From NCBI RefSeq assembly GCF_002834225.1, contig NZ_NNSR01000073.1:124001-188000 (forward strand): a stretch of 64,000 nt of DNA, written 5' to 3'. The position numbers and the translations under genes are program-made. The stretch's first letter is position 1; each line of letters opens with the position of its first letter. This document shows positions 1 through 64,000 of this stretch, piece after piece. This DNA is from Ruminococcus bromii (GTDB lineage: Bacteria; Bacillota; Clostridia; Oscillospirales; Acutalibacteraceae). Below the pieces are notes generated by a model. That model was not told where the DNA came from. It did no database searches and saw only the letters and a program-made list of their open reading frames with translations.

Positions 1-1257
1 ATAATCTATGTAAAAATCAGGGTAACTTTTGTTGATTGAAAGCGCATAGCTTGACTCAATTTCACCGTTGAGTCTTACTGCGCAGACACCTGCCGACATT
101 ACAATTCTGTGGTCATTAAAGCCCTCACAGAATCCGCCCTTGAGGGTGTCAATTCCCTCTATGACAAGTCCGTCAGGCAACTCAGTCACCTTACCGCCGA
201 GATCGTTTATCAGCTTAGCGGTTGCCGTAAGACGGTCACATTCCTTTATGCGAAGTCTTTCGGCATTGTAAATTCTGGTTGTTCCCTTTGCAAATGCGGC
301 ACAAACCGCCAGCACGGGTACAAGGTCGGGAATCTGTGAAGCATCAATATCAATTGCGTTAAGCTCTGCCTTTTCAACGGTTACGGATGTATCCGTCTGC
401 GTTACCTTTGCACCAAACCGTGCAAGCAACTCGGCAATCTTCCTGTCACCCTGTGCAGAATTTCTGTTGACGCCGTTCACAGTCACCTTTCCGCCGAGTG
501 CGCCTGCAACCATAAAGAAAGCCGCCTGCGACCAGTCGCCGTCTGTTGTGTAATCATGCGGAATGTATGACTGACCGCCCTTGATGTGCCAGCCGTTGTC
601 GGTTGTTTCAATTTCAACACCAAATTGTGACATAGTGTGAATTGTCATATTTATGTAGCCGACACTCTCAATCGGAGATGTCAGCACAATGTCGCTGTCG
701 CCCTCAACAAGCGGAAGAGCAAGCAGAAGTCCCGTAATGAACTGCGAACTTACATTACCGGGAATTTCAAAGGTTCCGCTTTCAAGCCGACCGCTGATTT
801 TGAGCGGCAGACCGCCATCGGTTTCACACTTTACTCCTGCTTTTGGCAGAGCCTCCGTGAAAATTCCGATAGGTCTTTCGGGAAGCTTTCCGTGACCGAC
901 AAATGTGGCATTTATACCGCCGGCTGCGGCTACGGGTATGAAAAATCGCAAAGCACTGCCGCTTTCGCCGCAGTCGAGCGTTACATTATCTGTTTTAAAA
1001 ATATTTGTACCGTCAACAGTCAGCATATTGTCCTTTATTGAGGCGGTGCATCCCATATCCTCAATCACGCCGATTGTCGCCTTAATGTCATTTGAGAGAG
1101 CAACGGGTGCAATTGTGCATTTGCCCCTTGTGAGGGCGGCGCAGATGATTGCACGGTGGACATCGCTCTTTGACGGGGGAATGTTCACCTCGCCGTTTGG
1201 TACAAACGGAAGATACCGTACATACGGCTTACTGCTTTTGTCGGTTGACAAAGCCAT
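1..1257 (-). CDS. aroA: 3-phosphoshikimate 1-carboxyvinyltransferase (EPSP synthase), 3' end cut by window
   Basis: Sixth step of the shikimate pathway: joins phosphoenolpyruvate to shikimate-3-phosphate. Reading the minus strand from 1257 gives 419 open codons running off the window at base 1; the family is about 425-430 residues, so only a few C-terminal residues are missing. The N-terminus carries the substrate-binding PPSKSDVHRA motif, followed by DCGESGSALRFF near residue 95 and, late in the protein, RIKECDRL and NDHRIVM, all hallmark EPSP synthase segments. An in-frame ATG at 1275 would add six residues but has no ribosome site; the ATG at 1257 is preferred. It begins 36 bases after the aroB stop and is last in the visible aro operon. 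Confidence 0.95.
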   Translation of the reverse strand, partial: MALSTDKSSKPYVRYLPFVPNGEVNIPPSKSDVHRAIICAALTRGKCTIAPVALSNDIKATIGVIEDMGCTASIKDNMLTVDGTNIFKTDNVTLDCGESGSALRFFIPVAAAGGINATFVGHGKLPERPIGIFTEALPKAGVKCETDGGLPLKISGRLESGTFEIPGNVSSQFITGLLLALPLVEGDSDIVLTSPIESVGYINMTIHTMSQFGVEIETTDNGWHIKGGQSYIPHDYTTDGDWSQAAFFMVAGALGGKVTVNGVNRNSAQGDRKIAELLARFGAKVTQTDTSVTVEKAELNAIDIDASQIPDLVPVLAVCAAFAKGTTRIYNAERLRIKECDRLTATAKLINDLGGKVTELPDGLVIEGIDTLKGGFCEGFNDHRIVMSAGVCAVRLNGEIESSYALSINKSYPDFYIDY

Positions 1258-1293
1258 ACTTCCACAGCCTTTCATTAAAATATGTTTACCGTG

Positions 1294-2343
1294 TTACGGT
1301 GTGATGAAGTCGAGCAAATCGGAAATTGCAACTTTCTTGGTAAAGCTTCTGCCGATTTTCTCAAGCAAAACAACATTGATTGACGAACCCGAAGTTTTCT
1401 TGTCTGTCTGAGCCGCCTCGGCAATTTTTTCAAGGCTTGCGTCATCGGTAGTCGGCAAGCCGTAGGTTGCACAAACTTCTTCAATCTTGTATGCAGTTCC
1501 TGCCTCGGTAAGTCCGTGCTTTTCGCTTGCCTTTGTCATCATCACCATACCGACGGCAACTGCCATACCGTGTGTGATGCCTGTGTAGTTGTAGATTTTT
1601 TCGATTGCGTGACCGAGTGTGTGACCGAAGTTGAGAAGCATTCTTTCCCCTGCTTCCTTTTCGTCACGGTTTACCACATCACGCTTAATTTTTACACAGG
1701 TTTCGATTACATCGTCAATGTGTTCAAGAGCGTCGCCGTTTGCAAGCATTTCAAAAAATCCGCTGTCCTTGATGCAGCCGTACTTGATAACCTCAGCCAT
1801 ACCGTCTGTGATGAACTGGTCGGGAAGAGTTGAAAGAGTGTCGGGATCAATCAAAACAGCCTTTGGCTGATAGAATGCACCGACAAGGTTCTTGCCCTGT
1901 GCAATGTCAACGCCTGTTTTTCCTCCTACGGATGAGTCAACCTGTGCAAGCAGAGATGTCGGAATCTGAACAAAGTCGATTCCTCTCAGATATGTTGCGG
2001 CGGCAAAGCCTGCCATATCGCCCGTAACACCGCCGCCGAGTGCAACGATAAGGTCTTTTCTTGTCATCTTAAAATCTGCAAGTGTGTCATAGATATCTGC
2101 GATTGTGTTAAGATTCTTTGACTGCTCGCCTGCCTGAAAAACATGCGCGGTAGTCTGATAACCCTGCTGTGAAAGAGAGTTGAGAACTCTCCATTTGTAC
2201 AGCGGAGCAACATTTGTATCTGTTACAATAGTGATTTTTTCTGCGTTTGAAAGCTTTTTGATAATCTCGCCGCAATTGTCAAGAATACCTCTTTCAATCA
2301 TAATGTCATAGGGACTTCCTGTGGAAACATGAATAGTTTTCAT
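1294..2343 (-). CDS. aroB: 3-dehydroquinate synthase
   Basis: Cyclises DAHP to 3-dehydroquinate, the second shikimate step, using NAD and a divalent metal. The 349-residue product has the family's GGGVTGDMAGFAA NAD-binding loop near residue 103 and the following TSLLAQVDSSVGGKTG segment. The metal-binding His residues are visible in the LNFGHTLGHAIE motif near residue 240. The length is normal. The ATG start is preceded by a purine-rich AAGGAGAA site. It lies between tyrA (18-base gap) and aroA in one minus-strand transcription unit. Confidence 0.97.
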   Translation of the reverse strand: MKTIHVSTGSPYDIMIERGILDNCGEIIKKLSNAEKITIVTDTNVAPLYKWRVLNSLSQQGYQTTAHVFQAGEQSKNLNTIADIYDTLADFKMTRKDLIVALGGGVTGDMAGFAAATYLRGIDFVQIPTSLLAQVDSSVGGKTGVDIAQGKNLVGAFYQPKAVLIDPDTLSTLPDQFITDGMAEVIKYGCIKDSGFFEMLANGDALEHIDDVIETCVKIKRDVVNRDEKEAGERMLLNFGHTLGHAIEKIYNYTGITHGMAVAVGMVMMTKASEKHGLTEAGTAYKIEEVCATYGLPTTDDASLEKIAEAAQTDKKTSGSSINVVLLEKIGRSFTKKVAISDLLDFITP

Positions 2344-2361
2344 AAAAGTTCTCCTTCCTCT

Positions 2362-3192
2362 TTATTCTCCGAGTGCCTGTTTAACCTCTCTGCCCTTTTC
2401 AAGAAGAGCCTTGAGAGCGTCGGTATCTTCGGCTTTTATCGCATCTTTGATTTTTGTAATGTTCTCTATAAGTATATCAAGCTCGGAAATGAGCGGATCC
2501 TTGTTTTCAAGGAAAAGCTCACTCCAGAGCGTTGAATTTATGTTTGCAACTCTCGAAACATCTCGGTAGCTTCCTGCCGAAAAGCCTTTGTGGTTCGGAC
2601 AGCACGGACTTAAAACATATGAACACGCAAGCACATGCGGAAGCTGTGATGTGAAGGCAATCATTCTGTCGTGTTCTTCGGGAGTTGTGATTTTTACTGT
2701 GCCAAAGCCGATTGATTTTGCAAAGTCGGACAGCATATTTACAACGCTGTCACCGGCATTGCACGGAACGATAATGTAGCTTGCGTTTTTGTAAAGGTCG
2801 GCGTCCGAAACATCAAAACCGTTTGTTTCCTTGCCTGCCATCGGATGACTGCCGGCAAAAACAAAGCCGAATTTTTCGGAAAGCTCTGTCATCTGCGGAC
2901 AAATTGCCCTCTTGATACCTGAAACATCGGTTACAACCGCACCTTTTTTTATGTATTCGCCGTACCTTGAAACATAGTCAACAACCGCCTGCGGATACAT
3001 TGAAAGGATAATTAGGTCTGCGTTTTCAAGGCTTTCATGTGTGCCGATTTCATCAATCGCACCTTCTTTTAAAGCCTTTTCGGCAGTAGATTTTGTTCTG
3101 TTGATACCGATTACACGGTGGTCGGTGTACTTTTTTATCGCCTTGCAAAAACTGCCGCCGATAATTCCGAGTCCTACAACTGCAATATTCAC
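2362..3192 (-). CDS. tyrA: prephenate dehydrogenase
   Basis: Oxidative decarboxylation of prephenate to 4-hydroxyphenylpyruvate on the tyrosine branch. The 276-residue protein opens with a Rossmann NAD-binding motif GLGIIGGS at residues 7-14. It has the GSHPMAGKE substrate motif near residue 114 and a C-terminal helical dimerisation region. No ACT regulatory domain follows, so tyrosine feedback through such a domain is not expected. The start is GTG (base 3192) behind a GGAGG site. Its place between aroF and aroB fits one aromatic amino-acid operon. Confidence 0.95.
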   Translation of the reverse strand: MNIAVVGLGIIGGSFCKAIKKYTDHRVIGINRTKSTAEKALKEGAIDEIGTHESLENADLIILSMYPQAVVDYVSRYGEYIKKGAVVTDVSGIKRAICPQMTELSEKFGFVFAGSHPMAGKETNGFDVSDADLYKNASYIIVPCNAGDSVVNMLSDFAKSIGFGTVKITTPEEHDRMIAFTSQLPHVLACSYVLSPCCPNHKGFSAGSYRDVSRVANINSTLWSELFLENKDPLISELDILIENITKIKDAIKAEDTDALKALLEKGREVKQALGE

Positions 3193-3280
3193 TGCATTAG
3201 CCTCCGTTTGTGTATTCTTTAGTAAAGTTAATTAAAGTCCAAATCGGTACGGCTGAAAAACCGTACCGAAAGTAAAAATC

Positions 3281-4297
3281 TTAATTTAATTTGTCAACAG
3301 CCTTTTTTAAGCCGAAAACCTTCTTTGCAACTCCGTCAAACTGCTTTGGAGTAAGTGACTGCGCACCGTCCGAAAGTGCGTGCGGCGGATCGTTGTGGAC
3401 CTCTATGATAAGACCGTCTGCACCTGCGGCAACTGCTGCCATTGCAAGCGGTTCAACAAGCCATGACTTGCCCGATGCATGGCTCGGATCAACAATAACA
3501 GGAAGGTGAGAAAGCTTTTTGATAATCGGGATAGCCGAAATATCAAGAGTGTTTCTTGTAAAGGTTTCGTATGTGCGGATACCTCTTTCGCAGAGCATAA
3601 CCTTATCGTTACCGCCTGCCATAATATATTCGGCACTCATGAGCCATTCTTCAATTGTTGCGGAAAGACCTCTCTTGAGAAGGATAGGCTTGTCAATTTT
3701 GCCGAGCTCCTTGAGAAGCTCAAAGTTCTGCATATTTCTTGCACCAACCTGAATAATATCCACATTCTCGAACATATCAATGTGTGATGCTCTCATAATT
3801 TCTGTTACAATCGGCAGACCTGTTTCTCTTCTTGCTGTTTTAAGAAGGTCAAGTCCTTCTGCCTTGAGTCCCTGGAAAGCGTATGGTGAAGTACGGGGCT
3901 TGAATGCGCCGCCTCTGAGAAGTGTTGCGCCCGATGCTTTAACATCCTTTGCAATCTGAACAATCTGCTCCTCGCTTTCAACAGAGCAGGGACCTGCCAT
4001 AATGTGCAGACTGCCGTCACCGATTGTTACATTGTCATTGATTTTAATGACTGTATTGTCTGGGTGGAACTTTCTGTTAGCCTTTTTGTACGGCTCCTGA
4101 ACTCTCTTTACATTTTCAACAATGTCCTGAGCGTCAATATACTCAATGTCAATCTTTGTTGTATCGCCGATAAGACCGAGTACGGTTGACTGAACACCGT
4201 CCCACTTATTAACCTTTACATCATAGCTCTCTTTGAGCATATTTGTGAATTTTGTAATCTGCTCCTCTGTTGCAGACGGTTTTAATACTATAATCAT
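3281..4297 (-). CDS. aroF: 3-deoxy-7-phosphoheptulonate synthase, type I-beta with N-terminal regulatory domain
   Basis: First committed shikimate step: condenses PEP with erythrose-4-phosphate. The 338 residues consist of an approximately 75-residue ferredoxin-like/ACT-type N-terminal domain (the module used for feedback control in Thermotoga-type enzymes) followed by a KDPG-aldolase-like barrel. Barrel motifs visible include [34 protein letters not shown] and VDPSHASGK. An N-terminal regulatory domain suggests feedback by Tyr or Phe; this is family knowledge, not seen directly. A separate promoter and leader stem-loop lie just upstream. The symbol could equally be aroG in other schemes. Confidence 0.95.
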
Positions 4298-4324
4298 TGC
4301 TTTAATTTCCTTTCAATTCACTTT

Positions 4325-4349
4325 TGACGAAACGAATCGAAGTTCGTCA
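4325..4349 (-). promoter_or_regulatory. leader stem-loop upstream of aroF
   Basis: TGACGAA and TTCGTCA form a perfect 7-bp stem with an 11-nt loop. It lies about 28-52 bases before the aroF start, between the putative promoter and the ribosome site. No T-tract follows on the minus strand, so it does not look like a plain terminator. It may stabilise or regulate the mRNA. Confidence 0.4.
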
Positions 4350-4362
4350 TATTTCTTTAGTC

Positions 4363-4391
4363 ATTTTAGCACTTTAAAGCGTGATAGTCAA
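4363..4391 (-). promoter_or_regulatory. putative internal sigma-A promoter for aroF-tyrA-aroB-aroA
   Basis: On the minus strand TTGACT (4391-4386) and TAAAAT (4368-4363) are separated by 17 bases in the 110-base gap between aroK and aroF. This would let the DAHP synthase part of the operon be driven independently of aroE-aroK. Confidence 0.55.
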
Positions 4392-4407
4392 TAGAATAAA
4401 TGCAGAA

Positions 4408-4944
4408 TCAAGCGTTTTTATGCGGTTTTTCAGCCACATCTGTACCGTTTACTGCGTCGATTATTGCAAAAGCGGTTTTTAACGGTGTGTTTTGACCCTT
4501 TATCACAATATCAGCAGCGGCATGATATATTGGATATCTGTTGTTATACAGGTCTTTCATAACCCTGTCCCTGTCGGGACGCTGAAGAAGTGGTCTTGTC
4601 GTGTCATTTTTAAGACGGTTCTTGATGATTCCGAGCGGAACATCAAGAAAAACAATTTTATCCTTGCCCTTGAAGGCCTCAACATTTCTCTTGAATGTAA
4701 ATGCACCGCCGCCCGATGCAATTACAAGACCTTCAAGCTCCGCAAGCTCAACACAGGCGTCATGTTCCATATCACGAAACTTTTCTTCGCCGTATTTTTC
4801 AAATATTTCGGAAACGGTCATTCCTGCCTTTTGTTCAATGTATGAGTCCATATCGAGAAATTTTCTTCCCGATTTTCTTGCAATGTTTTTGCCTACGGTT
4901 GACTTTCCGCAACCCATAAATCCGCATAAAACTATGTTGTTCAC
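4408..4944 (-). CDS. aroK: shikimate kinase
   Basis: Phosphorylates shikimate at O3 with ATP. The 178-residue protein has the Walker A loop GFMGCGKSTVGK at residues 8-19 and the shikimate-binding Asp/Arg context in LDMDSYIE near residue 30. It also has the GGGAF motif around residue 77, the lid region TTRPLLQRPDRDR near 114, and the late RYPIYHAAADI segment. The start is GTG behind CGGAGAA. It sits 18 bases downstream of aroE and is followed by a 110-base gap with a second promoter before aroF. Confidence 0.95.
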   Translation of the reverse strand: MNNIVLCGFMGCGKSTVGKNIARKSGRKFLDMDSYIEQKAGMTVSEIFEKYGEEKFRDMEHDACVELAELEGLVIASGGGAFTFKRNVEAFKGKDKIVFLDVPLGIIKNRLKNDTTRPLLQRPDRDRVMKDLYNNRYPIYHAAADIVIKGQNTPLKTAFAIIDAVNGTDVAEKPHKNA

Positions 4945-4962
4945 TTTAAATTTCTCCGTTCA

Positions 4963-5808
4963 TCAGAAATTTTTTTCAAGCTCTTTTGCAGAATCAATGC
5001 AAAGCTGAGCAATGTCGCCCTTGTTATAAACAGAGCCGTCCCAATGTTCGTGAGAAACAACTGCCTGCCATACGAGCATTGCCATTCCGCTTTCGGCTGT
5101 TGCACCGTTTGCCCTTGCCTTTTTAACAAGCATTGTTTCAAGCGGATTGTAAACAGCGTCAAATACATTTGCACAACGGTTTATTACGCTGTCGCTTACA
5201 GGCTGATTTTCAATCTTAGGATACATTCCTATGGGAGTTGCGTTGATAAGCACATCAATGTCGCCCGAAAGTTCGTCAATAAGGCAGAAGCTTACATCGC
5301 AGCCTGCAACTGTTTTTCTGATTTCATCGCATAAAGCCTCGGCAATTTTCAAATCTTCTTTTCTTACGGCAAAGAGGAGAGGCTGTTTTTTGAGAACGAC
5401 CTCATACGCCATTGTTCTTGCAACACCGCCGCAGCCGATGATTACGATTCTGCCGTTAAGCATAATTCCTGCCGCGTCAAGAGCCTTTAAAAATCCGTCG
5501 GGATCTGTTGTGTAGCCCTTTGAAATGCCGTTTTTATTTGAAACGGTGTTTACACTGCCGTACATCTCGGCCTTTGCGTCAATTTCGTCAAGAAACGGAA
5601 TGACTGCCTGCTTATGTGGAATTGTAATGTTAAATCCGTCAAGCCTTGAAAGGGTATTTTTAAATTCATATTCAAGATTTTCGGGAGCAATGTCAAGCTT
5701 TGTATATTCGGCTTTGACGCCCTGAAGTTCAAAAAGTCTTGTGTGTATAAACGGTGACATTGTGTGACCGATTGGGTGACCGATTACGGCAAATTTCTTG
5801 GTTTCCAT
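4963..5808 (-). CDS. aroE: shikimate dehydrogenase
   Basis: NADPH-dependent reduction of 3-dehydroshikimate. The 281 residues include the shikimate-binding GHPIGHTMSP motif at residues 10-19, the NITIPHKQ motif with the catalytic Lys near residue 66, and GCGGVARTMAY for nucleotide binding near residue 125. Near the C-terminus is AESGMAMLVWQA. Length is typical. The start at 5808 follows a GGAGGT site. It is the promoter-proximal gene of the minus-strand aro operon and diverges from acpP. Confidence 0.96.
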   Translation of the reverse strand: METKKFAVIGHPIGHTMSPFIHTRLFELQGVKAEYTKLDIAPENLEYEFKNTLSRLDGFNITIPHKQAVIPFLDEIDAKAEMYGSVNTVSNKNGISKGYTTDPDGFLKALDAAGIMLNGRIVIIGCGGVARTMAYEVVLKKQPLLFAVRKEDLKIAEALCDEIRKTVAGCDVSFCLIDELSGDIDVLINATPIGMYPKIENQPVSDSVINRCANVFDAVYNPLETMLVKKARANGATAESGMAMLVWQAVVSHEHWDGSVYNKGDIAQLCIDSAKELEKNF

Positions 5809-5868
5809 AATAAAAAATACCTCCGAGGTTCATATTTTTAGCTATGCAGAAATAAACTTAAAAGAAAT

Positions 5869-5897
5869 TATTTATGCAAAAATCAGAAATTTTTCAA
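5869..5897 (-). promoter_or_regulatory. putative promoter of the aroE-led operon
   Basis: Minus-strand TTGAAA (5897-5892) and TAAATA (5874-5869) with 17-base spacing, about 60 bases before the aroE start. The A+T-rich setting makes chance matches possible. Confidence 0.4.
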
Positions 5898-5914
5898 AAA
5901 ATTTCAAATATATA

Positions 5915-5943
5915 TTGACAAAGGGGTAAATAATCAATAATAT
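5915..5943 (+). promoter_or_regulatory. sigma-A promoter of acpP
   Basis: A perfect TTGACA at 5915-5920 is followed after 17 bases by TAATAT at 5938-5943, leaving a leader of roughly 100 bases before the acpP start. The near-consensus form fits a gene for a very abundant protein. Confidence 0.75.
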
Positions 5944-6052
5944 AAGGGAAGTAGAGCAATCCGTTTGCTTTCATACCATTGTAGCATAAACCAAGTGCTT
6001 TTGTCTATAATTTACTTTGGACAATCAATATTTTTACCGGGAGGAATTAGTA

Positions 6053-6280
6053 ATGGTATTAGAAAAAGTTAAGGCAATTCTTGCTGAACAGTTTGATGTT
6101 GAAGAGGATAAGATTACTGCCGATACAGATCTTCAGGAAGATCTCGGCGCAGATTCACTCGATGTTGTTGACCTTCTTATGTCAATCGAAGACGAGTTCG
6201 AGGTTGAAGTTCCCGATGAGGAAATCGAAAACATCAAGACTGTAGGCTCACTCGTTTCTTACATTGAGGCTCATTCATAA
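6053..6280 (+). CDS. acpP: acyl carrier protein
   Basis: Carries growing fatty acyl chains on a phosphopantetheine arm. The 75-residue acidic protein has the canonical GADSLDVVDLLM motif, whose Ser is the pantetheine attachment site, and the DLGAD and EVPDEE segments typical of ACPs. The start at 6053 is chosen because GGGAGGAATTAGTA immediately precedes it; an upstream in-frame ATG at 6017 would add a 12-residue tail absent from the family. The gene stands alone between its own promoter and a terminator, without adjacent fab genes. Confidence 0.96.
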   Translation: MVLEKVKAILAEQFDVEEDKITADTDLQEDLGADSLDVVDLLMSIEDEFEVEVPDEEIENIKTVGSLVSYIEAHS

Positions 6281-6309
6281 TTAAATCTTTAATTTTTTCG
6301 CATTTTTTG

Positions 6310-6336
6310 AGAGGTCGTTTTGCGGCCTCTTTTTGT
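6310..6336 (+). terminator. intrinsic terminator of acpP
   Basis: Arms AGAGGTCG and CGGCCTCT (one G-U pair) are separated by a 5-base loop and followed by a T-rich tract, 30 bases after the acpP stop. Confidence 0.8.
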
Positions 6337-6349
6337 TTTGCCGAAAAGG

Positions 6350-6377
6350 TTGAAAATTCAGAGATTTAGTGTATAAT
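6350..6377 (+). promoter_or_regulatory. putative promoter of proS
   Basis: TTGAAA at 6350-6355 and a perfect TATAAT at 6372-6377 with 16-base spacing. The transcript would have a leader of about 110 bases. Three copies of ATGTTATGA (6382, 6390 and 6403) lie directly downstream of the -10 box. Confidence 0.6.
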
Positions 6378-6494
6378 GGTAATGTTATGATGTTATGACT
6401 AAATGTTATGACAGTCGTGTATTCGGCATTTTGAAAATGCAAAAAAATATGTTAAAAATAAGTAAAATTAAATTTTTACGGAGGGAATATAAAA

Positions 6495-7934
6495 ATGGCA
6501 AACAACAAAAAAATGGTTGAAGCTATCACAAGCAGAGATGAGGACTTTGCAAAATGGTACACCGACATCGTTAAAAAAGCTGAGCTCGTTGACTATTCGG
6601 GCGTAAAGGGTTGTATGGTTATCCGCCCCTACGGCTACGCTATCTGGGAAAATATTCAGGCTGACCTTGACCGTCGTTTCAAAGAAACAGGTCACGAGAA
6701 TGTTTATATGCCTATGTTTATTCCCGAAAGCCTTTTGCAGAAAGAAAAAGACCATGTTGAGGGCTTTGCTCCCGAATGTGCATGGGTTACGGTAGGCGGT
6801 CAGGAAAAGCTTCAGGAGCGTCTTTGCGTTCGCCCTACATCGGAAACTCTTTTCTGTGAACATTATAAAAAGATTATCAACACATACCGTGACCTTCCGA
6901 AGCTTTACAATCAGTGGTGCAGCGTTGTAAGATGGGAAAAGACAACCCGTCCTTTCCTTCGTACATCGGAATTCCTCTGGCAGGAAGGTCATACAATGCA
7001 TGAAACCGAAGAAGAAGCAAGAGAAGAAACGCTCAGAATGTTACATGTTTATTCTGATTTCTACAAGGAAACTCTTGCTATTCCGGCAGTAATCGGCAGA
7101 AAGACAGAAAAAGAAAAGTTCGCAGGTGCCGAAGAAACCTACACAATCGAGCCGATGATGCACAACGGTGTTGCTCTTCAGGGCGGTACATCACACTACT
7201 TCGGCGACGGCTTTGCAAAGAGCTTTGGCATCACATACACAGGCAAGGACAACAAGCTTCATTATCCTCATCAGACATCATGGGGTGTTTCTACAAGAAT
7301 GATCGGTGCGCTCATTATGGTTCACTCTGATGATGACGGTCTTGTTCTTCCGCCGAAGATTTCTCCTATTCAGGTTGCACTCATTCCTGTTGCACAGCAC
7401 AAAGAGGGTGTTCTTGAAAAGGCAGAGGAGCTTAGAAAGGCACTTGCCGAAAAGTTCAGAGTAAAACTTGATTCTTCAGACCACGCTCCCGGCTGGAAGT
7501 TTGCCGAGTACGAGATGAAGGGCGTGCCTGTAAGAGTTGAAATCGGTCCTAAGGACATTGAAAAGAACCAATGCGTGGTTGTTCGCCGTGATACCCGTGA
7601 AAAGGCATTTGTTTCAATTGACGAGCTTGTACCGTTTGTTGAAAACCTTATGGCAACAATTCACAACGATATGTATGACCGTGCTCTTAAAAACACACAG
7701 GAAAAGACATTCACAGCAACAACATTTGATGAGTTCGTTGACACAGCCAAGAACAAGCCCGGCTTTATCAAGGCTATGTGGTGCGGCGATACAGCCTGTG
7801 AAGAAAAAATCAAAGAAGTTACAGGCGGCGTAAAGAGTAGATGTATCCCCTTCAACGAGGAGCATCTCTCGGATGTTTGCGTATGCTGCGGAAAGCCTGC
7901 AAAGCATATGGTATTCTGGGGTAAGCAGTATTAA
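6495..7934 (+). CDS. proS: prolyl-tRNA synthetase (short, archaeal/eukaryote-like type)
   Basis: Charges tRNA-Pro. The 479-residue enzyme is the ProS type lacking the large bacterial editing insertion. Class II motifs are visible: motif 2 in [22 protein letters not shown] near residue 150 and motif 3 around the [12 protein letters not shown] segment near 265. An anticodon-binding domain follows, then a C-terminal Cys-containing zinc region (CGDTACEE, then CVCCGKP) ending in the characteristic terminal Tyr (WGKQY). A GGAGGGAAT site precedes the ATG. No T-box leader is seen. Confidence 0.96.
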
Positions 7935-7974
7935 TTTGTAAATTAAGTCAATAATATTTTCAGAGGCAACAGGA

Positions 7975-8163
7975 ATGCAGTCGGTTGATTTGAAAAAGCG
8001 TAGGCGTGCAGTAAAAATTGCAAATGCCGTAAACAGTATCGAGGATGTTCCTGCCTCTGAAAGTTCAAAATTGTTGTCAGACCGTTGGTCAAACGGTGAA
8101 ATAACAACCGAACAGATGAAGACAGAGTTGCTTGTAAAATATAAGACATCAATAGTACAATGA
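7975..8163 (+). CDS. VbhA-type antitoxin-like small protein, orphan
   Basis: A 62-residue basic protein, 40 bases after proS, with GAGG 8 bases before its ATG. Its layout resembles small Fic-inhibiting antitoxins of the VbhA family: a basic N-terminal helix (LKKRRRAVKIANAV), a turn (SIEDVPAS), then a second helical unit with NGEITTEQMKTELL. The canonical inhibitory motif (S/T)xxxE(G/N) is not matched exactly: the Glu is followed by Asp and the Ser is displaced. No Fic-domain toxin gene is next to it. It could be a solitary antitoxin, a regulator, or a housekeeping protein of unknown role; family assignment is from pattern recognition. Confidence 0.55.
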   Translation: MQSVDLKKRRRAVKIANAVNSIEDVPASESSKLLSDRWSNGEITTEQMKTELLVKYKTSIVQ

Positions 8164-8235
8164 CAGGTTCGGGACACTAAGGTATGATATAAGCCTTACT
8201 GTCTGCTCGTAAGAAAAAATAAAGGTGGTGAGAAA

Positions 8236-9168
8236 ATGCCAATCAAGGTACAAAGTAATCTTCCGGCAATCAAGGTGCTGGAATCGGAAAATATTTTTGT
8301 AATGCCGAATGAGGTTGCTCTCAGGCAGGATATCCGTCCGCTGAAAATTCTTATTCTGAATCTGATGCCGACAAAAATCGAAACCGAAACCCAGCTTTTA
8401 AGGCTGCTCGGCAACAGTCCTCTGCAGGTTGATATCGAGCTTTTGCAGATGGCATCACACACCTCTAAAAACACCTCTCCGCATCATCTGACAACCTTTT
8501 ACAAGACCTTTAATCAGGTGAAGAACGAGAGCTTTGACGGAATGATTATCACGGGTGCGCCTGTTGAACAGCTCGACTTTGAAGAGGTCGATTACTGGGG
8601 CGAGCTTTGTGAAATTATGGAGTGGTCAAAGCATAATGTATGCTCAACATTCCACATCTGCTGGGGCGCTCAGGCAGGTCTTTATTATCACTACGGCATA
8701 AAAAAGCACCTTTTGCCCGAAAAGCTCAGCGGAATTTATACCCACAGGGTGCTTGTTCCGCATCACAAGCTTATGAGAGGCTTTGACGATACATTCACAA
8801 TTCCGCATTCAAGACATACGGGAATTGATGAAGAGGCGTTGAAAAGGTGCAGAGGGCTTGAAGTACTTGCGGTTTCCGAGATTGCAGGTTCATGCGTAAT
8901 TTGCAGCCGAAACGGCAGACAGGTTTTTGTTACAGGTCACGCAGAGTATGACCGTGACACCCTTGCCAAGGAATATTTCAGAGATAAAAACAAGGGACTC
9001 AATCCGAATGTTCCTTACAATTATTTTCCGAATGACGACGCGTCAAAAACTCCGCCGATGATTTGGAGGAGCAACGCAACCTTGCTCTACACAAACTGGC
9101 TCAACTATTTCGTTTATCAGGCAACTCCGTATGATCTCCGTGAGCTTATCAACAGATATCCTCACTAA
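8236..9168 (+). CDS. metAA: homoserine O-acyltransferase, predicted acetyl-CoA type
   Basis: Activates homoserine for methionine synthesis. The 310-residue MetA-family protein has the catalytic triad at expected positions: Cys142 in HICWGAQAG, His235 and Glu237 in VTGHAEYD. Residue 111 is Glu (GAPVEQLDF). In studied MetA enzymes Glu111 marks acetyl-CoA rather than succinyl-CoA use, so this is predicted to be a homoserine acetyltransferase despite the common succinyltransferase name. An AAGGTGGTGAG ribosome site precedes the start. No SAM riboswitch fits in the 72-base upstream gap. A strong terminator follows. Confidence 0.93.
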
Positions 9169-9183
9169 ATTAAATATAAAATC

Positions 9184-9215
9184 AACCCCGAAGTGCCAAA
9201 ACTTCGGGGTTTTGT
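9184..9215 (+). terminator. intrinsic terminator after metAA
   Basis: A perfect 11-bp stem (AACCCCGAAGT paired with ACTTCGGGGTT), 6-base loop and T-tract, 15 bases after the metAA stop. Confidence 0.9.
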
Positions 9216-9226
9216 TATGTAAAGTG

Positions 9227-9256
9227 TTGTATTTATCATACACATTATGTTATAAT
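9227..9256 (+). promoter_or_regulatory. putative promoter of proB-proA
   Basis: TTGTAT at 9227-9232, an 18-base spacer and a perfect TATAAT at 9251-9256, about 60 bases before the chosen proB start. Confidence 0.55.
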
Positions 9257-9319
9257 TACCTTAATTGTACATAATGAAAAAGTGCAAAAATGAAAATCCG
9301 CAACGAAACAGGTGTTTTT

Positions 9320-10105
9320 ATGGAGAAAAAGCGTACCGTAATCAAGGTTGGCACTTCAACGCTGACTTATGAAAACGGAAAAATAAATTACAGAAGAGTT
9401 GAACAGCTTTGCAAGGTTCTTTCCGATTTGCAGAACCGCGGGGAACAGGTTATCTTTGTTTCTTCGGGTGCTATTGCTGTCGGAATGGGCAAGGCAGGAC
9501 TTGATAAGCGACCTTCCGAAACCAAGAAAAAACAGGCTCTTGCCGCAATCGGTCAGTGTGAGCTTATGTTTATGTACGACAAGCTTTTCGGCGAGTACAA
9601 CCACTCCGTTGCACAGCTGCTTCTCACGCGTTACGCTGTTGAAACAGAGCAGAAAAGGCAGAATGTTATCAACACAATTGATGAGCTTCTCAAAATGAAC
9701 ATTATCCCTGTAATCAACGAAAACGATACAGTTACAATTGATGAACTTGAGGGCAACAATTTCGGAGATAACGATATGCTTTCCGCAATTGTTGCAGGTC
9801 TTATTTCCGCAGACAGACTTATCATTCTTACCGACATTGACGGTCTGTACGATTCAAACCCACGAACAAATCCAAATGCAAAAAAGCTTGATGTTATCGA
9901 GAAAATAAATGCCGAAATTCTTGAAATGGCGGCAGGTACCGGTTCAAACCGTGGCACAGGCGGTATGATTACAAAGCTTCATGCGGCTGATTATGCCACA
10001 AAACGAGGTGTTGAGGTCAGCGTTATCAACGGCTCGAATCCTGAAAATCTTTATGAAGTGATTGACGGGAAAAAAATCGGAACAAAATTTTTACCTGTTA
10101 AATAA
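9320..10105 (+). CDS. proB: glutamate 5-kinase, short form without PUA domain
   Basis: First step of proline synthesis: ATP-dependent phosphorylation of glutamate. The chosen start gives 261 residues, an amino-acid kinase domain only, without the C-terminal PUA domain found in many bacterial ProBs. Motifs seen are VIKVGTSTLTY at the N-terminus, VSSGAIAVGMG near residue 45, NENDTV near 132 and the LTDIDGLYD loop near 165. An in-frame ATG at 9290 has no ribosome site; the ATG at 9320 has AGGTG upstream. The proA start lies 13 bases after its stop. Confidence 0.94.
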   Translation: MEKKRTVIKVGTSTLTYENGKINYRRVEQLCKVLSDLQNRGEQVIFVSSGAIAVGMGKAGLDKRPSETKKKQALAAIGQCELMFMYDKLFGEYNHSVAQLLLTRYAVETEQKRQNVINTIDELLKMNIIPVINENDTVTIDELEGNNFGDNDMLSAIVAGLISADRLIILTDIDGLYDSNPRTNPNAKKLDVIEKINAEILEMAAGTGSNRGTGGMITKLHAADYATKRGVEVSVINGSNPENLYEVIDGKKIGTKFLPVK

Positions 10106-10118
10106 TCGGAGGAAAATT

Positions 10119-11363
10119 ATGACTACACTTGAACAAATGGGCGCAAAGGCAAAAGAGGCGTCAAGATTTCTTATGACATCCGGTTCAAAAAAGGACATTG
10201 CCCTCGGTGCAATTGCAGACGCACTCTGCGAAAACTGCGAAGAAATTCTTGCGGCTAACAAAATTGACCTTGAGAACGGCGAAAAAAGCGGTCTTACAGC
10301 GTCACTTCTCGACAGACTCAGACTGTCGGAGGAGAGAATCAACGGTATGGCTGACGGGGTAAGACAGGTTGCGGCTTTGCCCGATCCCGTGGGCAAGGTG
10401 CTTGACGGTAGAACCCTCAAAAACGGCTTGCAGATTGAAAAGGTAACAGTTCCGATGGGTGTTATCGGAATCATCTTTGAGGCAAGACCTAATGTAACTT
10501 CCGATGCGGCGGCTCTTTGCCTTAAAGCAGGCAGTGCCGTAATTCTTCGCGGCGGCAAGGAGGCTTTTCATTCAAATATGGCAATCGCAAGGGTTATGCG
10601 TGACGCACTTGAAAAGGCAGGCTTTCCCCGTGACTGCGTAGCGCTTGTTGAGGACACAACAAGACAGAGTGCAACAGAGCTTATGCAGCTTTCCGATTAT
10701 CTCGATGTACTCATTCCCCGCGGCGGAGCAGGACTTATCAAAAGTGTTGTTGAAAACGCAAAGGTTCCCGTTATTGAAACAGGCGTGGGTAACTGCCATA
10801 TCTATGTTGACAAGAGTGCAGATATTGAAATGGCGAAGAATATTGTTTTCAACGGCAAAACCTCTCGTCCATCTGTATGCAATGCGCTTGAAACATTGCT
10901 TGTACACAAGGATATCGCAGAAAAAGCTCTGCCCGTAATTAAAGCAGAGCTTGATAAAAAGAATGTTGAAATCAGAGGATGTGACAGAACAAAACAGATT
11001 CTCGGCGACTGCGTTGTTTCTGCAACGGAAGAAGATTATAGAATCGAATTTCTCGATTACATCATTGCCGTAAAGGTTGTTGACAACCTTGATGACGCAA
11101 TTGCTCATATTCAGAAGTACAGTACAGGTCACAGCGAATGCATTGTGACAAGCGACTACAACAGTGCAAACGAGTTCACGGCACGAATTGATTCTGCGGC
11201 GGTTTATGTAAACGCATCAACCCGCTTTACCGACGGCGGAGAATTCGGACTCGGTGCAGAAATCGGAATTTCAACCCAGAAGCTCCACGCAAGAGGACCT
11301 ATGGGACTTAACGAGCTTACAAGCTCAAAATATATCATCAGAGGAAACGGACAAATCCGATAA
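10119..11363 (+). CDS. proA: glutamate-5-semialdehyde dehydrogenase (gamma-glutamyl phosphate reductase)
   Basis: Second proline step: NADPH-dependent reduction of glutamyl-5-phosphate. The 414-residue aldehyde-dehydrogenase-fold protein has MGVIGIIFEARPNVTSDAA near residue 110 and the LIPRGGAGLI segment near 200. The catalytic Cys is in the SRPSVCNALETLL region near 255, and DGGEFGLGAEIG is near 375. The start at 10119 follows GGAGGAAAATT; a longer upstream frame is rejected. The stop codon abuts, with no gap, the stop of a convergent minus-strand gene. Confidence 0.96.
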   Translation: MTTLEQMGAKAKEASRFLMTSGSKKDIALGAIADALCENCEEILAANKIDLENGEKSGLTASLLDRLRLSEERINGMADGVRQVAALPDPVGKVLDGRTLKNGLQIEKVTVPMGVIGIIFEARPNVTSDAAALCLKAGSAVILRGGKEAFHSNMAIARVMRDALEKAGFPRDCVALVEDTTRQSATELMQLSDYLDVLIPRGGAGLIKSVVENAKVPVIETGVGNCHIYVDKSADIEMAKNIVFNGKTSRPSVCNALETLLVHKDIAEKALPVIKAELDKKNVEIRGCDRTKQILGDCVVSATEEDYRIEFLDYIIAVKVVDNLDDAIAHIQKYSTGHSECIVTSDYNSANEFTARIDSAAVYVNASTRFTDGGEFGLGAEIGISTQKLHARGPMGLNELTSSKYIIRGNGQIR

Positions 11364-11648
11364 TCACATCAGAAGATACATCAGCGCAAGCAGAACTGAC
11401 GGATCGGTGTTTTCTTCCATAAGCAGTATCACAAGCAAAAGAATAAGGCTTTGCTCCTTGTTTTTGAACATCAGATTCAAAAGACCGTCATCCTTTTTCG
11501 GAACGGGCGGTTCGGGAATTTCGGACTTTGGTTCTTCCTGCTTTTCGGGTTGTTTCGGAACTTCCCTTCTTGGTGCTTCACGATTGAATTGCGGCTTTCG
11601 GTGCATCTGCTGTGCTCGGTTAAAAGCCTCCTCTTCAAAACTCGGCAA
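11364..11648 (-). CDS. small protein of unknown function, charged N-terminus and hydrophobic C-terminus
   Basis: Not recognised. The 94-residue product starts with TTG behind a perfect AGGAGGTGA. It has a Gln/Arg/Pro/Glu-rich first half (for example KQPEKQEEPKSEIPEPPVPKK) and a C-terminal stretch of about 25 Leu/Val/Ile-rich residues (SLILLLVILLMEE...LLALMYLLM). The tail could be a short membrane hairpin or an amphipathic anchor. It is third in a run of three small minus-strand genes and ends exactly at the proA stop. Confidence 0.6.
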   Translation of the reverse strand: MPSFEEEAFNRAQQMHRKPQFNREAPRREVPKQPEKQEEPKSEIPEPPVPKKDDGLLNLMFKNKEQSLILLLVILLMEENTDPSVLLALMYLLM

Positions 11649-11662
11649 AAAATCACCTCCTG

Positions 11663-12016
11663 TCAGAACAATCCGTTTTCACGCAGTAACGGCATAAGGC
11701 GGAATAATTTCAGCATCTTTTCGGCTTTGTCAAGCTTTTCCTGCCGTTCATGTGAAAGAAACGGTCTGAGCGAATCAAGCAGTCGGGTGGTGTCATCGCT
11801 GTTGTTCAGCGAGCTTAAAAGCGGTGCAAATTTGGCAATTGTGCCGATCGTGTCGTCACCGCCAATCATTGACATAAGGTTATTTTCGGGCGGTTTCGGC
11901 TTTGGCGGTTGTTTTTGCTCACCTGTCAGACCAAGCTGTGCCCCAAGACTTTGCACCTGTTTCATTGCCTCGGGGTTCTGCAAAATCTGATTGAGCTTAT
12001 CCTGTAAATCCGACAT
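11663..12016 (-). CDS. small protein of unknown function (DLQDKLNQIL family)
   Basis: Not assigned a function. 117 residues from the ATG at 12016, which has GGCGGTGA nearby; a GTG at 12025 is the alternative. The N-terminal helix SDLQDKLNQILQNPEAMKQV resembles the C-terminal part of the upstream neighbour (PEKAKKLLQSPQAQALMKLL), suggesting a shared helical theme. A Pro/Lys linker and a second helical part with LLSSLNNSDDTTRLLDSLRPFL follow. Its start lies 2 bases past the upstream stop (GTG start would overlap it), so the two are translationally coupled. Confidence 0.65.
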   Translation of the reverse strand: MSDLQDKLNQILQNPEAMKQVQSLGAQLGLTGEQKQPPKPKPPENNLMSMIGGDDTIGTIAKFAPLLSSLNNSDDTTRLLDSLRPFLSHERQEKLDKAEKMLKLFRLMPLLRENGLF

Positions 12017-12017
12017 A

Positions 12018-12254
12018 TCATTCACCGCCGAGCAGTTTCATCAGTGCCTGAGCCTGCGGACTTTGCAAAAGTTTCTTTGCTTTTTCGGGATCCGACAGAA
12101 CGCTCTCAATCTGTTTTGATTGATTCGGATTTGTATTTTTCAAAAGATTTTCTATGTTACCGCTTTGTGCGGCACTTTCAAGCTGTTCCTTAGAGATACC
12201 GTACTTTTTCGATACCTCACCGAGCAGTTCGTTGACCTTTTTATTATCAGACAT
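12018..12254 (-). CDS. small helical protein of unknown function
   Basis: A 78-residue protein starting at an ATG behind GAGGTGTTGGT. It is predicted to be mostly helical: NELLGEVSKKYGISKEQLE, then an Asn/Gln-rich turn and EKAKKLLQSPQAQALMKLLGG. It is the first gene of the three-gene minus-strand unit that diverges from the phosphoesterase gene. I recognise the arrangement as recurring in gut Clostridia but know of no assigned function. Confidence 0.65.
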   Translation of the reverse strand: MSDNKKVNELLGEVSKKYGISKEQLESAAQSGNIENLLKNTNPNQSKQIESVLSDPEKAKKLLQSPQAQALMKLLGGE

Positions 12255-12311
12255 ACCAACACCTCAACATATACTATGCGGAAATTTTATTTTTAGAACG
12301 GAGAATTTTCA

Positions 12312-12782
12312 ATGCGTATTTTGGTAGTTTCGGACACTCACGGAGATCTTCGCAGTCTTATCAAAGCCGTTGACGCACAGCGCAAGGCGGAAATAATTGT
12401 GCATTGCGGCGACGGTGAAGAACAACAGCGGTTTTTAAAGGATAATTACAAAGACAAGATGATTGTTGCCGTAAGGGGCAACTGCGATTGGAACAGTTTT
12501 TTTCCGTCAAAGGAGATTTTCAAGGCCTGCGGTAAAACCATCTTTGTAACACACGGACATCTCTATGACGCAAAATCGGGACTTTACCGCATTACCTCCG
12601 CCGCAAGAGAAGCAGGAGCGGATATTCTCCTCTTCGGTCATACACATATGCCTCTCACACTCTATGAGGACGGTCTGTATATTATGAACCCCGGTTCATG
12701 CCACGGATACTATGCGTCCTACGGCATTATCGACATCACCGACAAGGGCGAAATTGTTACCAATACCGTAGCCTTAAAATAA
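12312..12782 (+). CDS. YfcE/MJ0936-type metallophosphoesterase
   Basis: 156 residues with the calcineurin-like metal-binding signatures in order: SDTHGD at residues 7-12, HCGDGEEQ near 32, RGNCDW near 55, THGH near 77 and FGHTHMP near 107, ending with NPGS. These coordinate two metals in phosphodiesterases of the YfcE family. The natural substrate is unknown for most members. The gene is preceded by ACGGAGAAT and is 62 bases upstream of holB, which has its own weak promoter. Confidence 0.9.
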   Translation: MRILVVSDTHGDLRSLIKAVDAQRKAEIIVHCGDGEEQQRFLKDNYKDKMIVAVRGNCDWNSFFPSKEIFKACGKTIFVTHGHLYDAKSGLYRITSAAREAGADILLFGHTHMPLTLYEDGLYIMNPGSCHGYYASYGIIDITDKGEIVTNTVALK

Positions 12783-12785
12783 CTG

Positions 12786-12814
12786 TGGAAATTGCAAAAA
12801 TAAAATGATATAAT
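12786..12814 (+). promoter_or_regulatory. weak putative promoter of holB-ricT
   Basis: TGGAAA at 12786-12791 and a perfect TATAAT at 12809-12814 with 17-base spacing. Confidence 0.35.
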
Positions 12815-12844
12815 TAAATGTGATAAATAAGCGGAGGTGGGATT

Positions 12845-13708
12845 TTGAATTTTGACGGATTTGATTTTGACGACAATATAAAACAAACCTTCAACACCCT
12901 TGATATTCAGGGCAGAGTTCCCCACGCTGTTGTAATAGAAAGCAGGGACAGCGAAAAGGCAATGAGCCTTGCCGTGTTTTTGTCAATGTATGCGGTGTGT
13001 ACCGCACCGATAAAGCCCTGCGGCAGTTGTGAACAATGTCACAAGGCGAGGAATAAGGCACACCCTGACATTAAATATGTTGAACTCCCAAAGGACAGAA
13101 AGCAAAATTCAATTGAGCAGATGAGGGAGATAATCAAGGATTCAATCATCAAGCCGAACGATTCAAACGCAAAGGTGTATATATTTCCGTTTGCCGACAC
13201 AAGGCTGTCGGAGATTGTTCAAAATTCATTTCTTAAACTTCTTGAGGAACCGCCTCAGAATGTATATTTTATACTGCTCTGTGAAAATTCAAAAAAACTG
13301 CTCACGACAATTCTTTCACGCGCAAGCGTGTTCCGCCTGAAAACGAAAGATGTTTTCAGCGAAGACGCTGTGGAAGGGGCAAGGAAAATTATAAAAGGTA
13401 TTCTGTCGGCAAAGGAGTACGAACTGATGCAGGCACTCTATGCCCTCAGCGACAAAAGCCTTGCGGACGAAATTCTGCTTGCAGTAAAGCTGTTTCTGCG
13501 TGACGGAATGGCAAAGAGCATTGGAGCTGATGCAGTTTTTGACGAAGAGTGCGCAGGGGAGCTTGCAAGACGGTTTACTCGGGCGAAGCTGATTTCAATG
13601 ATTGAGCTGACCGAGAACGCAAAACTGAAAATACCGAAACATATAAATATAAATCTCCTCACAACTTGGCTGTGCGGAGAATACAGGAGGATTTCATGGC
13701 AGAGATAA
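12845..13708 (+). CDS. holB: DNA polymerase III delta-prime subunit
   Basis: Clamp-loader subunit of the replicative polymerase. The 287-residue protein starts with TTG behind GGAGGTGGGA. It has the zinc-binding cluster CGSCEQCHKARNKAHPD near residue 57, and IEQMREII, NSFLKLLEEPPQNVYFILLCE and TILSRASVFRLK, the last being the sensor-1-like SRA motif typical of delta-prime. The Walker A position is degenerate, as expected for this non-hydrolysing subunit. Its last 13 bases overlap ricT, a pairing (holB-ricT) also found in Bacillus and other Firmicutes. Confidence 0.93.
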   Translation: MNFDGFDFDDNIKQTFNTLDIQGRVPHAVVIESRDSEKAMSLAVFLSMYAVCTAPIKPCGSCEQCHKARNKAHPDIKYVELPKDRKQNSIEQMREIIKDSIIKPNDSNAKVYIFPFADTRLSEIVQNSFLKLLEEPPQNVYFILLCENSKKLLTTILSRASVFRLKTKDVFSEDAVEGARKIIKGILSAKEYELMQALYALSDKSLADEILLAVKLFLRDGMAKSIGADAVFDEECAGELARRFTRAKLISMIELTENAKLKIPKHININLLTTWLCGEYRRISWQR

Positions 13709-14562
13709 TCGGAGTACGATTTAAAGAAGTCGGCAAAGTGTACTACTTTGATCCGCTTGACAATAAGCTTAACACAGGCGACAGGGTAATTGTTGAAACG
13801 GCAAGAGGTCTTGAGTGCGGGGAGGTTGCAACTCCTAACAAGACCGTTGACGATGCGGAGATTTCCCATCCGCTCAAGCCGTTAATCAGAATTGCAACCG
13901 AAAAAGACCTCAATCACCTTGCTGAAAACAAGCTTAAGGAAAGGGACGCATACAGAATCTGTGAACAGAAAATTGCCCATCACAAGCTTGAAATGAAGCT
14001 TGTAAATGTTGAATACACATTTGACAACAGCAAAATTCTTTTCTACTTCACAGCTGACGGAAGAGTTGACTTCCGCGCCCTTGTAAAAGACCTTGCGAGT
14101 GTATTCAGAACACGAATTGAGCTTCGCCAGATTGGCGTTCGTGATGAGGCAAAAATGCTCGGCGGACTCGGTATCTGCGGTAAGCCGTTCTGTTGCGCAA
14201 GCTTTATGGGTGAGTTCCAGCCCGTTTCAATCAAAATGGCAAAGGAGCAGGGCCTGTCACTCTCTCCCGTTAAAATTTCGGGAACCTGCGGCAGACTTAT
14301 GTGCTGTCTTAAATATGAACAGGAGGCATACACAGACCTTCTTAAACACACCCCAAAGGTAGGAGCAATTGTAAATACTCCCGAAGGCAGAGGTCTTGTT
14401 GTTGAAAACAACCTGATTGCAGGAACTTTAAAGGTTAAGCTCAACAACACTCCCGAAGATGCCGCTCCGAAATCGTTCACAGTCAAGCAATGCAAGCTTG
14501 TCAAGGACGGCTACATCAAGCTTGACAAAAAGGAAATGGAAAAATTCAAGGAACTTGAATAA
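13696..14562 (+). CDS. ricT: RicT/YaaT, PSP1-domain regulator of RNA processing
   Basis: Member of the Ric (Y-complex) system that modulates RNase Y action and, in Bacillus, sporulation and competence. The 288-residue protein carries the PSP1 domain in its middle. Conserved Cys pairs are visible in GICGKPFCCASFM near residue 160 and TCGRLMCCLKYE near 200; such cysteines bind Fe-S clusters with the Ric partners. The start at 13696 follows CAGGAGGATTTC; an earlier in-frame ATG at 13666 lies inside holB with no such site. Confidence 0.93.
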   Translation: MAEIIGVRFKEVGKVYYFDPLDNKLNTGDRVIVETARGLECGEVATPNKTVDDAEISHPLKPLIRIATEKDLNHLAENKLKERDAYRICEQKIAHHKLEMKLVNVEYTFDNSKILFYFTADGRVDFRALVKDLASVFRTRIELRQIGVRDEAKMLGGLGICGKPFCCASFMGEFQPVSIKMAKEQGLSLSPVKISGTCGRLMCCLKYEQEAYTDLLKHTPKVGAIVNTPEGRGLVVENNLIAGTLKVKLNNTPEDAAPKSFTVKQCKLVKDGYIKLDKKEMEKFKELE

Positions 14563-14646
14563 TTTTTTGTAATGTGTACAGCGTTCGTCAAGTTGCAGTA
14601 AAAAAGAACTGTTTTCAGTTTAAAATATAAAATTCTTTCCAAAAGG

Positions 14647-14674
14647 TTGCTTTTTTCAAAATTTATGTTACAAT
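14647..14674 (+). promoter_or_regulatory. putative promoter of the ferredoxin gene
   Basis: TTGCTT at 14647-14652 and TACAAT at 14669-14674 with 16-base spacing, giving a leader of about 25-30 bases before a strong ribosome site. Confidence 0.5.
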
Positions 14675-14706
14675 AAAGGTGAAATTTATGAAGGAGGTAT
14701 TTCCCT

Positions 14707-14877
14707 ATGGCATATACTATCAGTGACGATTGCATCATGTGTGGTGCTTGTGCAGATAACTGCCCTTGCGAGGCTATTTCAGAAGGCGACGGCAAGTATG
14801 AAATCAATGCAGACGCTTGTGTTGATTGCGGTTCATGTGCTGAAGTTTGCCCCGTCGGCGCTCCACAGGAAGGCTGA
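14707..14877 (+). CDS. 2[4Fe-4S] clostridial-type ferredoxin
   Basis: A 56-residue acidic electron carrier with two CxxCxxCxxxCP clusters: CIMCGACADNCP near residue 9 and CVDCGSCAEVCP near residue 38. This matches the small clostridial ferredoxins that accept electrons from PFOR and feed hydrogenases. A near-perfect AAGGAGG site precedes the ATG. It forms a single-gene unit with its own promoter and terminator, as expected for a highly expressed carrier. PFOR at the end of this window is a likely partner. Confidence 0.96.
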   Translation: MAYTISDDCIMCGACADNCPCEAISEGDGKYEINADACVDCGSCAEVCPVGAPQEG

Positions 14878-14901
14878 TTAAGGGTTAATCCACAAAGACA
14901 G

Positions 14902-14928
14902 GCGGCAGGGATTTCCTTGCCGCTTTTT
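14902..14928 (+). terminator. terminator of the ferredoxin gene
   Basis: GCGGCAGGG pairs with CCTTGCCGC (one G-U) across a 4-base loop, followed by five T, about 25 bases after the stop. Confidence 0.8.
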
Positions 14929-14953
14929 AATTACTGTTTTCAGGGGAATACCG

Positions 14954-15694
14954 ATGAATAATAAACATCTTGAACCGCTTGGCAGCGGTATTAAAATATA
15001 TGTGTCAGACAGCTACCGTTTTTCAACGGACACAATCTTACTTGCCGATTTTTCAAAGCAAATCGGTGTGAAAAAATGTGTTGATCTCGGCACGGGTTGC
15101 GGAACTATTCCGCTTTTGTGGTACAAAAACAACAACCGCCTTGACATCACGGCGGTAGAAATACAGGAGAATGCCTGCAAACTGTTTTCACAAAGTCTTG
15201 AATACAACAATCTTCTGGATAAAATCAAAATTGTAAACTCGGACTTAAACAAGCTTGGCGGTGCATTGCCGCTCGGCTCGTTTGACCTTGTTGCTTGCAA
15301 TCCGCCCTACAAAATCAGCGGAGGCGGAATTACAAATCCCGAAAACGCAAAGCTTGTTGCAAGGCACGAATCCGAATGTACGCTTGACGATGTGTGCCGC
15401 TGCGGTTCGTCGCTTTTGCAGTTTGGAGGACGGCTCTGCATTTGTCAGCGCCCCGAAAGGCTCGCCGACGCAATGGAGGCAATGCGTAAATATTCGGTTG
15501 AGCCGAAAAAATTAAGACTTGTTCAACAGCGAAAGTCAAAAGCTCCGAAGCTCTTTTTGCTTGAAGGCAGAAGGGGCGGCAAAAGGGGATTTCTTGAGGT
15601 TATGCCAACCCTTTTTATTGAGGACGAAAGCGGAAACTTTTCCGAAGAAATGCTGAGCATCTACGGCAGTTACAAGGAGGACTATATAAATTGA
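14954..15694 (+). CDS. TrmN6/YabB-type tRNA (adenine-N6) methyltransferase
   Basis: A 246-residue SAM-dependent methyltransferase. Motif I is VDLGTGCGTIPLLW near residue 40 and the target-base motif NPPY is near residue 117, marking it as an N6-adenine methyltransferase of the TrmN6 family, which in E. coli modifies A37 of tRNA-Val. Substrate here is inferred. An AGGGGAATACCG site precedes the ATG. Its TGA overlaps the TTG start of rsmI, a conserved pairing (yabB-yabC) in Bacillus. Confidence 0.88.
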   Translation: MNNKHLEPLGSGIKIYVSDSYRFSTDTILLADFSKQIGVKKCVDLGTGCGTIPLLWYKNNNRLDITAVEIQENACKLFSQSLEYNNLLDKIKIVNSDLNKLGGALPLGSFDLVACNPPYKISGGGITNPENAKLVARHESECTLDDVCRCGSSLLQFGGRLCICQRPERLADAMEAMRKYSVEPKKLRLVQQRKSKAPKLFLLEGRRGGKRGFLEVMPTLFIEDESGNFSEEMLSIYGSYKEDYIN

Positions 15695-16515
15695 GCGGAA
15701 TTTTGTATGTAACGGGAACGCCGATCGGCAACCTCGGAGATTTTTCACCGAGAGCCGCAGAAACCCTCGAATCGGTTGATTTCATTGCGGCAGAGGACAC
15801 AAGAGTAACGCTTAAGCTCTTGAATCATTTCGGCATAAAAAAGCCTATGGTAAGCTATTTTGAACACAACAAGCGTGAGCGCGGCGAAATCATCTGCAAC
15901 AGAATTGAACAGGGCGAAAATTGTGCAATTGTGACGGACGCCGGAATGCCGTGCATTTCCGATCCGGGTGAAGATTTGATAAAGCTCTGCGAGGAGCGCG
16001 GAATAAAAACCGTGGTGATTCCCGGACCGAGTGCCGTGATTTCCGCACTTGCGGTTTCGGGACTTGAAACAGGCAGATTCACATTTGAAGGCTTTTTGAG
16101 TGTGAACAAAAAGAGCCGCAGCGAGCATCTTGACAGTCTGAAAAACGAACACAGAACAATGATTTTTTATGAAGCACCCCACAAGCTTCCGCAAACTTTC
16201 CGTGATTTGTACAGCTTTTTCGGTGACAGAAAGCTTTCGATCGTCCGTGAACTCACTAAAGTTCACGAAGAAGTAATCCGCACCACAACAAAATATGCTG
16301 CGGAAAATTATGCGGACGGCAGTCTGAAGGGCGAATTTGTGCTTGTGCTTGAGGGCAAAAAGCAGGAGGAAAATTCTGAAGAATACACCCTTGAATTTGC
16401 GGTTGAAACCGCGCGCAAGCTGATTGAAAACGGTGCAAAGCCCACCGAGGCGGCAAAAGAGGCGGCAAGTATAACAGGCTTTAAGAAAAATGAGATTTAC
16501 AGGGAGCTGTTGTAA
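15691..16515 (+). CDS. rsmI: 16S rRNA (cytidine-1402-2'-O)-methyltransferase
   Basis: Methylates the ribose of C1402 in the decoding centre. The 274-residue tetrapyrrole-methylase-fold protein has GTPIGNLGDFSPRA at residues 8-21, AEDTRVTLKLLNHF near 35, the VTDAGMPCISDPG loop near 82 and VIPGPSAVISAL near 110. It starts with TTG behind ACAAGGAGG, overlapping the upstream stop. folC begins at the base after its stop codon, so these are co-transcribed. Confidence 0.95.
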   Translation: MSGILYVTGTPIGNLGDFSPRAAETLESVDFIAAEDTRVTLKLLNHFGIKKPMVSYFEHNKRERGEIICNRIEQGENCAIVTDAGMPCISDPGEDLIKLCEERGIKTVVIPGPSAVISALAVSGLETGRFTFEGFLSVNKKSRSEHLDSLKNEHRTMIFYEAPHKLPQTFRDLYSFFGDRKLSIVRELTKVHEEVIRTTTKYAAENYADGSLKGEFVLVLEGKKQEENSEEYTLEFAVETARKLIENGAKPTEAAKEAASITGFKKNEIYRELL

Positions 16516-17826
16516 ATGACATACGAAAATGCTGTTGAAAAAATTCATTCACTTTTGACATTCGGTTCTCGTCCGGGACTTGACCGAATGAGAATTTTGC
16601 TTGACAGGCTCGGAAATCCGCAGGACAGGCTGAAATTTATACACATTGCAGGTACGAACGGCAAAGGCTCGGTTTGTGCTATGCTTTCATCCGCACTTGT
16701 TGCGGCAGGCTACAAAACAGGCTTGTTCATTTCACCGTATATCACGGATTTTCGTGAGAGAATACAAATAAACAATTGTATGGTGAGCGAGTCCGTTCTC
16801 ACGGATGCGGTTGAAAAAACTTTCCCTATTATCGAGCAACTGCGTGAAGAGGGCACAATCATCACAGAATTTGAGTATGTCAACGCTCTTCAATTTTATA
16901 TACATGCAAATGCAGATTGTGACATTGTTGTTCTTGAAACAGGAATGGGCGGTCTGCTCGACTGCACCAATACTATAAAATCACCGCTTTGTGCCGTTAT
17001 CACCACAATCGGACTTGACCACACGGCAATTCTCGGCGATACAATTGAAAAAATCGCACAGCAAAAATGCGGAATTTTCAAGCCCGACTCAATGGCGGTT
17101 ACTTCAAAGCAGGATATCCGTGCAATGGAGGTTATTGAATCAACTGCAAGAGAAAAGAAAATTCCGCTTGCAACGAGCGAGAGCGTTAATATTGATGTCA
17201 TTGAAACCACCTTAAAGGGCAGTCGCTTTATGTTTAACGGTGTTGAAATCGACCTTCCGCTTTCGGGTGATCATCAGCTTGAAAATGCAAAAACCGCACT
17301 TGCGGCACTTGATATGCTCCGTTGCAATTCTCTGATTTCAATAACAGATAAGCAGATTGCAAACGGTTTTGCAAAGGCTGTCAATCCCGCAAGACTTGAG
17401 CTGTTGAGTGAAAAGCCGATTGTTCTGCTTGACGGTGCTCACAATCCTAACGGAATTGAGGCGCTTAAATCGGCAATCCAAAAATTCCTTCCGAATAAGT
17501 ATATAATTGCAATCACGGGGATGCTTGCCGACAAGGATGTCAGCACTTCGGTAAAACTGCTTGACGGAGTTTTTGACAGAGTTTACACAGTTCCCGTTCA
17601 CAATCCAAGGGCAATGCACCCTGCAAAGCTTATGCAACAGTATGCAAGATTTGTTGACGATACGGTAACCTTTGAAAGTGCCGAACACGCATTTGATATG
17701 GCTTTTGAACAGGCTGAAAAGACCGATTGTGCGGTTGTAATCTGCGGTTCGCTCTACCTTGCAGGCGAAATCCGTCCGTATATCATCAATAAAATCAAGG
17801 CTGAAAACGAATCAGCCGAAAAGTAA
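16516..17826 (+). CDS. folC: folylpolyglutamate synthase / dihydrofolate synthase
   Basis: Adds glutamate to folates, and possibly to dihydropteroate. The 436-residue Mur-ligase-family protein has the P-loop AGTNGKGSVCAML near residue 44 and the FISPYITDFRERIQI segment near 74. ETGMGGLLDCTN is near 140, GLDHTAILGDTIEKIAQQK near 170, and the C-terminal domain motif LLDGAHNPNGIEAL near 307. Length fits. It starts immediately after rsmI, with AGGGAGCTG inside the rsmI end as ribosome site. Confidence 0.95.
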   Translation: MTYENAVEKIHSLLTFGSRPGLDRMRILLDRLGNPQDRLKFIHIAGTNGKGSVCAMLSSALVAAGYKTGLFISPYITDFRERIQINNCMVSESVLTDAVEKTFPIIEQLREEGTIITEFEYVNALQFYIHANADCDIVVLETGMGGLLDCTNTIKSPLCAVITTIGLDHTAILGDTIEKIAQQKCGIFKPDSMAVTSKQDIRAMEVIESTAREKKIPLATSESVNIDVIETTLKGSRFMFNGVEIDLPLSGDHQLENAKTALAALDMLRCNSLISITDKQIANGFAKAVNPARLELLSEKPIVLLDGAHNPNGIEALKSAIQKFLPNKYIIAITGMLADKDVSTSVKLLDGVFDRVYTVPVHNPRAMHPAKLMQQYARFVDDTVTFESAEHAFDMAFEQAEKTDCAVVICGSLYLAGEIRPYIINKIKAENESAEK

Positions 17827-17860
17827 ATTTTTCGTTACAACAGAATAAAACAAATTTTTT

Positions 17861-17910
17861 GCTCTGCACTTATTATCATTAAGATAACAGGTGCGGAGCT
17901 TTTATTTTTG
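17861..17910 (+). terminator. terminator between folC and spoIIAA
   Basis: GCTCTGCAC and GTGCGGAGC (one G-U pair) enclose a 21-base loop and are followed by a T-rich run. Confidence 0.6.
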
Positions 17911-17926
17911 AGAAGGACTGATAAAA

Positions 17927-18229
17927 TTGCTGAAAACGGAATTTAAAAACAACATCCTCACGGCATATATCGACGGCGAAATCGACCACGATTCGGCGGC
18001 AGAGATACGCACGAAAATTGACGCCGCCGTTCAGACAAACAAACCTAAGCTTTTGTGCCTTGATTTTTCCAAGGTGTCGTTTATGGACTCATCGGGCATA
18101 GGTCTTGTAATGGGACGGTACCGTCAGATGAAGCTTGTCGGCGGAGCGTTGCGTGTAATCAATATTCCCGACAGATTGTACAGACTGTTTGAAATGTCGG
18201 GGCTTGAAAGTTTGGGGGTGTTGAGATGA
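17927..18229 (+). CDS. spoIIAA: anti-sigma-F factor antagonist SpoIIAA
   Basis: STAS-domain protein that, when dephosphorylated in the forespore, releases sigma-F from SpoIIAB. The 100 residues include the phosphorylation-site motif SFMDSSGIGLVMGRY near residue 52-66, in which the first Ser after Asp is the expected target. It starts with TTG behind AGAAGGACTG. Its TGA overlaps the ATG of spoIIAB. The three-gene order AA-AB-sigF is the conserved sporulation operon; a sigma-H promoter is expected but I could not place one convincingly. Confidence 0.95.
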   Translation: MLKTEFKNNILTAYIDGEIDHDSAAEIRTKIDAAVQTNKPKLLCLDFSKVSFMDSSGIGLVMGRYRQMKLVGGALRVINIPDRLYRLFEMSGLESLGVLR

Positions 18230-18666
18230 AAACAGTAAATGAAATGAAACTTTGCGTGCCGTCAAAAGGCTGTAACGAGGCTTTTGCAAGGAGCGTAGTG
18301 TCTGCGTTTATAATGAACCTTGACCCGACTGTCAACGAACTCAGCGACCTGAAAACCGCTGTGTCCGAGGCTGTGACAAACTGCATTGTTCACGGCTACC
18401 GCCGCCAAAGCGGAATGATTTACATAAACGGAAAAATCACCGCCGAAAACAAGGTGATAATCACAATCCGTGACAAAGGCTGCGGTATTCCCAATGTAAA
18501 AAAGGCAATGGAACCGCTGTTTACAACCGCTCCCGAAGAGGAGAGGGCGGGACTCGGCTTTGCAGTTATGCAGAGCTTTTGCGACAAGGTGCGTGTCCGT
18601 TCAAAGCCCGACAGCGGAACAACCGTAACTCTTGAAAAAATTATAGGTTCGGAAAATGACCGATAA
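18226..18666 (+). CDS. spoIIAB: anti-sigma-F factor / serine kinase SpoIIAB
   Basis: Binds and holds sigma-F and phosphorylates SpoIIAA. The 146-residue GHKL-type ATPase shows the N box in LKTAVSEAVTNCIVHGY (Glu and Asn) near residue 47, the G1 box DKGCGIPN near 83 and ERAGLGFAVMQSF near 105. It overlaps spoIIAA by 4 bases and sigF by 11 bases, which keeps the stoichiometry of the partner-switch tight. Confidence 0.95.
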   Translation: MKTVNEMKLCVPSKGCNEAFARSVVSAFIMNLDPTVNELSDLKTAVSEAVTNCIVHGYRRQSGMIYINGKITAENKVIITIRDKGCGIPNVKKAMEPLFTTAPEEERAGLGFAVMQSFCDKVRVRSKPDSGTTVTLEKIIGSENDR

Positions 18667-19315
18667 AAATAAACTTGCCGATAAAAATATAGGGCTTGTC
18701 CATGCCTGTTGCAAACGATTTGCAGGCAAAGGAATAGAGTACGAAGAGCTTTTCGCATCGGGGTGCCTTGGACTTGCAAAGGCGATAAATAACTTTGATG
18801 AAAGCCGTAACCTGCAGTTTTCAACCTATGCCTTCCCCGTGATTATGGGCGAAATAAAGCGGCTTTTCCGTGACGGCGGTGCAGTCAGGGTAAGCCGCAC
18901 ATTAAAGGAGCTTTCGCTTGCGATATCAAGGCTTAACAATGAAAGCAAGCTGAAAAACGGCAGAGAACTCACCGTGAGCGAGCTTGCCGAAAGGCTTGAT
19001 ACAAGCGAGGAAAAAATCATTGACGCACTTAACAGTGCAAGAGTTCCTCTATCCCTGACTGCCGAATATGACAGCGAGGGCAACCCACAGCTTGATGTCC
19101 CGACAGATGATATTCAGGACGAAATCTCGGAACGATTGTCGCTTGAACAGGCAGTAAAATCCCTATGCGACACCGACAGAAAAATAATCCAACTGCGTTA
19201 CTATCAAAGCAAAACCCAAACCCAGACCGCCAAAATTCTTTCCATGACGCAGGTTCAAATCAGCCGCAGAGAAAAGAAAATTCTCACCGCCATTCGGGAC
19301 AAAATGTCGGTGTAA
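18656..19315 (+). CDS. sigF: RNA polymerase sigma factor sigma-F
   Basis: Directs early forespore transcription. The 219 residues hold region 2 (GIEYEELFASGCLGLAKAINNFDESRNLQFSTYAF area, residues 28-62), region 3 (VSRTLKELSLAI, then TVSELAERLDTS) and region 4 (LIQLRYYQSKTQTQTA, then the MTQVQISRREKKI helix-turn-helix). Core length is slightly below Bacillus SigF. It begins inside spoIIAB and completes the operon; downstream is a shared repeat and a bidirectional terminator. Confidence 0.94.
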   Translation: MTDKNKLADKNIGLVHACCKRFAGKGIEYEELFASGCLGLAKAINNFDESRNLQFSTYAFPVIMGEIKRLFRDGGAVRVSRTLKELSLAISRLNNESKLKNGRELTVSELAERLDTSEEKIIDALNSARVPLSLTAEYDSEGNPQLDVPTDDIQDEISERLSLEQAVKSLCDTDRKIIQLRYYQSKTQTQTAKILSMTQVQISRREKKILTAIRDKMSV

Positions 19316-19331
19316 CAGCAAAGTTATCAGT

Positions 19332-19367
19332 AGGGGCGTTCATTGGACGCCCGCACGGCGAGCCGCT
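19332..19367. repeat. 36-bp dispersed repeat (copy A)
   Basis: These 36 bases after sigF are identical to 35947-35982. The segment contains GGGGCG-TTCATT-GGACGCCC inverted arms and ends in the CGGCGAGCCGC block seen in the intergenic repeat family at 40 and 60 kb. Confidence 0.75.
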
Positions 19368-19391
19368 ATATTTTAATACCCACACATAAAA

Positions 19392-19420
19392 ACAGGCTGT
19401 ACAAATTTCGTACAGCCTGT
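19392..19420. terminator. bidirectional terminator between sigF and the zinc-ribbon gene
   Basis: A perfect 11-bp stem (ACAGGCTGTAC with GTACAGCCTGT) around a 7-base loop, located in the convergent gap 4 bases from the next stop codon. Confidence 0.75.
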
Positions 19421-19424
19421 CGCT

Positions 19425-20063
19425 TTATGGTTTTCTTGTGCCGCAACCGCATGTTCCGACATAATTTTGATTTATCTTTCCACACTTTGGACATTGCCAA
19501 ACATCGGTTTGAGCTGAAATCGGTTCAAAATTCGGCTTTTGACAACTACAGTTTGAGCAATATCTTATGTTGGCAGGATTTGAATTTCCGCATTTCGGAC
19601 ACAGCCATTTTGTACTTACATTCGTTTTTTCGCGGCTTTCTTTTGTAATATAACTGTTAAATGCTTTATTTGCCGATGCGTTTACTTTTTGAATTGCACA
19701 TGCAAAAATTATTGCAATTATTTCGAGAAATGCCGCAATCATCATACCTGTGAGATTTTCATCACGGTGATGATCTATATAAGATGATACATTCATTATA
19801 AATACGATTGTTGAAACAATTTCTAAAATAATAAATATAACTATATATACCATTCGTTCAGGGTGCTTTGCGCGGAAATCGGCAATAAATTCTTCTTTGT
19901 TTTTTATTGGTTCTTCATGCTTTTCGGTATGCTGTACATTAAAATTTTGATTTGCATTTTGATTAGAAAAATTATCTGATACAACATTTCCTATTTGTGC
20001 GCCGCAGTACTGACAAAATACACTTCCGTCAGCAATTTGTTTGCCGCATTTTTGACAATACAT
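19425..20063 (-). CDS. zinc-ribbon membrane protein of unknown function
   Basis: 212 residues from the ATG at 20063, chosen because TAAGGAGGAATTATTT precedes it. The N-terminus is a zinc ribbon (MYCQKCGKQIADGSVFCQYCG). A charged linker follows, then two membrane spans roughly at residues 83-105 and 120-140 (VYIVIFIILEIVSTIVFIM; MIAAFLEIIAIIFACAI). The C-terminus has two further ribbons, CPKCGNSNPANIRYCSNC and CPKCGKINQNYVGTCGCG. Such ribbon-plus-membrane proteins are common in Clostridia; no specific role can be assigned. Confidence 0.8.
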   Translation of the reverse strand: MYCQKCGKQIADGSVFCQYCGAQIGNVVSDNFSNQNANQNFNVQHTEKHEEPIKNKEEFIADFRAKHPERMVYIVIFIILEIVSTIVFIMNVSSYIDHHRDENLTGMMIAAFLEIIAIIFACAIQKVNASANKAFNSYITKESREKTNVSTKWLCPKCGNSNPANIRYCSNCSCQKPNFEPISAQTDVWQCPKCGKINQNYVGTCGCGTRKP

Positions 20064-20225
20064 AAATAATTCCTCCTTAAAATTACTGTGAAAATTCACA
20101 GCTTATATGAGAATTATAATGCAGATTTTCACACTTGTCAATTAAAAGTCTAAAATTTCTCATAATTTTAAACAAAAATTCGCAAAATACTTATAATTAA
20201 GTTATTAAATATATGAGGTGATATT

Positions 20226-20552
20226 ATGATTGGTGAACGCTTGCAGGAACTTCGCAAAGACCATGGAGTGTCGCAGGCACAGCTTGCGGAGCTTTTGGGC
20301 GTGTCACACTACACAATATCATCCTACGAATGTAACCGCAGTGACCCCGACGATAATTCAAAAATAATCATTGCAAAGCTTTTTGATGTGTCGGTCGATT
20401 ACCTAATCGGTCTGATTGACGAACCGCTTTCGTTCAACCGCAATAACCGTTCCCTTCCGCTTCCTCAATCATTTACCAAAGCGGACTGCGACAATGTGCT
20501 TGATTATATAAAGTATCTTGAATTTAAAAAGAATAAATTCAATGAGCGTTAA
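20226..20552 (+). CDS. XRE-family helix-turn-helix regulator
   Basis: 108 residues. An N-terminal Cro/CI-type helix-turn-helix occupies residues 1-65 (GERLQELRKDHGVSQAQLAELLGVSHYTISSYE is its recognition region), followed by FDVSVDYLIGLID, typical of SinR/Xre-like repressors. A short helical C-terminal tail with LDYIKYLEFKKNKF may be a dimerisation helix. TGAGGTGAT precedes the ATG. It diverges from the zinc-ribbon gene, so that gene could be a target; this is inference. Confidence 0.85.
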   Translation: MIGERLQELRKDHGVSQAQLAELLGVSHYTISSYECNRSDPDDNSKIIIAKLFDVSVDYLIGLIDEPLSFNRNNRSLPLPQSFTKADCDNVLDYIKYLEFKKNKFNER

Positions 20553-20592
20553 TTTCCAAAGTAACTCCGAGCATATTGTAATACAAAAATCA

Positions 20593-20621
20593 TTGACAAC
20601 GAAGGAAAAGTTTGTTATAAT
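20593..20621 (+). promoter_or_regulatory. consensus promoter of the tRNA gene
   Basis: A perfect TTGACA (20593-20598), 17-base spacer and perfect TATAAT (20616-20621), 79 bases before the tRNA. Confidence 0.85.
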
Positions 20622-20700
20622 ATTATTCGCGTGGTTCGGTTACAAAATGTGGCGGATTGATTTTGAAGTTTATTGATTTGTCAGACTGTAAACGGAATAT

Positions 20701-20777
20701 GCGCCAATAGCTCAGTTGGTTAGAGCTACCGGCTCATAACCGGTCGGTCCGGGGTTCGAGTCCCTGTTGGCGCACCA
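20701..20777 (+). tRNA. tRNA with CAU anticodon (elongator Met or Ile2)
   Basis: A complete cloverleaf: acceptor arms GCGCCAA and TTGGCGC, D-arm GCTC...GAGC, anticodon arm ACCGG-CTCATAA-CCGGT with CAT at 20735-20737, TTCGAGT in the T-loop, discriminator A, and an encoded CCA at 20775-20777. CAU can be elongator Met or, after lysidine modification, Ile. The loop CTCATAA resembles bacterial tRNA-Ile2 as much as Met, so identity is left open. Initiator tRNA is unlikely, because the acceptor ends pair fully (G1-C72) and the anticodon stem lacks the three G-C pairs in the right order. Confidence 0.93.
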
Positions 20778-20783
20778 AAGAAA

Positions 20784-20830
20784 AACCGCACTAAGAAGCC
20801 ATTTTAGAGCTTTTTAGTGCGGTTATTTTT
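20784..20830 (+). terminator. terminator of the tRNA transcript
   Basis: AACCGCACTAA (20784-20794) pairs perfectly with TTAGTGCGGTT (20814-20824), followed by ATTTTT, a few bases beyond the CCA end. Confidence 0.85.
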
Positions 20831-20972
20831 ATATCTTTTGTATGCTAAAATATGCTGAAATACGCGAAAATCAGCTAAAAATGCATTGCAAATGCAAGAC
20901 AGAAAAAAGCTGTGATATTCACCTTGCCTTTAATTTGTAATTTATTTCACAAAAGTTTTACCAAAATTGAAA
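20831..20972. other. intergenic spacer, no gene seen
   Basis: A+T-rich spacer between the tRNA terminator and the ppdK terminator hairpin. I see no ribosome site with an open frame and no further clear structure. Confidence 0.5.
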
Positions 20973-21018
20973 GAGGCTGCGAAGAACGAAGTCTTAAACT
21001 TCATTTCTTCACAGCCTC
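20973..21018. terminator. hairpin at the 3' end of ppdK, member of a two-copy family
   Basis: GAGGCTGCGAAGAA pairs with TTCTTCACAGCCTC with one mismatch, enclosing an inner GAAGT-CTTAA-ACTTC stem. Nearly the same element recurs at 59955-60000. On the minus strand it is followed by TTTCAATTTT, so it can end the ppdK transcript. Confidence 0.75.
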
Positions 21019-21076
21019 TGATTTTATATCAGGATTAAACTTGTATTAAGTTACCTGTCAATACATCCGGTGTGGA

Positions 21077-23704
21077 TTACTTGTTTGCGATAGCAGCCTG
21101 AGCAGCAGCAAGACGAGCAATCGGAACACGGAACGGTGAACATGATACATAGTCAAGACCGATCTTGTGGCAGAACTCAACAGAAGAAGGGTCGCCGCCG
21201 TGCTCACCGCAGATACCAACATGGAGCTTGTTGTTTACAGGCTTACCGAGTTTGATAGCTGTTTCCATGAGCTTGCCAACGCCTGTCTGGTCAAGCTTAG
21301 CGAACGGATCGTTCTCGAAGATCTTAGCATCATAGTAAGCGTTGAGGAACTTACCTGCGTCATCTCTTGAGAAGCCGTATGTCATCTGTGTAAGGTCGTT
21401 AGTACCGAAGCAGAAGAAGTCAGCTTCCTTAGCAATCTCATCAGCTGTAAGAGCAGCTCTTGGGATTTCGATCATTGTACCAACTTCGTACTTGAGGTCG
21501 ATGCCTGCAGCAGCGATTTCAGCGTCAGCTGTTTCAACAACAACCTTCTTAACGAACTTGAGTTCCTTAACATCGCATACGAGCGGAATCATGATTTCAG
21601 GCTCAACTGTCCAGTCTGCGTGTGCCTTCTGAACATTGATAGCAGCACGGATAACTGCCTTTGTCTGCATCTTTGCAATTTCAGGATATGTTACTGCAAG
21701 ACGGCAACCACGGTGACCCATCATTGGGTTGAACTCGTGGAGTGAAGCGATGATTGTCTTAATGTCTTCAACGCTCTTGCCCTGAGCAGCTGCGAGTTTC
21801 TCGATGTCAGCTTCCTCTGTAGGAACGAACTCGTGAAGCGGCGGATCAAGGAATCTGATTGTTACAGGATTGCCTTCGAGTGCCTCATAAAGAGCCTCAA
21901 AGTCGCCCTGCTGATAAGGAAGAATCTTGTTAAGAGCAGCTTCTCTTTCTTCAACTGTATCTGAGCAGATCATCTCTCTGAATGCAGCGATTCTGTCCTC
22001 TTCAAAGAACATATGCTCTGTACGGCAAAGACCGATACCTTCAGCACCGAGCTCACGAGCCTTCTTAGCGTCAGCAGGTGTATCAGCGTTTGTTCTAACC
22101 TTAAGAGTTCTGTACTTGTCAGCCCAAGCCATGATTCTGCCGAACTCACCTGCGATTGTAGCGTCAACTGTTGGGATAACGCCGTCGTAGATGTTACCTG
22201 TAGAACCGTCGATTGAAATGTAGTCACCCTCGTGGAATTCCTTGCCTGCGAGTGTGAACTTCTTGTTAGCCTCGTCCATTGCGATGTCGCCGCAACCTGA
22301 TACACAGCATGTACCCATACCACGAGCAACAACGGCAGCGTGTGATGTCATACCGCCACGAACTGTGAGGATACCCTGTGAAGCCTTCATACCTGTGATG
22401 TCCTCAGGTGAAGTTTCAAGACGAACGAGAACAACCTTTTCGCCCTTAGCGTTCCAGTTTTCAGCATCTTCGGCTGTGAATACGATCTTACCGCAAGCAG
22501 CACCAGGAGAAGCGCCGAGGCCCTTACCGATTGGTGTAGCAGCCTTAAGAGCAGCAGCATCGAACTGTGGGTGAAGAAGTGTGTCAAGGTTACGAGGATC
22601 GATCATTGCAACAGCTTCTTCTTCTGTTCTCATGCCCTCGTCAACGAGGTCACAAGCAATTTTAAGAGCAGCCTGAGCTGTTCTCTTACCGTTTCTTGTC
22701 TGGAGCATATAGAGCTTCTTGTTTTCAACAGTGAACTCCATGTCCTGCATATCTCTGTAGTGGTTTTCGAGTGTCTGACAAACATTCTGGAACTGCTCGA
22801 AAGCTTCCGGGAACTCTTCAGCCATCTTAGCAATTGGCATAGGAGTACGAACACCTGCAACTACGTCTTCGCCCTGTGCATTGATGAGGAACTCACCCAT
22901 GAGCTTCTTCTCACCTGTAGCAGGATCTCTTGTAAATGCAACACCTGTACCGCAATCGTCACCCATGTTACCGAATGCCATTGACTGTACGTTAACGGCA
23001 GTACCCCATGAATAAGGAATATCGTTGTCACGACGGTAAACGTTTGCACGAGGGTTGTCCCATGAACGGAATACAGCCTTAACTGCGCCCATGAGCTGTT
23101 CCTTAGGATCGTCAGGGAAGTCCTGACCGATTTTCTCTTTGTATTCAGCCTTAAACTGGCCTGCAAGCTCCTTAAGATCGTCAGCTGTAAGCTCTACGTC
23201 ATAAGTAACGCCTCTCTCAGCCTTCATCTTGTCGATGAGCTCTTCAAAATATTTCTTACCTACTTCCATAACTACATCGGAATACATCTGAATGAATCTT
23301 CTGTAGCAGTCCCAAGCCCAACGAGGGTTGTTTGACTTCTTAGCGATAACTTCAACAACATCTTCGTTAAGACCGAGGTTAAGGATTGTATCCATCATAC
23401 CCGGCATTGAAGCACGAGCACCTGAACGAACTGAAACGAGGAGGGGGTTCTCCTTGTCGCCGAACTTCTTGCCTGTGATCTCTTCCATCTTCTCGATGTA
23501 CTCGTTGATCTGAGCCTGAATTTCAGCGTTGATTTCTTTGCCGTCCTCATAATACTGAGTACAAGCTTCTGTTGTAATTGTGAAGCCCTGTGGTACAGGA
23601 AGTCCAAGACCTGTCATTTCTGCAAGGTTGGCACCCTTACCGCCGAGGAGCTCACGCATGTTAGCATTACCTTCTGTAAAAAGGTAAACCCATTTGTTTG
23701 CCAT
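21077..23704 (-). CDS. ppdK: pyruvate, phosphate dikinase
   Basis: Interconverts PEP + AMP + PPi and pyruvate + ATP + Pi; in anaerobes it can act in glycolysis or in gluconeogenesis. The 875-residue protein is full length. The ATP-grasp domain begins with GGKGANLAEMTGLGLPVPQGF near residue 22. The phosphohistidine domain has GGMTSHAAVVARGMGTCC near residue 455, with its His the swivelling phosphate carrier. The PEP-binding barrel ends with GICGEHGGDP near residue 830 carrying the catalytic Cys. A GGAGGATTACCAGTT site precedes the ATG. It is a single-gene unit. Confidence 0.97.
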   Translation of the reverse strand: MANKWVYLFTEGNANMRELLGGKGANLAEMTGLGLPVPQGFTITTEACTQYYEDGKEINAEIQAQINEYIEKMEEITGKKFGDKENPLLVSVRSGARASMPGMMDTILNLGLNEDVVEVIAKKSNNPRWAWDCYRRFIQMYSDVVMEVGKKYFEELIDKMKAERGVTYDVELTADDLKELAGQFKAEYKEKIGQDFPDDPKEQLMGAVKAVFRSWDNPRANVYRRDNDIPYSWGTAVNVQSMAFGNMGDDCGTGVAFTRDPATGEKKLMGEFLINAQGEDVVAGVRTPMPIAKMAEEFPEAFEQFQNVCQTLENHYRDMQDMEFTVENKKLYMLQTRNGKRTAQAALKIACDLVDEGMRTEEEAVAMIDPRNLDTLLHPQFDAAALKAATPIGKGLGASPGAACGKIVFTAEDAENWNAKGEKVVLVRLETSPEDITGMKASQGILTVRGGMTSHAAVVARGMGTCCVSGCGDIAMDEANKKFTLAGKEFHEGDYISIDGSTGNIYDGVIPTVDATIAGEFGRIMAWADKYRTLKVRTNADTPADAKKARELGAEGIGLCRTEHMFFEEDRIAAFREMICSDTVEEREAALNKILPYQQGDFEALYEALEGNPVTIRFLDPPLHEFVPTEEADIEKLAAAQGKSVEDIKTIIASLHEFNPMMGHRGCRLAVTYPEIAKMQTKAVIRAAINVQKAHADWTVEPEIMIPLVCDVKELKFVKKVVVETADAEIAAAGIDLKYEVGTMIEIPRAALTADEIAKEADFFCFGTNDLTQMTYGFSRDDAGKFLNAYYDAKIFENDPFAKLDQTGVGKLMETAIKLGKPVNNKLHVGICGEHGGDPSSVEFCHKIGLDYVSCSPFRVPIARLAAAQAAIANK

Positions 23705-24034
23705 AACTGGTAATCCTCCTAAAAATAAATTAAGATATACGGCTGTGGCAGACTTACCCCTTGGTAAAACCTGCCTGCTTGTATAAGCCTATCGAATATT
23801 ATAACAAACTTTGGTCAAAATAGCTATATTTTTTTCAAACTTTTTTCTTATAAAAAACGAGTTTTATTTTCGACAATATTGTATAAATCGTTTAAAATGC
23901 CTTTTTTTGCCCGATTTTTGTAATTTTCTCTTGAAATTTGTGATTTTTGTGAGATAATATTATGGTATGAACGAGTGTCTTGTGACAGGACTGTCTGCAT
24001 CTTTGTTGTTTTGTCACAGATAAAAGGAGAAAAA
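23705..24034. other. divergent intergenic region between ppdK and the glmU-like gene
   Basis: A 330-base A+T-rich spacer. The minus-strand TATAAT at 23803-23798 is a likely -10 box for ppdK, but no good -35 box stands at the right distance. The plus-strand promoter of the next gene is listed separately. No coding frame with a ribosome site is seen. Confidence 0.5.
23931..23960 (+). promoter_or_regulatory. putative promoter of the glmU-like/prs unit
   Basis: TTGAAA at 23931-23936 followed by overlapping -10 candidates GATAAT (16-base spacing) and TAATAT (18-base spacing). Confidence 0.45.
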
Positions 24035-24784
24035 ATGAAGAATTGTGCCGTTATCCTCGCAGGCGGCGAGGGCAAAAGAATGAAATCCGACAAGCCGAAA
24101 ACATTGTCGGAGGTACTCGGCAAGCCGATGCTCTGTTGGGTTATGTCGGCTTTAAGGAAAGCCGGTATTGACGACATCTGTGTGGTCAAGGGCTTTAAAA
24201 AAGAGTGTATTGAGGAGTATCTTTCAACTCTCGATTTTTCCGTTGAAAGCGTGTTTCAGGCTGAAAGACTCGGAACAGGCCACGCTGTGATGATGGCAAA
24301 GGATTTTCTTAAAAAGCACAGCGGCAATGTTGTTATTCTCAACGGCGACGCTCCGTTTATGGACAGCAAGACTATTGAGGATTCCCTGAAGGCTCACATT
24401 GAAAACGGCTGTGCCGCAACGGTTATTTCCGCAAGGGTTGACGATCCGACAGGCTACGGCAGAATTGTCCGTGACGAAAACGGAAATCTGCGTGCAATTG
24501 TTGAGCAGAAGGACGCTGATGAGGAAACTCTCAAAATAAATGAAGTAAACTCGGGCGGTTTCTGGTTTGATTGTCAGCTTCTTCTTTCGGTTCTCGACAG
24601 AATCAAGTCGGATAACAGCGCAAAGGAATATTATCTTCCCGACGCAATCAAGCTTTTGCTTGAGGACGGAAGAAAGGTCGGAGCATTCACGGCTCAGTGC
24701 AGCGATACGGTTCTGGGTGCAAATGATCCGGCTCAGCTTGAACAGCTTAACGAAATTGCAAGGACAAAGGGTTACAGCTGTTAA
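24035..24784 (+). CDS. UDP-GlcNAc pyrophosphorylase-like protein, GlmU N-terminal domain only
   Basis: 249 residues equal to the nucleotidyltransferase half of GlmU. It has ILAGGEGKRMKSDKPKTLSEVLGKPML at residues 7-33 (nucleotide loop and catalytic Lys), then NGDAPFMDS near 105 and GYGRIVRDENGN near 150. VEQKDADEETLKINEVNSGGFWF near 165 is the sugar-binding part. The left-handed beta-helix acetyltransferase half, about 200 residues, is absent and the frame closes normally before prs, so this is not a frameshift. The start at 24035 follows AAAAGGAGAAAAA. Position before prs matches Bacillus gcaD-prs. GlcN-1-P acetylation would need another enzyme. Confidence 0.88.
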   Translation: MKNCAVILAGGEGKRMKSDKPKTLSEVLGKPMLCWVMSALRKAGIDDICVVKGFKKECIEEYLSTLDFSVESVFQAERLGTGHAVMMAKDFLKKHSGNVVILNGDAPFMDSKTIEDSLKAHIENGCAATVISARVDDPTGYGRIVRDENGNLRAIVEQKDADEETLKINEVNSGGFWFDCQLLLSVLDRIKSDNSAKEYYLPDAIKLLLEDGRKVGAFTAQCSDTVLGANDPAQLEQLNEIARTKGYSC

Positions 24785-24846
24785 TTGCTCGGTTAATCAT
24801 TGGTAAACATATACTACACACATTAAAATTCAAAGGAGTTATTGCA

Positions 24847-25806
24847 ATGAATTTTCACGGTAAGGACATTAAAATTTTCACCGGCAGTTCAAATGTTGAT
24901 GTAGCTCAGGGAATTGCAGGCTGTCTTGGTCTGCCGCTTGGTAAGAGTGACTGTACACAGTTCTCGGACGGCGAAATCTCTGTTTCTCTTCACGAATCTG
25001 TTCGTGGCAGCGACTGCTTTATTGTTCAGTCAACCTGCGCTCCCGTCAACGACAATCTTATGGAAATGCTCATAATGATTGATGCCATGAAGCGTGCGTC
25101 TGCTGCAAGAATCACAGTTGTTATGCCATACTTCGGTTATGCAAGACAGGACAGAAAAGCTAAGGCAAGAGATCCGATCTCGGCTAAGCTTTGTGCAGAT
25201 ATCATCACCTGTGCAGGTGCTGACCGTGTGCTTACAATGGATCTTCACGCAAATCAGATTCAGGGCTTCTTCAACATTCCTGTTGACCACCTTCAGGGTG
25301 CGTCACTTCTTGCCAACCATATGAGAGAGAAAATCGGCGGCAACAATGATGATTATATCGTTGTATCTCCCGACCTCGGTTCTGTAACCCGTTCAAGAAA
25401 CTTCGCATCAAAAATCGGCACAGGTCTTGCTATTATCGACAAGAGAAGACCGAAGGCTAATGTTTGTGAGGTTATGAATATCATCGGTGACGCAAGGGGT
25501 AAGAAGGTTATCCTCGTTGACGATATGATCGACACAGCAGGTACTCTCTGCAATGCCGCTAACGCTATTGTTGAAAAGGGCGGTGCAACAGAGGTTTACG
25601 CTTGTGCTACTCACGCAGTTCTTTCAGGTCCTGCAATTGAGAGAATTCGCAACAGTGCAATTAAGGAAGTTGTTCTTCTTGACACAATTCCTGTTCCGAA
25701 GGAAAAGATGATTGACAAGTTCACAATTCTTCCTGTTGCTCCTACATTTGCGGAGGCTATCGCAAGAATTTACAATGACAAGCCGTTCACAGCCGCTTTC
25801 GGATGA
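24847..25806 (+). CDS. prs: ribose-phosphate pyrophosphokinase
   Basis: Makes PRPP for nucleotides, His, Trp and NAD. The 319-residue class I enzyme shows VMPYFGYARQDRKAKAR near residue 96, the DLHANQIQGFFNIPVDHL metal/ribose segment near 131, SPDLGSVTR near 172 and the PRPP-binding loop ILVDDMIDTAGTL near 220. Length is typical. AAAGGAGTTATTGCA precedes the ATG. It follows the GlmU-like gene by 62 bases, preserving the old glmU-prs linkage. Confidence 0.97.
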   Translation: MNFHGKDIKIFTGSSNVDVAQGIAGCLGLPLGKSDCTQFSDGEISVSLHESVRGSDCFIVQSTCAPVNDNLMEMLIMIDAMKRASAARITVVMPYFGYARQDRKAKARDPISAKLCADIITCAGADRVLTMDLHANQIQGFFNIPVDHLQGASLLANHMREKIGGNNDDYIVVSPDLGSVTRSRNFASKIGTGLAIIDKRRPKANVCEVMNIIGDARGKKVILVDDMIDTAGTLCNAANAIVEKGGATEVYACATHAVLSGPAIERIRNSAIKEVVLLDTIPVPKEKMIDKFTILPVAPTFAEAIARIYNDKPFTAAFG

Positions 25807-25842
25807 TAGGCGAACAACAGGCAATTTAATCATATAAATTGA

Positions 25843-25864
25843 GGCGGGTTTTAACTAACCCGCC
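25843..25864 (+). terminator. hairpin after prs
   Basis: GGCGGGTT and AACCCGCC form a perfect 8-bp stem with a 6-base loop, about 36 bases after prs. The following sequence is only weakly T-rich, so termination may be partial. Confidence 0.55.
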
Positions 25865-25929
25865 ATTTCGCTGTTTTACTGCAAAATTTTCAGGAATAAA
25901 ACGGTACAATATGTGAGGGTGATTTAATT

Positions 25930-27210
25930 TTGTTTGGTATAGTTTACGGCTCCGATTCAGATAACAAAATAATGAACCGCTTTGTCGATGAGTACGAATT
26001 GTGGTGCAATGAGGGCAAAAATCCGGATATTGCGTCAATCGACCTTGACTTTGCGCTTGACCTACAGAAGAAAAGACTTGACGAAAAGGGTGTAAAGATT
26101 CAGACCGCCTTTACCGATAAGGAAACGGTGAAGAATGAAGTCCCCGTAAATGCTTGTACTGCCTACGATATGGGCGAATGTAAGAGTAACATTGCGTCAA
26201 AGACATATGAGGTTACGGAGAAATACTTTAAAGACGGAAAGAAAAAGAAAAAAATCAAGGACAGATTTTTCTTCTACACAATGATTACAAGGCTTGAAAA
26301 CCGAAATTCCGAGGTTGCGTGTTCGTGTCCGAACTGCGGTGCGGTAAGCAGTGTAAGAGAGCTTCTCGACGGTTGTAAAAACTGCAAAACTCGCTTTATT
26401 ATGGACGATTTGTTCCCGAAGGTTACAAACTTCTACTTTGTAAAAACCTATTCGCTTGCGAACAAGTCAACCAAAAAGGTGCTTGCACCGTACCTTCTCG
26501 GCGGAATTGCCGCCGTTGCGGCATTTACGGTATGGACGGTTGTAAAAGACGGAACCTTTGATCCCGCAACCGCAAATATGCTTTATGAAATCGGCATCAG
26601 AGTAATCCCTGTTCTGCTCGGCGGACTTTTGGCAGGTTACCTTGCATGGGCATTAAAAACGCTTTTCGGACTTTTTGTCGGTGTGGCAAAGAGCATTCCT
26701 ATGATAGGTCCGCACTTCAATTGTCAGAAAAGACTTCCGTGGCTTATGAAAGAGGTTAATCCCAACTTCTCATATGAATACTTTATCGGCAAGGTGCTTG
26801 CTTTGCTCAAGATTATGATTTTCAGCGATGATTACACAAACCTCGCAGTTTATGAGGGCGCTCCGACGGAAAATCCTTTCGGAGATATTGTTGATATCAA
26901 GTACAGAGGTGTGTCAAAGCTTAATTCGTTCAATGTCACAAACGGCTGTTGCTATGTTGATATGACCGTTTACGCAACAACCGTGAAGAACAAAAATTCT
27001 TCATTTAGGGTTAAAAACGAAAAGTTCAGGCTTACCGTTTGCAGAAGTGTGAACGCCATGGATGACGGAGTTTTCACAATGAAAAAAGTAACCTGCAAAA
27101 GCTGTGGCGCAAGCTTTGATGCAACAAGAGAACGCAACTGCCCGTATTGCGGAAATCCTTATCATCTCGGCAACGATGACTGGGTTGTTGTAAGCTTCGG
27201 AAAAGGTTAA
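25930..27210 (+). CDS. zinc-ribbon, Tim44-like membrane protein of unknown function
   Basis: 426 residues from a TTG start behind GAGGGTGAT. It has a first zinc ribbon (CPNCGAVSSVRELLDGCKNCKTRF near residue 137) and two membrane spans near 178-200 and 215-240. A soluble domain resembling the Tim44-like fold follows (region from NFSYEYFIGKVLALLKIMIF, near residue 280). The C-terminal ribbon is CKSCGASFDATRERNCPYCGNPY near residue 390, followed by DWVVVSF. Gut Clostridia carry similar proteins, annotated as zinc-ribbon transport proteins. The role is unknown. It sits between prs and pth, where Bacillus has ctc. The Tim44 assignment is tentative. Confidence 0.75.
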   Translation: MFGIVYGSDSDNKIMNRFVDEYELWCNEGKNPDIASIDLDFALDLQKKRLDEKGVKIQTAFTDKETVKNEVPVNACTAYDMGECKSNIASKTYEVTEKYFKDGKKKKKIKDRFFFYTMITRLENRNSEVACSCPNCGAVSSVRELLDGCKNCKTRFIMDDLFPKVTNFYFVKTYSLANKSTKKVLAPYLLGGIAAVAAFTVWTVVKDGTFDPATANMLYEIGIRVIPVLLGGLLAGYLAWALKTLFGLFVGVAKSIPMIGPHFNCQKRLPWLMKEVNPNFSYEYFIGKVLALLKIMIFSDDYTNLAVYEGAPTENPFGDIVDIKYRGVSKLNSFNVTNGCCYVDMTVYATTVKNKNSSFRVKNEKFRLTVCRSVNAMDDGVFTMKKVTCKSCGASFDATRERNCPYCGNPYHLGNDDWVVVSFGKG

Positions 27211-27255
27211 TTTTAATTTCAGAATACATATAATATAAATAAGAGGGAAACTGAT

Positions 27256-27849
27256 ATGTTCGGAAAAAACAAATCAACGGGGTCGGTTGAGTACATTGTA
27301 GTCGGACTCGGCAATCCCGACAGAAAATACGAAAACACCCGTCACAACGCAGGCTGGCTTGCAATTGACAGCATCGCCGACAAGCTCGGTTGTGAGGTAA
27401 ACAGGATAAAATACAAAAGCTTTATCGGCACTTGTACCGTAAACGGTGCAAAGGTTATGCTGATGAAGCCCACAACATATATGAACAACAGCGGTCAGGC
27501 AGTTGTTGAGGCGATGAACTTCTACAAAATTCCTCCCGAAAATGTCATTGTAATTTTTGATGACATTTCGCTTGATGTCGGAAAAATGCGTATCCGTTCA
27601 AAGGGCAGTGACGGCGGTCAAAGAGGAATGCGCAGTATAATCTATCTCAGCGGCAGTGACAAGTTTCCGCGCATCAAGGTTGGCATAGGTGCAAAGCCAA
27701 ATCCCGACTGGGACCTTGCCGACTGGGTGCTTTCAAGGTTCACTCCCGATGAAATGAAAAAGCTTGATGAAATTTTTGACAATGCCGAAAAAGCAATCGA
27801 GCTGATTATTGACGGCAAAACCGACCGTGCTATGAATTTGTTCAACTGA
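27256..27849 (+). CDS. pth: peptidyl-tRNA hydrolase
   Basis: Recycles peptidyl-tRNA released from stalled ribosomes. The 197-residue protein has the signature GLGNPDRKYENTRHNAGWLAID near residue 16, with the catalytic His in RHNAG. MKPTTYMNNSGQAV is near residue 75, and the FDDISLDVGKMRIRSKGSDGGQRGMRSI motif near 100. Short N-terminal extension relative to E. coli. Followed by mfd after 14 bases, as in Bacillus. Confidence 0.96.
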   Translation: MFGKNKSTGSVEYIVVGLGNPDRKYENTRHNAGWLAIDSIADKLGCEVNRIKYKSFIGTCTVNGAKVMLMKPTTYMNNSGQAVVEAMNFYKIPPENVIVIFDDISLDVGKMRIRSKGSDGGQRGMRSIIYLSGSDKFPRIKVGIGAKPNPDWDLADWVLSRFTPDEMKKLDEIFDNAEKAIELIIDGKTDRAMNLFN

Positions 27850-27863
27850 AAAGGGACAAAGAA

Positions 27864-30800
27864 ATGAATAATCTCAACTTTCTTGTTGATGTTCTGAAAG
27901 ACTCGCCCGTTTTCAAAACACTTGAAAAGAATGTCAAGCCGGGCAGAACAGTTTGTGCTTCGGGACTTTCAACAATTAACAAATCAAATATCATCTATGC
28001 GCTGTGCCGCCTCAAGGGCGTCACGGCATTTTGTCTTGCCTCCGATGAAAAAGAGGCGCAAACCCTGTGTAACGATCTTTCGTGTATGGGACTGCGTGCC
28101 TATGTTTATCCTGTGCGTGACTTCAACTTTCTTGACTTTCAGAGCCGTTCGCACGAGTACGAGCACGCAAGACTTAAAGTTTTGCTCAAACTTCTCAACC
28201 ACGAATGTGATGTTGCAATTGCGTGTGTTGATGCGGCGGCACAGCTTACCGTTCCGAGAAATGTGCTTGAACAGTCGGTTATTGAATTTGAAGAGGGCAG
28301 GGAACTCTCGCTTGAAAAGGCGACAAAGGCACTTACTCTGCTCGGATACGAACGCTTTGATGCGGTAGAGGGCAGCGGTCAGTTTTCACTCAGGGGCGGT
28401 ATCCTCGACTTCTTTATGCCCGACAGCGACTATCCCGTGAGATGTGAATTTTGGGGCGATGAAATTACCGACCTCAGCTATTTTGACATTGAAACTCAGA
28501 GAAGATTTAAAAAGGCTGACAAAATTACGCTTTCGCCCTCAACCGAAATAGTAATTGAGGACAGAGCCGCCCTTGCAGATAAAATTGAACACAAGGCAAA
28601 GCTCCTCCGTTCCAAGAACAGCGCAAAGGCCAAGGAAAAACTTTTCTCCGAGGCAGAGCTTATCCGCAGCGGCGCAATGATTGCCAATGCGGACAAATTT
28701 ATCAATCAGATTTACGATAAACCGGAGTCGCTTTTTGATTATCTCGACAGAAACACCCTCGTTTTTGCGTCCGAATTTACTGCAATTCAGGAACGGGGAA
28801 AGTCAATGGACTTTATCAGCAATGAAACCCTTATGCAGGGCTTTGAGGACGGAACTCTTTGCAGAGGTTTTGACCGCTTTGCGCTCACATTCAACGAATG
28901 TACCGAGTTTTTGCAAAGTCACGGAACAATCGTGCTTGAAAACTTTGTTCACGGAAGTATGCCTATCAAGCTGTCGGAAATCATCAGCTTTTCAACAAAA
29001 CAGCTCTCGGCATGGGGCGGTTCGTATAAACAGCTAAAAGAAGATGTTGACGGACTTTTCACCCCCGAAAGCAGGGGCGTTATCTTTGCGGGAACGGAAA
29101 GAGCCGCCAAAAATCTTTGCGACACCTTTAACGCAGACGGCATAAATGCTGTTTACAGCGAGGGTGCGGATAAGATTTCAAAGGGCGAACTGCTTGTTAT
29201 GCAGGGCGCTTTGAGTGCAGGCTTTGAGTATCCGTCACAAAAGTTTTTTGCAATAACTTACAGTCAGGTTTCATACCGTCCCGAAAAGTCCAAAAAGAAG
29301 AAGAAAAAGACGGGACAGGAAATTTACAGCCTTTCCGAGCTTACTCCGGGCGATTATGTTGTACACAATGTTCACGGTATCGGTGTGTTCGGCGGTATAA
29401 GAAAAATTGATACTCACGGAGTTATAAAGGACTATATCAAGATTGACTACGCAAAGGGCGATGTGCTTTATGTGCCTGTCACACAGCTTGATATGGTTGC
29501 AAAATATATAGGTCCGAAAGAGGATTCAAGGGTTAAGCTTAGCCGACTCGGTTCGGGCGACTGGCAAAAGGCAAAGGCAAGGGTTAAAACCTCTGTCAAG
29601 GACATTGCCAAGGAGCTTATCGAGCTTTACTCACAGCGTATGAAAGCCAAGGGCTATGCCTTTTCGGCAGATAACGAGTGGCAGAGAGATTTTGAACTCA
29701 GCTTTGAATATGACGAAACTCCCGACCAGCTGCGTTGTTGTGAGGAAATCAAGCATGACATGATGCGTTCGTCGCCGATGGACAGACTTCTCTGCGGTGA
29801 TGTCGGATTCGGCAAAACAGAGGTTGCACTCCGTGCCGCTTTTAAGTGTATTGCAGATTCAAAGCAATGCGCATTGCTCTGTCCCACAACAATTCTCGCA
29901 TGGCAGCATTATCAGACGGTAATCAAGCGTTTTGAGGGCTATCCCGTTCGTGTGGAACTGCTTTCAAGATTCCGTACAGCAAAACAGCAGAAAGAAATTC
30001 TCCAAAAGCTAAAGCGAGGAGAAATTGATATGATTGTCGGAACTCACAGACTTGTGCAGAAGGATGTTGAATTCCGTGACCTCGGACTTGCAATCATAGA
30101 TGAGGAACAGCGTTTCGGTGTTGCTCAAAAGGAGAGGTTCAAGGAACTGTGCAAAAATGTAGATGTGCTTACGCTTTCGGCTACGCCTATTCCGAGAACC
30201 CTCAATATGGCAATGAGCGGTCTGCGTGATATGAGCGTTATCGAAGAAGCTCCGACAAACCGTCAGCCTGTTCAGACCTATGTGCTTGAACACGATGATG
30301 CGGTTATCAACGAGGCAATCCGCCGTGAGCTCCGCCGTGGCGGTCAGGTGTTCTACCTTCATAACAATGTTGAAACAATTTCATCATGTGCCGCAAAAAT
30401 ACGGGAAGCAATTCCAGAGGCGAAAATTGCAATCGGTCACGGCAAAATGAAAGAGGGGGAGCTCAGCGAGGTTTGGCGGCAGATGCTTGAACAGGAGATT
30501 GATGTGCTTGTCTGCACAACAATTATCGAAACGGGTGTCGATTTGCCGAATGCCAACACCCTTATTATAGAAAATGCCGACTGTATGGGACTTTCGCAGT
30601 TGCATCAGCTCAGAGGCCGTGTGGGCAGAAGTTCACGAAGGGCATATGCCTACTTTACCTTCAGACGGAACAAGGTTCTCACGGAGATTCAGCAGAAAAG
30701 GCTTGCCGCAATCAGGGAATTTACAGAATTCGGCAGCGGCTTCCGCATTGCAATGCGTGACCTTGAACTGCGAGGTGCGGGCAATATTATGGGCGCACAG

Positions 30801-31322
30801 CAGCACGGTCATATGGAGTCGGTTGGTTACGATATGTATCTCAAGCTTCTTGATGAGGCAGTAAGTGAGGAAAAGGGCGAGAAAAATACTGCCAAGGATC
30901 TTGACTGTCTTATTGACATTTCGGTTGACTCTCACATTCCCGAAAGTTATGTCGAAAGCCTTACGCTCCGCCTTGATGTTTACCGCAGAATTGCTGATAT
31001 TCGCAGTAATGAGGATGCAGACGATGTTATTGACGAGCTTCAGGACAGATTCGGCAAGATTCCAAACTCGGTTCTCGGACTTATCGACATTGCCCTTGTG
31101 CGTAACCGTGCTTACTCAATGGGCGTGTATGAAATCAGACAGAACGGCACAATGCTTATGCTCTATGTAAACGAGCTTAAATCACCGCAGGTTGCCGATC
31201 TGCTCATCGCTTTGGGCGGAAAAGCAAAGCTTGTTGCAGGAGCAAAACCGTGTGTTGCGGTTGAGTGCAAAAACAGTTCCGCTCCGCTTGAAACGCTCAC
31301 CAAAATTTTCGGTGTGCAGTAA
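27864..31322 (+). CDS. mfd: transcription-repair coupling factor
   Basis: Removes RNA polymerase stalled at DNA lesions and recruits UvrA. The 1152-residue protein has the UvrB-like N-terminal module, then the CarD-like polymerase-interacting domain (LTPGDYVVHNVHGIGVFGG near residue 493). The RecG-like helicase core follows, with Walker A LLCGDVGFGKTEVALRAAF near 643, the DEEQRFG box near 745, SATPIPRTL near 772 and VCTTIIETGVDLP near 885. QLHQLRGRVGRS and the TRCF C-terminal domain complete it. AAGGGACAAAGAA precedes the ATG. Confidence 0.97.
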   Translation: MNNLNFLVDVLKDSPVFKTLEKNVKPGRTVCASGLSTINKSNIIYALCRLKGVTAFCLASDEKEAQTLCNDLSCMGLRAYVYPVRDFNFLDFQSRSHEYEHARLKVLLKLLNHECDVAIACVDAAAQLTVPRNVLEQSVIEFEEGRELSLEKATKALTLLGYERFDAVEGSGQFSLRGGILDFFMPDSDYPVRCEFWGDEITDLSYFDIETQRRFKKADKITLSPSTEIVIEDRAALADKIEHKAKLLRSKNSAKAKEKLFSEAELIRSGAMIANADKFINQIYDKPESLFDYLDRNTLVFASEFTAIQERGKSMDFISNETLMQGFEDGTLCRGFDRFALTFNECTEFLQSHGTIVLENFVHGSMPIKLSEIISFSTKQLSAWGGSYKQLKEDVDGLFTPESRGVIFAGTERAAKNLCDTFNADGINAVYSEGADKISKGELLVMQGALSAGFEYPSQKFFAITYSQVSYRPEKSKKKKKKTGQEIYSLSELTPGDYVVHNVHGIGVFGGIRKIDTHGVIKDYIKIDYAKGDVLYVPVTQLDMVAKYIGPKEDSRVKLSRLGSGDWQKAKARVKTSVKDIAKELIELYSQRMKAKGYAFSADNEWQRDFELSFEYDETPDQLRCCEEIKHDMMRSSPMDRLLCGDVGFGKTEVALRAAFKCIADSKQCALLCPTTILAWQHYQTVIKRFEGYPVRVELLSRFRTAKQQKEILQKLKRGEIDMIVGTHRLVQKDVEFRDLGLAIIDEEQRFGVAQKERFKELCKNVDVLTLSATPIPRTLNMAMSGLRDMSVIEEAPTNRQPVQTYVLEHDDAVINEAIRRELRRGGQVFYLHNNVETISSCAAKIREAIPEAKIAIGHGKMKEGELSEVWRQMLEQEIDVLVCTTIIETGVDLPNANTLIIENADCMGLSQLHQLRGRVGRSSRRAYAYFTFRRNKVLTEIQQKRLAAIREFTEFGSGFRIAMRDLELRGAGNIMGAQQHGHMESVGYDMYLKLLDEAVSEEKGEKNTAKDLDCLIDISVDSHIPESYVESLTLRLDVYRRIADIRSNEDADDVIDELQDRFGKIPNSVLGLIDIALVRNRAYSMGVYEIRQNGTMLMLYVNELKSPQVADLLIALGGKAKLVAGAKPCVAVECKNSSAPLETLTKIFGVQ

Positions 31323-31421
31323 TTTAACGGTATGAAGCCGTAATTTGTTAAGAAAAAACCTCCCGAAAGTACAAAAATGCTGTTTTTCGGTGGAAATTCT
31401 CAACAAAATTTTATAAAAATG

Positions 31422-31450
31422 TAGACAATGACAAATTTTTTGTGTATAAT
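31422..31450 (+). promoter_or_regulatory. promoter of the PrsA-like lipoprotein gene
   Basis: TAGACA at 31422-31427 and a perfect TATAAT at 31445-31450 with 17-base spacing, about 80 bases before the start. Confidence 0.65.
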
Positions 31451-31528
31451 CGTAAGGTACATTATCCTGCGGAAGTGTGTTTTGCAGGACACTCAGCATT
31501 TAATTTTTTAAAAGGACGGTAAAAAACT

Positions 31529-32725
31529 ATGAAGCCTAATATCAAGGTCGGTTCATTTTTACTTGCAATTGTTATGATGTTCTCAGTTTTTGCAATTGCA
31601 GGTTGTACACCCACAACTCTTAACAAAGAATGGTCGTATAAGACAAGCGATAACGAGCTTGCCATCGGCGCTTATATCTACTCACTCAATGCAGCTTACA
31701 GTCAGGCTGAAAGCTTTGCCAAGAAGCTTGACGATTATGATTCGACATCGGACAAGTGGCTTGATGAAAAAATCAAGGACGATGACGGCAACGAGCAGGT
31801 TGCAAGAGAGTGGATTAAAGATCAGGCTAAGAAAATGTGCCTCAGCTACCTCGTAGTTGACGAACAGCTTAAAAAGGAAAATGTAAACATCGGTCAGGCA
31901 ACTCTTGACTCCGCAACAAGTCAGGCCGAAACATACTGGAATGTTGGTCCGTATGCGTCACAGGGTTATGTAATGCCGATGAAGAAGCAGTATGAAAAGT
32001 ACGGCGTTTCACTCGACAGCTTTGCATACTGCACAACTCTCTACAACACAAAGTATGAGGCTCTCTTCAAAGCAGTTTACGGCAAGGGCGGTTCAAAGGA
32101 AGTTTCCGACGCCGACCTTACAAAGTATTTCAAGGAAAACTATACGGACTACTCATATCTTCCCGTGAACCTTTATACATCAACAAAAGATGAGGCAGGT
32201 TCATCAAAGAATGTTGCAATGAGCGACAAGGAAATCAAGAAGGTTGAGGATCAGCTTAACGGTTACAAGAATGACCTTAACAAGGGCGGTTCTTTTGATG
32301 ATGTTATTGCATCATACAAGAAGTCAAGCGGTTCGGAAAAAGATTCTTCTGTTTCAAATGTAGAAGTTCTCGACAAGAGTTCAATCGGTAAGGAGCTTAA
32401 AGAGGCTATCGGCAAGCTTAAAACAGGCAAGGCTGAAACTCTCAAGGTCGGTAGCGGTGACAGCGCAATCTACTATCTCGTTTATAAGAAAGACATCAAC
32501 AAGGATGTTGACAGCTATATCGGCAACGAATCAAACAGAGCCGGTGTACTTGCGTCAATGAAGTCAGACGAATTTTCAAAGTACATTGACGGTCTTGCAG
32601 AGAAACTCAAGTATGAAGAAAACACTTCGGTTATTGACAAGTACAAGCCCGAACTCTTCTTCGTTGCGGTTGAGCCTACAACAGCGGCGTCAACAACAAC
32701 CGCATCTGATAAAAGCTCAAAGTAA
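31529..32725 (+). CDS. PrsA/SurA-like foldase lipoprotein
   Basis: 398 residues exported as a lipoprotein: N-terminal hydrophobic segment and lipobox FAIAGC with the lipidated Cys at about residue 26. A SurA-N-like helical region follows (residues 35-190), then a region resembling a degenerate parvulin domain (about 215-330, including LNKGGSFDDVIASYKKSSGSEKD). The end is a Thr/Ala/Ser-rich tail. PrsA homologues fold secreted proteins after export. Whether the isomerase active site is intact cannot be judged by eye. A strong AAAGGACGGT site precedes the ATG. Confidence 0.82.
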   Translation: MKPNIKVGSFLLAIVMMFSVFAIAGCTPTTLNKEWSYKTSDNELAIGAYIYSLNAAYSQAESFAKKLDDYDSTSDKWLDEKIKDDDGNEQVAREWIKDQAKKMCLSYLVVDEQLKKENVNIGQATLDSATSQAETYWNVGPYASQGYVMPMKKQYEKYGVSLDSFAYCTTLYNTKYEALFKAVYGKGGSKEVSDADLTKYFKENYTDYSYLPVNLYTSTKDEAGSSKNVAMSDKEIKKVEDQLNGYKNDLNKGGSFDDVIASYKKSSGSEKDSSVSNVEVLDKSSIGKELKEAIGKLKTGKAETLKVGSGDSAIYYLVYKKDINKDVDSYIGNESNRAGVLASMKSDEFSKYIDGLAEKLKYEENTSVIDKYKPELFFVAVEPTTAASTTTASDKSSK

Positions 32726-32782
32726 TTGATATCGGACATACAACAGACGCACTTTCAGATTATTCTGAAGAAAGGAGCTTTT

Positions 32783-33667
32783 ATGAAAAAACATTCAAAG
32801 CTTTGCGCAATTTTTCTTACAGCACTTTTGAGCATTTCGGCTGTAAGCTATTCTGTATCGGCAGTCGGTGAGGATGTTGATTCAGGCGGAGATTCAAGCG
32901 TTATTGTTGATCCGGTAGAGCCCGAACCCGATCCTGCCCCTGAGCCGGAACCTGCACCTGAACCGGAGCCGGATCCGGAGCCGCAGCCGCAGCCCGACCC
33001 CGTGTATCCGGATTCTTCGGACGATTCATCATATGTAGATCCCGGCTATTCGTCAAGTGATTCGTCATATGACAGCAGCTATAGCTACGACAGCAGCTAT
33101 GACTACAACAACAATAACGATTATAACAATAGCTACAGCAGCAGTCAGACTTACTACTACTCTGAGCCGTCATATGTAGGCGGCGGTCAGTCATATGTTG
33201 CTCCGTCAAATACTGCTCCGTCAGCGTCGCTTATCAAGTCTGACGATAACATTGACGAAAAGACTCTTTCAAGCGGCGACTGGTCTGATATCGCAAAAAA
33301 TCTTAAAAATACCGACACAGCGGGTTCTGACGGTGATGACTTTAGCTTCATCAAGAACAATAACAGCAAGGGTGACAACGGTCATTGGATGTTCTATGTT
33401 TCAATTGTTCTTCTTGCTCTCGGTGTTGCCGGCATAGCATACTTTGTGATTTCGATTGTCCTTAACAAAAAGAAGAGAGTCGCAGTCGGCGGCAGAAGTA
33501 ACGCTCCAAAGAGCAAATCTGCACAGCCGCAGCGTTACAGCAGTAACGATGACTATGCCGACGATTATTCATCTTCAGGCAGAAAGTCCGAAAGACGCAG
33601 TAAGTACGATACTGCTGAAATCAAACTCCCCAAGAACAACTCAAAGGGCGGAAGAAGATACAAGTAA
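32783..33667 (+). CDS. secreted/membrane protein with Pro-Glu repeat and Ser/Tyr/Asp-rich region
   Basis: 294 residues from the ATG at 32783, preceded by GAAAGGAGCTTTT; an upstream frame start is rejected. It has a signal peptide (residues 1-25, ending near VSYSVSAVG), then an acidic Pro-rich repeat of EPEPDPAPEPEP type (about 42-75). A Ser/Tyr/Asp/Asn-rich low-complexity stretch (about 75-140) follows, then a membrane span (about residues 207-229) and a basic C-terminal tail of about 60 residues. This layout suggests an extended surface stalk anchored in the membrane. No catalytic domain is recognised. It follows the PrsA-like gene by 57 bases and may be co-expressed. Confidence 0.8.
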   Translation: MKKHSKLCAIFLTALLSISAVSYSVSAVGEDVDSGGDSSVIVDPVEPEPDPAPEPEPAPEPEPDPEPQPQPDPVYPDSSDDSSYVDPGYSSSDSSYDSSYSYDSSYDYNNNNDYNNSYSSSQTYYYSEPSYVGGGQSYVAPSNTAPSASLIKSDDNIDEKTLSSGDWSDIAKNLKNTDTAGSDGDDFSFIKNNNSKGDNGHWMFYVSIVLLALGVAGIAYFVISIVLNKKKRVAVGGRSNAPKSKSAQPQRYSSNDDYADDYSSSGRKSERRSKYDTAEIKLPKNNSKGGRRYK

Positions 33668-33686
33668 TTAGATAACTTTATAAAAC

Positions 33687-33720
33687 AAAAGCAGTTCCAA
33701 AATCGGAACTGCTTTTTTGT
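33687..33720 (+). terminator. terminator of the PrsA-like/surface protein unit
   Basis: A perfect 12-bp stem (AAAAGCAGTTCC with GGAACTGCTTTT), 6-base loop and T-tract, 20 bases after the stop. Confidence 0.9.
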
Positions 33721-33768
33721 TTGGCTGTGTAATTGGATTTTTATATGACCTTTGTTCGATTATTAAAA

Positions 33769-33993
33769 TCAGTTTTTGTCATACGGCTTTTTGTATGCCT
33801 CTTTGAAAGGTTTTACAGTGCCGTCCTTTTCCTCAACGCTTACATTGTCAAGTGTTGCGTTGAACTGTGTGCGGATTTCGCCGAGATAAATTTTGTATAA
33901 CTCTTTCTGCTCTTTTTGCTCAGCCTCGGTAAGTCCCTGTTCCTTTTTCTTTTTTGCAAGCTCGTTAATTCTTTCGAGCATCTTTTTATCCAT
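33769..33993 (-). CDS. DUF896 / YnzC-family small protein
   Basis: 74 residues starting at 33993 behind CAGGGGGATTGACTT. It matches the UPF0291 (YnzC/DUF896) family: an N-terminal helical pair LERINELAKKKKEQGLTEAEQKEQKELYKIYL, then RTQFNATLDNVSV. The tail is short and Lys-rich. In Bacillus ynzC is SOS-linked through the yneA operon; the molecular role is unclear. Here it stands alone, convergent with the surface-protein unit. Confidence 0.9.
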   Translation of the reverse strand: MDKKMLERINELAKKKKEQGLTEAEQKEQKELYKIYLGEIRTQFNATLDNVSVEEKDGTVKPFKEAYKKPYDKN

Positions 33994-34091
33994 AAGTCAA
34001 TCCCCCTGACTGCAATTATAAATTTATGAGCCTCTGCTCAACAATTATAATATCACACAAGAGGATAAAGTGCAAATTTTTAAATTGCCAA

Positions 34092-34120
34092 TTGAAAACG
34101 AAAAAAATTTGTGCTATCAT
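34092..34120 (+). promoter_or_regulatory. putative promoter of the MutS-like gene
   Basis: TTGAAA at 34092-34097 and TATCAT at 34115-34120 with 17-base spacing, about 44 bases before the start. Confidence 0.5.
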
Positions 34121-34163
34121 TCATTTAAACCCGTTATACGGCAAATTTTTTCGGCGGTGAATT

Positions 34164-35885
34164 ATGGAAAATTTCAGCTTATTACACCCGACAAATTCAA
34201 ATGCAGCCTATAGAACTCTCAACAAAGAGGCACTGAATGATTTGTCGGTTGATTTTATATGTGACGCTCTCACAAAAGAGCAGTATGAACGCAACAGCAT
34301 AAAGCAGCTGCTGATAAATATTACGGATGACGAGGAAGTTATAAAATATCGTTGCGATGTTTTTGAGGATTTTCTTCGTTTTCCGAAACTTCGTGATGAT
34401 CTATCCGCACTCCTTGTAAAGCTGAACGATTTGCGTGAAATTGAGCGCTTTCAAAAGGATACCGAGGCATCTTCCTTATGGCAGCTTGTAAACCGACTCC
34501 GTGAAATGGACGGCTATGTCGATTGCATTACAAGAATAAAAAATACGCTTGAAACGATTGATGTAAGGTCGGAGGGATTGCTCGAGCTAAAGAAAAATGT
34601 TAAGTCAATCTACAATGACAGCGGCTTTCCCGACCTGAAAAAGGATATAATAGATACGCTTGCAAAGGCTCAAAAGCTCAAGAGCATAACCCTCGGTGTG
34701 AATCTTGACGATTTGCTCCGCCCAAAGAGTGTGGGTGTAATCTCACTCAATGACAAAGAATTTACCGACAGCGGTATCCTCAAAAGATTTATGAAGTTTA
34801 CAAACCGTGACGGCGAACTACACCACGGCAACGATGTTTCGGGATTTTTAAGCTTTCATCCGTCCAATCCGTCAACCTCGCAGTTCGGGCTGGGACAGTT
34901 TGTTGTGGGTGCTCAGCAGGATGTAAACCACACTATGAACAGCTCGCTGACCGGCGCAGATCCTATGTCTGACGCACTCAAAAATGTTGTGACCGATATC
35001 CTCCGCAGAACCGTAAATGACATAAAATCAATGCTCAACAGATATGTCAATGTCAACGGCTACTCGTTCGTTTCGCTTATGCCCGAAATCATTTTCTATA
35101 TCCGTTTTGCAGAGCTTTGCGACAGGATGAAGAAGAAAAATCTTCCGCTCTGCAAGGCAGAGGTTCTTCCTAAAGAGGAAAGAAACTGTTTTTTGAAAGA
35201 TGTTTACAACCTCAAACTCGGCATAAAATCGGCAAACGGTGAGAATTTGGATATTGTCACAAACGATATTGATTTTAACGATGACAGGCGAATTTACATT
35301 CTGACAGGTCCGAACCGTGGCGGTAAAACCACGATTACTCAGGCGGTCGGACTTGCGTTTCTGCTTGCTCAGAACGGAATATATGTTCCTGCAACGCAGA
35401 TGAAATTCAGCCCATGCGACAGCATTTTTACGCATTTTCCTGCCGATGAAAACGATACCGTTGACCTTGGCAGACTCGGTGAAGAAAGCAAAAGACTTGC
35501 CGAAATTTTCTCTTCTGCAAGCCGTTACAGTCTGCTTTTGCTCAACGAAAGCCTTGCAACAACCAATGTTGCCGAGGGTTTGTACATTGCCCGTGATGTT
35601 GTCAAATCAATGCGATATCTCGGCACAAGGGCGATTTTTAATACCCATATGCACGATTTGGCTCGCAATCTTGATGAGGTGAACACAACCGTAAAGGGCG
35701 ACAGCAAGGTTGAAAGTCTGGTAACAGGTGTTGAAAACGGACAGCGTTCGTTCAAGGTTTTCATCGCTCCGCCTCAAGGTGTAAGCTATGCCAAAGACAT
35801 TGCCGAAAAATACGGTGTAACCTTTGACAAAATCAAAAAACAGATTGATCGGCAGCGTGTCGCTGCACCCGGTTCGGGAAGATAG
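34164..35885 (+). CDS. MutS-family ATPase lacking the mismatch-recognition domain
   Basis: 573 residues: a helical lever/clamp-like region (1 to about 360), then the MutS-type ABC ATPase. Walker A is TGPNRGGKTTITQA near residue 383. The signature-like DLGRLGEESKRLAEIF is near 432 and Walker B LLLLNESLATTN near 453, followed by FNTHMHDL. The usual Walker B Asp-Glu is Asn-Glu here, an arrangement I associate with this stand-alone MutS-like subgroup. No mismatch-binding N-terminal domain and no MutS2 Smr domain are present. A role in mismatch repair is therefore doubtful; action on branched DNA or a defence role are possibilities. Confidence 0.82.
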   Translation: MENFSLLHPTNSNAAYRTLNKEALNDLSVDFICDALTKEQYERNSIKQLLINITDDEEVIKYRCDVFEDFLRFPKLRDDLSALLVKLNDLREIERFQKDTEASSLWQLVNRLREMDGYVDCITRIKNTLETIDVRSEGLLELKKNVKSIYNDSGFPDLKKDIIDTLAKAQKLKSITLGVNLDDLLRPKSVGVISLNDKEFTDSGILKRFMKFTNRDGELHHGNDVSGFLSFHPSNPSTSQFGLGQFVVGAQQDVNHTMNSSLTGADPMSDALKNVVTDILRRTVNDIKSMLNRYVNVNGYSFVSLMPEIIFYIRFAELCDRMKKKNLPLCKAEVLPKEERNCFLKDVYNLKLGIKSANGENLDIVTNDIDFNDDRRIYILTGPNRGGKTTITQAVGLAFLLAQNGIYVPATQMKFSPCDSIFTHFPADENDTVDLGRLGEESKRLAEIFSSASRYSLLLLNESLATTNVAEGLYIARDVVKSMRYLGTRAIFNTHMHDLARNLDEVNTTVKGDSKVESLVTGVENGQRSFKVFIAPPQGVSYAKDIAEKYGVTFDKIKKQIDRQRVAAPGSGR

Positions 35886-35899
35886 TATGTAATAATAAA

Positions 35900-35990
35900 A
35901 ACATATTATGCCCGAGCGTAGTATTGTAATTGTTAGCACAATTCTGTAGGGGCGTTCATTGGACGCCCGCACGGCGAGCCGCCGTTCCAA
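35900..35990 (-). repeat. mosaic intergenic repeat, including the 36-bp repeat copy B
   Basis: Read on the minus strand this holds ACAATTAC..TACGCTCGGGCATAATATG, as at 40078 (plus), 53770 (minus) and, in looser form, 57225 (plus). The 36 bases at 35947-35982 equal 19332-19367, and the segment then enters a short transposon relic. Confidence 0.75.
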
Positions 35991-35996
35991 ATTCGT

Positions 35997-36098
35997 GAGG
36001 AGCTAAAAGCTACTGATACAACGGCGTGGATAGGCAAGATGAACAATGTCAGAAACCAGGCAGCGGAAGTCGTAAGCGAAGAGATTATCTATAAGTAA
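35997..36098 (+). pseudogene. 3' remnant of a TnpV-like transposon gene
   Basis: An open segment ending in TAA at 36096 translates to ...LKATDTTAWIGKMNNVRNQAAEVVSEEIIYK. This resembles the C-terminus of TnpV proteins from conjugative/mobilisable elements of Firmicutes, which typically end LKATD..AW.G.MNN...AEE.V..E.IY. There is no start codon or ribosome site; the 5' side is replaced by intergenic repeat sequence. It is a relic of an excised or decayed mobile element. A terminator follows directly. The match is by memory of the family and needs a search. Confidence 0.65.
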
Positions 36099-36105
36099 AA
36101 ACTGT

Positions 36106-36146
36106 AATCGGAGGGTAAGGCAACGAGCTTTATCCTCCGATTTTTC
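36106..36146 (+). terminator. terminator after the TnpV relic
   Basis: AATCGGAGGGTAA pairs with TTATCCTCCGATT (one G-U pair) and is followed by T residues, 8 bases past the relic's stop codon. Confidence 0.8.
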
Positions 36147-36154
36147 AAAACCGC

Positions 36155-36183
36155 TTGACAAATCCAAATGACAATAATATAAT
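36155..36183 (+). promoter_or_regulatory. consensus promoter of the XRE/DUF3169 module
   Basis: A perfect TTGACA (36155-36160) and perfect TATAAT (36178-36183) with 17-base spacing, the strongest promoter match in this accessory region. Confidence 0.85.
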
Positions 36184-36189
36184 ACATTT

Positions 36190-36227
36190 TGACAACCATA
36201 CTTGTCAGATAGACAAAGAAGATTGTC
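36190..36227 (+). promoter_or_regulatory. twin palindromic operator between promoter and XRE gene
   Basis: TGACAA-N6-TTGTCA at 36190-36207 and GACAA-N6-TTGTC at 36212-36227 share half-sites and spacer length. Their centres are 21 bases apart, about two helical turns. They lie just downstream of a consensus -10 box, the expected place for autorepression by the encoded XRE protein. Confidence 0.65.
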
Positions 36228-36242
36228 GGACGGAGGTGCTGT

Positions 36243-36461
36243 ATGATACTGCGAAATCGTTTGAAGGAACGCAGAGCTGCACTGAATGTCAATCAGCAGG
36301 AAATGGGACGCTTATGCGGCGTATCACGGCAAACGATCAGCCTGATTGAGCGGGGCGATTATTCGCCGTCGGTCACCCTTGCTCTGACGATTGCAAAGGT
36401 CTGCGGCGTTACGGTAGAAGAAGTCTTCTATTTACAGGAGGAAACTGAAAATGAAAAATGA
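36243..36461 (+). CDS. XRE-family regulator (short, DUF3169-associated)
   Basis: 72 residues that are almost entirely a helix-turn-helix: RNRLKERRAALNVNQQEMGRLCGVSRQTISLIERGDYSPSVTLALTIAKV, then VTVEEVFYLQEE. Small regulators of this kind are regularly paired with a membrane protein gene. CGGAGGTGCTGT precedes the ATG. The last 11 bases overlap the downstream membrane gene. The two palindromes upstream suggest it represses its own operon. Confidence 0.88.
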   Translation: MILRNRLKERRAALNVNQQEMGRLCGVSRQTISLIERGDYSPSVTLALTIAKVCGVTVEEVFYLQEETENEK

Positions 36462-37254
36462 CGAAATCAAACAGGCAAATCGAAAAGCTCTGCCTAAATT
36501 TTTGCTTTTTGCGGTCGTATGTACGATTGTCGGCGGCGTGGTCGGTTATTATTCCGGTCACAGTGCAGCAAAAGGCGGGTTGGATCAACTGGTTGGCACG
36601 ATGAAAGAAGCGGGAGCGTTCTTCGGAACGCACATCGCTCCGTGGCTGATGCTGGCGTTGGCGGTCATCGTGCCGGTGGTCTGCATCCCAATTTATCGGA
36701 GTGCAAAGAAACTGGTTGCTGCGTGGGATGGCGAGGATGAGGACATCTCGGATACGGTTGACAGAAAGCTGTCTGCTGTGATTTGGATTACAAGCGTAGC
36801 CCTTATCGTCTCCTATTTTCTTATTGCCGCATCCTATTCCGGTGGCTTTGCAACATTTGACAGTAAGAACAGCACAATCATCTTTTTTATCGGCGTTGTT
36901 GCTTTTTTCGGCATAATGGCTGAGGCGACGATTATTCAGCAAAAGTGCGTGGACACCGCCAAGCAGACAAATCCCGAAAAGAAAGCATCCGTCTATGATA
37001 TGCGGTTTCAAAAAAAGTGGATTGACGACTGCGATGAAGCCGAGAAAATTATGATTGGCAAATGTGCGTTCAAAGCATACTCCGCAACAAATGTGGTCTG
37101 CACGGTTTTGGCGATTGTGCTTGCGGTCTGTGCGCTTGTGTTCGACATTGGTTTTCTGCCCTCACTTATGGTTTGCCTTGTCTGGATCGTCAATCTGTCG
37201 GTGTACTGCAAGGAGGCAATGCGCTACTCAAAAGCTGGGAATAAAATCTCCTAA
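36451..37254 (+). CDS. DUF3169-family integral membrane protein
   Basis: 267 residues with about six membrane spans, for example near residues 15-35, 63-83, 110-130, 143-160, 205-225 and 228-248. Short charged loops include a cytoplasmic NPEKKASVYDMRFQKKWIDDCDE region. The pairing XRE regulator plus DUF3169 membrane protein is common in Firmicutes; the function of DUF3169 is unknown. Ribosome site CAGGAGGAAACTGAAA. The base composition is richer in G+C than neighbouring genes, consistent with acquisition by transfer. Confidence 0.82.
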   Translation: MKNDEIKQANRKALPKFLLFAVVCTIVGGVVGYYSGHSAAKGGLDQLVGTMKEAGAFFGTHIAPWLMLALAVIVPVVCIPIYRSAKKLVAAWDGEDEDISDTVDRKLSAVIWITSVALIVSYFLIAASYSGGFATFDSKNSTIIFFIGVVAFFGIMAEATIIQQKCVDTAKQTNPEKKASVYDMRFQKKWIDDCDEAEKIMIGKCAFKAYSATNVVCTVLAIVLAVCALVFDIGFLPSLMVCLVWIVNLSVYCKEAMRYSKAGNKIS

Positions 37255-37279
37255 ATATAATTGTGGGAGGAATACGCAA

Positions 37280-37636
37280 ATGGACAGTCTTTATCTCATT
37301 TTGCTTGCCCTGTTCCTTCTTGTGATTATCCCACGGATAATGCAGCGAAGGAGATTGGCGGCAATCAGACATATTTTGAACCGAAAAATGCGGAACAAGG
37401 AGAACATTGAAATGAAAGAGTTGGCAAAACGGTTTATCGGAGAAGAGTGCATTATTTATACGATTACTTCAAATGACGGCAGCGTACAGGGATTGATAAA
37501 AGAAATTGATGACGGCGGTATGGTCATAGAGAAGAAAACAGGCGAACTGGAGATTATCAATCTGGATTTCGTCACCCGTATTCGGCAGTATCCGAGAAAG
37601 AAAAACGGGAAGAAAAAGGACATCGTATTGGACTAA
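37280..37636 (+). CDS. small membrane-anchored protein, DUF6897-like
   Basis: 118 residues from the ATG at 37280, which follows GTGGGAGGAATACGCA; a longer frame from 37055 overlaps the DUF3169 gene and is rejected. One N-terminal membrane span (YLILLALFLLVIIPRI) and a basic stretch are followed by a small beta-rich domain, GEECIIYTITSNDGSVQGLI...ITRIRQYPRKK. This resembles the Sm-like DUF6897 domain. It is 25 bases after DUF3169 and is probably third in that operon. Confidence 0.72.
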   Translation: MDSLYLILLALFLLVIIPRIMQRRRLAAIRHILNRKMRNKENIEMKELAKRFIGEECIIYTITSNDGSVQGLIKEIDDGGMVIEKKTGELEIINLDFVTRIRQYPRKKNGKKKDIVLD

Positions 37637-37784
37637 AATCAACGAACCTGCTGAAATAGCACTGTATAGCACGCGAAAAATGCGTTTTGCTGCCTGTGGG
37701 CAACACATTCGCTGTTTGCGGGGAAGAGTTTTTACGGAAAATGCGCTATACTTTTCTTCGGAGGTACATAAAGCAGATAGTTTG

Positions 37785-37862
37785 TAAATGTCAAAAAGCA
37801 TATTATGCCCGAACGGAAGTTTTTTAAAATTGAAAGTTGAAAATGGAAAATTGAAAATTACG
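37785..37862 (-). repeat. mosaic intergenic repeat, minus orientation
   Basis: On the minus strand this reads TTTTCAATTTTC...TTTAAAAAACTTCCGTTCGGGCATAATATGC, the same blocks as at 40196 and 60282. It runs straight into the structured hairpin at 37863. Confidence 0.7.
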
Positions 37863-37911
37863 GTCGGGCAGACAGTTTGCAAAATGCAAATCATTGTTGC
37901 CCGACTGTTTT
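37863..37911 (+). terminator. TTTGC-N5-GCAAA hairpin, copy 1
   Basis: Outer arms GTCGGGCA/TGCCCGAC (37863-37870 and 37898-37905) and inner stem TTTGC-AAAAT-GCAAA (37876-37890), followed by TGTTTTTG. One of five copies of this architecture in the window. Confidence 0.7.
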
Positions 37912-37997
37912 TGTATATATAGAAGTTGCGTTTAAATGTATGGGCGGATGCTACGGTGTTGCAATTATTTTGTTATATTCAGAAAATTCGTATAAAA

Positions 37998-38028
37998 GAA
38001 AACGGAGTGCATTACGCACTCCGTTTTC
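37998..38028. terminator. perfect 13-bp hairpin, bidirectional terminator-like
   Basis: GAAAACGGAGTGC pairs perfectly with GCACTCCGTTTTC around a 5-base loop. T and A tracts on both sides suit termination in either direction. It is not adjacent to any recognised gene end. Confidence 0.6.
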
Positions 38029-38257
38029 TTATGCCCACAAAATAATAAAAAAAGAAGGAAATAGCTGTTTAATAAAGCAACAGTGTAACCTTGCAGGATT
38101 TCAAGCTATTTCCTACAAACTGTTACCCTATGCGAGTATTCTAACACTAACAGTAATAAAAGTCAAGACTGTTATACTATTTTTTGTCATTGATAGTAAT
38201 AATATCGTTTAACTCTATACATTGAATAAATCATGTGTCTGAAATTTGTGCAGATTA
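38029..38257. other. gene-free spacer with a long inverted repeat
   Basis: GGAAATAGCT (38057-38066) and AGCTATTTCC (38104-38113) are perfect 10-base inverted repeats separated by 37 bases. No open frame here has a ribosome site. It may be a small structured RNA or a decayed element. Confidence 0.4.
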
Positions 38258-39196
38258 TCAAAAGAAACCTGCCTGTCTGAAGAAGAAAATCCACAAAAAC
38301 ATCGTGAAACACGCTAAAACCGAAGTGAACACAACCGCCGCACCTGCAAGTTTGAAGTCGCTGTCCATTTGCTGAGCCATTGTGAATGACGAAACCGCAC
38401 ACGGCGATGCAAAAAGTCCGATAAGCGACACAAAGTCAACTCCTCTGATTCCTATAAGCGCCGCCGTCCCCAGACAAAGTGCCGGCACAACAACAAGTCT
38501 TGCGATTATGCAGATTACGAGGTTGCGTGAACAGCCTTTTATGCTGTCAAATGTGACAGACGCACCGAGTACAATCAGCGCAAGCGGAGTTGCAACCGCC
38601 GCAATATCCGAAACCGTTTTGTCAATTGTTTCCGGAAGGCTTATATTGAACGCAACAGACAAAAGTCCGAGCGCAGAGCCGATAATCAGAGGATTTCTGG
38701 CAATACCTTTTAAAATTTTCAGCACATTTATCTTTTGCCCTCTGAAAATTTCAAGCGTGATTACGGCAAGCATATTGTAAATCGGCACAATTACGGCAAC
38801 AAGAACGGCGGTCATACCAAGCTTATCCTTACCGAAAATATTCGCCGCAATCGGAAGTCCCATAAGGACAAAATTACTGCGGTAAATCGCCTGAATCATC
38901 GCACCACGGCTGTAATTTGACTTTTCAACAAGGAGTGTAAACCCGATTGATAAAAAGTAAATCGTGAACACGCCAATAACCGCAAAGGCAAGCAGCTTCG
39001 GGCTGAAAACGCTTGAAAAATCTGAGCCGTAGATGTTATTGAACATCAGAAAAGGAAAAAATACATTGAAAACAATTTTGTTAAGCTGAGGCAGAAAGCT
39101 GTCCTGCAAAATTTTTAATTTTCTCACAAGAAAACCAATGAAAAGCATTATGAACATCGGCAGAACCGCATTAAGCGCAACGAAAAAACTCTCCAT
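38258..39196 (-). CDS. AEC-family (auxin efflux carrier-like) transporter
   Basis: 312 residues from the ATG at 39196, preceded by AAAAGAGGTGATTTT. Ten predicted membrane spans in two halves, with the family's N-terminal LPMFIMLFIGFLVRKLKI and mid-protein features GLPIAANIFG near residue 112 and the TPLALIVLGASV crossing region near 215. Bacterial AEC proteins export organic acids or related small molecules; in fermenters malate or lactate are candidates. Substrate unknown. It stands alone. Confidence 0.88.
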   Translation of the reverse strand: MESFFVALNAVLPMFIMLFIGFLVRKLKILQDSFLPQLNKIVFNVFFPFLMFNNIYGSDFSSVFSPKLLAFAVIGVFTIYFLSIGFTLLVEKSNYSRGAMIQAIYRSNFVLMGLPIAANIFGKDKLGMTAVLVAVIVPIYNMLAVITLEIFRGQKINVLKILKGIARNPLIIGSALGLLSVAFNISLPETIDKTVSDIAAVATPLALIVLGASVTFDSIKGCSRNLVICIIARLVVVPALCLGTAALIGIRGVDFVSLIGLFASPCAVSSFTMAQQMDSDFKLAGAAVVFTSVLACFTMFLWIFFFRQAGFF

Positions 39197-39345
39197 AAAA
39201 TCACCTCTTTTCAGCATACCACATTGCAAAATTTTTTTCAACAAAGCATACACCCGAAAATGTGCATTTATTCAAGTTGAAATATGTCGGTTTGTGTGTT
39301 AAAATATTTCGTGAACGATTTAAAATGAAACAACGAGGTGTGACA

Positions 39346-39726
39346 ATGAAAAAATGTGAATTCTGCGGTAAGCAGATATCGTATTTTGACCAGTATTGTG
39401 ATGATGAGTGTCATATTAAAGCAAATAAATTTTACGAAAAGGGCGAGCGTTTCGGCAAGCTGTTTGCGGTAATCAATATGATTTGTGTGTTCGGAATTCC
39501 AATCGGACTTTTTATGCTCTCGTTTGCAAGAGAGGTCGGTCTTACCGTCGCACTTGCAAGCTGTGTGATTCTCGGAACTATGCTCATTATTCTTCCGTTT
39601 CCCACGGAAAATATGATTTCAAAATTCAAAATTCGGAAAGCCGTAAAAATCACAAGAATGATCGGCGGTGCGGTAATTTTCCTCGGAGTGCTGATTTTGC
39701 TCCTTGCATTGTTAATTAAATTCTGA
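39346..39726 (+). CDS. small zinc-finger membrane protein of unknown function
   Basis: 126 residues from the ATG at 39346, preceded by ACGAGGTGTGACA. N-terminal cysteine motif CEFCGKQISYFDQYCDDEC (a treble-clef or ribbon-like finger), then three membrane spans with little loop (about residues 45-62, 66-84 and 103-125). Unrecognised beyond this. Upstream in-frame starts lack ribosome sites. Followed by the DUF378 gene after 66 bases. Confidence 0.75.
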   Translation: MKKCEFCGKQISYFDQYCDDECHIKANKFYEKGERFGKLFAVINMICVFGIPIGLFMLSFAREVGLTVALASCVILGTMLIILPFPTENMISKFKIRKAVKITRMIGGAVIFLGVLILLLALLIKF

Positions 39727-39792
39727 TTTAAATTGAATAAAACGAAAAATTGCGTCAATACTATTTTCAGCAAATACAAAGGAGGACTTTGA

Positions 39793-40017
39793 ATGCTCGA
39801 TAAAATAGCATTGACGCTTCTTATTATCGGCGGACTCAACTGGGGAAGTGTCGGCATTTTTCAGTTTGATCTTGTTGCGTGGATTTGCGGCGGACAGACA
39901 GGAATCATAAGCCGTATTGTTTACATCCTTGTCGGACTTTCCGCAATCTGGTGCATTACACTTTTATTCAGGGACACAAGCGACACCGTGACGGACGGAA
40001 CGGTTGCGGATTCGTAG
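39793..40017 (+). CDS. DUF378-family small membrane protein
   Basis: 74 residues matching DUF378: MLDKIALTLLIIGGLNWGSVGIFQFDLVA, with the family's GGLNWG motif between two membrane spans, the second being RIVYILVGLSAIWCITLLF. AAAGGAGGACTTTGA precedes the start. The function of the family is unknown. Confidence 0.92.
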   Translation: MLDKIALTLLIIGGLNWGSVGIFQFDLVAWICGGQTGIISRIVYILVGLSAIWCITLLFRDTSDTVTDGTVADS

Positions 40018-40077
40018 TTTTTGCAGTAGGTTTAGCCGTATGGGCGGATATTATCCGCCCATATAAAATTGTGAAAA

Positions 40078-40262
40078 CAATTACAATATTACGCTCGGGC
40101 ATAATATGCTTTTTACATTGCAAACTGTCTACACGAAAGGGGAACGGCGGCTCGCCGTAATTTTCCATTTTCAACTTTCAATTTAAAAAACTTTCGCTCG
40201 GGCGTAATATGTTTTTTAAATTGCAAACTGTCTACACGAAAGGGGAACGGCGGCTCGCCGTA
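40078..40262 (+). repeat. mosaic intergenic repeat, two direct units
   Basis: GCTCGGGC boxes start at 40093 and 40196, 103 bases apart. Both are followed by a TAATATG box, TTGCAAACTGTCTACACGAAAGGGGAACGG and CGGCTCGCCGT. The first unit also has the ACAATTACAATATTAC prefix shared with 35.9 and 53.8 kb. Confidence 0.85.
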
Positions 40263-40291
40263 TTGTACAATAAAATAATCAATAAACAAAA

Positions 40292-40317
40292 AACAGGCTG
40301 CCATATGACAACCTGTT
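40292..40317 (-). terminator. terminator of ackA
   Basis: On the minus strand AACAGGTTGTC pairs with GGCAGCCTGTT (two G-U pairs) and is followed by TTTTGTTT, about 40 bases after the ackA stop. Confidence 0.8.
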
Positions 40318-40356
40318 TTCCTATGTAATATTTACTGCGTGGCAGATTCGTTTTAA

Positions 40357-41565
40357 TTAAAGTGCCTCAACAATGGCTCTTGTATCTCTTGCAATAACCA
40401 TTTCTTCGTCGGTTGCAATGAGTTCAACTCTGATTGCCGAATCAGGAGTTGAGAGTGTGCCTGTAACACCGCATGTGGCCTGCTTGTTGAATTCCTTATC
40501 CAACTTAACGCCAAGGCATTCAAGATAGTCGCAAACCTTTTCACGGAGCATAGGCTGGTTTTCACCGATACCTGCCGTGAATACGATGCCGTCACAACCG
40601 CCGAGCGCTACATAATAGCTGCCGATGTACTTTGCAATCTGGTAGTAAAGCATTTCGTGGGCAAGGTGAGCTCTCATATTGCCGTCTGCTTCGGCTGCAC
40701 AAACATCACGGTCGTCAGACGAAACGCCCGAAATGCCCAAAAGTCCCGATTCCTTGTTGAGAATCTTTGACATTTCCTCGGGAGTGAGATGCTCTTTTTC
40801 AGCGATAAATGTGATAACAGACGGATCAAGTGAACCTGAACGGGTACCCATCATAAAACCACCGAGAGGAGTAAGTCCCATTGTAGTGTCGATAACCTTA
40901 CCGCCCTTTACGGCTGTGATTGAAGAACCGTTGCCGATGTGACAGGTAATAAGCTTGAGCTCTTCCTTTTTTCTGCCCATAAGGTCAGCCATTTTTTCGG
41001 AAACATAACGGTGAGATGTGCCGTGAAAGCCGTACTTTCTTACACCGAACTTTTCATAATACTTGTAAGGCACTGCATACATAAATGCTTTTTCGGGCAT
41101 TGTCTGGTGAAAAGCAGTATCAAAAACCGCAACCTGCGGAACTTTCGGACCGAAAACTCTTGTGCAGGCCTCAATGCCCTGAAGATGTGCAGGGTTGTGA
41201 AGAGGTGCAAGAGGAGCAAGCTCTCTGATTTTGTTGATTACCGAGTTATCTACAAGCACCGACTTGTCAAAGTATGCACCGCCCTGCACAACTCTGTGAC
41301 CTACGGCGGAAACCTCGGACAAATCGCTGATTGCACCGTATTCGGGATCTATGAGTGCATTTTTAACAGCCTCAAAAGCCTGAGTGTGATTAAGCATCTG
41401 TGTTTTGCGGTTGATTTTTTTGCCGTCGGGTGTTTTAAAACCAATGAAAGCACCGTTCTGACCGATTCTTTCACAGTTACCCTTTGCGAGAACTGCCTCG
41501 TTGTCAGTATCAATAAGCTGGTACTTGAGCGAGGAACTGCCTGCGTTGATTACGAGAATTTTCAT
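40357..41565 (-). CDS. ackA: acetate kinase
   Basis: Forms acetate and ATP from acetyl phosphate, the energy-yielding end of acetate fermentation. The 402-residue protein has NAGSSSLKYQL at residues 6-16, VGHRVVQGGAYF near 88, VAVFDTAFHQTMP near 145, the HIGNGSS phosphate loop near 208 and FTAGIGENQPMLRE near 325. Full length. AAAGGGGACGATTGTA precedes the ATG. No pta gene lies next to it in this window, unlike many Firmicutes. Confidence 0.97.
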   Translation of the reverse strand: MKILVINAGSSSLKYQLIDTDNEAVLAKGNCERIGQNGAFIGFKTPDGKKINRKTQMLNHTQAFEAVKNALIDPEYGAISDLSEVSAVGHRVVQGGAYFDKSVLVDNSVINKIRELAPLAPLHNPAHLQGIEACTRVFGPKVPQVAVFDTAFHQTMPEKAFMYAVPYKYYEKFGVRKYGFHGTSHRYVSEKMADLMGRKKEELKLITCHIGNGSSITAVKGGKVIDTTMGLTPLGGFMMGTRSGSLDPSVITFIAEKEHLTPEEMSKILNKESGLLGISGVSSDDRDVCAAEADGNMRAHLAHEMLYYQIAKYIGSYYVALGGCDGIVFTAGIGENQPMLREKVCDYLECLGVKLDKEFNKQATCGVTGTLSTPDSAIRVELIATDEEMVIARDTRAIVEAL

Positions 41566-41769
41566 TACAATCGTCCCCTTTGGTAGTTGTTTTCAGTTTA
41601 AAATATAAGAAATATATTTGCCTGTCGTCATATTTTATACTATAATGTAAATCAGAAAAAGACTTTTCAAAATTGACAGGTCACACATACATATGATACT
41701 CCAAATTATGTATGTTTTCAAGTGTTTTTTACAATATGTATGCGAAATAAAGGCTTCGGAGGAATAGTT

Positions 41770-42906
41770 ATGGCAACAGCTGTCATCTGCGAATTCAATC
41801 CGTTTCACAACGGTCATAAATATTTGCTCGAAAGTGCAAAAAAAGTGCTTAAAGAGCCGATTATAGCGATTATGAGCGGAAGCTTTACCCAGCGCGGTGA
41901 GGTTGCTGTATGCGACAAATTTGTCCGTGCAAAATCTGCCCTTGAAAACGGTGCGGATTTGGTGCTTGAACTGCCCGTTGTGTTCTCGCTTTCGGGCGCT
42001 GAGGGCTTTGCAAGGGCAGGTGTTGCGATTGCGTCGGCTTTTGACTGCACAAATCACCTTGCTTTCGGCAGTGAAAGCGGTGACTGCGAACTGCTCAAAA
42101 GATCCGCAAACGCTGTTTGTGACGAAAGGGTACAGGCTCTTGTGCGTGACGGAATGAAAAACGGCGGATACTACCCCCGTGAGCTTGAAAGCGCCGTCAA
42201 AGCGGTTTTTGGTGACGGGGTTTCATCGGTACTTTGCAAACCGAATAATATTCTTGCCGTTGAGTATATCAAGGCATTGAGCGGTACATCTGTTGAACCG
42301 TTCTCGGTTGCAAGAACAGGTGTTGCACACGACAGCCGAATTGCGGGCGAGGGCTTTGCGTCTGCGTCACACATAAGAGAAATGTTGCGTAACGGTGAAA
42401 ATGCGAAGAAATATGCACCATATGTTCCCGATGAAATCACATTTTCCGAAAATCTTGACAGACCGTTGCTGTATCGTTTGCGTACTATGACAAGAGAGGA
42501 GATTTCTAAGCTGCCCGATGTGGGCGAGGGACTTGAAAACAGAATAGCCGATGCGGCAATGCAATGCAGTACCTCGGCGGAAATTGCCGATTTTGTAAAA
42601 ACAAAACGCTACACTCATGCACGCATACGGAGAATACTCGCCTGTGCATTGCTCGGAATTGAAAAAGCTCATACGCAGATTCCGATTGAATATGTCCGTG
42701 TGTTAGGATTTACGAAAGACGGTGCAGAGCTTTTAAAGGATTGCAGATTAAATGTTGTCACTTCTGCAATTGCCGGTCTTAAAATCGGCGGCAGTACAAA
42801 AGCATTGCTTGAAAAGGACATTTCCGCTTATAATATTTCGGCTCTTGCTTACCGCGTTCCGAAAAAAGGAGGTCTTGATTTTACTACACAGATTGTAAAA
42901 ATATGA
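41770..42906 (+). CDS. tmcAL: tRNA(Met) cytidine acetate ligase
   Basis: Uses acetate and ATP to form N4-acetylcytidine at the wobble position of elongator tRNA-Met. The 378-residue YlbM-family protein starts with VICEFNPFHNGHKYLLESAK, the nucleotidyltransferase HxGH-type motif, then IAIMSGSFTQRGEVAVCDKF near residue 35 and LELPVVFSLSGAEGFA near 65. The ATG at 41770 follows TCGGAGGAATAGTT; an upstream in-frame ATG at 41722 is rejected. It diverges from ackA. Confidence 0.93.
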   Translation: MATAVICEFNPFHNGHKYLLESAKKVLKEPIIAIMSGSFTQRGEVAVCDKFVRAKSALENGADLVLELPVVFSLSGAEGFARAGVAIASAFDCTNHLAFGSESGDCELLKRSANAVCDERVQALVRDGMKNGGYYPRELESAVKAVFGDGVSSVLCKPNNILAVEYIKALSGTSVEPFSVARTGVAHDSRIAGEGFASASHIREMLRNGENAKKYAPYVPDEITFSENLDRPLLYRLRTMTREEISKLPDVGEGLENRIADAAMQCSTSAEIADFVKTKRYTHARIRRILACALLGIEKAHTQIPIEYVRVLGFTKDGAELLKDCRLNVVTSAIAGLKIGGSTKALLEKDISAYNISALAYRVPKKGGLDFTTQIVKI

Positions 42907-43099
42907 CGCCGAGCGATTGGCTCTTCAATGATATGACAGATTGGCACGGTTACAAAGGCTTTAATTACATTTTTTACCGCTAAAAAAGGCGATTTTTACG
43001 GGAATTTTATCTTTTTTGTGAGAAGTGCAACAATAACTGTGTAATCTTTTTGTAATTATTATTGAACCCGATAAAAGTAGAAAAATGGTCAAAAAAACA

Positions 43100-43129
43100 T
43101 TGACAATTATTTAACAAAGATGATAAAAT
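43100..43129 (+). promoter_or_regulatory. promoter of the LRR lipoprotein/adhE unit with Rex-like palindrome
   Basis: A perfect TTGACA (43100-43105) with TAAAAT at 43124-43129 (18-base spacing). The 18 bases from 43100, TTGACAATTATTTAACAA, match the clostridial Rex site TTGTTAA-N4-TTAACAA in the whole right half and five of seven left positions. It overlaps the -35 box. Confidence 0.45.
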
Positions 43130-43183
43130 AGAGTCAATCGATGATTGGCTAATTCTAAAACAACGATTGAGAGGATCCAAAAA

Positions 43184-43903
43184 ATGAAGAAAATTCTATG
43201 CTTTTTAATGGCATGTGCAATGTGCCTGACAGCAGCAGTAGGTCTTTCCGGATGCGGTTGTGACGACAACAAATCCCAGAAAAACAAACCCGGCTACAAG
43301 GTTGAGCCGACAGAGCCTGATTTTACAAACGGCGAATTCGGATTTTTTATCATCAATCAGGAAGAACTTATGGTTACTAAGTACACAGGTTCAGACAAGG
43401 TTGTTAAAATTCCCGAAAGCTACAAGAACTACAAGGTTACCGTAATCGGTCCGAGCGTGTTCAACGACTCAAAAATCACTGAGGTTACAATCCCGTCAAG
43501 CATCAAACAGATTGAAGATTATGCTTTTGCAAACTGCCACAGCCTTACAAAGGTAAACTTCAACGAAGGTCTTGAAATTCTTGACAACAGCGTGTTCTTT
43601 AACTGTTCGGAGCTCAGAGAAATTAAGCTTCCAAATTCACTTAGGCAGATTGGCGTAAGAGCTTTTTCGGGTGCGTCCGTAAACAATGTGGTTCTTCCCG
43701 ACAACGGAAATCTCACAAAAATCGGTGAATTTGCGTTTTATCAGTCGCGTGAGCTTACAGACATTACAATTCCTGCGTGTGTGACGAGTATCCCTGACAA
43801 TGCTTTCTCGGAGTGTGCCAAAGAGGTTACAATTCACGGAGGCAAAGGAACATATGCCCAGAACTACGCACAGAAAAATAAATTGAAGTTCGTGGCTGAA
43901 TAA
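43184..43903 (+). CDS. BspA-type leucine-rich-repeat lipoprotein
   Basis: 239 residues from the ATG at 43184, preceded by GAGAGGATCC; a TTG 39 bases upstream is rejected. Signal peptide with lipobox VGLSGC (Cys near residue 25). A region including VVKIPESYKNYKVTVIG precedes five or so BspA-type LRR units of about 23 residues, with the FxNCxxLxxVxxxxGLxxIxxxAFxxC pattern. The last repeat ends in YAQNYAQKNKLKF, a usual BspA terminus. Surface-exposed; ligand unknown. adhE begins 79 bases downstream with no clear terminator between. Confidence 0.88.
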   Translation: MKKILCFLMACAMCLTAAVGLSGCGCDDNKSQKNKPGYKVEPTEPDFTNGEFGFFIINQEELMVTKYTGSDKVVKIPESYKNYKVTVIGPSVFNDSKITEVTIPSSIKQIEDYAFANCHSLTKVNFNEGLEILDNSVFFNCSELREIKLPNSLRQIGVRAFSGASVNNVVLPDNGNLTKIGEFAFYQSRELTDITIPACVTSIPDNAFSECAKEVTIHGGKGTYAQNYAQKNKLKFVAE

Positions 43904-43982
43904 GCCTTGAAATAAAAAGTAAGATATTCATTTTCAGCTTTGCTGAATCTAATATAATTATGCAAGATAAGAGGTAGATTAA

Positions 43983-46604
43983 ATGAGTACAAAAGAGTAT
44001 CCTATCGTAGATAACGCAGAAAGCTTTGAAGCTGCCCTTGCAAGAGTAAGAGAAGCTCAGAAAATTTTTGCTACCTACACACAGGAACAGGTTGACAAGA
44101 TTTTCCTTGCTGCCGCAACTGCTGCTAACCAGATGAGAATTCCGCTCGCTAAGATGGCTGTTGAAGAAACAGGCATGGGCGTTGCAGAAGATAAGGTTAT
44201 CAAGAACCACTTCGCTTCTGAGTATATTTACAATGCTTACAGAAATGTTAAGACTTGCGGCGTTCTTGAGGAAGACAAGGCTTACGGCATCAAGAAGATT
44301 GCTGAGCCAATCGGCGTAATTGCTGCCGTTATCCCAACAACAAACCCGACTTCAACCGCTATCTTTAAGACACTCGTTTGTCTTAAGACAAGAAACGGTA
44401 TCATCATCAGCCCGCATCCCCGTGCTAAGAAGAGCACAATTGAGGCTGCCAAGGTTGTTCTTGAAGCTGCTGTTAAGGCAGGCGCTCCGGAGGGTATCAT
44501 CGGCTGGATTGATATTCCTTCACTCGAACTCACAAACACACTTATGCAGGAAGCTGACTGCATCCTCGCAACAGGCGGCCCCGGCATGGTTAAGGCTGCT
44601 TATTCATCAGGTAAGCCTGCACTCGGTGTTGGCGCCGGTAACACACCTGCTATCATTGATGAAACAGCTGACATTTTACTCGCAGTTAACTCAATTATCC
44701 ACTCAAAGACATTTGATAACGGTATGATCTGTGCTTCAGAGCAGTCTGTTATCGTTGAAAAGAAGATTTACAGCAAAGTTAAGAAGGAATTCAAGGCTCG
44801 TGGCTGCTACTTCCTTAACGAGGAAGAGACAGAGAAGGTTAGAAAGACTATCATCATCAACGGCGCCCTTAACGCTAAGATTGTTGGTCAGAAGCCTGTT
44901 ACAATCGCAGCTCTTGCAGGTGTAACAATTCCTGAGGAAACAAAGGTTCTTATCGGTGAGGTAGAATCAGTTGACATCAGCGAAGAGTTTGCTCACGAGA
45001 AGCTTTCTCCTGTACTCGCTATGTACAAGGCTGAAGATTTTGAAGATGCTATTGCAAAGGCTGAGCATCTTATTGCTGACGGCGGTTACGGTCACACATC
45101 TTCACTTTATGTTGACGCTGTAAACGAAAGAGCAAAGATCGACGAGTTTGCTTCAAGAATGAAAACTTGCCGTATCCTTGTAAACACACCTTCTTCACAG
45201 GGTGGTATCGGTGACCTTTACAACTTCAAGCTTACTCCTTCACTCACACTCGGCTGTGGTTCATGGGGCGGCAACTCTGTTTCTGAGAATGTTGGTTGCA
45301 AGCACCTTATCAATATTAAGACAGTTGCCGAGAGGAGAGAAAATATGCTTTGGTTCAGAGCACCTGAAAAGGTTTATATCAAGAAGGGCTGTATGCCTGT
45401 AGCTCTTCAGGAACTCAAGGATGTAATGGGTAAGAAGAGAGCATTCATCGTTACCGACTCATTCCTTTACAAGAATGGCTACACAAAGCCAATCACAGAC
45501 AAGCTCAATGAAATGGGCATCACATATACAACATTCGCAGATGTTGAGCCTGACCCATCACTTATTTCAGCTCAGAAGGGTGCAGAGGCTATGCGTAAGT
45601 TTGAGCCTGACTGCATTATCGCACTCGGCGGCGGTTCAGCAATGGATGCCGGCAAGATTATGTGGGTTCTCTATGAGCATCCGGAAGTTGACTTCCAGGA
45701 TATGGCTATGCGTTTCTGCGATATCCGTAAGAGAGTTTACACATTCCCGAAGATGGGCGAGAAGGCATACTTCATTGCTATCCCAACATCATCAGGTACA
45801 GGTTCTGAGGTTACTCCTTTCGCAGTTATCACAGACCAGAATACAGGCGTTAAGTATCCGCTTGCTGACTATCAGCTTATGCCTAAAATGGCAATCGTTG
45901 ATGCTAACAACATGATGAGCGGTCCTAAGGGACTTACAGCTGCATCAGGTATCGATGCTGTTTCTCACGCACTTGAGGCTTATGCTTCAATGATGGCTAC
46001 AGATTTCACAGACGGTCTTGCACTCCGTTCACTCAAGCTTATCTTCGAGTATCTCCCTGCTTGCTATGACAACGGTATGAACGAGCCTGTTGCTCGTGAG
46101 AAGGTTGCTCACGCTGCTACAATGGCAGGTATGGCATTCGCTAACGCATTCCTCGGTGTTTGTCACTCAATGGCTCATAAGCTCGGTGCTTTCCATCATG
46201 TACCGCACGGTATTGCTAACGCACTTATGCTTGAGCAGGTAATCAGATTCAACTCAGCAGAAGTTCCTGCTAAGATGGGTACATTCCCACAGTATGATCA
46301 CCCGCACACACTCGCTCGTTATGCTGAAGTAGCTCGTTACCTCGGCCTCGGCGGCAAGAACGATACAGAGAGCGTTGAAAACCTTATCAAGGCTGTAAAC
46401 GACCTCAAGGCAAGAGTTGGCATCAAGAACTCTATCAAGGATTATGTTCCGGACGAAGAGGACTTCCTCAACCGTCTTGACGCTATGACAGAGCAGGCAT
46501 TTGATGACCAGTGCACAGGTGCAAACCCAAGATATCCGCTCTTCAAGGAAATCAAGCAGATGTACCTCAATGCTTACTATGGCAACAACAGCGAGACTGT
46601 TTAA
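43983..46604 (+). CDS. adhE: bifunctional acetaldehyde-CoA / alcohol dehydrogenase
   Basis: Reduces acetyl-CoA to ethanol in two steps, regenerating NAD. The 873-residue fusion has an aldehyde dehydrogenase half with the catalytic Cys in DNGMICASEQSVIVE near residue 250. The iron-dependent alcohol dehydrogenase half has IALGGGSAMDAGKIMW near 547 and the metal-binding His residues in CHSMAHKLGAFHHVPHGIANA near 725. Length is normal. Ribosome site AAGAGGTAG. Codon use shows the bias of a highly expressed gene. It is the likely main ethanol route with PFOR supplying acetyl-CoA. Confidence 0.97.
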   Translation: MSTKEYPIVDNAESFEAALARVREAQKIFATYTQEQVDKIFLAAATAANQMRIPLAKMAVEETGMGVAEDKVIKNHFASEYIYNAYRNVKTCGVLEEDKAYGIKKIAEPIGVIAAVIPTTNPTSTAIFKTLVCLKTRNGIIISPHPRAKKSTIEAAKVVLEAAVKAGAPEGIIGWIDIPSLELTNTLMQEADCILATGGPGMVKAAYSSGKPALGVGAGNTPAIIDETADILLAVNSIIHSKTFDNGMICASEQSVIVEKKIYSKVKKEFKARGCYFLNEEETEKVRKTIIINGALNAKIVGQKPVTIAALAGVTIPEETKVLIGEVESVDISEEFAHEKLSPVLAMYKAEDFEDAIAKAEHLIADGGYGHTSSLYVDAVNERAKIDEFASRMKTCRILVNTPSSQGGIGDLYNFKLTPSLTLGCGSWGGNSVSENVGCKHLINIKTVAERRENMLWFRAPEKVYIKKGCMPVALQELKDVMGKKRAFIVTDSFLYKNGYTKPITDKLNEMGITYTTFADVEPDPSLISAQKGAEAMRKFEPDCIIALGGGSAMDAGKIMWVLYEHPEVDFQDMAMRFCDIRKRVYTFPKMGEKAYFIAIPTSSGTGSEVTPFAVITDQNTGVKYPLADYQLMPKMAIVDANNMMSGPKGLTAASGIDAVSHALEAYASMMATDFTDGLALRSLKLIFEYLPACYDNGMNEPVAREKVAHAATMAGMAFANAFLGVCHSMAHKLGAFHHVPHGIANALMLEQVIRFNSAEVPAKMGTFPQYDHPHTLARYAEVARYLGLGGKNDTESVENLIKAVNDLKARVGIKNSIKDYVPDEEDFLNRLDAMTEQAFDDQCTGANPRYPLFKEIKQMYLNAYYGNNSETV

Positions 46605-46628
46605 TCTATCTCGTAAAGCATAATTATA

Positions 46629-46663
46629 AAACACCCTGCCTACACGGCAGGGTGTTTTGTTAT
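46629..46663. terminator. bidirectional terminator between adhE and spoIIP
   Basis: A perfect 12-bp stem (AAACACCCTGCC with GGCAGGGTGTTT), 5-base loop and T tract, in a convergent gap. Confidence 0.9.
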
Positions 46664-46681
46664 TTTTTCAGTGATTTTCCC

Positions 46682-47782
46682 TTACAACCCTAACAAAACA
46701 TCTGCTAATGCGTTGCCTAAGAGAGTGCCTGAATAAACCGCCTCGTCAATCGAGTTTGACTCTGTGCCTACTTCAATTAACAGGGAACCGTTGCAGACAT
46801 ACTCGTTGTACGCAAAGTAGTCGAAGTTCAGCGGTCGGGTCATATCGGGGTAGAGGGTTTCGGCTTTGTCCTGAATTTTCAGGGCAAAATTTAGATTTTC
46901 TTCCCAGCAGTCAAAACCCCGTTCACCCTCAGAGTCGCAGCCTGCAAGAATCATAATTTGCGCACCTTTTTTGCCGTTGTATGTAAATACAGGCTTAACC
47001 TTGTTCTCATCTGTTCCTATTGCGTCACGGTGCAGGTCGATAACAACCTTGATGTCAGGATATTTTTCGAGATTTTTATACACTGTGTCAACACTTCGGT
47101 CGTACGAACCGTTGTAGGATTCATCGTGAATTGTCGTGTCATGAACCGTTTTTATTCCACGCTTGTTGAGCTGTTCGGTGAGTGCGTCACCGACTGCCAC
47201 AACATTGAAATCGTTGTTGTTTGTGCGTGAATAAAAGCTGTCATAGAAAAAGTCAACATCCTCGTCAAGGTAAGCCTCGCTTGTGTGGGTGTGATAGATG
47301 AGAACCTGCGGTGAGTTTATGCCTTTTTCAATTGAAAAAGGCAGCTTTGCGGCGAGCAGTCCGTCAAAGTCAAGCGACAGCCCCGTTTTGTTTTTGACAA
47401 AGCAGTTGTCAACCTGAGTTCCCGTGTCGCCTATGGTGCGTTCCTCAACCGTATATTTATTTTCACCGTCATGGTTGCCGTAGGAATCGTAATAGGTGCT
47501 TTTGTCACGCTTGTGTTTTTCTTGTACTATGGGTTCTGTGTCGGCTGATTCGGTGGGCTTTTGGCCGGAATCCGTCGGTTTTTTCGCCTTTGAATTTTCA
47601 AGCCTGTATTCTCCGTTTGTGAGGGTAAAGGCGGCAGCGGCAAGAGCTGCCGGATTTTGAGAGTCAAAACATAGGGGAAATCTGTATATAACGCTTAAAA
47701 CAGCCGTTGACAATAATACAACGGCTGTGCTGATTTTTATGGCTTTTTTAAATTTATTTTTTGATTTTCCTTCACTTTTCAC
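46682..47782 (-). CDS. spoIIP: stage II sporulation protein P
   Basis: Peptidoglycan amidase/endopeptidase of the engulfment machinery (with SpoIID and SpoIIM). The 366-residue protein starts with GTG behind CAGGTGATTTT. One N-terminal membrane span lies near residues 15-33, followed by a Lys/Glu/Thr-rich linker. The SpoIIP amidase domain has VLIYHTHTSEAYL near 165, VIDLHRDAIG near 255, AGCDSEGERGFDCW near 290 and LIEVGTESNS near 335, holding the expected zinc ligands. It lies 83 bases after gpr, the arrangement of Bacillus. Confidence 0.94.
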   Translation of the reverse strand: MKSEGKSKNKFKKAIKISTAVVLLSTAVLSVIYRFPLCFDSQNPAALAAAAFTLTNGEYRLENSKAKKPTDSGQKPTESADTEPIVQEKHKRDKSTYYDSYGNHDGENKYTVEERTIGDTGTQVDNCFVKNKTGLSLDFDGLLAAKLPFSIEKGINSPQVLIYHTHTSEAYLDEDVDFFYDSFYSRTNNNDFNVVAVGDALTEQLNKRGIKTVHDTTIHDESYNGSYDRSVDTVYKNLEKYPDIKVVIDLHRDAIGTDENKVKPVFTYNGKKGAQIMILAGCDSEGERGFDCWEENLNFALKIQDKAETLYPDMTRPLNFDYFAYNEYVCNGSLLIEVGTESNSIDEAVYSGTLLGNALADVLLGL

Positions 47783-47865
47783 AAAATCACCTGCAATCCG
47801 TACATATGTTGGCTAACGGTTTCTAAATTAAATATATGCGGTGTTGTGCGTGAATATGCATAAAT

Positions 47866-48741
47866 TTACATTAACGATATGAGGTCGGGCAAATCAAACT
47901 CATTTTGCAATGCTCCGTTGAGCGCAAAGGCTATCAGCCGTGAGGCTCTTTCCGTGAGCAGGTCAATTTCTCTGGGAATTACAACAAGCTGTCTGCCCTG
48001 CGGCATAAGCATTTTCTGCGTTTTTCGGTTGCAGTCGCTGCCGAGAATATCAATCGCAAGCGTTTGTGCATCAACAACCGTAGGCACTCCGATTGCGATA
48101 ACAGGTACTCCTACGGTTTCTTTGGTGATTTTGGTGCGATGGTTGCCCACCCCAGCACCGGGTGAGATTCCCGTGTCGCTTATCTGCAGTGTACAGCCGA
48201 GCCTTTCCGGTCTGCGTGAGGCGAGTGCGTCAATTGCGACAACGGCTGTAGGTCTTATCCGCCGTACAATGCTGAGAATATATTCGCCTGTTTCAATGCC
48301 GGTTTGACCTGTGACGCCTGTTTGCATAACCGCAACAGGACGAAGTCTGTCAAGTCCTGTTGAGCGGGCAATTTCTCCGCTTATGTGACGGGTGGCAAGC
48401 ACTCTGCTGCTTGTTTTCGGACCGAGCGAGTCGGGAGTAATTTCCATGTTGCCGAGCCCTGCCACAAGCACAAGTCCGTTCACGGGCAAAAGCCTCTTTA
48501 TTTCATTGCCCACGGTTTCAAGCCGCTTGTCGGTTTCTGTAAAATTGTCTGTGAGTGACGGCAGCTCAATCGTAATATATGTTCCGATTTCTTTGCCGAG
48601 TGCCTGTCTTGCCTTTTGGTTCTTTACAATCAGCCGTGAGATTTCAAGGCCGTTTTCGCTGTACCTTTTAAATTCAACACCGCCTGTGTTTTCTCCTGCA
48701 ATTTCTCTTGCTTCAATTGCAAGGTCGGTTCTGAACTGCAA
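47866..48741 (-). CDS. gpr: GPR endopeptidase (germination protease)
   Basis: Degrades small acid-soluble spore proteins at germination. The 291-residue protein starts with TTG behind GGGGGAT. The N-terminus FRTDLAIEAREIAGE matches the propeptide/mature junction, with a propeptide shorter than in Bacillus. VAGLGNMEITPDSLGPKTSSRVLATRHI near residue 95 and VVAIDALASRRPERLG near 168 carry conserved Asp residues of this aspartic-type peptidase; SDTGISPGAGVGNHR follows. gpr-spoIIP order is conserved. Confidence 0.94.
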   Translation of the reverse strand: MQFRTDLAIEAREIAGENTGGVEFKRYSENGLEISRLIVKNQKARQALGKEIGTYITIELPSLTDNFTETDKRLETVGNEIKRLLPVNGLVLVAGLGNMEITPDSLGPKTSSRVLATRHISGEIARSTGLDRLRPVAVMQTGVTGQTGIETGEYILSIVRRIRPTAVVAIDALASRRPERLGCTLQISDTGISPGAGVGNHRTKITKETVGVPVIAIGVPTVVDAQTLAIDILGSDCNRKTQKMLMPQGRQLVVIPREIDLLTERASRLIAFALNGALQNEFDLPDLISLM

Positions 48742-48778
48742 AATAATCCCCCGTTTCGCAAATTTGTGTTTGTATAGT

Positions 48779-48809
48779 TATTATTGTGCAATTTTACATG
48801 ATGTATGCT
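48779..48809 (-). promoter_or_regulatory. possible sigma-G-type promoter of gpr
   Basis: On the minus strand AGCATA (48809-48804) and AATAATA (48785-48779) with 18-base spacing resemble the sigma-G boxes TGMATA and CATAMTA (each one mismatch). gpr is a known sigma-G/F target in Bacillus. Confidence 0.35.
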
Positions 48810-48955
48810 ATTTACATTCTAAATGTGTTCTGTTATAATCCATTTATAGCTTACATCTGCCACAATTTCTGTTCCGTTGCAGTTCAGGCGGAAATTGTTT
48901 GATTTGATTTTTTGTTATAAAGTAAAATGTTTAAAATTTTTGTATAGGTGATTTT

Positions 48956-50617
48956 ATGAATAGAAAGTTTGCTAAAAAATTCATTGCTCTTTTTTCGGCT
49001 TCGTGTATGCTTTCAATAGGTACTGTAGCTGTAAATGCTGCTGAAATAGACGATGGCTTTGAGTCGGTAACAAAGAATATGGATTTTTCCGATTCATCTT
49101 TTCCGTCGGCATATTCTGCAATCGGCTGTACGCTTGTTGACGAAAACGGACTTCCGAGTGATTTCAGCTCAAAAAAACTCGGCTTTGTAACACCTATCAA
49201 GTCTCAGCAGTATAATGATTGCTGGGCGGTTGCAGGTACAGAAGGCTTTGAAACAAAGCTTTTGAAGCTTGGATATCCCGTCAATGAGATATCGCATGAC
49301 CACGCAAACGCAAGTTCCACAACCCAGACAAACGGCAAGGGCTGGCAGAGAAAATACCGTGACGGCGGATTTACAAATATTTATCCCGGCTATCTCACCT
49401 CATGGCAGGGCGGTGCAGAGATTGCCGATGTCGGTAAGATTGATTTTTCAAAAAATATTCACGGCGATGATATGACAGCCGACAAGACTAAATACGGCAC
49501 AACAAAGCTGCGTTATCTTGACGGCGTTGATTCAAATGAAATCAAACAGGCAATTATGGATAACGGTGCGGTTACTGCATCATATGCAACAACAAACAGG
49601 TGCTTTAACAATGCAGGCACAACCTACTTTATGCCGCAGTCGTATGACGGCGATTATACAGGCCACACAATCAGCATTGTGGGTTGGAACGATAATTTTA
49701 ACAAATACAAGTTTGCTAACAATACAGGCGTACTGCCCCCAAATAACGGTGCATGGCTTGTGCGCAACAGCTGGGGCGATAACAACACAATGGGCGGTTA
49801 TTTCTGGATTTCATATGAGGATAAGTATATTTTCGGCGAAAAGTATTCTCCTAATTTTACTATTGACGAAGTTGTTGAAATTTCCGATGATATGACCCTG
49901 CTGCAGAATGAACGCTACGGTGCAACCTACAGCTTTAATTATGTTGACAGCAACGACATCACCTTTATCAATTGCTTTGATTTTGATGAAAACAGCCGCA
50001 CACTTAACAATGTGATTTTTGAAACCAAGAGCAACGGTGCTGATTATGAGGTTTACTATATACCTGTTGATAACGGCACGCCTGCGAATGATGAAAGCAA
50101 GTGGAAGCTCATTTCATCGGGTAAGGTTACATACAGCGGCTATCAGTCAGTTGATACAAACGGCTATGTTGCGCCGTTGGGCAGAGGCGCAATCGGCATA
50201 AGAATTATAACTGAATCAGGTGAATCAAGTCAGCTTGGCGTTGGCGAATGGCTTACCAATTCAACAAAAAAGACTTTTATAAATGATTCAAGATACGGCG
50301 ACAGCTACATTAAGTATGACGGCACAACATCAGATTTACTTGATTGGTACAAGCTGAACAATAATGACCTTCTCGGCGGTACCTTTGTCATAAAGGCTGT
50401 TGCACTTGAGAATGACAATATAATGAAAGGCGATACAAATTTTGACAAAGTGATTTCTGTTGTTGATTCAACACTCGTTCAGAAGTATATTATAGGTAAT
50501 ACCGATTTTGACGAAACTCAGATTTATAATGCCGATTATGACGGTGACGGCATAATTACAGTTGCCGATGCAACCGAAATTCAGAAAAAGGTTGTAGGTC
50601 TGCAAAAGTCAAATTAA
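48956..50617 (+). CDS. secreted papain-family (C1) peptidase with C-terminal dockerin
   Basis: 553 residues. A signal peptide (about 1-29, ending VNAA) is followed by a peptidase domain with the catalytic Cys in KSQQYNDCWAVAGTEGFE near residue 91, His in GHTISIVGWND near 236 and Asn in NGAWLVRNSWGDN near 265. A beta-rich region follows (about 300-485). The C-terminal dockerin has two calcium loops, GDTNFDKVISVVDS and ADYDGDGIITVADA (about residues 495-548). Dockerins bind cohesins on scaffoldins, so this protease may sit in a cell-surface multi-enzyme complex. AGGTGATTTT precedes the ATG. Confidence 0.92.
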   Translation: MNRKFAKKFIALFSASCMLSIGTVAVNAAEIDDGFESVTKNMDFSDSSFPSAYSAIGCTLVDENGLPSDFSSKKLGFVTPIKSQQYNDCWAVAGTEGFETKLLKLGYPVNEISHDHANASSTTQTNGKGWQRKYRDGGFTNIYPGYLTSWQGGAEIADVGKIDFSKNIHGDDMTADKTKYGTTKLRYLDGVDSNEIKQAIMDNGAVTASYATTNRCFNNAGTTYFMPQSYDGDYTGHTISIVGWNDNFNKYKFANNTGVLPPNNGAWLVRNSWGDNNTMGGYFWISYEDKYIFGEKYSPNFTIDEVVEISDDMTLLQNERYGATYSFNYVDSNDITFINCFDFDENSRTLNNVIFETKSNGADYEVYYIPVDNGTPANDESKWKLISSGKVTYSGYQSVDTNGYVAPLGRGAIGIRIITESGESSQLGVGEWLTNSTKKTFINDSRYGDSYIKYDGTTSDLLDWYKLNNNDLLGGTFVIKAVALENDNIMKGDTNFDKVISVVDSTLVQKYIIGNTDFDETQIYNADYDGDGIITVADATEIQKKVVGLQKSN

Positions 50618-50645
50618 AGAATTAAAAATTAAAACAAAAACAGTT

Positions 50646-50692
50646 GTCGGATGAAGATTTGCAAAACGCAAAGTATATTCATCCGACTTTTG
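50646..50692 (+). terminator. TTTGC-N5-GCAAA hairpin, copy 2 (after the dockerin peptidase)
   Basis: Outer arms GTCGGATGAA/TTCATCCGAC (50646-50655 and 50678-50687), inner stem TTTGC-AAAAC-GCAAA (50658-50672), then TTTTGTTTT. It lies 28 bases after the stop. Confidence 0.85.
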
Positions 50693-50797
50693 TTTTATAC
50701 AAAAGTAACCGTTAATTTAATATGGACATCTGCCGTGCATTCGTGTTAAAATGTAAAATATAAGGATATGCACGGTTGAACGGGAGGTGAATCGGGT

Positions 50798-52441
50798 ATG
50801 AATAATGCGGAAAAATCTGCTGATAAAATAAAAGTAAAAAAGTCGATTTTCAAGAGGCTTTTCGTTCGTGTGCTTGTGCTGTTTATTTTGGCGGTGATTG
50901 TTTCGGGTACGCTCAATTGCATTGAAAACATTCAGCGCACAAGGCGGTTTACACGACAGCTGACCGAAAGTGCGTCAAAGGTTGCAACGGAAACTTTTGA
51001 ACGCAGCGATATAAACGCATTGCTTGATAATCCCGATTCCGAAGAATATCGGAAAGCCGTTAAAACCTTGAGGTGGATTTGTCAGACGAACCACTTTGAA
51101 TATATGTACATTTACATTCCGAATTTTGACGAAAACAAGGTTACATATGTTATGACTGTTGCCGATGATGACAGCGAAAACGAGAATGTTTTGAAGGTGA
51201 GAAGTGCAGGTGCAGAGGTTGACCACAGCTTGTGGGACGCTGAAAAAGAGGCGTGGGAAAATCCTAACCTTGTCACGGCTTACGAATATCAGAACGACAG
51301 CTTCGGCAGTTTTTACACGGCATTTTCAGCAGTTCAAGGCAAGGACGGCAAGCCTGTTGCCTTAATCGGTGCGGACTATTCGCTGACGCAGATTTATACG
51401 GAAATCATTTTCTATACCGCAATGCGAGTTCTTGCGTTGCTTGTCGTGCTGGCAATTGTATTCTTGCTTGTAATGCTGTTTGTCAGAAAAAAGATGTATA
51501 ATCCGATACTTTTGATTTTTGAAAAGATTCGCGGATATTTTTCCGACAAGGCTGACGGCACAAATACAAGGAAAGCTTTTGAGCCGATAAAACTCGGCTC
51601 TGACGATGAAATTCAGCTTTTGGCTGATTATTTCAACGATATGGCTCACGATGTAGAAACTTATGTTGAAAAAAATTCCGCCCTTGCAAGCGAAAAGGCT
51701 AAGAATGAAACCGAGCTTGAGGTTGCAAGGCGGATTCAGTACGGAATAATTGCGAGAGAAAAGAATGTTGTCTTTGCCGATTGTTTTGATGTTTCGGCAA
51801 GAATGGAGTCTGCAAGACAGGTAGGCGGCGATTTTTACGATTGCTTTGCATTGCCTGACGGCAGAATGTGTGCCGTAGTCGGTGATGTGTCGGGCAAGGG
51901 CGTTGCGGCGGCAATGTTTATGGCTTTTGCAAAAACTCTTATCCACGAAAAAATGACCGAAAATGCAGAACCCGACAGGGCATTTGAAAAAATCAACAAG
52001 GAACTCTGTTCGTCAAATCCCGAGGGAATGTTTGTAACTGCATTTGCCGTGATTTTTGACAAAAACAGCGACAGCTTTTTGTACATAAATGCAGGCCATA
52101 ACAAGCCTGTTGCGGTGAGCAACGGCAAGGCTGAATTTTTAGAATGTAAGCCGTGTATAATGCTCGGTGTGTTTGATGATGCAAGATATGTTGTGAACAG
52201 CGCTGAATTTGGAAACGGTGATATAATTTGCCTTTACACCGACGGTGTGAACGAGGCAACAAATGCGGATAATGAATTTTTCGGCAACGAAAGACTTGTG
52301 TCTGCCTGTCAAAATGCCGGTCAGACTGCAAAAGGTGTGTGTGACGGAGTTTATGAGGCTTTGACTGACTTTACCGAAAATGCGGAGCAATTTGACGATA
52401 TAACAATTGTTGCAATAAAAAACAGCAAAAACAGAGATTGA
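50798..52441 (+). CDS. membrane sensor with RsbU/SpoIIE-type PP2C phosphatase domain
   Basis: 547 residues. Membrane span near residues 21-42, an extracellular sensor region (about 43-200, Cache-like in position), a second span (about 207-229) and a HAMP-like segment (about 235-295). A coiled linker (EKAKNETELEVARRIQYGI) leads to the SpoIIE phosphatase domain, with metal-binding ARQVGGDFYDCF near 335, VVGDVSGKGVAAAMFMA near 355, FVTAFAVIFD near 410 and LYTDGVNEATN near 485. Such proteins dephosphorylate STAS-domain anti-anti-sigma factors. The sigma-F antagonist SpoIIAA is in this window, but a link is not shown. GGGAGGTGA ribosome site. Confidence 0.9.
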   Translation: MNNAEKSADKIKVKKSIFKRLFVRVLVLFILAVIVSGTLNCIENIQRTRRFTRQLTESASKVATETFERSDINALLDNPDSEEYRKAVKTLRWICQTNHFEYMYIYIPNFDENKVTYVMTVADDDSENENVLKVRSAGAEVDHSLWDAEKEAWENPNLVTAYEYQNDSFGSFYTAFSAVQGKDGKPVALIGADYSLTQIYTEIIFYTAMRVLALLVVLAIVFLLVMLFVRKKMYNPILLIFEKIRGYFSDKADGTNTRKAFEPIKLGSDDEIQLLADYFNDMAHDVETYVEKNSALASEKAKNETELEVARRIQYGIIAREKNVVFADCFDVSARMESARQVGGDFYDCFALPDGRMCAVVGDVSGKGVAAAMFMAFAKTLIHEKMTENAEPDRAFEKINKELCSSNPEGMFVTAFAVIFDKNSDSFLYINAGHNKPVAVSNGKAEFLECKPCIMLGVFDDARYVVNSAEFGNGDIICLYTDGVNEATNADNEFFGNERLVSACQNAGQTAKGVCDGVYEALTDFTENAEQFDDITIVAIKNSKNRD

Positions 52442-52451
52442 AGGGTTATGA

Positions 52452-53606
52452 ATGTTTAAATCGGAAAACAATCAGATTACAATAGAACAGATGAGAAAGC
52501 TTGACGAGGAATATACTCTTGTCGATATCCGAGATGAAATTTCGTTTGAATACGGTCACATTGACGGTGCAAAGAATATTCCGCTTGCAAAAATCAAAGG
52601 GGACAATTCACTTTTGCCAAAAGACAAGCTTGTTGTCCTCTGTTGCAAAAGCGGTCAGATAAGTGACGAGCTTGCAGAAAATCTGCGTGATGACGGATTC
52701 AATGCCGTGAATCTTGAGGGCGGTTATTACAGTTGGTTGAGAAGTCAATTCGAGAATGAGGACTATGCAACCGATGTTGAAAAAAGCATCCGCAAAAAGT
52801 TCAGCAAGACGATTTGGAGCAGATTTACTGCGGCGATCATTGAATACAAGCTTGTTGAGCCGAACGATAAAATTGCCGTCTGCATTTCGGGCGGTAAGGA
52901 TTCAATGCTGATGGCAAAGCTTTTTCAGGAGTTGAAAAGGCACAATAAATTTCCGTTTGAGCTTGTTTTTCTTGTAATGGATCCAGGCTACAGCGTTGAA
53001 AATCGTGATGTAATCGAGAGCAACGCCCGCAGGCTGAACATTCCGATAACTGTTTTTGAAACAGATATTTTTAATTCTGTTTACAATGTTGACAAATATC
53101 CCTGCTACCTTTGCGCAAGAATGAGGAGAGGTTATCTCTACAAAAAGGCAAAGCAGCTCGGCTGTAATAAAATCGCACTCGGTCATCACTATGACGATGT
53201 TATAGAAACTATTCTTATGGGTATGCTCTACGGCGGTCAGGTTCAGACGATGATGCCGAAGCTCCACAGCACAAACTATGAGGGAATGGAACTTATCCGT
53301 CCTCTCTACCTCGTTCGTGAGGCTGAAATTAAGCATTGGCGAGATTACAACAAGCTGAATTTCATTCAATGTGCGTGCCGTTTTACGGACACCTGCACAA
53401 CCTGTTCCCCAAACAGCAACACAGGCTCAAAACGACAGGAAATCAAACAGCTTATAGCAAATTTGAAGAAAATCAATCCCCAGATTGAAAGCAACATTTT
53501 CCACAGCGTTGAAAATGTCAACCTCGATACGATCATTTCATATAAACAGGGCGATAATAAAGTTTCGTTTCTGGACAGATATGATGATATGGGGAAGGAC
53601 AAGTAA
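52452..53606 (+). CDS. rhodanese domain fused to a TtcA-type PP-loop sulfurtransferase
   Basis: 384 residues with two domains. Residues 1-100 are a rhodanese domain whose active Cys lies in VVLCCKSGQISDELAENL near residue 63, followed by LEGGYYSWL. Residues 110-384 are a PP-loop ATPase: CISGGKDSMLMAKLFQEL near 139, the YPCYLCARMRRG CxxC near 217, then LGHHYDDVIETILMGMLYGG. A late Cys group CACRFTDTCTTCSPNSN is near 305. TtcA-type enzymes thiolate C32 of tRNA using a 4Fe-4S cluster; a fused rhodanese could hand over persulfide sulfur. Ten bases after the phosphatase gene, so probably co-transcribed. Confidence 0.85.
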   Translation: MFKSENNQITIEQMRKLDEEYTLVDIRDEISFEYGHIDGAKNIPLAKIKGDNSLLPKDKLVVLCCKSGQISDELAENLRDDGFNAVNLEGGYYSWLRSQFENEDYATDVEKSIRKKFSKTIWSRFTAAIIEYKLVEPNDKIAVCISGGKDSMLMAKLFQELKRHNKFPFELVFLVMDPGYSVENRDVIESNARRLNIPITVFETDIFNSVYNVDKYPCYLCARMRRGYLYKKAKQLGCNKIALGHHYDDVIETILMGMLYGGQVQTMMPKLHSTNYEGMELIRPLYLVREAEIKHWRDYNKLNFIQCACRFTDTCTTCSPNSNTGSKRQEIKQLIANLKKINPQIESNIFHSVENVNLDTIISYKQGDNKVSFLDRYDDMGKDK

Positions 53607-53638
53607 TTAAAAATTGAAAATTGAAAATGGAAAATGAA

Positions 53639-53692
53639 AGTCGGGAAGACAGTTTGCAAAATGCAAAGCAATGTCTTCCCGACTGTTTTTGT
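53639..53692 (+). terminator. TTTGC-N5-GCAAA hairpin, copy 3
   Basis: A perfect 13-bp outer stem AGTCGGGAAGACA/TGTCTTCCCGACT (53639-53651, 53672-53684), inner TTTGC-AAAAT-GCAAA (53653-53667), then TGTTTTTG. It lies 33 bases after the stop of the rhodanese-TtcA gene. Confidence 0.9.
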
Positions 53693-53721
53693 TTGTATTA
53701 AAGTTGTTGTTTAAATGTAGC

Positions 53722-53830
53722 GGTGAACCGCCGTTCCCAATTCGTGCAGTCAGTTTTATAATATCTAAAACATATCATGCCCGAGCGTAGCATTGTGATT
53801 GTTTTCGTAATTTTGTAGGGGCAGAAAATT
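53722..53830 (-). repeat. mosaic intergenic repeat, minus orientation
   Basis: Contains on the minus strand the CACGAATTGGGAACGGCGG block and, at 53770-53802, the ACAATCACAATGCTACGCTCGGGC..ATATG block shared with 35.9 and 40.1 kb. Ends at TGTAGGGGC, as does the copy at 35.9 kb. Confidence 0.75.
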
Positions 53831-54315
53831 TATGATGAAAATAAACTGTATAAATGAGATACAGTTACCGAAATAATGTAGGGGAGAACCGTGTTCTCCC
53901 GTCTGAAATATAGTCGCAATGCGTTGCACATAAATGTGCTTCCTATTGCTCGTTATTTCAGACAGTGCATTGCTCCCTTTATCCGCCACCGGCGGCGGTC
54001 GCAAGGCTACCATTTGTTTTGATTGTAAAACCAAAACAAGCAAACCGGTTTTTATAAGCATAAATTTTATATAACTACAACAAAAATGCATTAAGTTAAA
54101 CCGATTTTGCAAGCGCTTCGAATGGCGGTCATTGACCGCCGCTGTAACACAACAATAATTTTGCACAATAAACTAAATTTGTATATAGTCGGATTCTTTC
54201 TATTTTAGTATTGATTTTAGCATAAAATAGGTGTATTATGACTTTGGTATGCGGACGGGTGAAATTTTTCAGTGGTTCGCACCTTGTTCTTAAATAATCG
54301 TTAAGAGGAAAATTT
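53831..54315. other. gene-free spacer before trkA
   Basis: About 480 bases with GGGGAGAAC...GTTCTCCC and CGGCGGTC-type inverted repeats and a second ATGGCGGTCATTGACCGCC palindrome near 54122. Minus-strand frames here have no ribosome site, and their products look like translated repeat. I see repeat debris but no gene. A weak TTGCAC/TATATA pair near 54162-54188 is the only promoter candidate for trkA. Confidence 0.45.
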
Positions 54316-55671
54316 ATGAGAATAATAATTGTTGGATGCGGAAAGGTTGGCTCCTCGATAGCGTCGGAGCTTAACTTGGAAGGACATGAAATATCAGTAG
54401 TCGATATTGACCACGGTGCAGTCGATAAACTTGCAAATTCGCTTGATGTTCTCGGCATAGAGGGAAACGGTGCAACATATGATGTGCTTGTTGAGGCAGG
54501 CGCAGAGTATGCCGATCTGCTTATTGCCGCAACCGCAAGGGATGAAATCAATCTGTATTCGTGTCTTATGGCTAAGGCGGCAGGCGTTACCCACACAATT
54601 GCAAGAGTGCGTAATCCCGAATACACAAACGACCTTTACAGAATCAAAGAGCATCTCGGTCTTTCTATGGCAATCAATCCCGAACAGACCGCCGCTAATG
54701 AAATCAGTCGTCTGTTAAGATTTTCGGGTGCGCTTGAAATTGATTCGTTCTCAAAGGGCGTTGTTGAGCTTATCAAGGTAACTGTACCGCAGAATTCGTC
54801 AATTGTCGGAACTGCTTTGAGCAAAGTTGACAACCTCAGAGGTAAGGTGAGAATCTGTACGGTTGAGAGAGGGGATGAGATGTTCATTCCTAACGGTGAT
54901 TTTGTTATTAACGGCGGTGACAGAATTTCTGTTGTTGCAAAGCCCGAAATTGCCGCAAAATTCTTTAAGCGTATCAGTATTGCAATCGGCAGAAGTAAGG
55001 ATGTTATCCTTCTCGGCGGCGGCAAGGTTTCGTTCTACCTTGCAAAGACGCTTATTAAATCCGGTGCGAATGTCAAAATTATCGAGAAAAATCCCGAACG
55101 CTGCAACTTTCTTTCGGAGGCTATACCTGGGGCTGTTATAATTCAGGGTGATTGCATGGATCAGTCGCTGTTGCTTTCGGAGGGTGTTGAACACGCTGAC
55201 GGCATTGCCGCTCTTATGGATTATGACGAAGAAAATATTATCATAACGATGTACCTAAAGGGCATTACAAAGGCAAAATTGATTACTAAGGTAAATAATG
55301 CGTCATTTGATCCGCTTTTGCATGATCAGAATTTTGAATGTATTATTCATCCAAAGAGCCTTACAGGCGAATATATTGCAAGATATATCAGAGCGATGCA
55401 GAATACGGGCGACAGCAATGTTGAATCGCTTTACCGCCTTAACGACGACAAGGTTGAGGCTCTTGAATTCAAGGTTAATGCGGAATCAAGGGTTACGAAT
55501 GTTCCGATTATGAGCCTTAATCTGAAGGCTAATCTTCAGATTATCTGCATTAACAGAGGCGGAAAAATTATTCTTCCGCAAGGTACGGATGTGATTAAAC
55601 CTGAGGACACGGTAATTGTGCTTACCATGCAAAAAGGTCTTAGCAAGCTTGAAGATATTGTAAAGCGTTGA
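54316..55671 (+). CDS. trkA: Trk potassium uptake system, NAD-binding peripheral subunit TrkA
   Basis: 451 residues made of two tandem RCK units. The first Rossmann motif is IIVGCGKVGSSIASEL at residues 4-19 with DIDHGAVDKLA following. The second is VILLGGGKVSFYLAKTLI near residue 230 with IIEKNPERC following. Each is followed by a TrkA-C domain (about 140-215 and 365-450). It gates the TrkH channel in response to nucleotides. AGAGGAAAATTT precedes the ATG; trkH starts 10 bases after its stop. Confidence 0.95.
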   Translation: MRIIIVGCGKVGSSIASELNLEGHEISVVDIDHGAVDKLANSLDVLGIEGNGATYDVLVEAGAEYADLLIAATARDEINLYSCLMAKAAGVTHTIARVRNPEYTNDLYRIKEHLGLSMAINPEQTAANEISRLLRFSGALEIDSFSKGVVELIKVTVPQNSSIVGTALSKVDNLRGKVRICTVERGDEMFIPNGDFVINGGDRISVVAKPEIAAKFFKRISIAIGRSKDVILLGGGKVSFYLAKTLIKSGANVKIIEKNPERCNFLSEAIPGAVIIQGDCMDQSLLLSEGVEHADGIAALMDYDEENIIITMYLKGITKAKLITKVNNASFDPLLHDQNFECIIHPKSLTGEYIARYIRAMQNTGDSNVESLYRLNDDKVEALEFKVNAESRVTNVPIMSLNLKANLQIICINRGGKIILPQGTDVIKPEDTVIVLTMQKGLSKLEDIVKR

Positions 55672-55681
55672 GGGGAGCATA

Positions 55682-57127
55682 ATGAATAAACGATTAATTG
55701 TGTATATCCTCGGCTGGGTTCTTATTGTCGAGGGTGCGGCTATGCAGATTGCAACCGTTACTTCATTTATATACGGCGAACACGAGGGACTTTATTTTCT
55801 TGGAGTAGGTGCTTTGTCGGCACTTTTGGGCTTGCTTGCCGTAAAAGTAAAAAAGCCGAAAAATCCCGTGCTTTATCAGAAGGCAGGCTTTGCGGCTACT
55901 GCGTTAAGCTGGATTCTTATGTCTTTTGTAGGATGTTTTCCGTTCTGGCTGAGCGGTGAGATTCCGAGTTTTATTGACGCTTTTTACGAAACCGTGTCGG
56001 GCTTTACAACAACAGGTTCAACTATACTTACCGATGTTGAGGCATTGAGCCACGGAATGCTTATGTGGCGAAGCTTTCTCCATTGGTTGGGCGGTATGGG
56101 CGTAATCGTGTTCTTGCTTGCGATTATCCCGAAGCTCGGCGGTCAGCAGAATATTTTCCTTATGAAAGCCGAGAGCCCCGGTCCGATTGTGGGCAAGGCT
56201 GTTCCGAAAATGAGAAATTACGCAATGATGCTCTACGGAATTTATTTTGGCTTGACCACACTTGAATTTATATTTTTAATTATAGGCAAAATGCCTGTTT
56301 TTGACGCACTTAACATCAGTTTTGCAACGGCAGGTACGGGCGGTTTCGGTGTTACCAACGCAGGTATTGCGTCATACAGCAACTATCTGCAAACCGTTAT
56401 TGCTGTATTTATGATGCTGTTCGGAATTAACTTTTCCGTGTATATCCTCATTCTTGCGAAGAAGTTTAAGCAGGCTTTCCGCATTCAGGAGCTGTGGGTT
56501 TATTTCGGAATTATCGTGCTGTCAACAGCCTTGATTGCGTTTAACATCAGGTCACTTTATCCGAGCGCGTATGATGCGGTTCACCAGAGCTTTTTCTATG
56601 TTTCGTCAATTATCACGACAACAGGTTTTGGTTTGACGGATGTTAATAACTGGCCTGAATTTTCAAAAACTGTGATTATGATTATCACATTTATCGGTGC
56701 AATGGCAGGCAGTACAGGCGGCGGCTTTAAGGTTTCAAGAGTTATTTTGCTCTTTAAGGAAACACGAAAGGAGTTTTCACTCCTCATTCATCCGAGAAAT
56801 GTTAAGACCGTTAAAATGGACGGCAAGACGATTGACCACAACGTTATGAGGTCAACTTCAATTTTCCTTGTGCTGTACATCGGAATCTTTGCGTTAAGCT
56901 GGCTTGTGCTTTCGCTTGACCGGATGGATTTTGTGACGAATTTCACGGCTGTTGCCGCAAATATCAACAACACAGGTCCGGGTCTTGGAATGGTGGGCCC
57001 TGTCGGCAACTATTCGGAATTCAGTATTTTGTCAAAAATTATTTTGATTTTCGATATGTTAGCAGGCAGACTCGAATTGTTCCCGTTGATGTTGCTGTTT
57101 GCCCCGTCAGCGTGGAAAAAGTCGTAA
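55682..57127 (+). CDS. trkH: Trk potassium uptake system, membrane subunit TrkH
   Basis: 481 residues, four M1-P-M2 repeats. Selectivity-filter segments with the key Gly are visible: SGFTTTGSTIL near residue 109, TAGTGGFGVTNAG near 218, SIITTTGFGLTDV near 310 and NINNTGPGLGMVG near 428. MAGSTGGGFKVSR near residue 340 follows the third pore helix. Takes up potassium with TrkA. TTGAGGGGAGCATA ribosome site. The termination hairpin 27 bases downstream is one of the TTTGC-N5-GCAAA family. Confidence 0.95.
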   Translation: MNKRLIVYILGWVLIVEGAAMQIATVTSFIYGEHEGLYFLGVGALSALLGLLAVKVKKPKNPVLYQKAGFAATALSWILMSFVGCFPFWLSGEIPSFIDAFYETVSGFTTTGSTILTDVEALSHGMLMWRSFLHWLGGMGVIVFLLAIIPKLGGQQNIFLMKAESPGPIVGKAVPKMRNYAMMLYGIYFGLTTLEFIFLIIGKMPVFDALNISFATAGTGGFGVTNAGIASYSNYLQTVIAVFMMLFGINFSVYILILAKKFKQAFRIQELWVYFGIIVLSTALIAFNIRSLYPSAYDAVHQSFFYVSSIITTTGFGLTDVNNWPEFSKTVIMIITFIGAMAGSTGGGFKVSRVILLFKETRKEFSLLIHPRNVKTVKMDGKTIDHNVMRSTSIFLVLYIGIFALSWLVLSLDRMDFVTNFTAVAANINNTGPGLGMVGPVGNYSEFSILSKIILIFDMLAGRLELFPLMLLFAPSAWKKS

Positions 57128-57153
57128 GTAAATTGAAAAGATTATAATAAAAA

Positions 57154-57206
57154 TCGGGAAGACAGTTTGCAAAATGCAAAACAATGTCTTCCCGACTGTT
57201 TTTTAT
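57154..57206 (+). terminator. TTTGC-N5-GCAAA hairpin, copy 4 (after trkH)
   Basis: Outer arms TCGGGAAGACA/TGTCTTCCCGA (57154-57164, 57185-57195), inner TTTGC-AAAAT-GCAAA (57166-57180), then TGTTTTTTAT. Confidence 0.9.
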
Positions 57207-57224
57207 ATGTGGAATTGTGTGAAC

Positions 57225-57645
57225 GGTTGCAATGTTATGCTCGGGAATAATATGTTTTTGATATTTACAAACTATCTACACGAATTGGGTGCAGCGACAC
57301 GCCGTGCGGGAGGATGATATCCGCCCTTACGAAATAACGCTCGGGCATAATATGTTTTTGACATTGCAAACTGTCTTCCCGAATTGGGTACAGCGACACG
57401 CTGCCGACCACAATTTTCCATTTCCCATTTTCAACTTTCAATTTAAAAGTAACGCTCGGGCATAATATGTTTTTGACATTACAAACTGTCTTCCCGAATT
57501 GGGTGCAGCGACACGCTGCCGACCACAATTTTCCATTTTCAATTTTCAACTTTCAATTTAAAATTAACGCTCGGGCATAATATGTTTTTGACATTACAAA
57601 CTGTCTTCACGAATTGGGTGCAGCGACACGCTGCCGGCCGTGCGG
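57225..57645 (+). repeat. four-unit tandem array of the mosaic intergenic repeat
   Basis: GCTCGGG boxes start at 57239, 57339, 57454 and 57569 (periods 100, 115, 115). Each unit continues ATAATATGTTTTTGA, then TT.CAAACT.TCTNC.CGAATTGGGT, CAGCGACACGC. The second and third then have a GCCGACCACAATTTTCCATTTTC tail. No coding frame is supported. Confidence 0.9.
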
Positions 57646-57653
57646 CTTAAGTA

Positions 57654-57682
57654 TTGATTTAGAGGAATTGTTATGCTATAAT
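57654..57682 (+). promoter_or_regulatory. promoter of the racemase/ATP-grasp unit
   Basis: TTGATT at 57654-57659 and a perfect TATAAT at 57677-57682 with 17-base spacing, immediately after the tandem repeat array. Confidence 0.65.
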
Positions 57683-57713
57683 TTTAAAGATACAGTGTAT
57701 TAACGGAGGCTTT

Positions 57714-58901
57714 ATGATGCTGGACTCATATGTTGAAATTGACCTTGACAAAATCGGTGCAAATGCCCGTGCGATAACACAAAAATACAGCGACTACAAA
57801 TATTTTATTGCCGTTCTCAAGGGTGACGGTTACGGTCACGGTATGGAAGTGGCAAATGAAATGTACAAAAACGGTATTAACTATTTTGCCGTGTCCTCTC
57901 TTGAGGAGGCTCAAAGCTTTCGTAAGGTCAACAAGGACGCTCCGCTTTTGTGCCTGCACCCGGTTCATCTTTCGAGAATTGAGGAGGCAAAGCGGCTTAA
58001 TCTCACAATTGCCGTGAATGAGCTTGACTACCTTAAAAGGTTGCTTAATTTGAACATTGACTGCAATTTCAAGGTTCATCTTCAGATTGATACAGGCTTT
58101 AACCGCCTCGGTTTCAAGGATAAGGACGAGGTTAAAACTGCCGTTGATATGATTAACGGTTCAAATTTTGTTCTTGAGGGAATTTATCAGCATTTTGCAA
58201 CAGCCGGAATTTTTGATCCCCATTGGGACGAGCAGGTCAGAAACTTCAAGGAGCTTACATCGCTTATTGATTTGAAGAAAATCCCGATTGTCCATATGGG
58301 CAGTTCCGTTTCAATGCTCACCCACCCGAAACAGCCTTTTACAACAGGCGTGAGAATGGGCATTGCAATCTACGGCTACAATGTTGCCCCCGATTCTCTT
58401 TCAAATTCGCCGAAGGACAGACTCCGCAAAATGCGAAACAATTACTTCATTAAGAAGTACAACATCAGCGAAACATATTTTGATGTAAAGATAGATTTAC
58501 AGCCGGCTATGAAGATGAAAACCCGTATTCTTCAGCTTAAAAAGGTGAACAAGGGTGAGTGGTTCGGCTACAATGCGTCATATACGGCAGATGAGGATAT
58601 TATTCTTGCAATTCTTCCTGTCGGCTACAACAACGGCATCGGTCACGCAAATCACAACAGACAGGTTGTTATCAACGGCAAAAAATATCCTGTTGTCGGT
58701 GAGATGTGTATGAATATGACGGCTGTTAAGGTTGATTCGTCGGTAAAAATTGATGACGAGGTAACACTCCTCGGTGACGGCATAACAGTTGGTATGTTCG
58801 GCAGAAGTTCGGGTATGGGCAATGCCGAGGCGCTTGTGAATATAGGCAAGAACAATCCGAGATTTTATGTAAAAGACGGCAAGGCTGTAAAGGAGAAGTA
58901 A
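57714..58901 (+). CDS. alanine racemase-like PLP enzyme, divergent
   Basis: 395 residues of the alanine racemase fold. The PLP-binding Lys is Lys36 in AVLKGDGYGHG; the catalytic Tyr of the C-terminal domain is probably Tyr286 in WFGYNASYTADED. Residues 123-133 (LQIDTGFNRLG) and HMGSSVS near 194 fit the barrel. Two differences from ordinary Alr: a basic insertion of about 30 residues at 228-258, and GEMCMNM at 329-335, where the usual Cys-Met-Asp has Asn334. A GGAGGCTTT site precedes the ATG. The next gene starts one base after its stop, so the two are coupled. Confidence 0.85.
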   Translation: MMLDSYVEIDLDKIGANARAITQKYSDYKYFIAVLKGDGYGHGMEVANEMYKNGINYFAVSSLEEAQSFRKVNKDAPLLCLHPVHLSRIEEAKRLNLTIAVNELDYLKRLLNLNIDCNFKVHLQIDTGFNRLGFKDKDEVKTAVDMINGSNFVLEGIYQHFATAGIFDPHWDEQVRNFKELTSLIDLKKIPIVHMGSSVSMLTHPKQPFTTGVRMGIAIYGYNVAPDSLSNSPKDRLRKMRNNYFIKKYNISETYFDVKIDLQPAMKMKTRILQLKKVNKGEWFGYNASYTADEDIILAILPVGYNNGIGHANHNRQVVINGKKYPVVGEMCMNMTAVKVDSSVKIDDEVTLLGDGITVGMFGRSSGMGNAEALVNIGKNNPRFYVKDGKAVKEK

Positions 58902-58902
58902 G

Positions 58903-59931
58903 ATGGCAGTTTCGGTACACAAATGGCTTTTGAATAAATTCAGAGATATTAACCACAGCAGAATGGATAAGCACATTGACATTATCGCCAAGAACAGCGG
59001 TAAGTCAAAGGCTTATATCAAGTTCGACATAATCCGCAACTTTCTCATCAGAGGCACAGGTTACACGGACTATTTCCGTTGCGATTTTATCAACCTTTCG
59101 GCTAAAGAGAAAAAAACCTTTGTTACGGCAAAGACTTTCTACAAAATTCTTGAATATCTCAACGATGAGGAATATATCGTTCTTCTTCGTGACAAGCTTG
59201 TTTTTGACGAGCTTTTCAAAAAGTATCTCAAAAGAGATTTCATCAACCTTCGCACAGGCAGTAAGGAAGATTTCAAGAAGTTCCTTGACGGCAGAGAAAC
59301 CGTTTTTGCAAAAGATCCGACAGGCGAGGGCGGTCACGGCATTTCAAAAATCACCGTTGCCGAGGTGAAGGACAGCAACAAGCTTTATGATGAACTCAAG
59401 GCAAACGGCCAGCTTCTTGTTGAGGAGGCAATCGTTCAGAGCGATGACCTCAACGAAATCAATCCGTGCGTTGTAAATTCATGGCGAGTTGTTACGCTCT
59501 ATAAGGACGGCAAGGCACATATAATAAATAACGCTCTCCGTATCAATCAGGACGAGTCGAATGTTATCGGCTGTACAAATGACCTCTACCTCAGCCTTGA
59601 TGCAGACGGCAGAATCGACAGTAATGTAATTGACGACTACGGCAATGTTTATGACAAACACCCGATGACAGGCAAAAAGTTCTCCGAGGTTAAGATTGCA
59701 GGCGTTCGAGAGGCTCTTGACATGGTTGTTGAGGCAGCGGAAAAAATTCCGCAGGTGAGATATATCGGTTGGGATATCGCCTTTTCAAAGAACGGTCCCG
59801 TTATGGTTGAGGGCAACGAGTACCCGGGCTACGGACTTTTGCAGTTCTATAAACTAAAAGGCAAACGCACAGGCCACCTGAAAGAAATCGCCGATGTCCT
59901 CGGTGACGAAATGAATAACATTAAGCTTTGA
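58903..59931 (+). CDS. sugar-transfer-associated-type ATP-grasp protein
   Basis: 342 residues. A helical N-terminus (1-90) is followed by an ATP-grasp domain with the Lys/Gly-rich loop VFAKDPTGEGGHGISK near residue 130. The hinge LLVEEAIVQSDDLNEINPCVVNSWRVVTL is near 170 and the metal-binding end IGWDIAFSKNGPVMVEGNEYPGYGLLQ near 288. This resembles PF14397-type ATP-grasp enzymes often found near polysaccharide genes. ATP-grasp enzymes join a carboxylate to an amine or thiol. Coupling to an alanine-racemase-like gene suggests an amino-acid, perhaps D-Ala, ligation, but the substrate is unknown. AAGGAGAAGTAAG ribosome site. Confidence 0.82.
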   Translation: MAVSVHKWLLNKFRDINHSRMDKHIDIIAKNSGKSKAYIKFDIIRNFLIRGTGYTDYFRCDFINLSAKEKKTFVTAKTFYKILEYLNDEEYIVLLRDKLVFDELFKKYLKRDFINLRTGSKEDFKKFLDGRETVFAKDPTGEGGHGISKITVAEVKDSNKLYDELKANGQLLVEEAIVQSDDLNEINPCVVNSWRVVTLYKDGKAHIINNALRINQDESNVIGCTNDLYLSLDADGRIDSNVIDDYGNVYDKHPMTGKKFSEVKIAGVREALDMVVEAAEKIPQVRYIGWDIAFSKNGPVMVEGNEYPGYGLLQFYKLKGKRTGHLKEIADVLGDEMNNIKL

Positions 59932-59954
59932 CTGTTCAATGAATTTTATAATAA

Positions 59955-60003
59955 GGGGCTGTGAAGAACGGAGTCTTAAACTTCATTTCTTCACAGCCCC
60001 TAA
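59955..60003 (+). terminator. terminator hairpin after the ATP-grasp gene, second copy of the ppdK-end element
   Basis: A perfect 14-bp stem GGGGCTGTGAAGAA/TTCTTCACAGCCCC (59955-59968, 59987-60000). The inner sequence AGTCTTAAACTTCAT is identical to that at 20973-21018. Confidence 0.8.
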
Positions 60004-60206
60004 GTAATAGCAGAAAAAATTGTGATGGATTGAATTTTATAAAAGGCGCAAAGCCGGTGCTTGTTTGCAGGTGGGAACCGTGTTCTTCCGTTCGTGTGCA
60101 ATACACAGTTTATGTTATATCAAAATATATGTGTGTGGACATAAAATTTCATCAAGCGGGAGGATAATATCTGCCCCACATTTAAAAGCAACTTTCATAT
60201 ATACAA
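60004..60206. other. spacer, no gene seen
   Basis: A+T-rich with fragments resembling other intergenic repeats (GGGAACCGTGTTCT, GCGGGAGGATAATATCTGCC, compare 57307 and 53885). No ribosome site with an open frame. Confidence 0.4.
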
Positions 60207-60211
60207 AAACA

Positions 60212-60254
60212 GTCGGGCGACAATGATTTGCATTTTGCAAACTGTCTGCCCGAC
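60212..60254 (-). repeat. TTTGC-N5-GCAAA hairpin, copy 5 (reversed orientation)
   Basis: Arms GTCGGGC/GCCCGAC (60212-60218, 60248-60254) and inner TTTGC-ATTTT-GCAAA (60227-60241); its reverse complement has the AAAAT loop of the other copies. Confidence 0.75.
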
Positions 60255-60273
60255 CACAACTTTCAATTTTAAA

Positions 60274-60390
60274 AAACTTTCGCTCGGGCATAATTATGTT
60301 TTTTACATTGCAAACTGTCTTCACGAATTGGGGACGGCGGCTCGCCGTAATTTTCCATTTTCAACTTTCAATTTTAAAAAAACAATAACA
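60274..60390 (+). repeat. mosaic intergenic repeat, single unit
   Basis: GCTCGGGCATAATTATG at 60282, then TTGCAAACTGTCTTCACGAATTGGGGACGG, CGGCTCGCCGT, and the TTTTCCATTTTCAACTTTC tail, matching the 40.1 and 57.3 kb units. Confidence 0.85.
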
Positions 60391-60473
60391 AAGTACCTTG
60401 ACAGGAACAAGTAAATATAAAAAACTTTTTGTAAAAAACGAAACAAAAATGTATATCCTGCTTTGAATTTCTT

Positions 60474-60513
60474 GTGTAAAACACTTTACAAATTGGTGTT
60501 TAAGTGATAAAAT
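60474..60513 (+). promoter_or_regulatory. PFOR promoter with Rex-like palindrome
   Basis: TTTACA (60485-60490) and TAAAAT (60508-60513) with 17-base spacing. TGTAAA-ACAC-TTTACA at 60475-60490 is a perfect palindrome covering the -35 box and resembles TTGTTAA-N4-TTAACAA imperfectly. AAACAC-N11-GTGTTT is a second inverted repeat around the same box. The leader to the TTG start is about 110 bases. Confidence 0.5.
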
Positions 60514-60631
60514 TAAGATGATACAAAGTATCCGTACCGTTTGTTAATTTACGGTGCGTAATTAAAGGGTATCGAAAATTTATGCGGCATCATTTCCTTT
60601 GCCGCTTTGATTAAAAAGGAGGACGATTCCA

Positions 60632-63600
60632 TTGGCAAGAAAAATGAAAACTATGGATGGCAACAGCGCAGTAGCTCATGTATCTTATGCGTTTACCGAT
60701 GTTGCGGCTATCTATCCTATTACACCTTCTTCCGTAATGGCTGACCTTACCGACAAGTTCTCGGCACAGGGTGCAAAGAACCTTTTCGGCAGACAGGTTC
60801 AGGTAACGGAAATGCAGTCAGAGGGCGGCGCTTCGGGTGCTGTTCACGGCTCACTCGCAGCAGGTGCTTTGACTACAACCTATACAGCATCACAGGGCCT
60901 GCTCCTTATGATTCCGAATATGTACAAGATGGCAGGCGAGCTTCTTCCGGGCGTTATTCATGTATCAGCCCGTGCGCTCACAAGCCACGCACTTTCTATT
61001 TTTGGTGACCACTCAGATATCTACGCTTGCCGTCAGACAGGTTATGCAATGCTTTGTTCAAACAATCCTCAGGAATGTATGGACCTTGCCGCTGTTGCTC
61101 ACCTTGCAGCTATTGAAGGCAGAGTTCCTTTCCTTCATTTCTTTGACGGTTTCAGAACTTCTCATGAAATTCAGAAGATTGAGGAGTGGGATTACGCAGA
61201 CCTCGCCGATATGCTTAACTGGGATGCAGTTGAGGCTTTCCGTCGTCGTGCTCTTAACCCTGAGCATCCTGTAACAAGAGGTACTGCTCAGAACGACGAT
61301 ATCTTCTTCCAGGCAAGAGAAGCTTGTAACAAGTATTATGACGCAGTTCCCGAAGTTGTTGTTAAGTACATGGACAAGGTTAATGCTAAAATCGGCACTG
61401 ACTACAAGCCATTCAACTACTACGGTGCAGAGGACGCAGAGCATGTTATCGTTGCTATGGGTTCTGTTTGTGACTGTACAGAAGAAGTTGTTGATTATCT
61501 CAATGCCGCAGGCGAAAAGGTCGGTCTTCTTAAAGTTCACCTTTACAGACCTTTTGTTGCCGACTATATGCTCAGAGAGCTTCCTAAGACTGTTAAGACA
61601 ATCTCTGTTCTTGACAGAACAAAGGAACCCGGTTCAATCGGCGAACCTCTTTATCTTGATGTTCTCGCTGCTATCAACGGTTCAGACTTTGCAGGTGTAA
61701 AGGTTTACACAGGCAGATATGGCCTTGGTTCAAAGGATACAACACCGGGCGACATCATCGCTGTTTACAGAAACGCTGAAAGCGAAACACCTAAGAGAAG
61801 ATTTACAATCGGCATTGTTGATGATGTTACAAACCTCTCACTTCCGATTGTTGAAAATCCCGATACAACTCCGAAGGGTACACACAGCTGTAAGTTCTGG
61901 GGTCTTGGTGCTGACGGTACTGTCGGTGCTAACAAGAACTCAATCAAGATTATCGGCGATAACACCGATATGTATGCTCAGGGCTACTTTGCATATGACT
62001 CAAAGAAGTCGGGCGGTCTTACAGTTTCTCACCTTCGTTTCGGTAAAACTCCTATTAAGTCAACATACTACATTTCAAAGGCAGACTTCGTTGCCTGCCA
62101 CAACCCGTCTTATGTTGACAAGTACGATATTGTTGATGACCTTAAAGAAGGCGGTTCATTCCTTCTTAACTGCCCATGGGACACAGAAGAGCTTTCCGAG
62201 CGTCTCCCGGGTAAGATGAAGAAGATTCTCGCTGAAAGACACATCAACTTCTACACAATTGACGGTATCAAGATCGGTAAGGAAATCGGTCTTGGCGGTC
62301 GTATCAACACAGTTCTTCAGTCGGCATTCTTCAAGATTGCAGATATCATTCCTGCCGACAAGGCTAAGGAGCTTATGAAGGCTGCCGCTAAGAAGTCCTA
62401 CATGAAGAAAGGTCAGGCTATCGTAGATATGAACTACGCCGCTATTGACCGTGGTATGGAAGACCTCAAGAAGGTTGAAATTCCTGCTGATTGGGCTAAT
62501 GCTGTTGATAATTCAGTTGCCGACAAGGCAGAGGGTAACGGTGCTCTCGTTGAGTATGTAAACGAAATCCTCAAGCCTGTAAACGCATATAAGGGTAACA
62601 AGCTCCCTGTTTCAACATTTATGGATCATGTTGACGGTACTGCTCCTAACGGTTCTGCCGCTTATGAAAAGAGAGGTATCGCAGTCGATGTTCCCGAATG
62701 GAATCCTGAAAACTGTATTCAGTGTAACAGATGTGCAATCGTATGTCCTCACGCTGTAATCCGTCCTGTTGCCATGACAGCCGATGAGCTTGCAAAAGCT
62801 CCCGAGGGTACAAAGAGCCTACCAATGATGGGACTTAAGGACCTCAACTTTGTAATGACAGTTTCGACACTCGACTGTACGGGTTGCGGCGCTTGTGCTC
62901 AGGTTTGTCCGGGTAAGAAGGGCGCTAAGGCTCTCACAATGCAGCCAATCGACTCACAGCGTCCTAAGCAGGCAGTATTTGACTACGCTCTCACACTTGA
63001 AGATAAGCCTGAAGTTCACGAGAAGTTCAAGTTCACTACAGTTAAGGGCAGTCAGTTCAAACAGCCGTTGCTTGAATTCTCAGGCGCTTGCGCAGGCTGC
63101 GGTGAAACACCGTATGCAAAGCTTGTTACACAGCTTTTCGGTGACAGAATGTTTATCGCTAACGCAACAGGCTGTTCATCAATTTGGGGTGCATCTGCTC
63201 CTGCAACACCTTATACAAAGAATAAGAAGGGTTACGGTCCTGCTTGGCAGAACTCACTCTTTGAAGATAACGCAGAGTTTGGTCTTGGTATGGCTCTCGG
63301 TCAGAAGGCTATCCGCAACAGACTTATCGAGTATGTTGAGGGTATTCAGAAGGATACAGACAGCGCTGACCTCAAGACAGCTTGCCAGAACTATCTTGAC
63401 ACTGTAACAGATTCAACTTCAAGCCGTCCTGCAACAGATGCTCTTATCGCTGAACTCGAAAAGAACACAGAGGATGCAAAGGTTGGCGAACTTGTTAAGA
63501 AAACACTCGTTGACAAGGACGAACTCGCTAAGAAGTCAATGTGGATCTTCGGCGGTGACGGTTGGGCTTACGATATCGGCTTCGGCGGTCTTGACCATGT

Positions 63601-64000
63601 AATCGCATCAGGCGAAAATGTTAATATCCTTGTATTCGATACTGAGGTTTATTCTAACACAGGCGGTCAGGCTTCAAAGGCTACTCCTGTAGGTTCGGTT
63701 GCACAGTTTGCCGCCGCAGGTAAGGCTGTTAAGAAGAAAGACCTCGCCGCTATTGCAATGAGCTACGGCTATGTTTATGTTGCACAGTGCGCTATGGGTG
63801 CTGACAACAATCAGGTTATCAAGGCTATGGTTGAGGCTGAAAGCTACAACGGTCCGTCACTCGTAATCTGCTACGCTCCGTGTATCAACCACGGTATCAA
63901 GGGTGGCATGGGCATTGCTCAGCTTGAGGAGAAAAAGGCTGTTGAGGCAGGTTACTGGAATATCTTCCGTTACGATCCTCGTCTTGCAGACGAAGGAAAG
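60632..64000 (+). CDS. nifJ: pyruvate:ferredoxin (flavodoxin) oxidoreductase, 3' end cut by window
   Basis: Converts pyruvate to acetyl-CoA, CO2 and reduced ferredoxin. From a TTG start behind AAAAAGGAGG, 1123 codons stay open to the window end; the family is about 1170-1180 residues, so roughly 50 are missing. Domain I starts with YAFTDVAAIYPITPSS near residue 17. The inserted ferredoxin domain has CIQCNRCAIVCP near 694 and CTGCGACAQVCP near 748. The TPP domain has GACAGCGETPYAKL near 815, GDGWAYDIGFGG near 974 and VYSNTGGQASKATPVG near 1006. It has its own promoter with a palindrome over the -35 box. Confidence 0.97.
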   Translation, partial: MARKMKTMDGNSAVAHVSYAFTDVAAIYPITPSSVMADLTDKFSAQGAKNLFGRQVQVTEMQSEGGASGAVHGSLAAGALTTTYTASQGLLLMIPNMYKMAGELLPGVIHVSARALTSHALSIFGDHSDIYACRQTGYAMLCSNNPQECMDLAAVAHLAAIEGRVPFLHFFDGFRTSHEIQKIEEWDYADLADMLNWDAVEAFRRRALNPEHPVTRGTAQNDDIFFQAREACNKYYDAVPEVVVKYMDKVNAKIGTDYKPFNYYGAEDAEHVIVAMGSVCDCTEEVVDYLNAAGEKVGLLKVHLYRPFVADYMLRELPKTVKTISVLDRTKEPGSIGEPLYLDVLAAINGSDFAGVKVYTGRYGLGSKDTTPGDIIAVYRNAESETPKRRFTIGIVDDVTNLSLPIVENPDTTPKGTHSCKFWGLGADGTVGANKNSIKIIGDNTDMYAQGYFAYDSKKSGGLTVSHLRFGKTPIKSTYYISKADFVACHNPSYVDKYDIVDDLKEGGSFLLNCPWDTEELSERLPGKMKKILAERHINFYTIDGIKIGKEIGLGGRINTVLQSAFFKIADIIPADKAKELMKAAAKKSYMKKGQAIVDMNYAAIDRGMEDLKKVEIPADWANAVDNSVADKAEGNGALVEYVNEILKPVNAYKGNKLPVSTFMDHVDGTAPNGSAAYEKRGIAVDVPEWNPENCIQCNRCAIVCPHAVIRPVAMTADELAKAPEGTKSLPMMGLKDLNFVMTVSTLDCTGCGACAQVCPGKKGAKALTMQPIDSQRPKQAVFDYALTLEDKPEVHEKFKFTTVKGSQFKQPLLEFSGACAGCGETPYAKLVTQLFGDRMFIANATGCSSIWGASAPATPYTKNKKGYGPAWQNSLFEDNAEFGLGMALGQKAIRNRLIEYVEGIQKDTDSADLKTACQNYLDTVTDSTSSRPATDALIAELEKNTEDAKVGELVKKTLVDKDELAKKSMWIFGGDGWAYDIGFGGLDHVIASGENVNILVFDTEVYSNTGGQASKATPVGSVAQFAAAGKAVKKKDLAAIAMSYGYVYVAQCAMGADNNQVIKAMVEAESYNGPSLVICYAPCINHGIKGGMGIAQLEEKKAVEAGYWNIFRYDPRLADEGK

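Follow-up and report, generated by a model that had tools for sequence, protein, structure and literature searches.

An alanine racemase-like gene paired with an ATP-grasp ligase gene in Ruminococcus bromii and its relatives: a candidate module for D-amino acid supply and ligation

Why should a bacterium keep a divergent alanine racemase-like gene beside the gene for an ATP-grasp ligase? The question is raised by two genes in a 64-kb stretch of DNA from Ruminococcus bromii, which breaks down starch in the human colon; the window, below, means that whole stretch. Both open reading frames are present on the same strand, with the single base between the racemase stop and the ligase start that a preliminary description of the locus had reported. 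Their neighbours in the window are genes that we take to be trkH and pyruvate:ferredoxin oxidoreductase. The genome (2.15 Mb, 99.95% complete) is R. bromii-like by sequence, the closest named loci (97–98%) being those of R. bromii 5AMG and two uncultured Ruminococcus. It has a separate canonical alr on contig C74 (392-aa ORF), the other standard alr that the preliminary description had proposed to look for, and the window racemase is therefore a paralogue rather than the housekeeping enzyme. PF14397, the family of the ligase, occurs only once in the genome. The features of the locus are collected in Table 1.

Table 1. Features of the racemase–ligase locus, in window coordinates
Feature	Position	Strand	Basis
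Sigma-70-like promoter, TTGATT-17-TATAAT, extended -10 (TGn)	57654..57682	+	Pattern match only
GGAGG, ribosome-binding site, 7 nt 5′ of ATG 57717	57705..57709	+	Sequence
Type I Alr-like PLP racemase gene, 395 aa as listed	57714..58901	+	ORF and domain models
Basic insertion, codons 228–258, at junction of barrel and C-terminal domain	58395..58487	+	Alignment and model
Asn307 codon; Asp in other Alr (GYADG)	58632..58634	+	Alignment
Asn334 codon; equivalent to Asp313 (Geobacillus), Asp322 (M. tuberculosis)	58713..58715	+	Alignment
AAGGAG within end of racemase gene, 7 nt 5′ of ligase ATG	58890..58895	+	Sequence
ATP-grasp ligase gene, PF14397, 342 aa	58903..59931	+	ORF and domain models
KDPTGEGGHG, ATP-binding motif of ligase	59311..59340	+	Sequence and alignment
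VEGNEYPG motif of ligase (Glu303, Asn305)	59806..59829	+	Sequence and alignment
Strong RNA hairpin 3′ of ligase gene, z -6.6, without T run	59954..60001	+	RNA folding signal

The racemase probably starts at its second ATG, giving 394 aa, because GGAGG is better spaced from that codon and because the R. bromii 5AMG orthologue starts MLDSYV. The promoter called consensus in the preliminary description does match the consensus at 10/12 positions, but the region has 14 promoter-like matches where 7.7 are expected, so that the match alone is weak evidence. Translational coupling of the two genes is plausible, given the AAGGAG inside the end of the racemase gene at 7 nt from the ligase ATG.

We surveyed the pair in a sample of 60 genomes of the genus. 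A racemase orthologue, 55–97% identical to that of the window, was found in 14 of these, the window genome included; a fifteenth match at E <= 1e-30 (34%, in G155) was ruled out as the canonical alr of its genome. The ligase family as a whole is present in 41/60 genomes, and close orthologues of the window ligase (65–98%) fall in exactly the same 14 genomes as those of the racemase. The ligase gene lies 3′ of the racemase gene on the same strand in 11 of the 14, at spacings from a 10-nt overlap (G202, where the ligase is cut by the contig end) to 211 nt, and the co-occurrence that had been proposed for checking is thus borne out. A canonical alr accompanies the pair in 13 of these genomes; in the other, G160 (83% complete), none was found. 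Other neighbours of the pair among relatives are murT–gatD, recD2, comFC and, upstream in seven pair genomes, a CofE-like gene (PF01996, checked in one). Divergence of the racemase and of the ligase agrees closely (Mantel r 0.973, 0/5000, 13 pairs), and comparison of the window with R. bromii 5AMG gives a racemase dN/dS of 0.09 and a ligase dN/dS of 0.03; the set for these measures was 12 of the 14 pair genomes plus R. bromii 5AMG, omitting G202 and G205, which are split or partial. Both genes are under purifying selection, and their adjacency persists across near-saturated synonymous divergence.

The pairing is not confined to this type of racemase. Twelve genomes, separate from the 14, have a different Alr paralogue, here called type II, which shares about 30% identity with type I; in every one of them it adjoins another PF14397 ligase at 6–82 nt, and all 12 retain a canonical alr. 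In the racemase tree types I and II fall into two clades, each with full support (type I 100/100). So they do in the ligase tree, which was made by a quick method and omits L220 and L221 (weak relatives), L115–L117 and L119 (partial or frame-extended) and any loci of <270 aa or without a match. Pairing of Alr with a ligase of this family, ATPgrasp_ST, therefore arose at least twice. No genome of the 60 has both types (p 0.028 for mutual exclusion by chance, uncorrected for kinship), and in a MurE tree, where the type I label requires three changes, the window genome and G182, both type I, are nested in a type II clade; the two pairs thus seem to replace one another. At eight further loci, three in the genus and 5/29 in the family, a PF14397 ligase gene is preceded by one for an EctB-like diaminobutyrate transaminase, of which the one protein tested scored 583.7 with NF006733 (cut-off 438) and 549 with TIGR02407, just under its 552.2. 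None of the tested partner genes was beside ATPgrasp_ST at 15 of 31 non-type-I places in the genus and at 23 of 29 family loci. With type I, type II and EctB-like partners in hand, the ATPgrasp_ST family is repeatedly wired to PLP enzymes that make amino acids, and the gene partnership of the window is real, conserved and repeatedly assembled.

The ligase itself is a full member of PF14397 (137.2 bits against a gathering threshold of 31.4). Both ATP-grasp motifs picked out in the preliminary description are in place: Lys137 (in KDPTGEGGHG), along with Glu174 and Asp291, is kept in 70/70 homologues, and Glu303 and Asn305 of VEGNEYPG, which we take from family knowledge to be the metal/ATP site, are kept in 69/70, with one gap. 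Models for Ddl gave no match to the ligase; neither did those for D-aspartate ligase in Pfam and NCBIfam, a comparison made at the level of models. Sequence comparison at E up to 1 matched no PDB chain, viral contigs yielded no relatives of the ligase when scanned, and the predicted structure (pLDDT 39) was left out of the fold comparison. In the literature searched, which excludes most subscription journals, we found no characterised PF14397 member and no paper with the phrase 'sugar-transfer associated ATP-grasp'. The preliminary description had placed ligases of this type near polysaccharide genes, a setting that was seen neither beside the window pair nor in the loci of relatives; despite the name of PF14397, no sugar-transfer genes were seen beside the pair, and PLP enzymes that make amino acids are the partners instead.

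What could such a pair do? The reading that we place first, and think about evenly balanced between right and wrong, is that the two genes are a dedicated module for supplying and ligating a D-amino acid, resembling RacD–AslA and probably acting on a peptidoglycan precursor. The racemase would turn an L-amino acid into its D form, and its substrates would probably extend beyond alanine. ATP-grasp ligases act through acyl-phosphates, and by that route the ligase would use ATP to activate a carboxylate, then form an amide between the D-amino acid and an envelope precursor. More tentatively, the acceptor might be a peptidoglycan precursor, either lipid II or UDP-MurNAc-peptide, as suggested by the murT–gatD operon in which the ligase lies in part of the clade. 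The earlier proposal that the amino acid is attached to a carboxylate did not gain support, an amine acceptor being as likely.

RacD belongs to a PLP-independent family of aspartate racemases, unlike the window racemase with its PLP-dependent Alr fold, and the window ligase belongs to PF14397. The likeness is in the gene arrangement, a racemase gene linked to an ATP-grasp ligase gene as with RacD–AslA/Aslfm, and by analogy we regard that system as a close functional precedent. In L. lactis and E. faecium it is a D-aspartate cross-bridge system: the racemase gene shares an operon with the gene for an ATP-grasp carboxylate-amine ligase, by which peptidoglycan precursors receive a D-amino acid, and these precursors are also substrates of amidotransferases (PMC4155827). 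The literature searched, with most subscription journals outside it, yielded no account of Alr paired with ATPgrasp_ST; the preliminary statement that no characterised system of exactly this pair is known holds to that extent, and needs qualifying in view of RacD–AslA.

Besides this precedent, the case for a peptidoglycan precursor draws on murT and gatD (identified by Pfam in G185), the genes for amidation of lipid II. In G185 and G172 the racemase gene is on the minus strand, divergent from a plus-strand murT–gatD–ligase operon and about 2.2 kb from the ligase; in G205 murT–gatD–ligase and the racemase gene are on two short contigs; and in G188 gatD–murT is divergent from the adjacent racemase–ligase pair. 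Three observations weaken the case. In the window genome the pair stands alone, with murT–gatD on another contig (C56). MurT was found at E <= 1e-40 in 6/14 type I genomes, compared with 8/12 type II and 19/34 others, and its role as a required partner was rejected on that count. Finally, murT–gatD is beside a recD2-like gene away from the pair, both in the window genome (L224) and in two pair-less ones, G206 (L129) and G186 (L136), so that its linkage to the ligase may be inherited synteny.

The stem peptide narrows the likely attachment site. The MurE of the window genome looks DAP-type from its model scores, with 482 against a cut-off of 373 for the DAP-ligase model NF001126 and 328 against 536 for the Lys-ligase model NF010628, and its DNSR motif retains the Arg. 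MurE was matched in 56 genomes; the motif, read in 50 of these, is identical in all 50, and the idea that MurE specificity differs by pair type was rejected accordingly. A Lys side chain, the acceptor in the L-Lys stem of the RacD–AslA system, is thus an unlikely acceptor here, and the likely site would be a free carboxylate or amine of the DAP-type stem.

The same two-step chemistry could serve another end, yielding a small secreted or intracellular peptide or metabolite or decorating a surface polymer other than peptidoglycan. We consider this possible, though on the unlikely side. Such a product would suit the solitary pair of the window genome, the 8/14 pair genomes in which MurT is missing at the cut-off, the naming of ATPgrasp_ST for sugar-transfer loci and the several family members in the genus that lie near unrelated genes; upstream of the pair in G160 and G188 there are also genes resembling, by labels that we assume, an ABC transporter permease and ATPase, which leave room for an exported product. 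It fits poorly with the murT–gatD–ligase operons of G185, G172 and G205 and the adjoining genes of G188, and inspection by eye found no biosynthetic cluster evident beside the pair in the listed loci.

A more economical view would be that the racemase is just a second alanine racemase supplying D-Ala, with the ligase using D-Ala or acting independently. The protein has the Alr domains PF01168 (164.3 bits) and PF00842 (100.9 bits) and passes the TIGR00492 alanine racemase equivalog model (235.9 bits, cut-off 168). Its AF2 model (pLDDT 80.5) is closest to Geobacillus Alr (1SFT; Z 36–37, ~28% identity), with Z of ~32.6 to BsrV and 34.1 to VanTg. An alignment of 50 racemases compared 15 of type I with, among others, 30 further Alr from the genus. 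Each of the 15 retains the PLP Lys36, the catalytic Tyr286, His160, and Arg131 and Arg214 (equivalents of Arg136 and Arg219 of Alr); every catalytic residue checked in the window protein is intact.

The same alignment sets type I apart. Asn334, which the preliminary description had singled out, replaces the Asp of the CMD motif in 15/15 type I proteins and 0/30 others, and it maps via PDB alignment to D313 of the Geobacillus enzyme and to D322 of its M. tuberculosis counterpart (MtAlr); Asn307 likewise stands in 15/15 for the GYADG Asp of the other 30. An Asn in what is presumably the phosphate loop is Ser in 15/15 type I proteins and in 0/30 others, and Lys124, which we take to be the usually carbamylated Lys of Alr, is Gln in 11/15 and 0/30. 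The basic insertion noted earlier is likewise a feature of the whole clade: 38 residues lie between positions 224 and 262 in 15/15 type I proteins, compared with 10–12 in the 30 others, which makes 27 extra residues at the boundary of the barrel and the C-terminal domain, modelled with low confidence as a helix at 233–248. MtAlr D294 and D322 are called fully conserved in Alr, and Asn at the D322 position is described as natural in broad-spectrum racemases, in a published study (PMC10288493). With Asn at both equivalents in 15/15, the window racemase is by sequence an Alr-fold paralogue and not a standard Alr, and altered substrate specificity is a reasonable expectation from the clade-wide Asn334 and insertion. 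Given these substitutions, the fully supported clade of its own (100/100) and the conserved pairing with one ATP-grasp ligase, we think it improbable that the type I enzyme merely adds to the D-Ala supply.

Two related racemase classes offer a partial comparison. Bsr is periplasmic and has a signal peptide; type I shares with it the Asn at the D322 position, but the N-terminus of the window racemase, MLDSYVEIDLDKIG, is without a hydrophobic, signal-like leader. The VanT serine racemase model NF033131 gave 200.2 bits, below its cut-off of 460, and a 395-aa racemase has no spare stretch for the VanT membrane domain.

That the two genes are functionally unrelated, held together by chance or by shared use of a promoter, would account for the arrangement in G185 and G172, where their strands differ and about 2.2 kb lies between them, but their identical phyletic pattern (14/60), their adjacency despite near-saturated synonymous divergence and the second, independent Alr + ATPgrasp_ST pair make this very improbable. 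Still slighter is the chance that the racemase is a spare alanine racemase tolerant of D-cycloserine, for although D322N in MtAlr cuts affinity for the drug 240-fold (PMC10288493) and type I has Asn there in 15/15, the effect is predicted in the same paper to be smaller for other Alr, the ligase is an ATPgrasp_ST protein without a Ddl model match, and type II pairs keep Asp at the site equivalent to Asn334.

Returning to a module that supplies and ligates a D-amino acid, a wider version can be put forward, and we offer it as doubtful. Type I would be an Alr derivative with a new specificity, and the ATPgrasp_ST proteins of gut Clostridia would be swappable ligases placing species-specific amino acids (D-amino acids from type I or II Alr, diaminobutyrate from EctB) on a DAP-type precursor, a new wall modification. 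The recurrent, independent wiring to PLP enzymes that produce amino acids gives PF14397 a testable function, and the remodelled Alr is a natural experiment in racemase specificity. The pair is carried by a named strain, R. bromii 5AMG. If the wall of a commensal does contain a new D-amino acid, this would matter for host recognition, lysozyme and antibiotic tolerance.

Searches beyond the genus, in 150 genomes of the family and 394 of the order, yielded no close orthologue. The order search, at E <= 1e-34, returned only the window genome's own racemase, G066 and G212, and G212 was rejected since it scores as a canonical alr. In G066, of another genus, a distant racemase (33%, catalytic Tyr present in the alignment) is beside an unrelated ATP-grasp gene and an AsnB homologue, and this was rejected as an instance of the pair. 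It was rejected as a general pair also: in 30 loci read out of 60 genomes with a match to the G066-type ATP-grasp, alr adjoins only in G066, and an AsnB homologue is beside or near it in 27. On an IMG/VR contig (L226), an alr overlaps a gene for a TupA-like ATP-grasp protein (PF14305).

In seven genomes of the genus (loci L109-L115), the racemase is preceded by a CofE-like gene of the F420 gamma-glutamyl ligase family, which is itself adjoined by a recD2-like gene; one of these CofE-like genes was scored, at 29.5 bits for PF01996. Repeats in the window, and two further window ORFs whose labels were assigned from sequence, are listed in the table.

Repeats and further ORFs of the window
Feature	Positions	Strand	Remarks
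115-bp tandem repeat	57335-57636	+	in the trkH-racemase interval; 2.6 copies at 96% match
Single copy related to the 115-bp repeat	60302-60322	+	downstream of ligase
Single copy related to the 115-bp repeat	40112-40132	+	around 40.1-40.2 kb
Single copy related to the 115-bp repeat	40215-40235	+	around 40.1-40.2 kb
ORF	48956-50617		presumed papain-like cysteine peptidase, apparent dockerin domain at end
ORF	52452-53606		apparent fusion of a rhodanese domain and a TtcA-like ATPase

Elsewhere in this genome, beyond the window, three consecutive genes (L004, G000:C46:2461-5997) code for an adenylation protein resembling DltA, a homologue of LysA-like fold-III decarboxylases and a third protein that we take to be a DltB-like MBOAT. 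This row is possibly a dlt-type polymer-esterification operon having its own PLP enzyme.

An EctB-like diaminobutyrate transaminase gene precedes a PF14397 ATP-grasp gene at eight loci (L012, L019, L024, L028, L035, L195, L197 and L198), and no ectoine operon was seen in the stretches read there. On the putatively viral IMG/VR contig 3300009129 (L226:2174-4098), an alanine racemase gene and a TupA-like ATP-grasp gene overlap by 4 nt. One or two asparagine-synthase homologues lie near a 410-aa CPSase-like ATP-grasp in 27 of the 30 loci read from the bacterial family (L277-L306).
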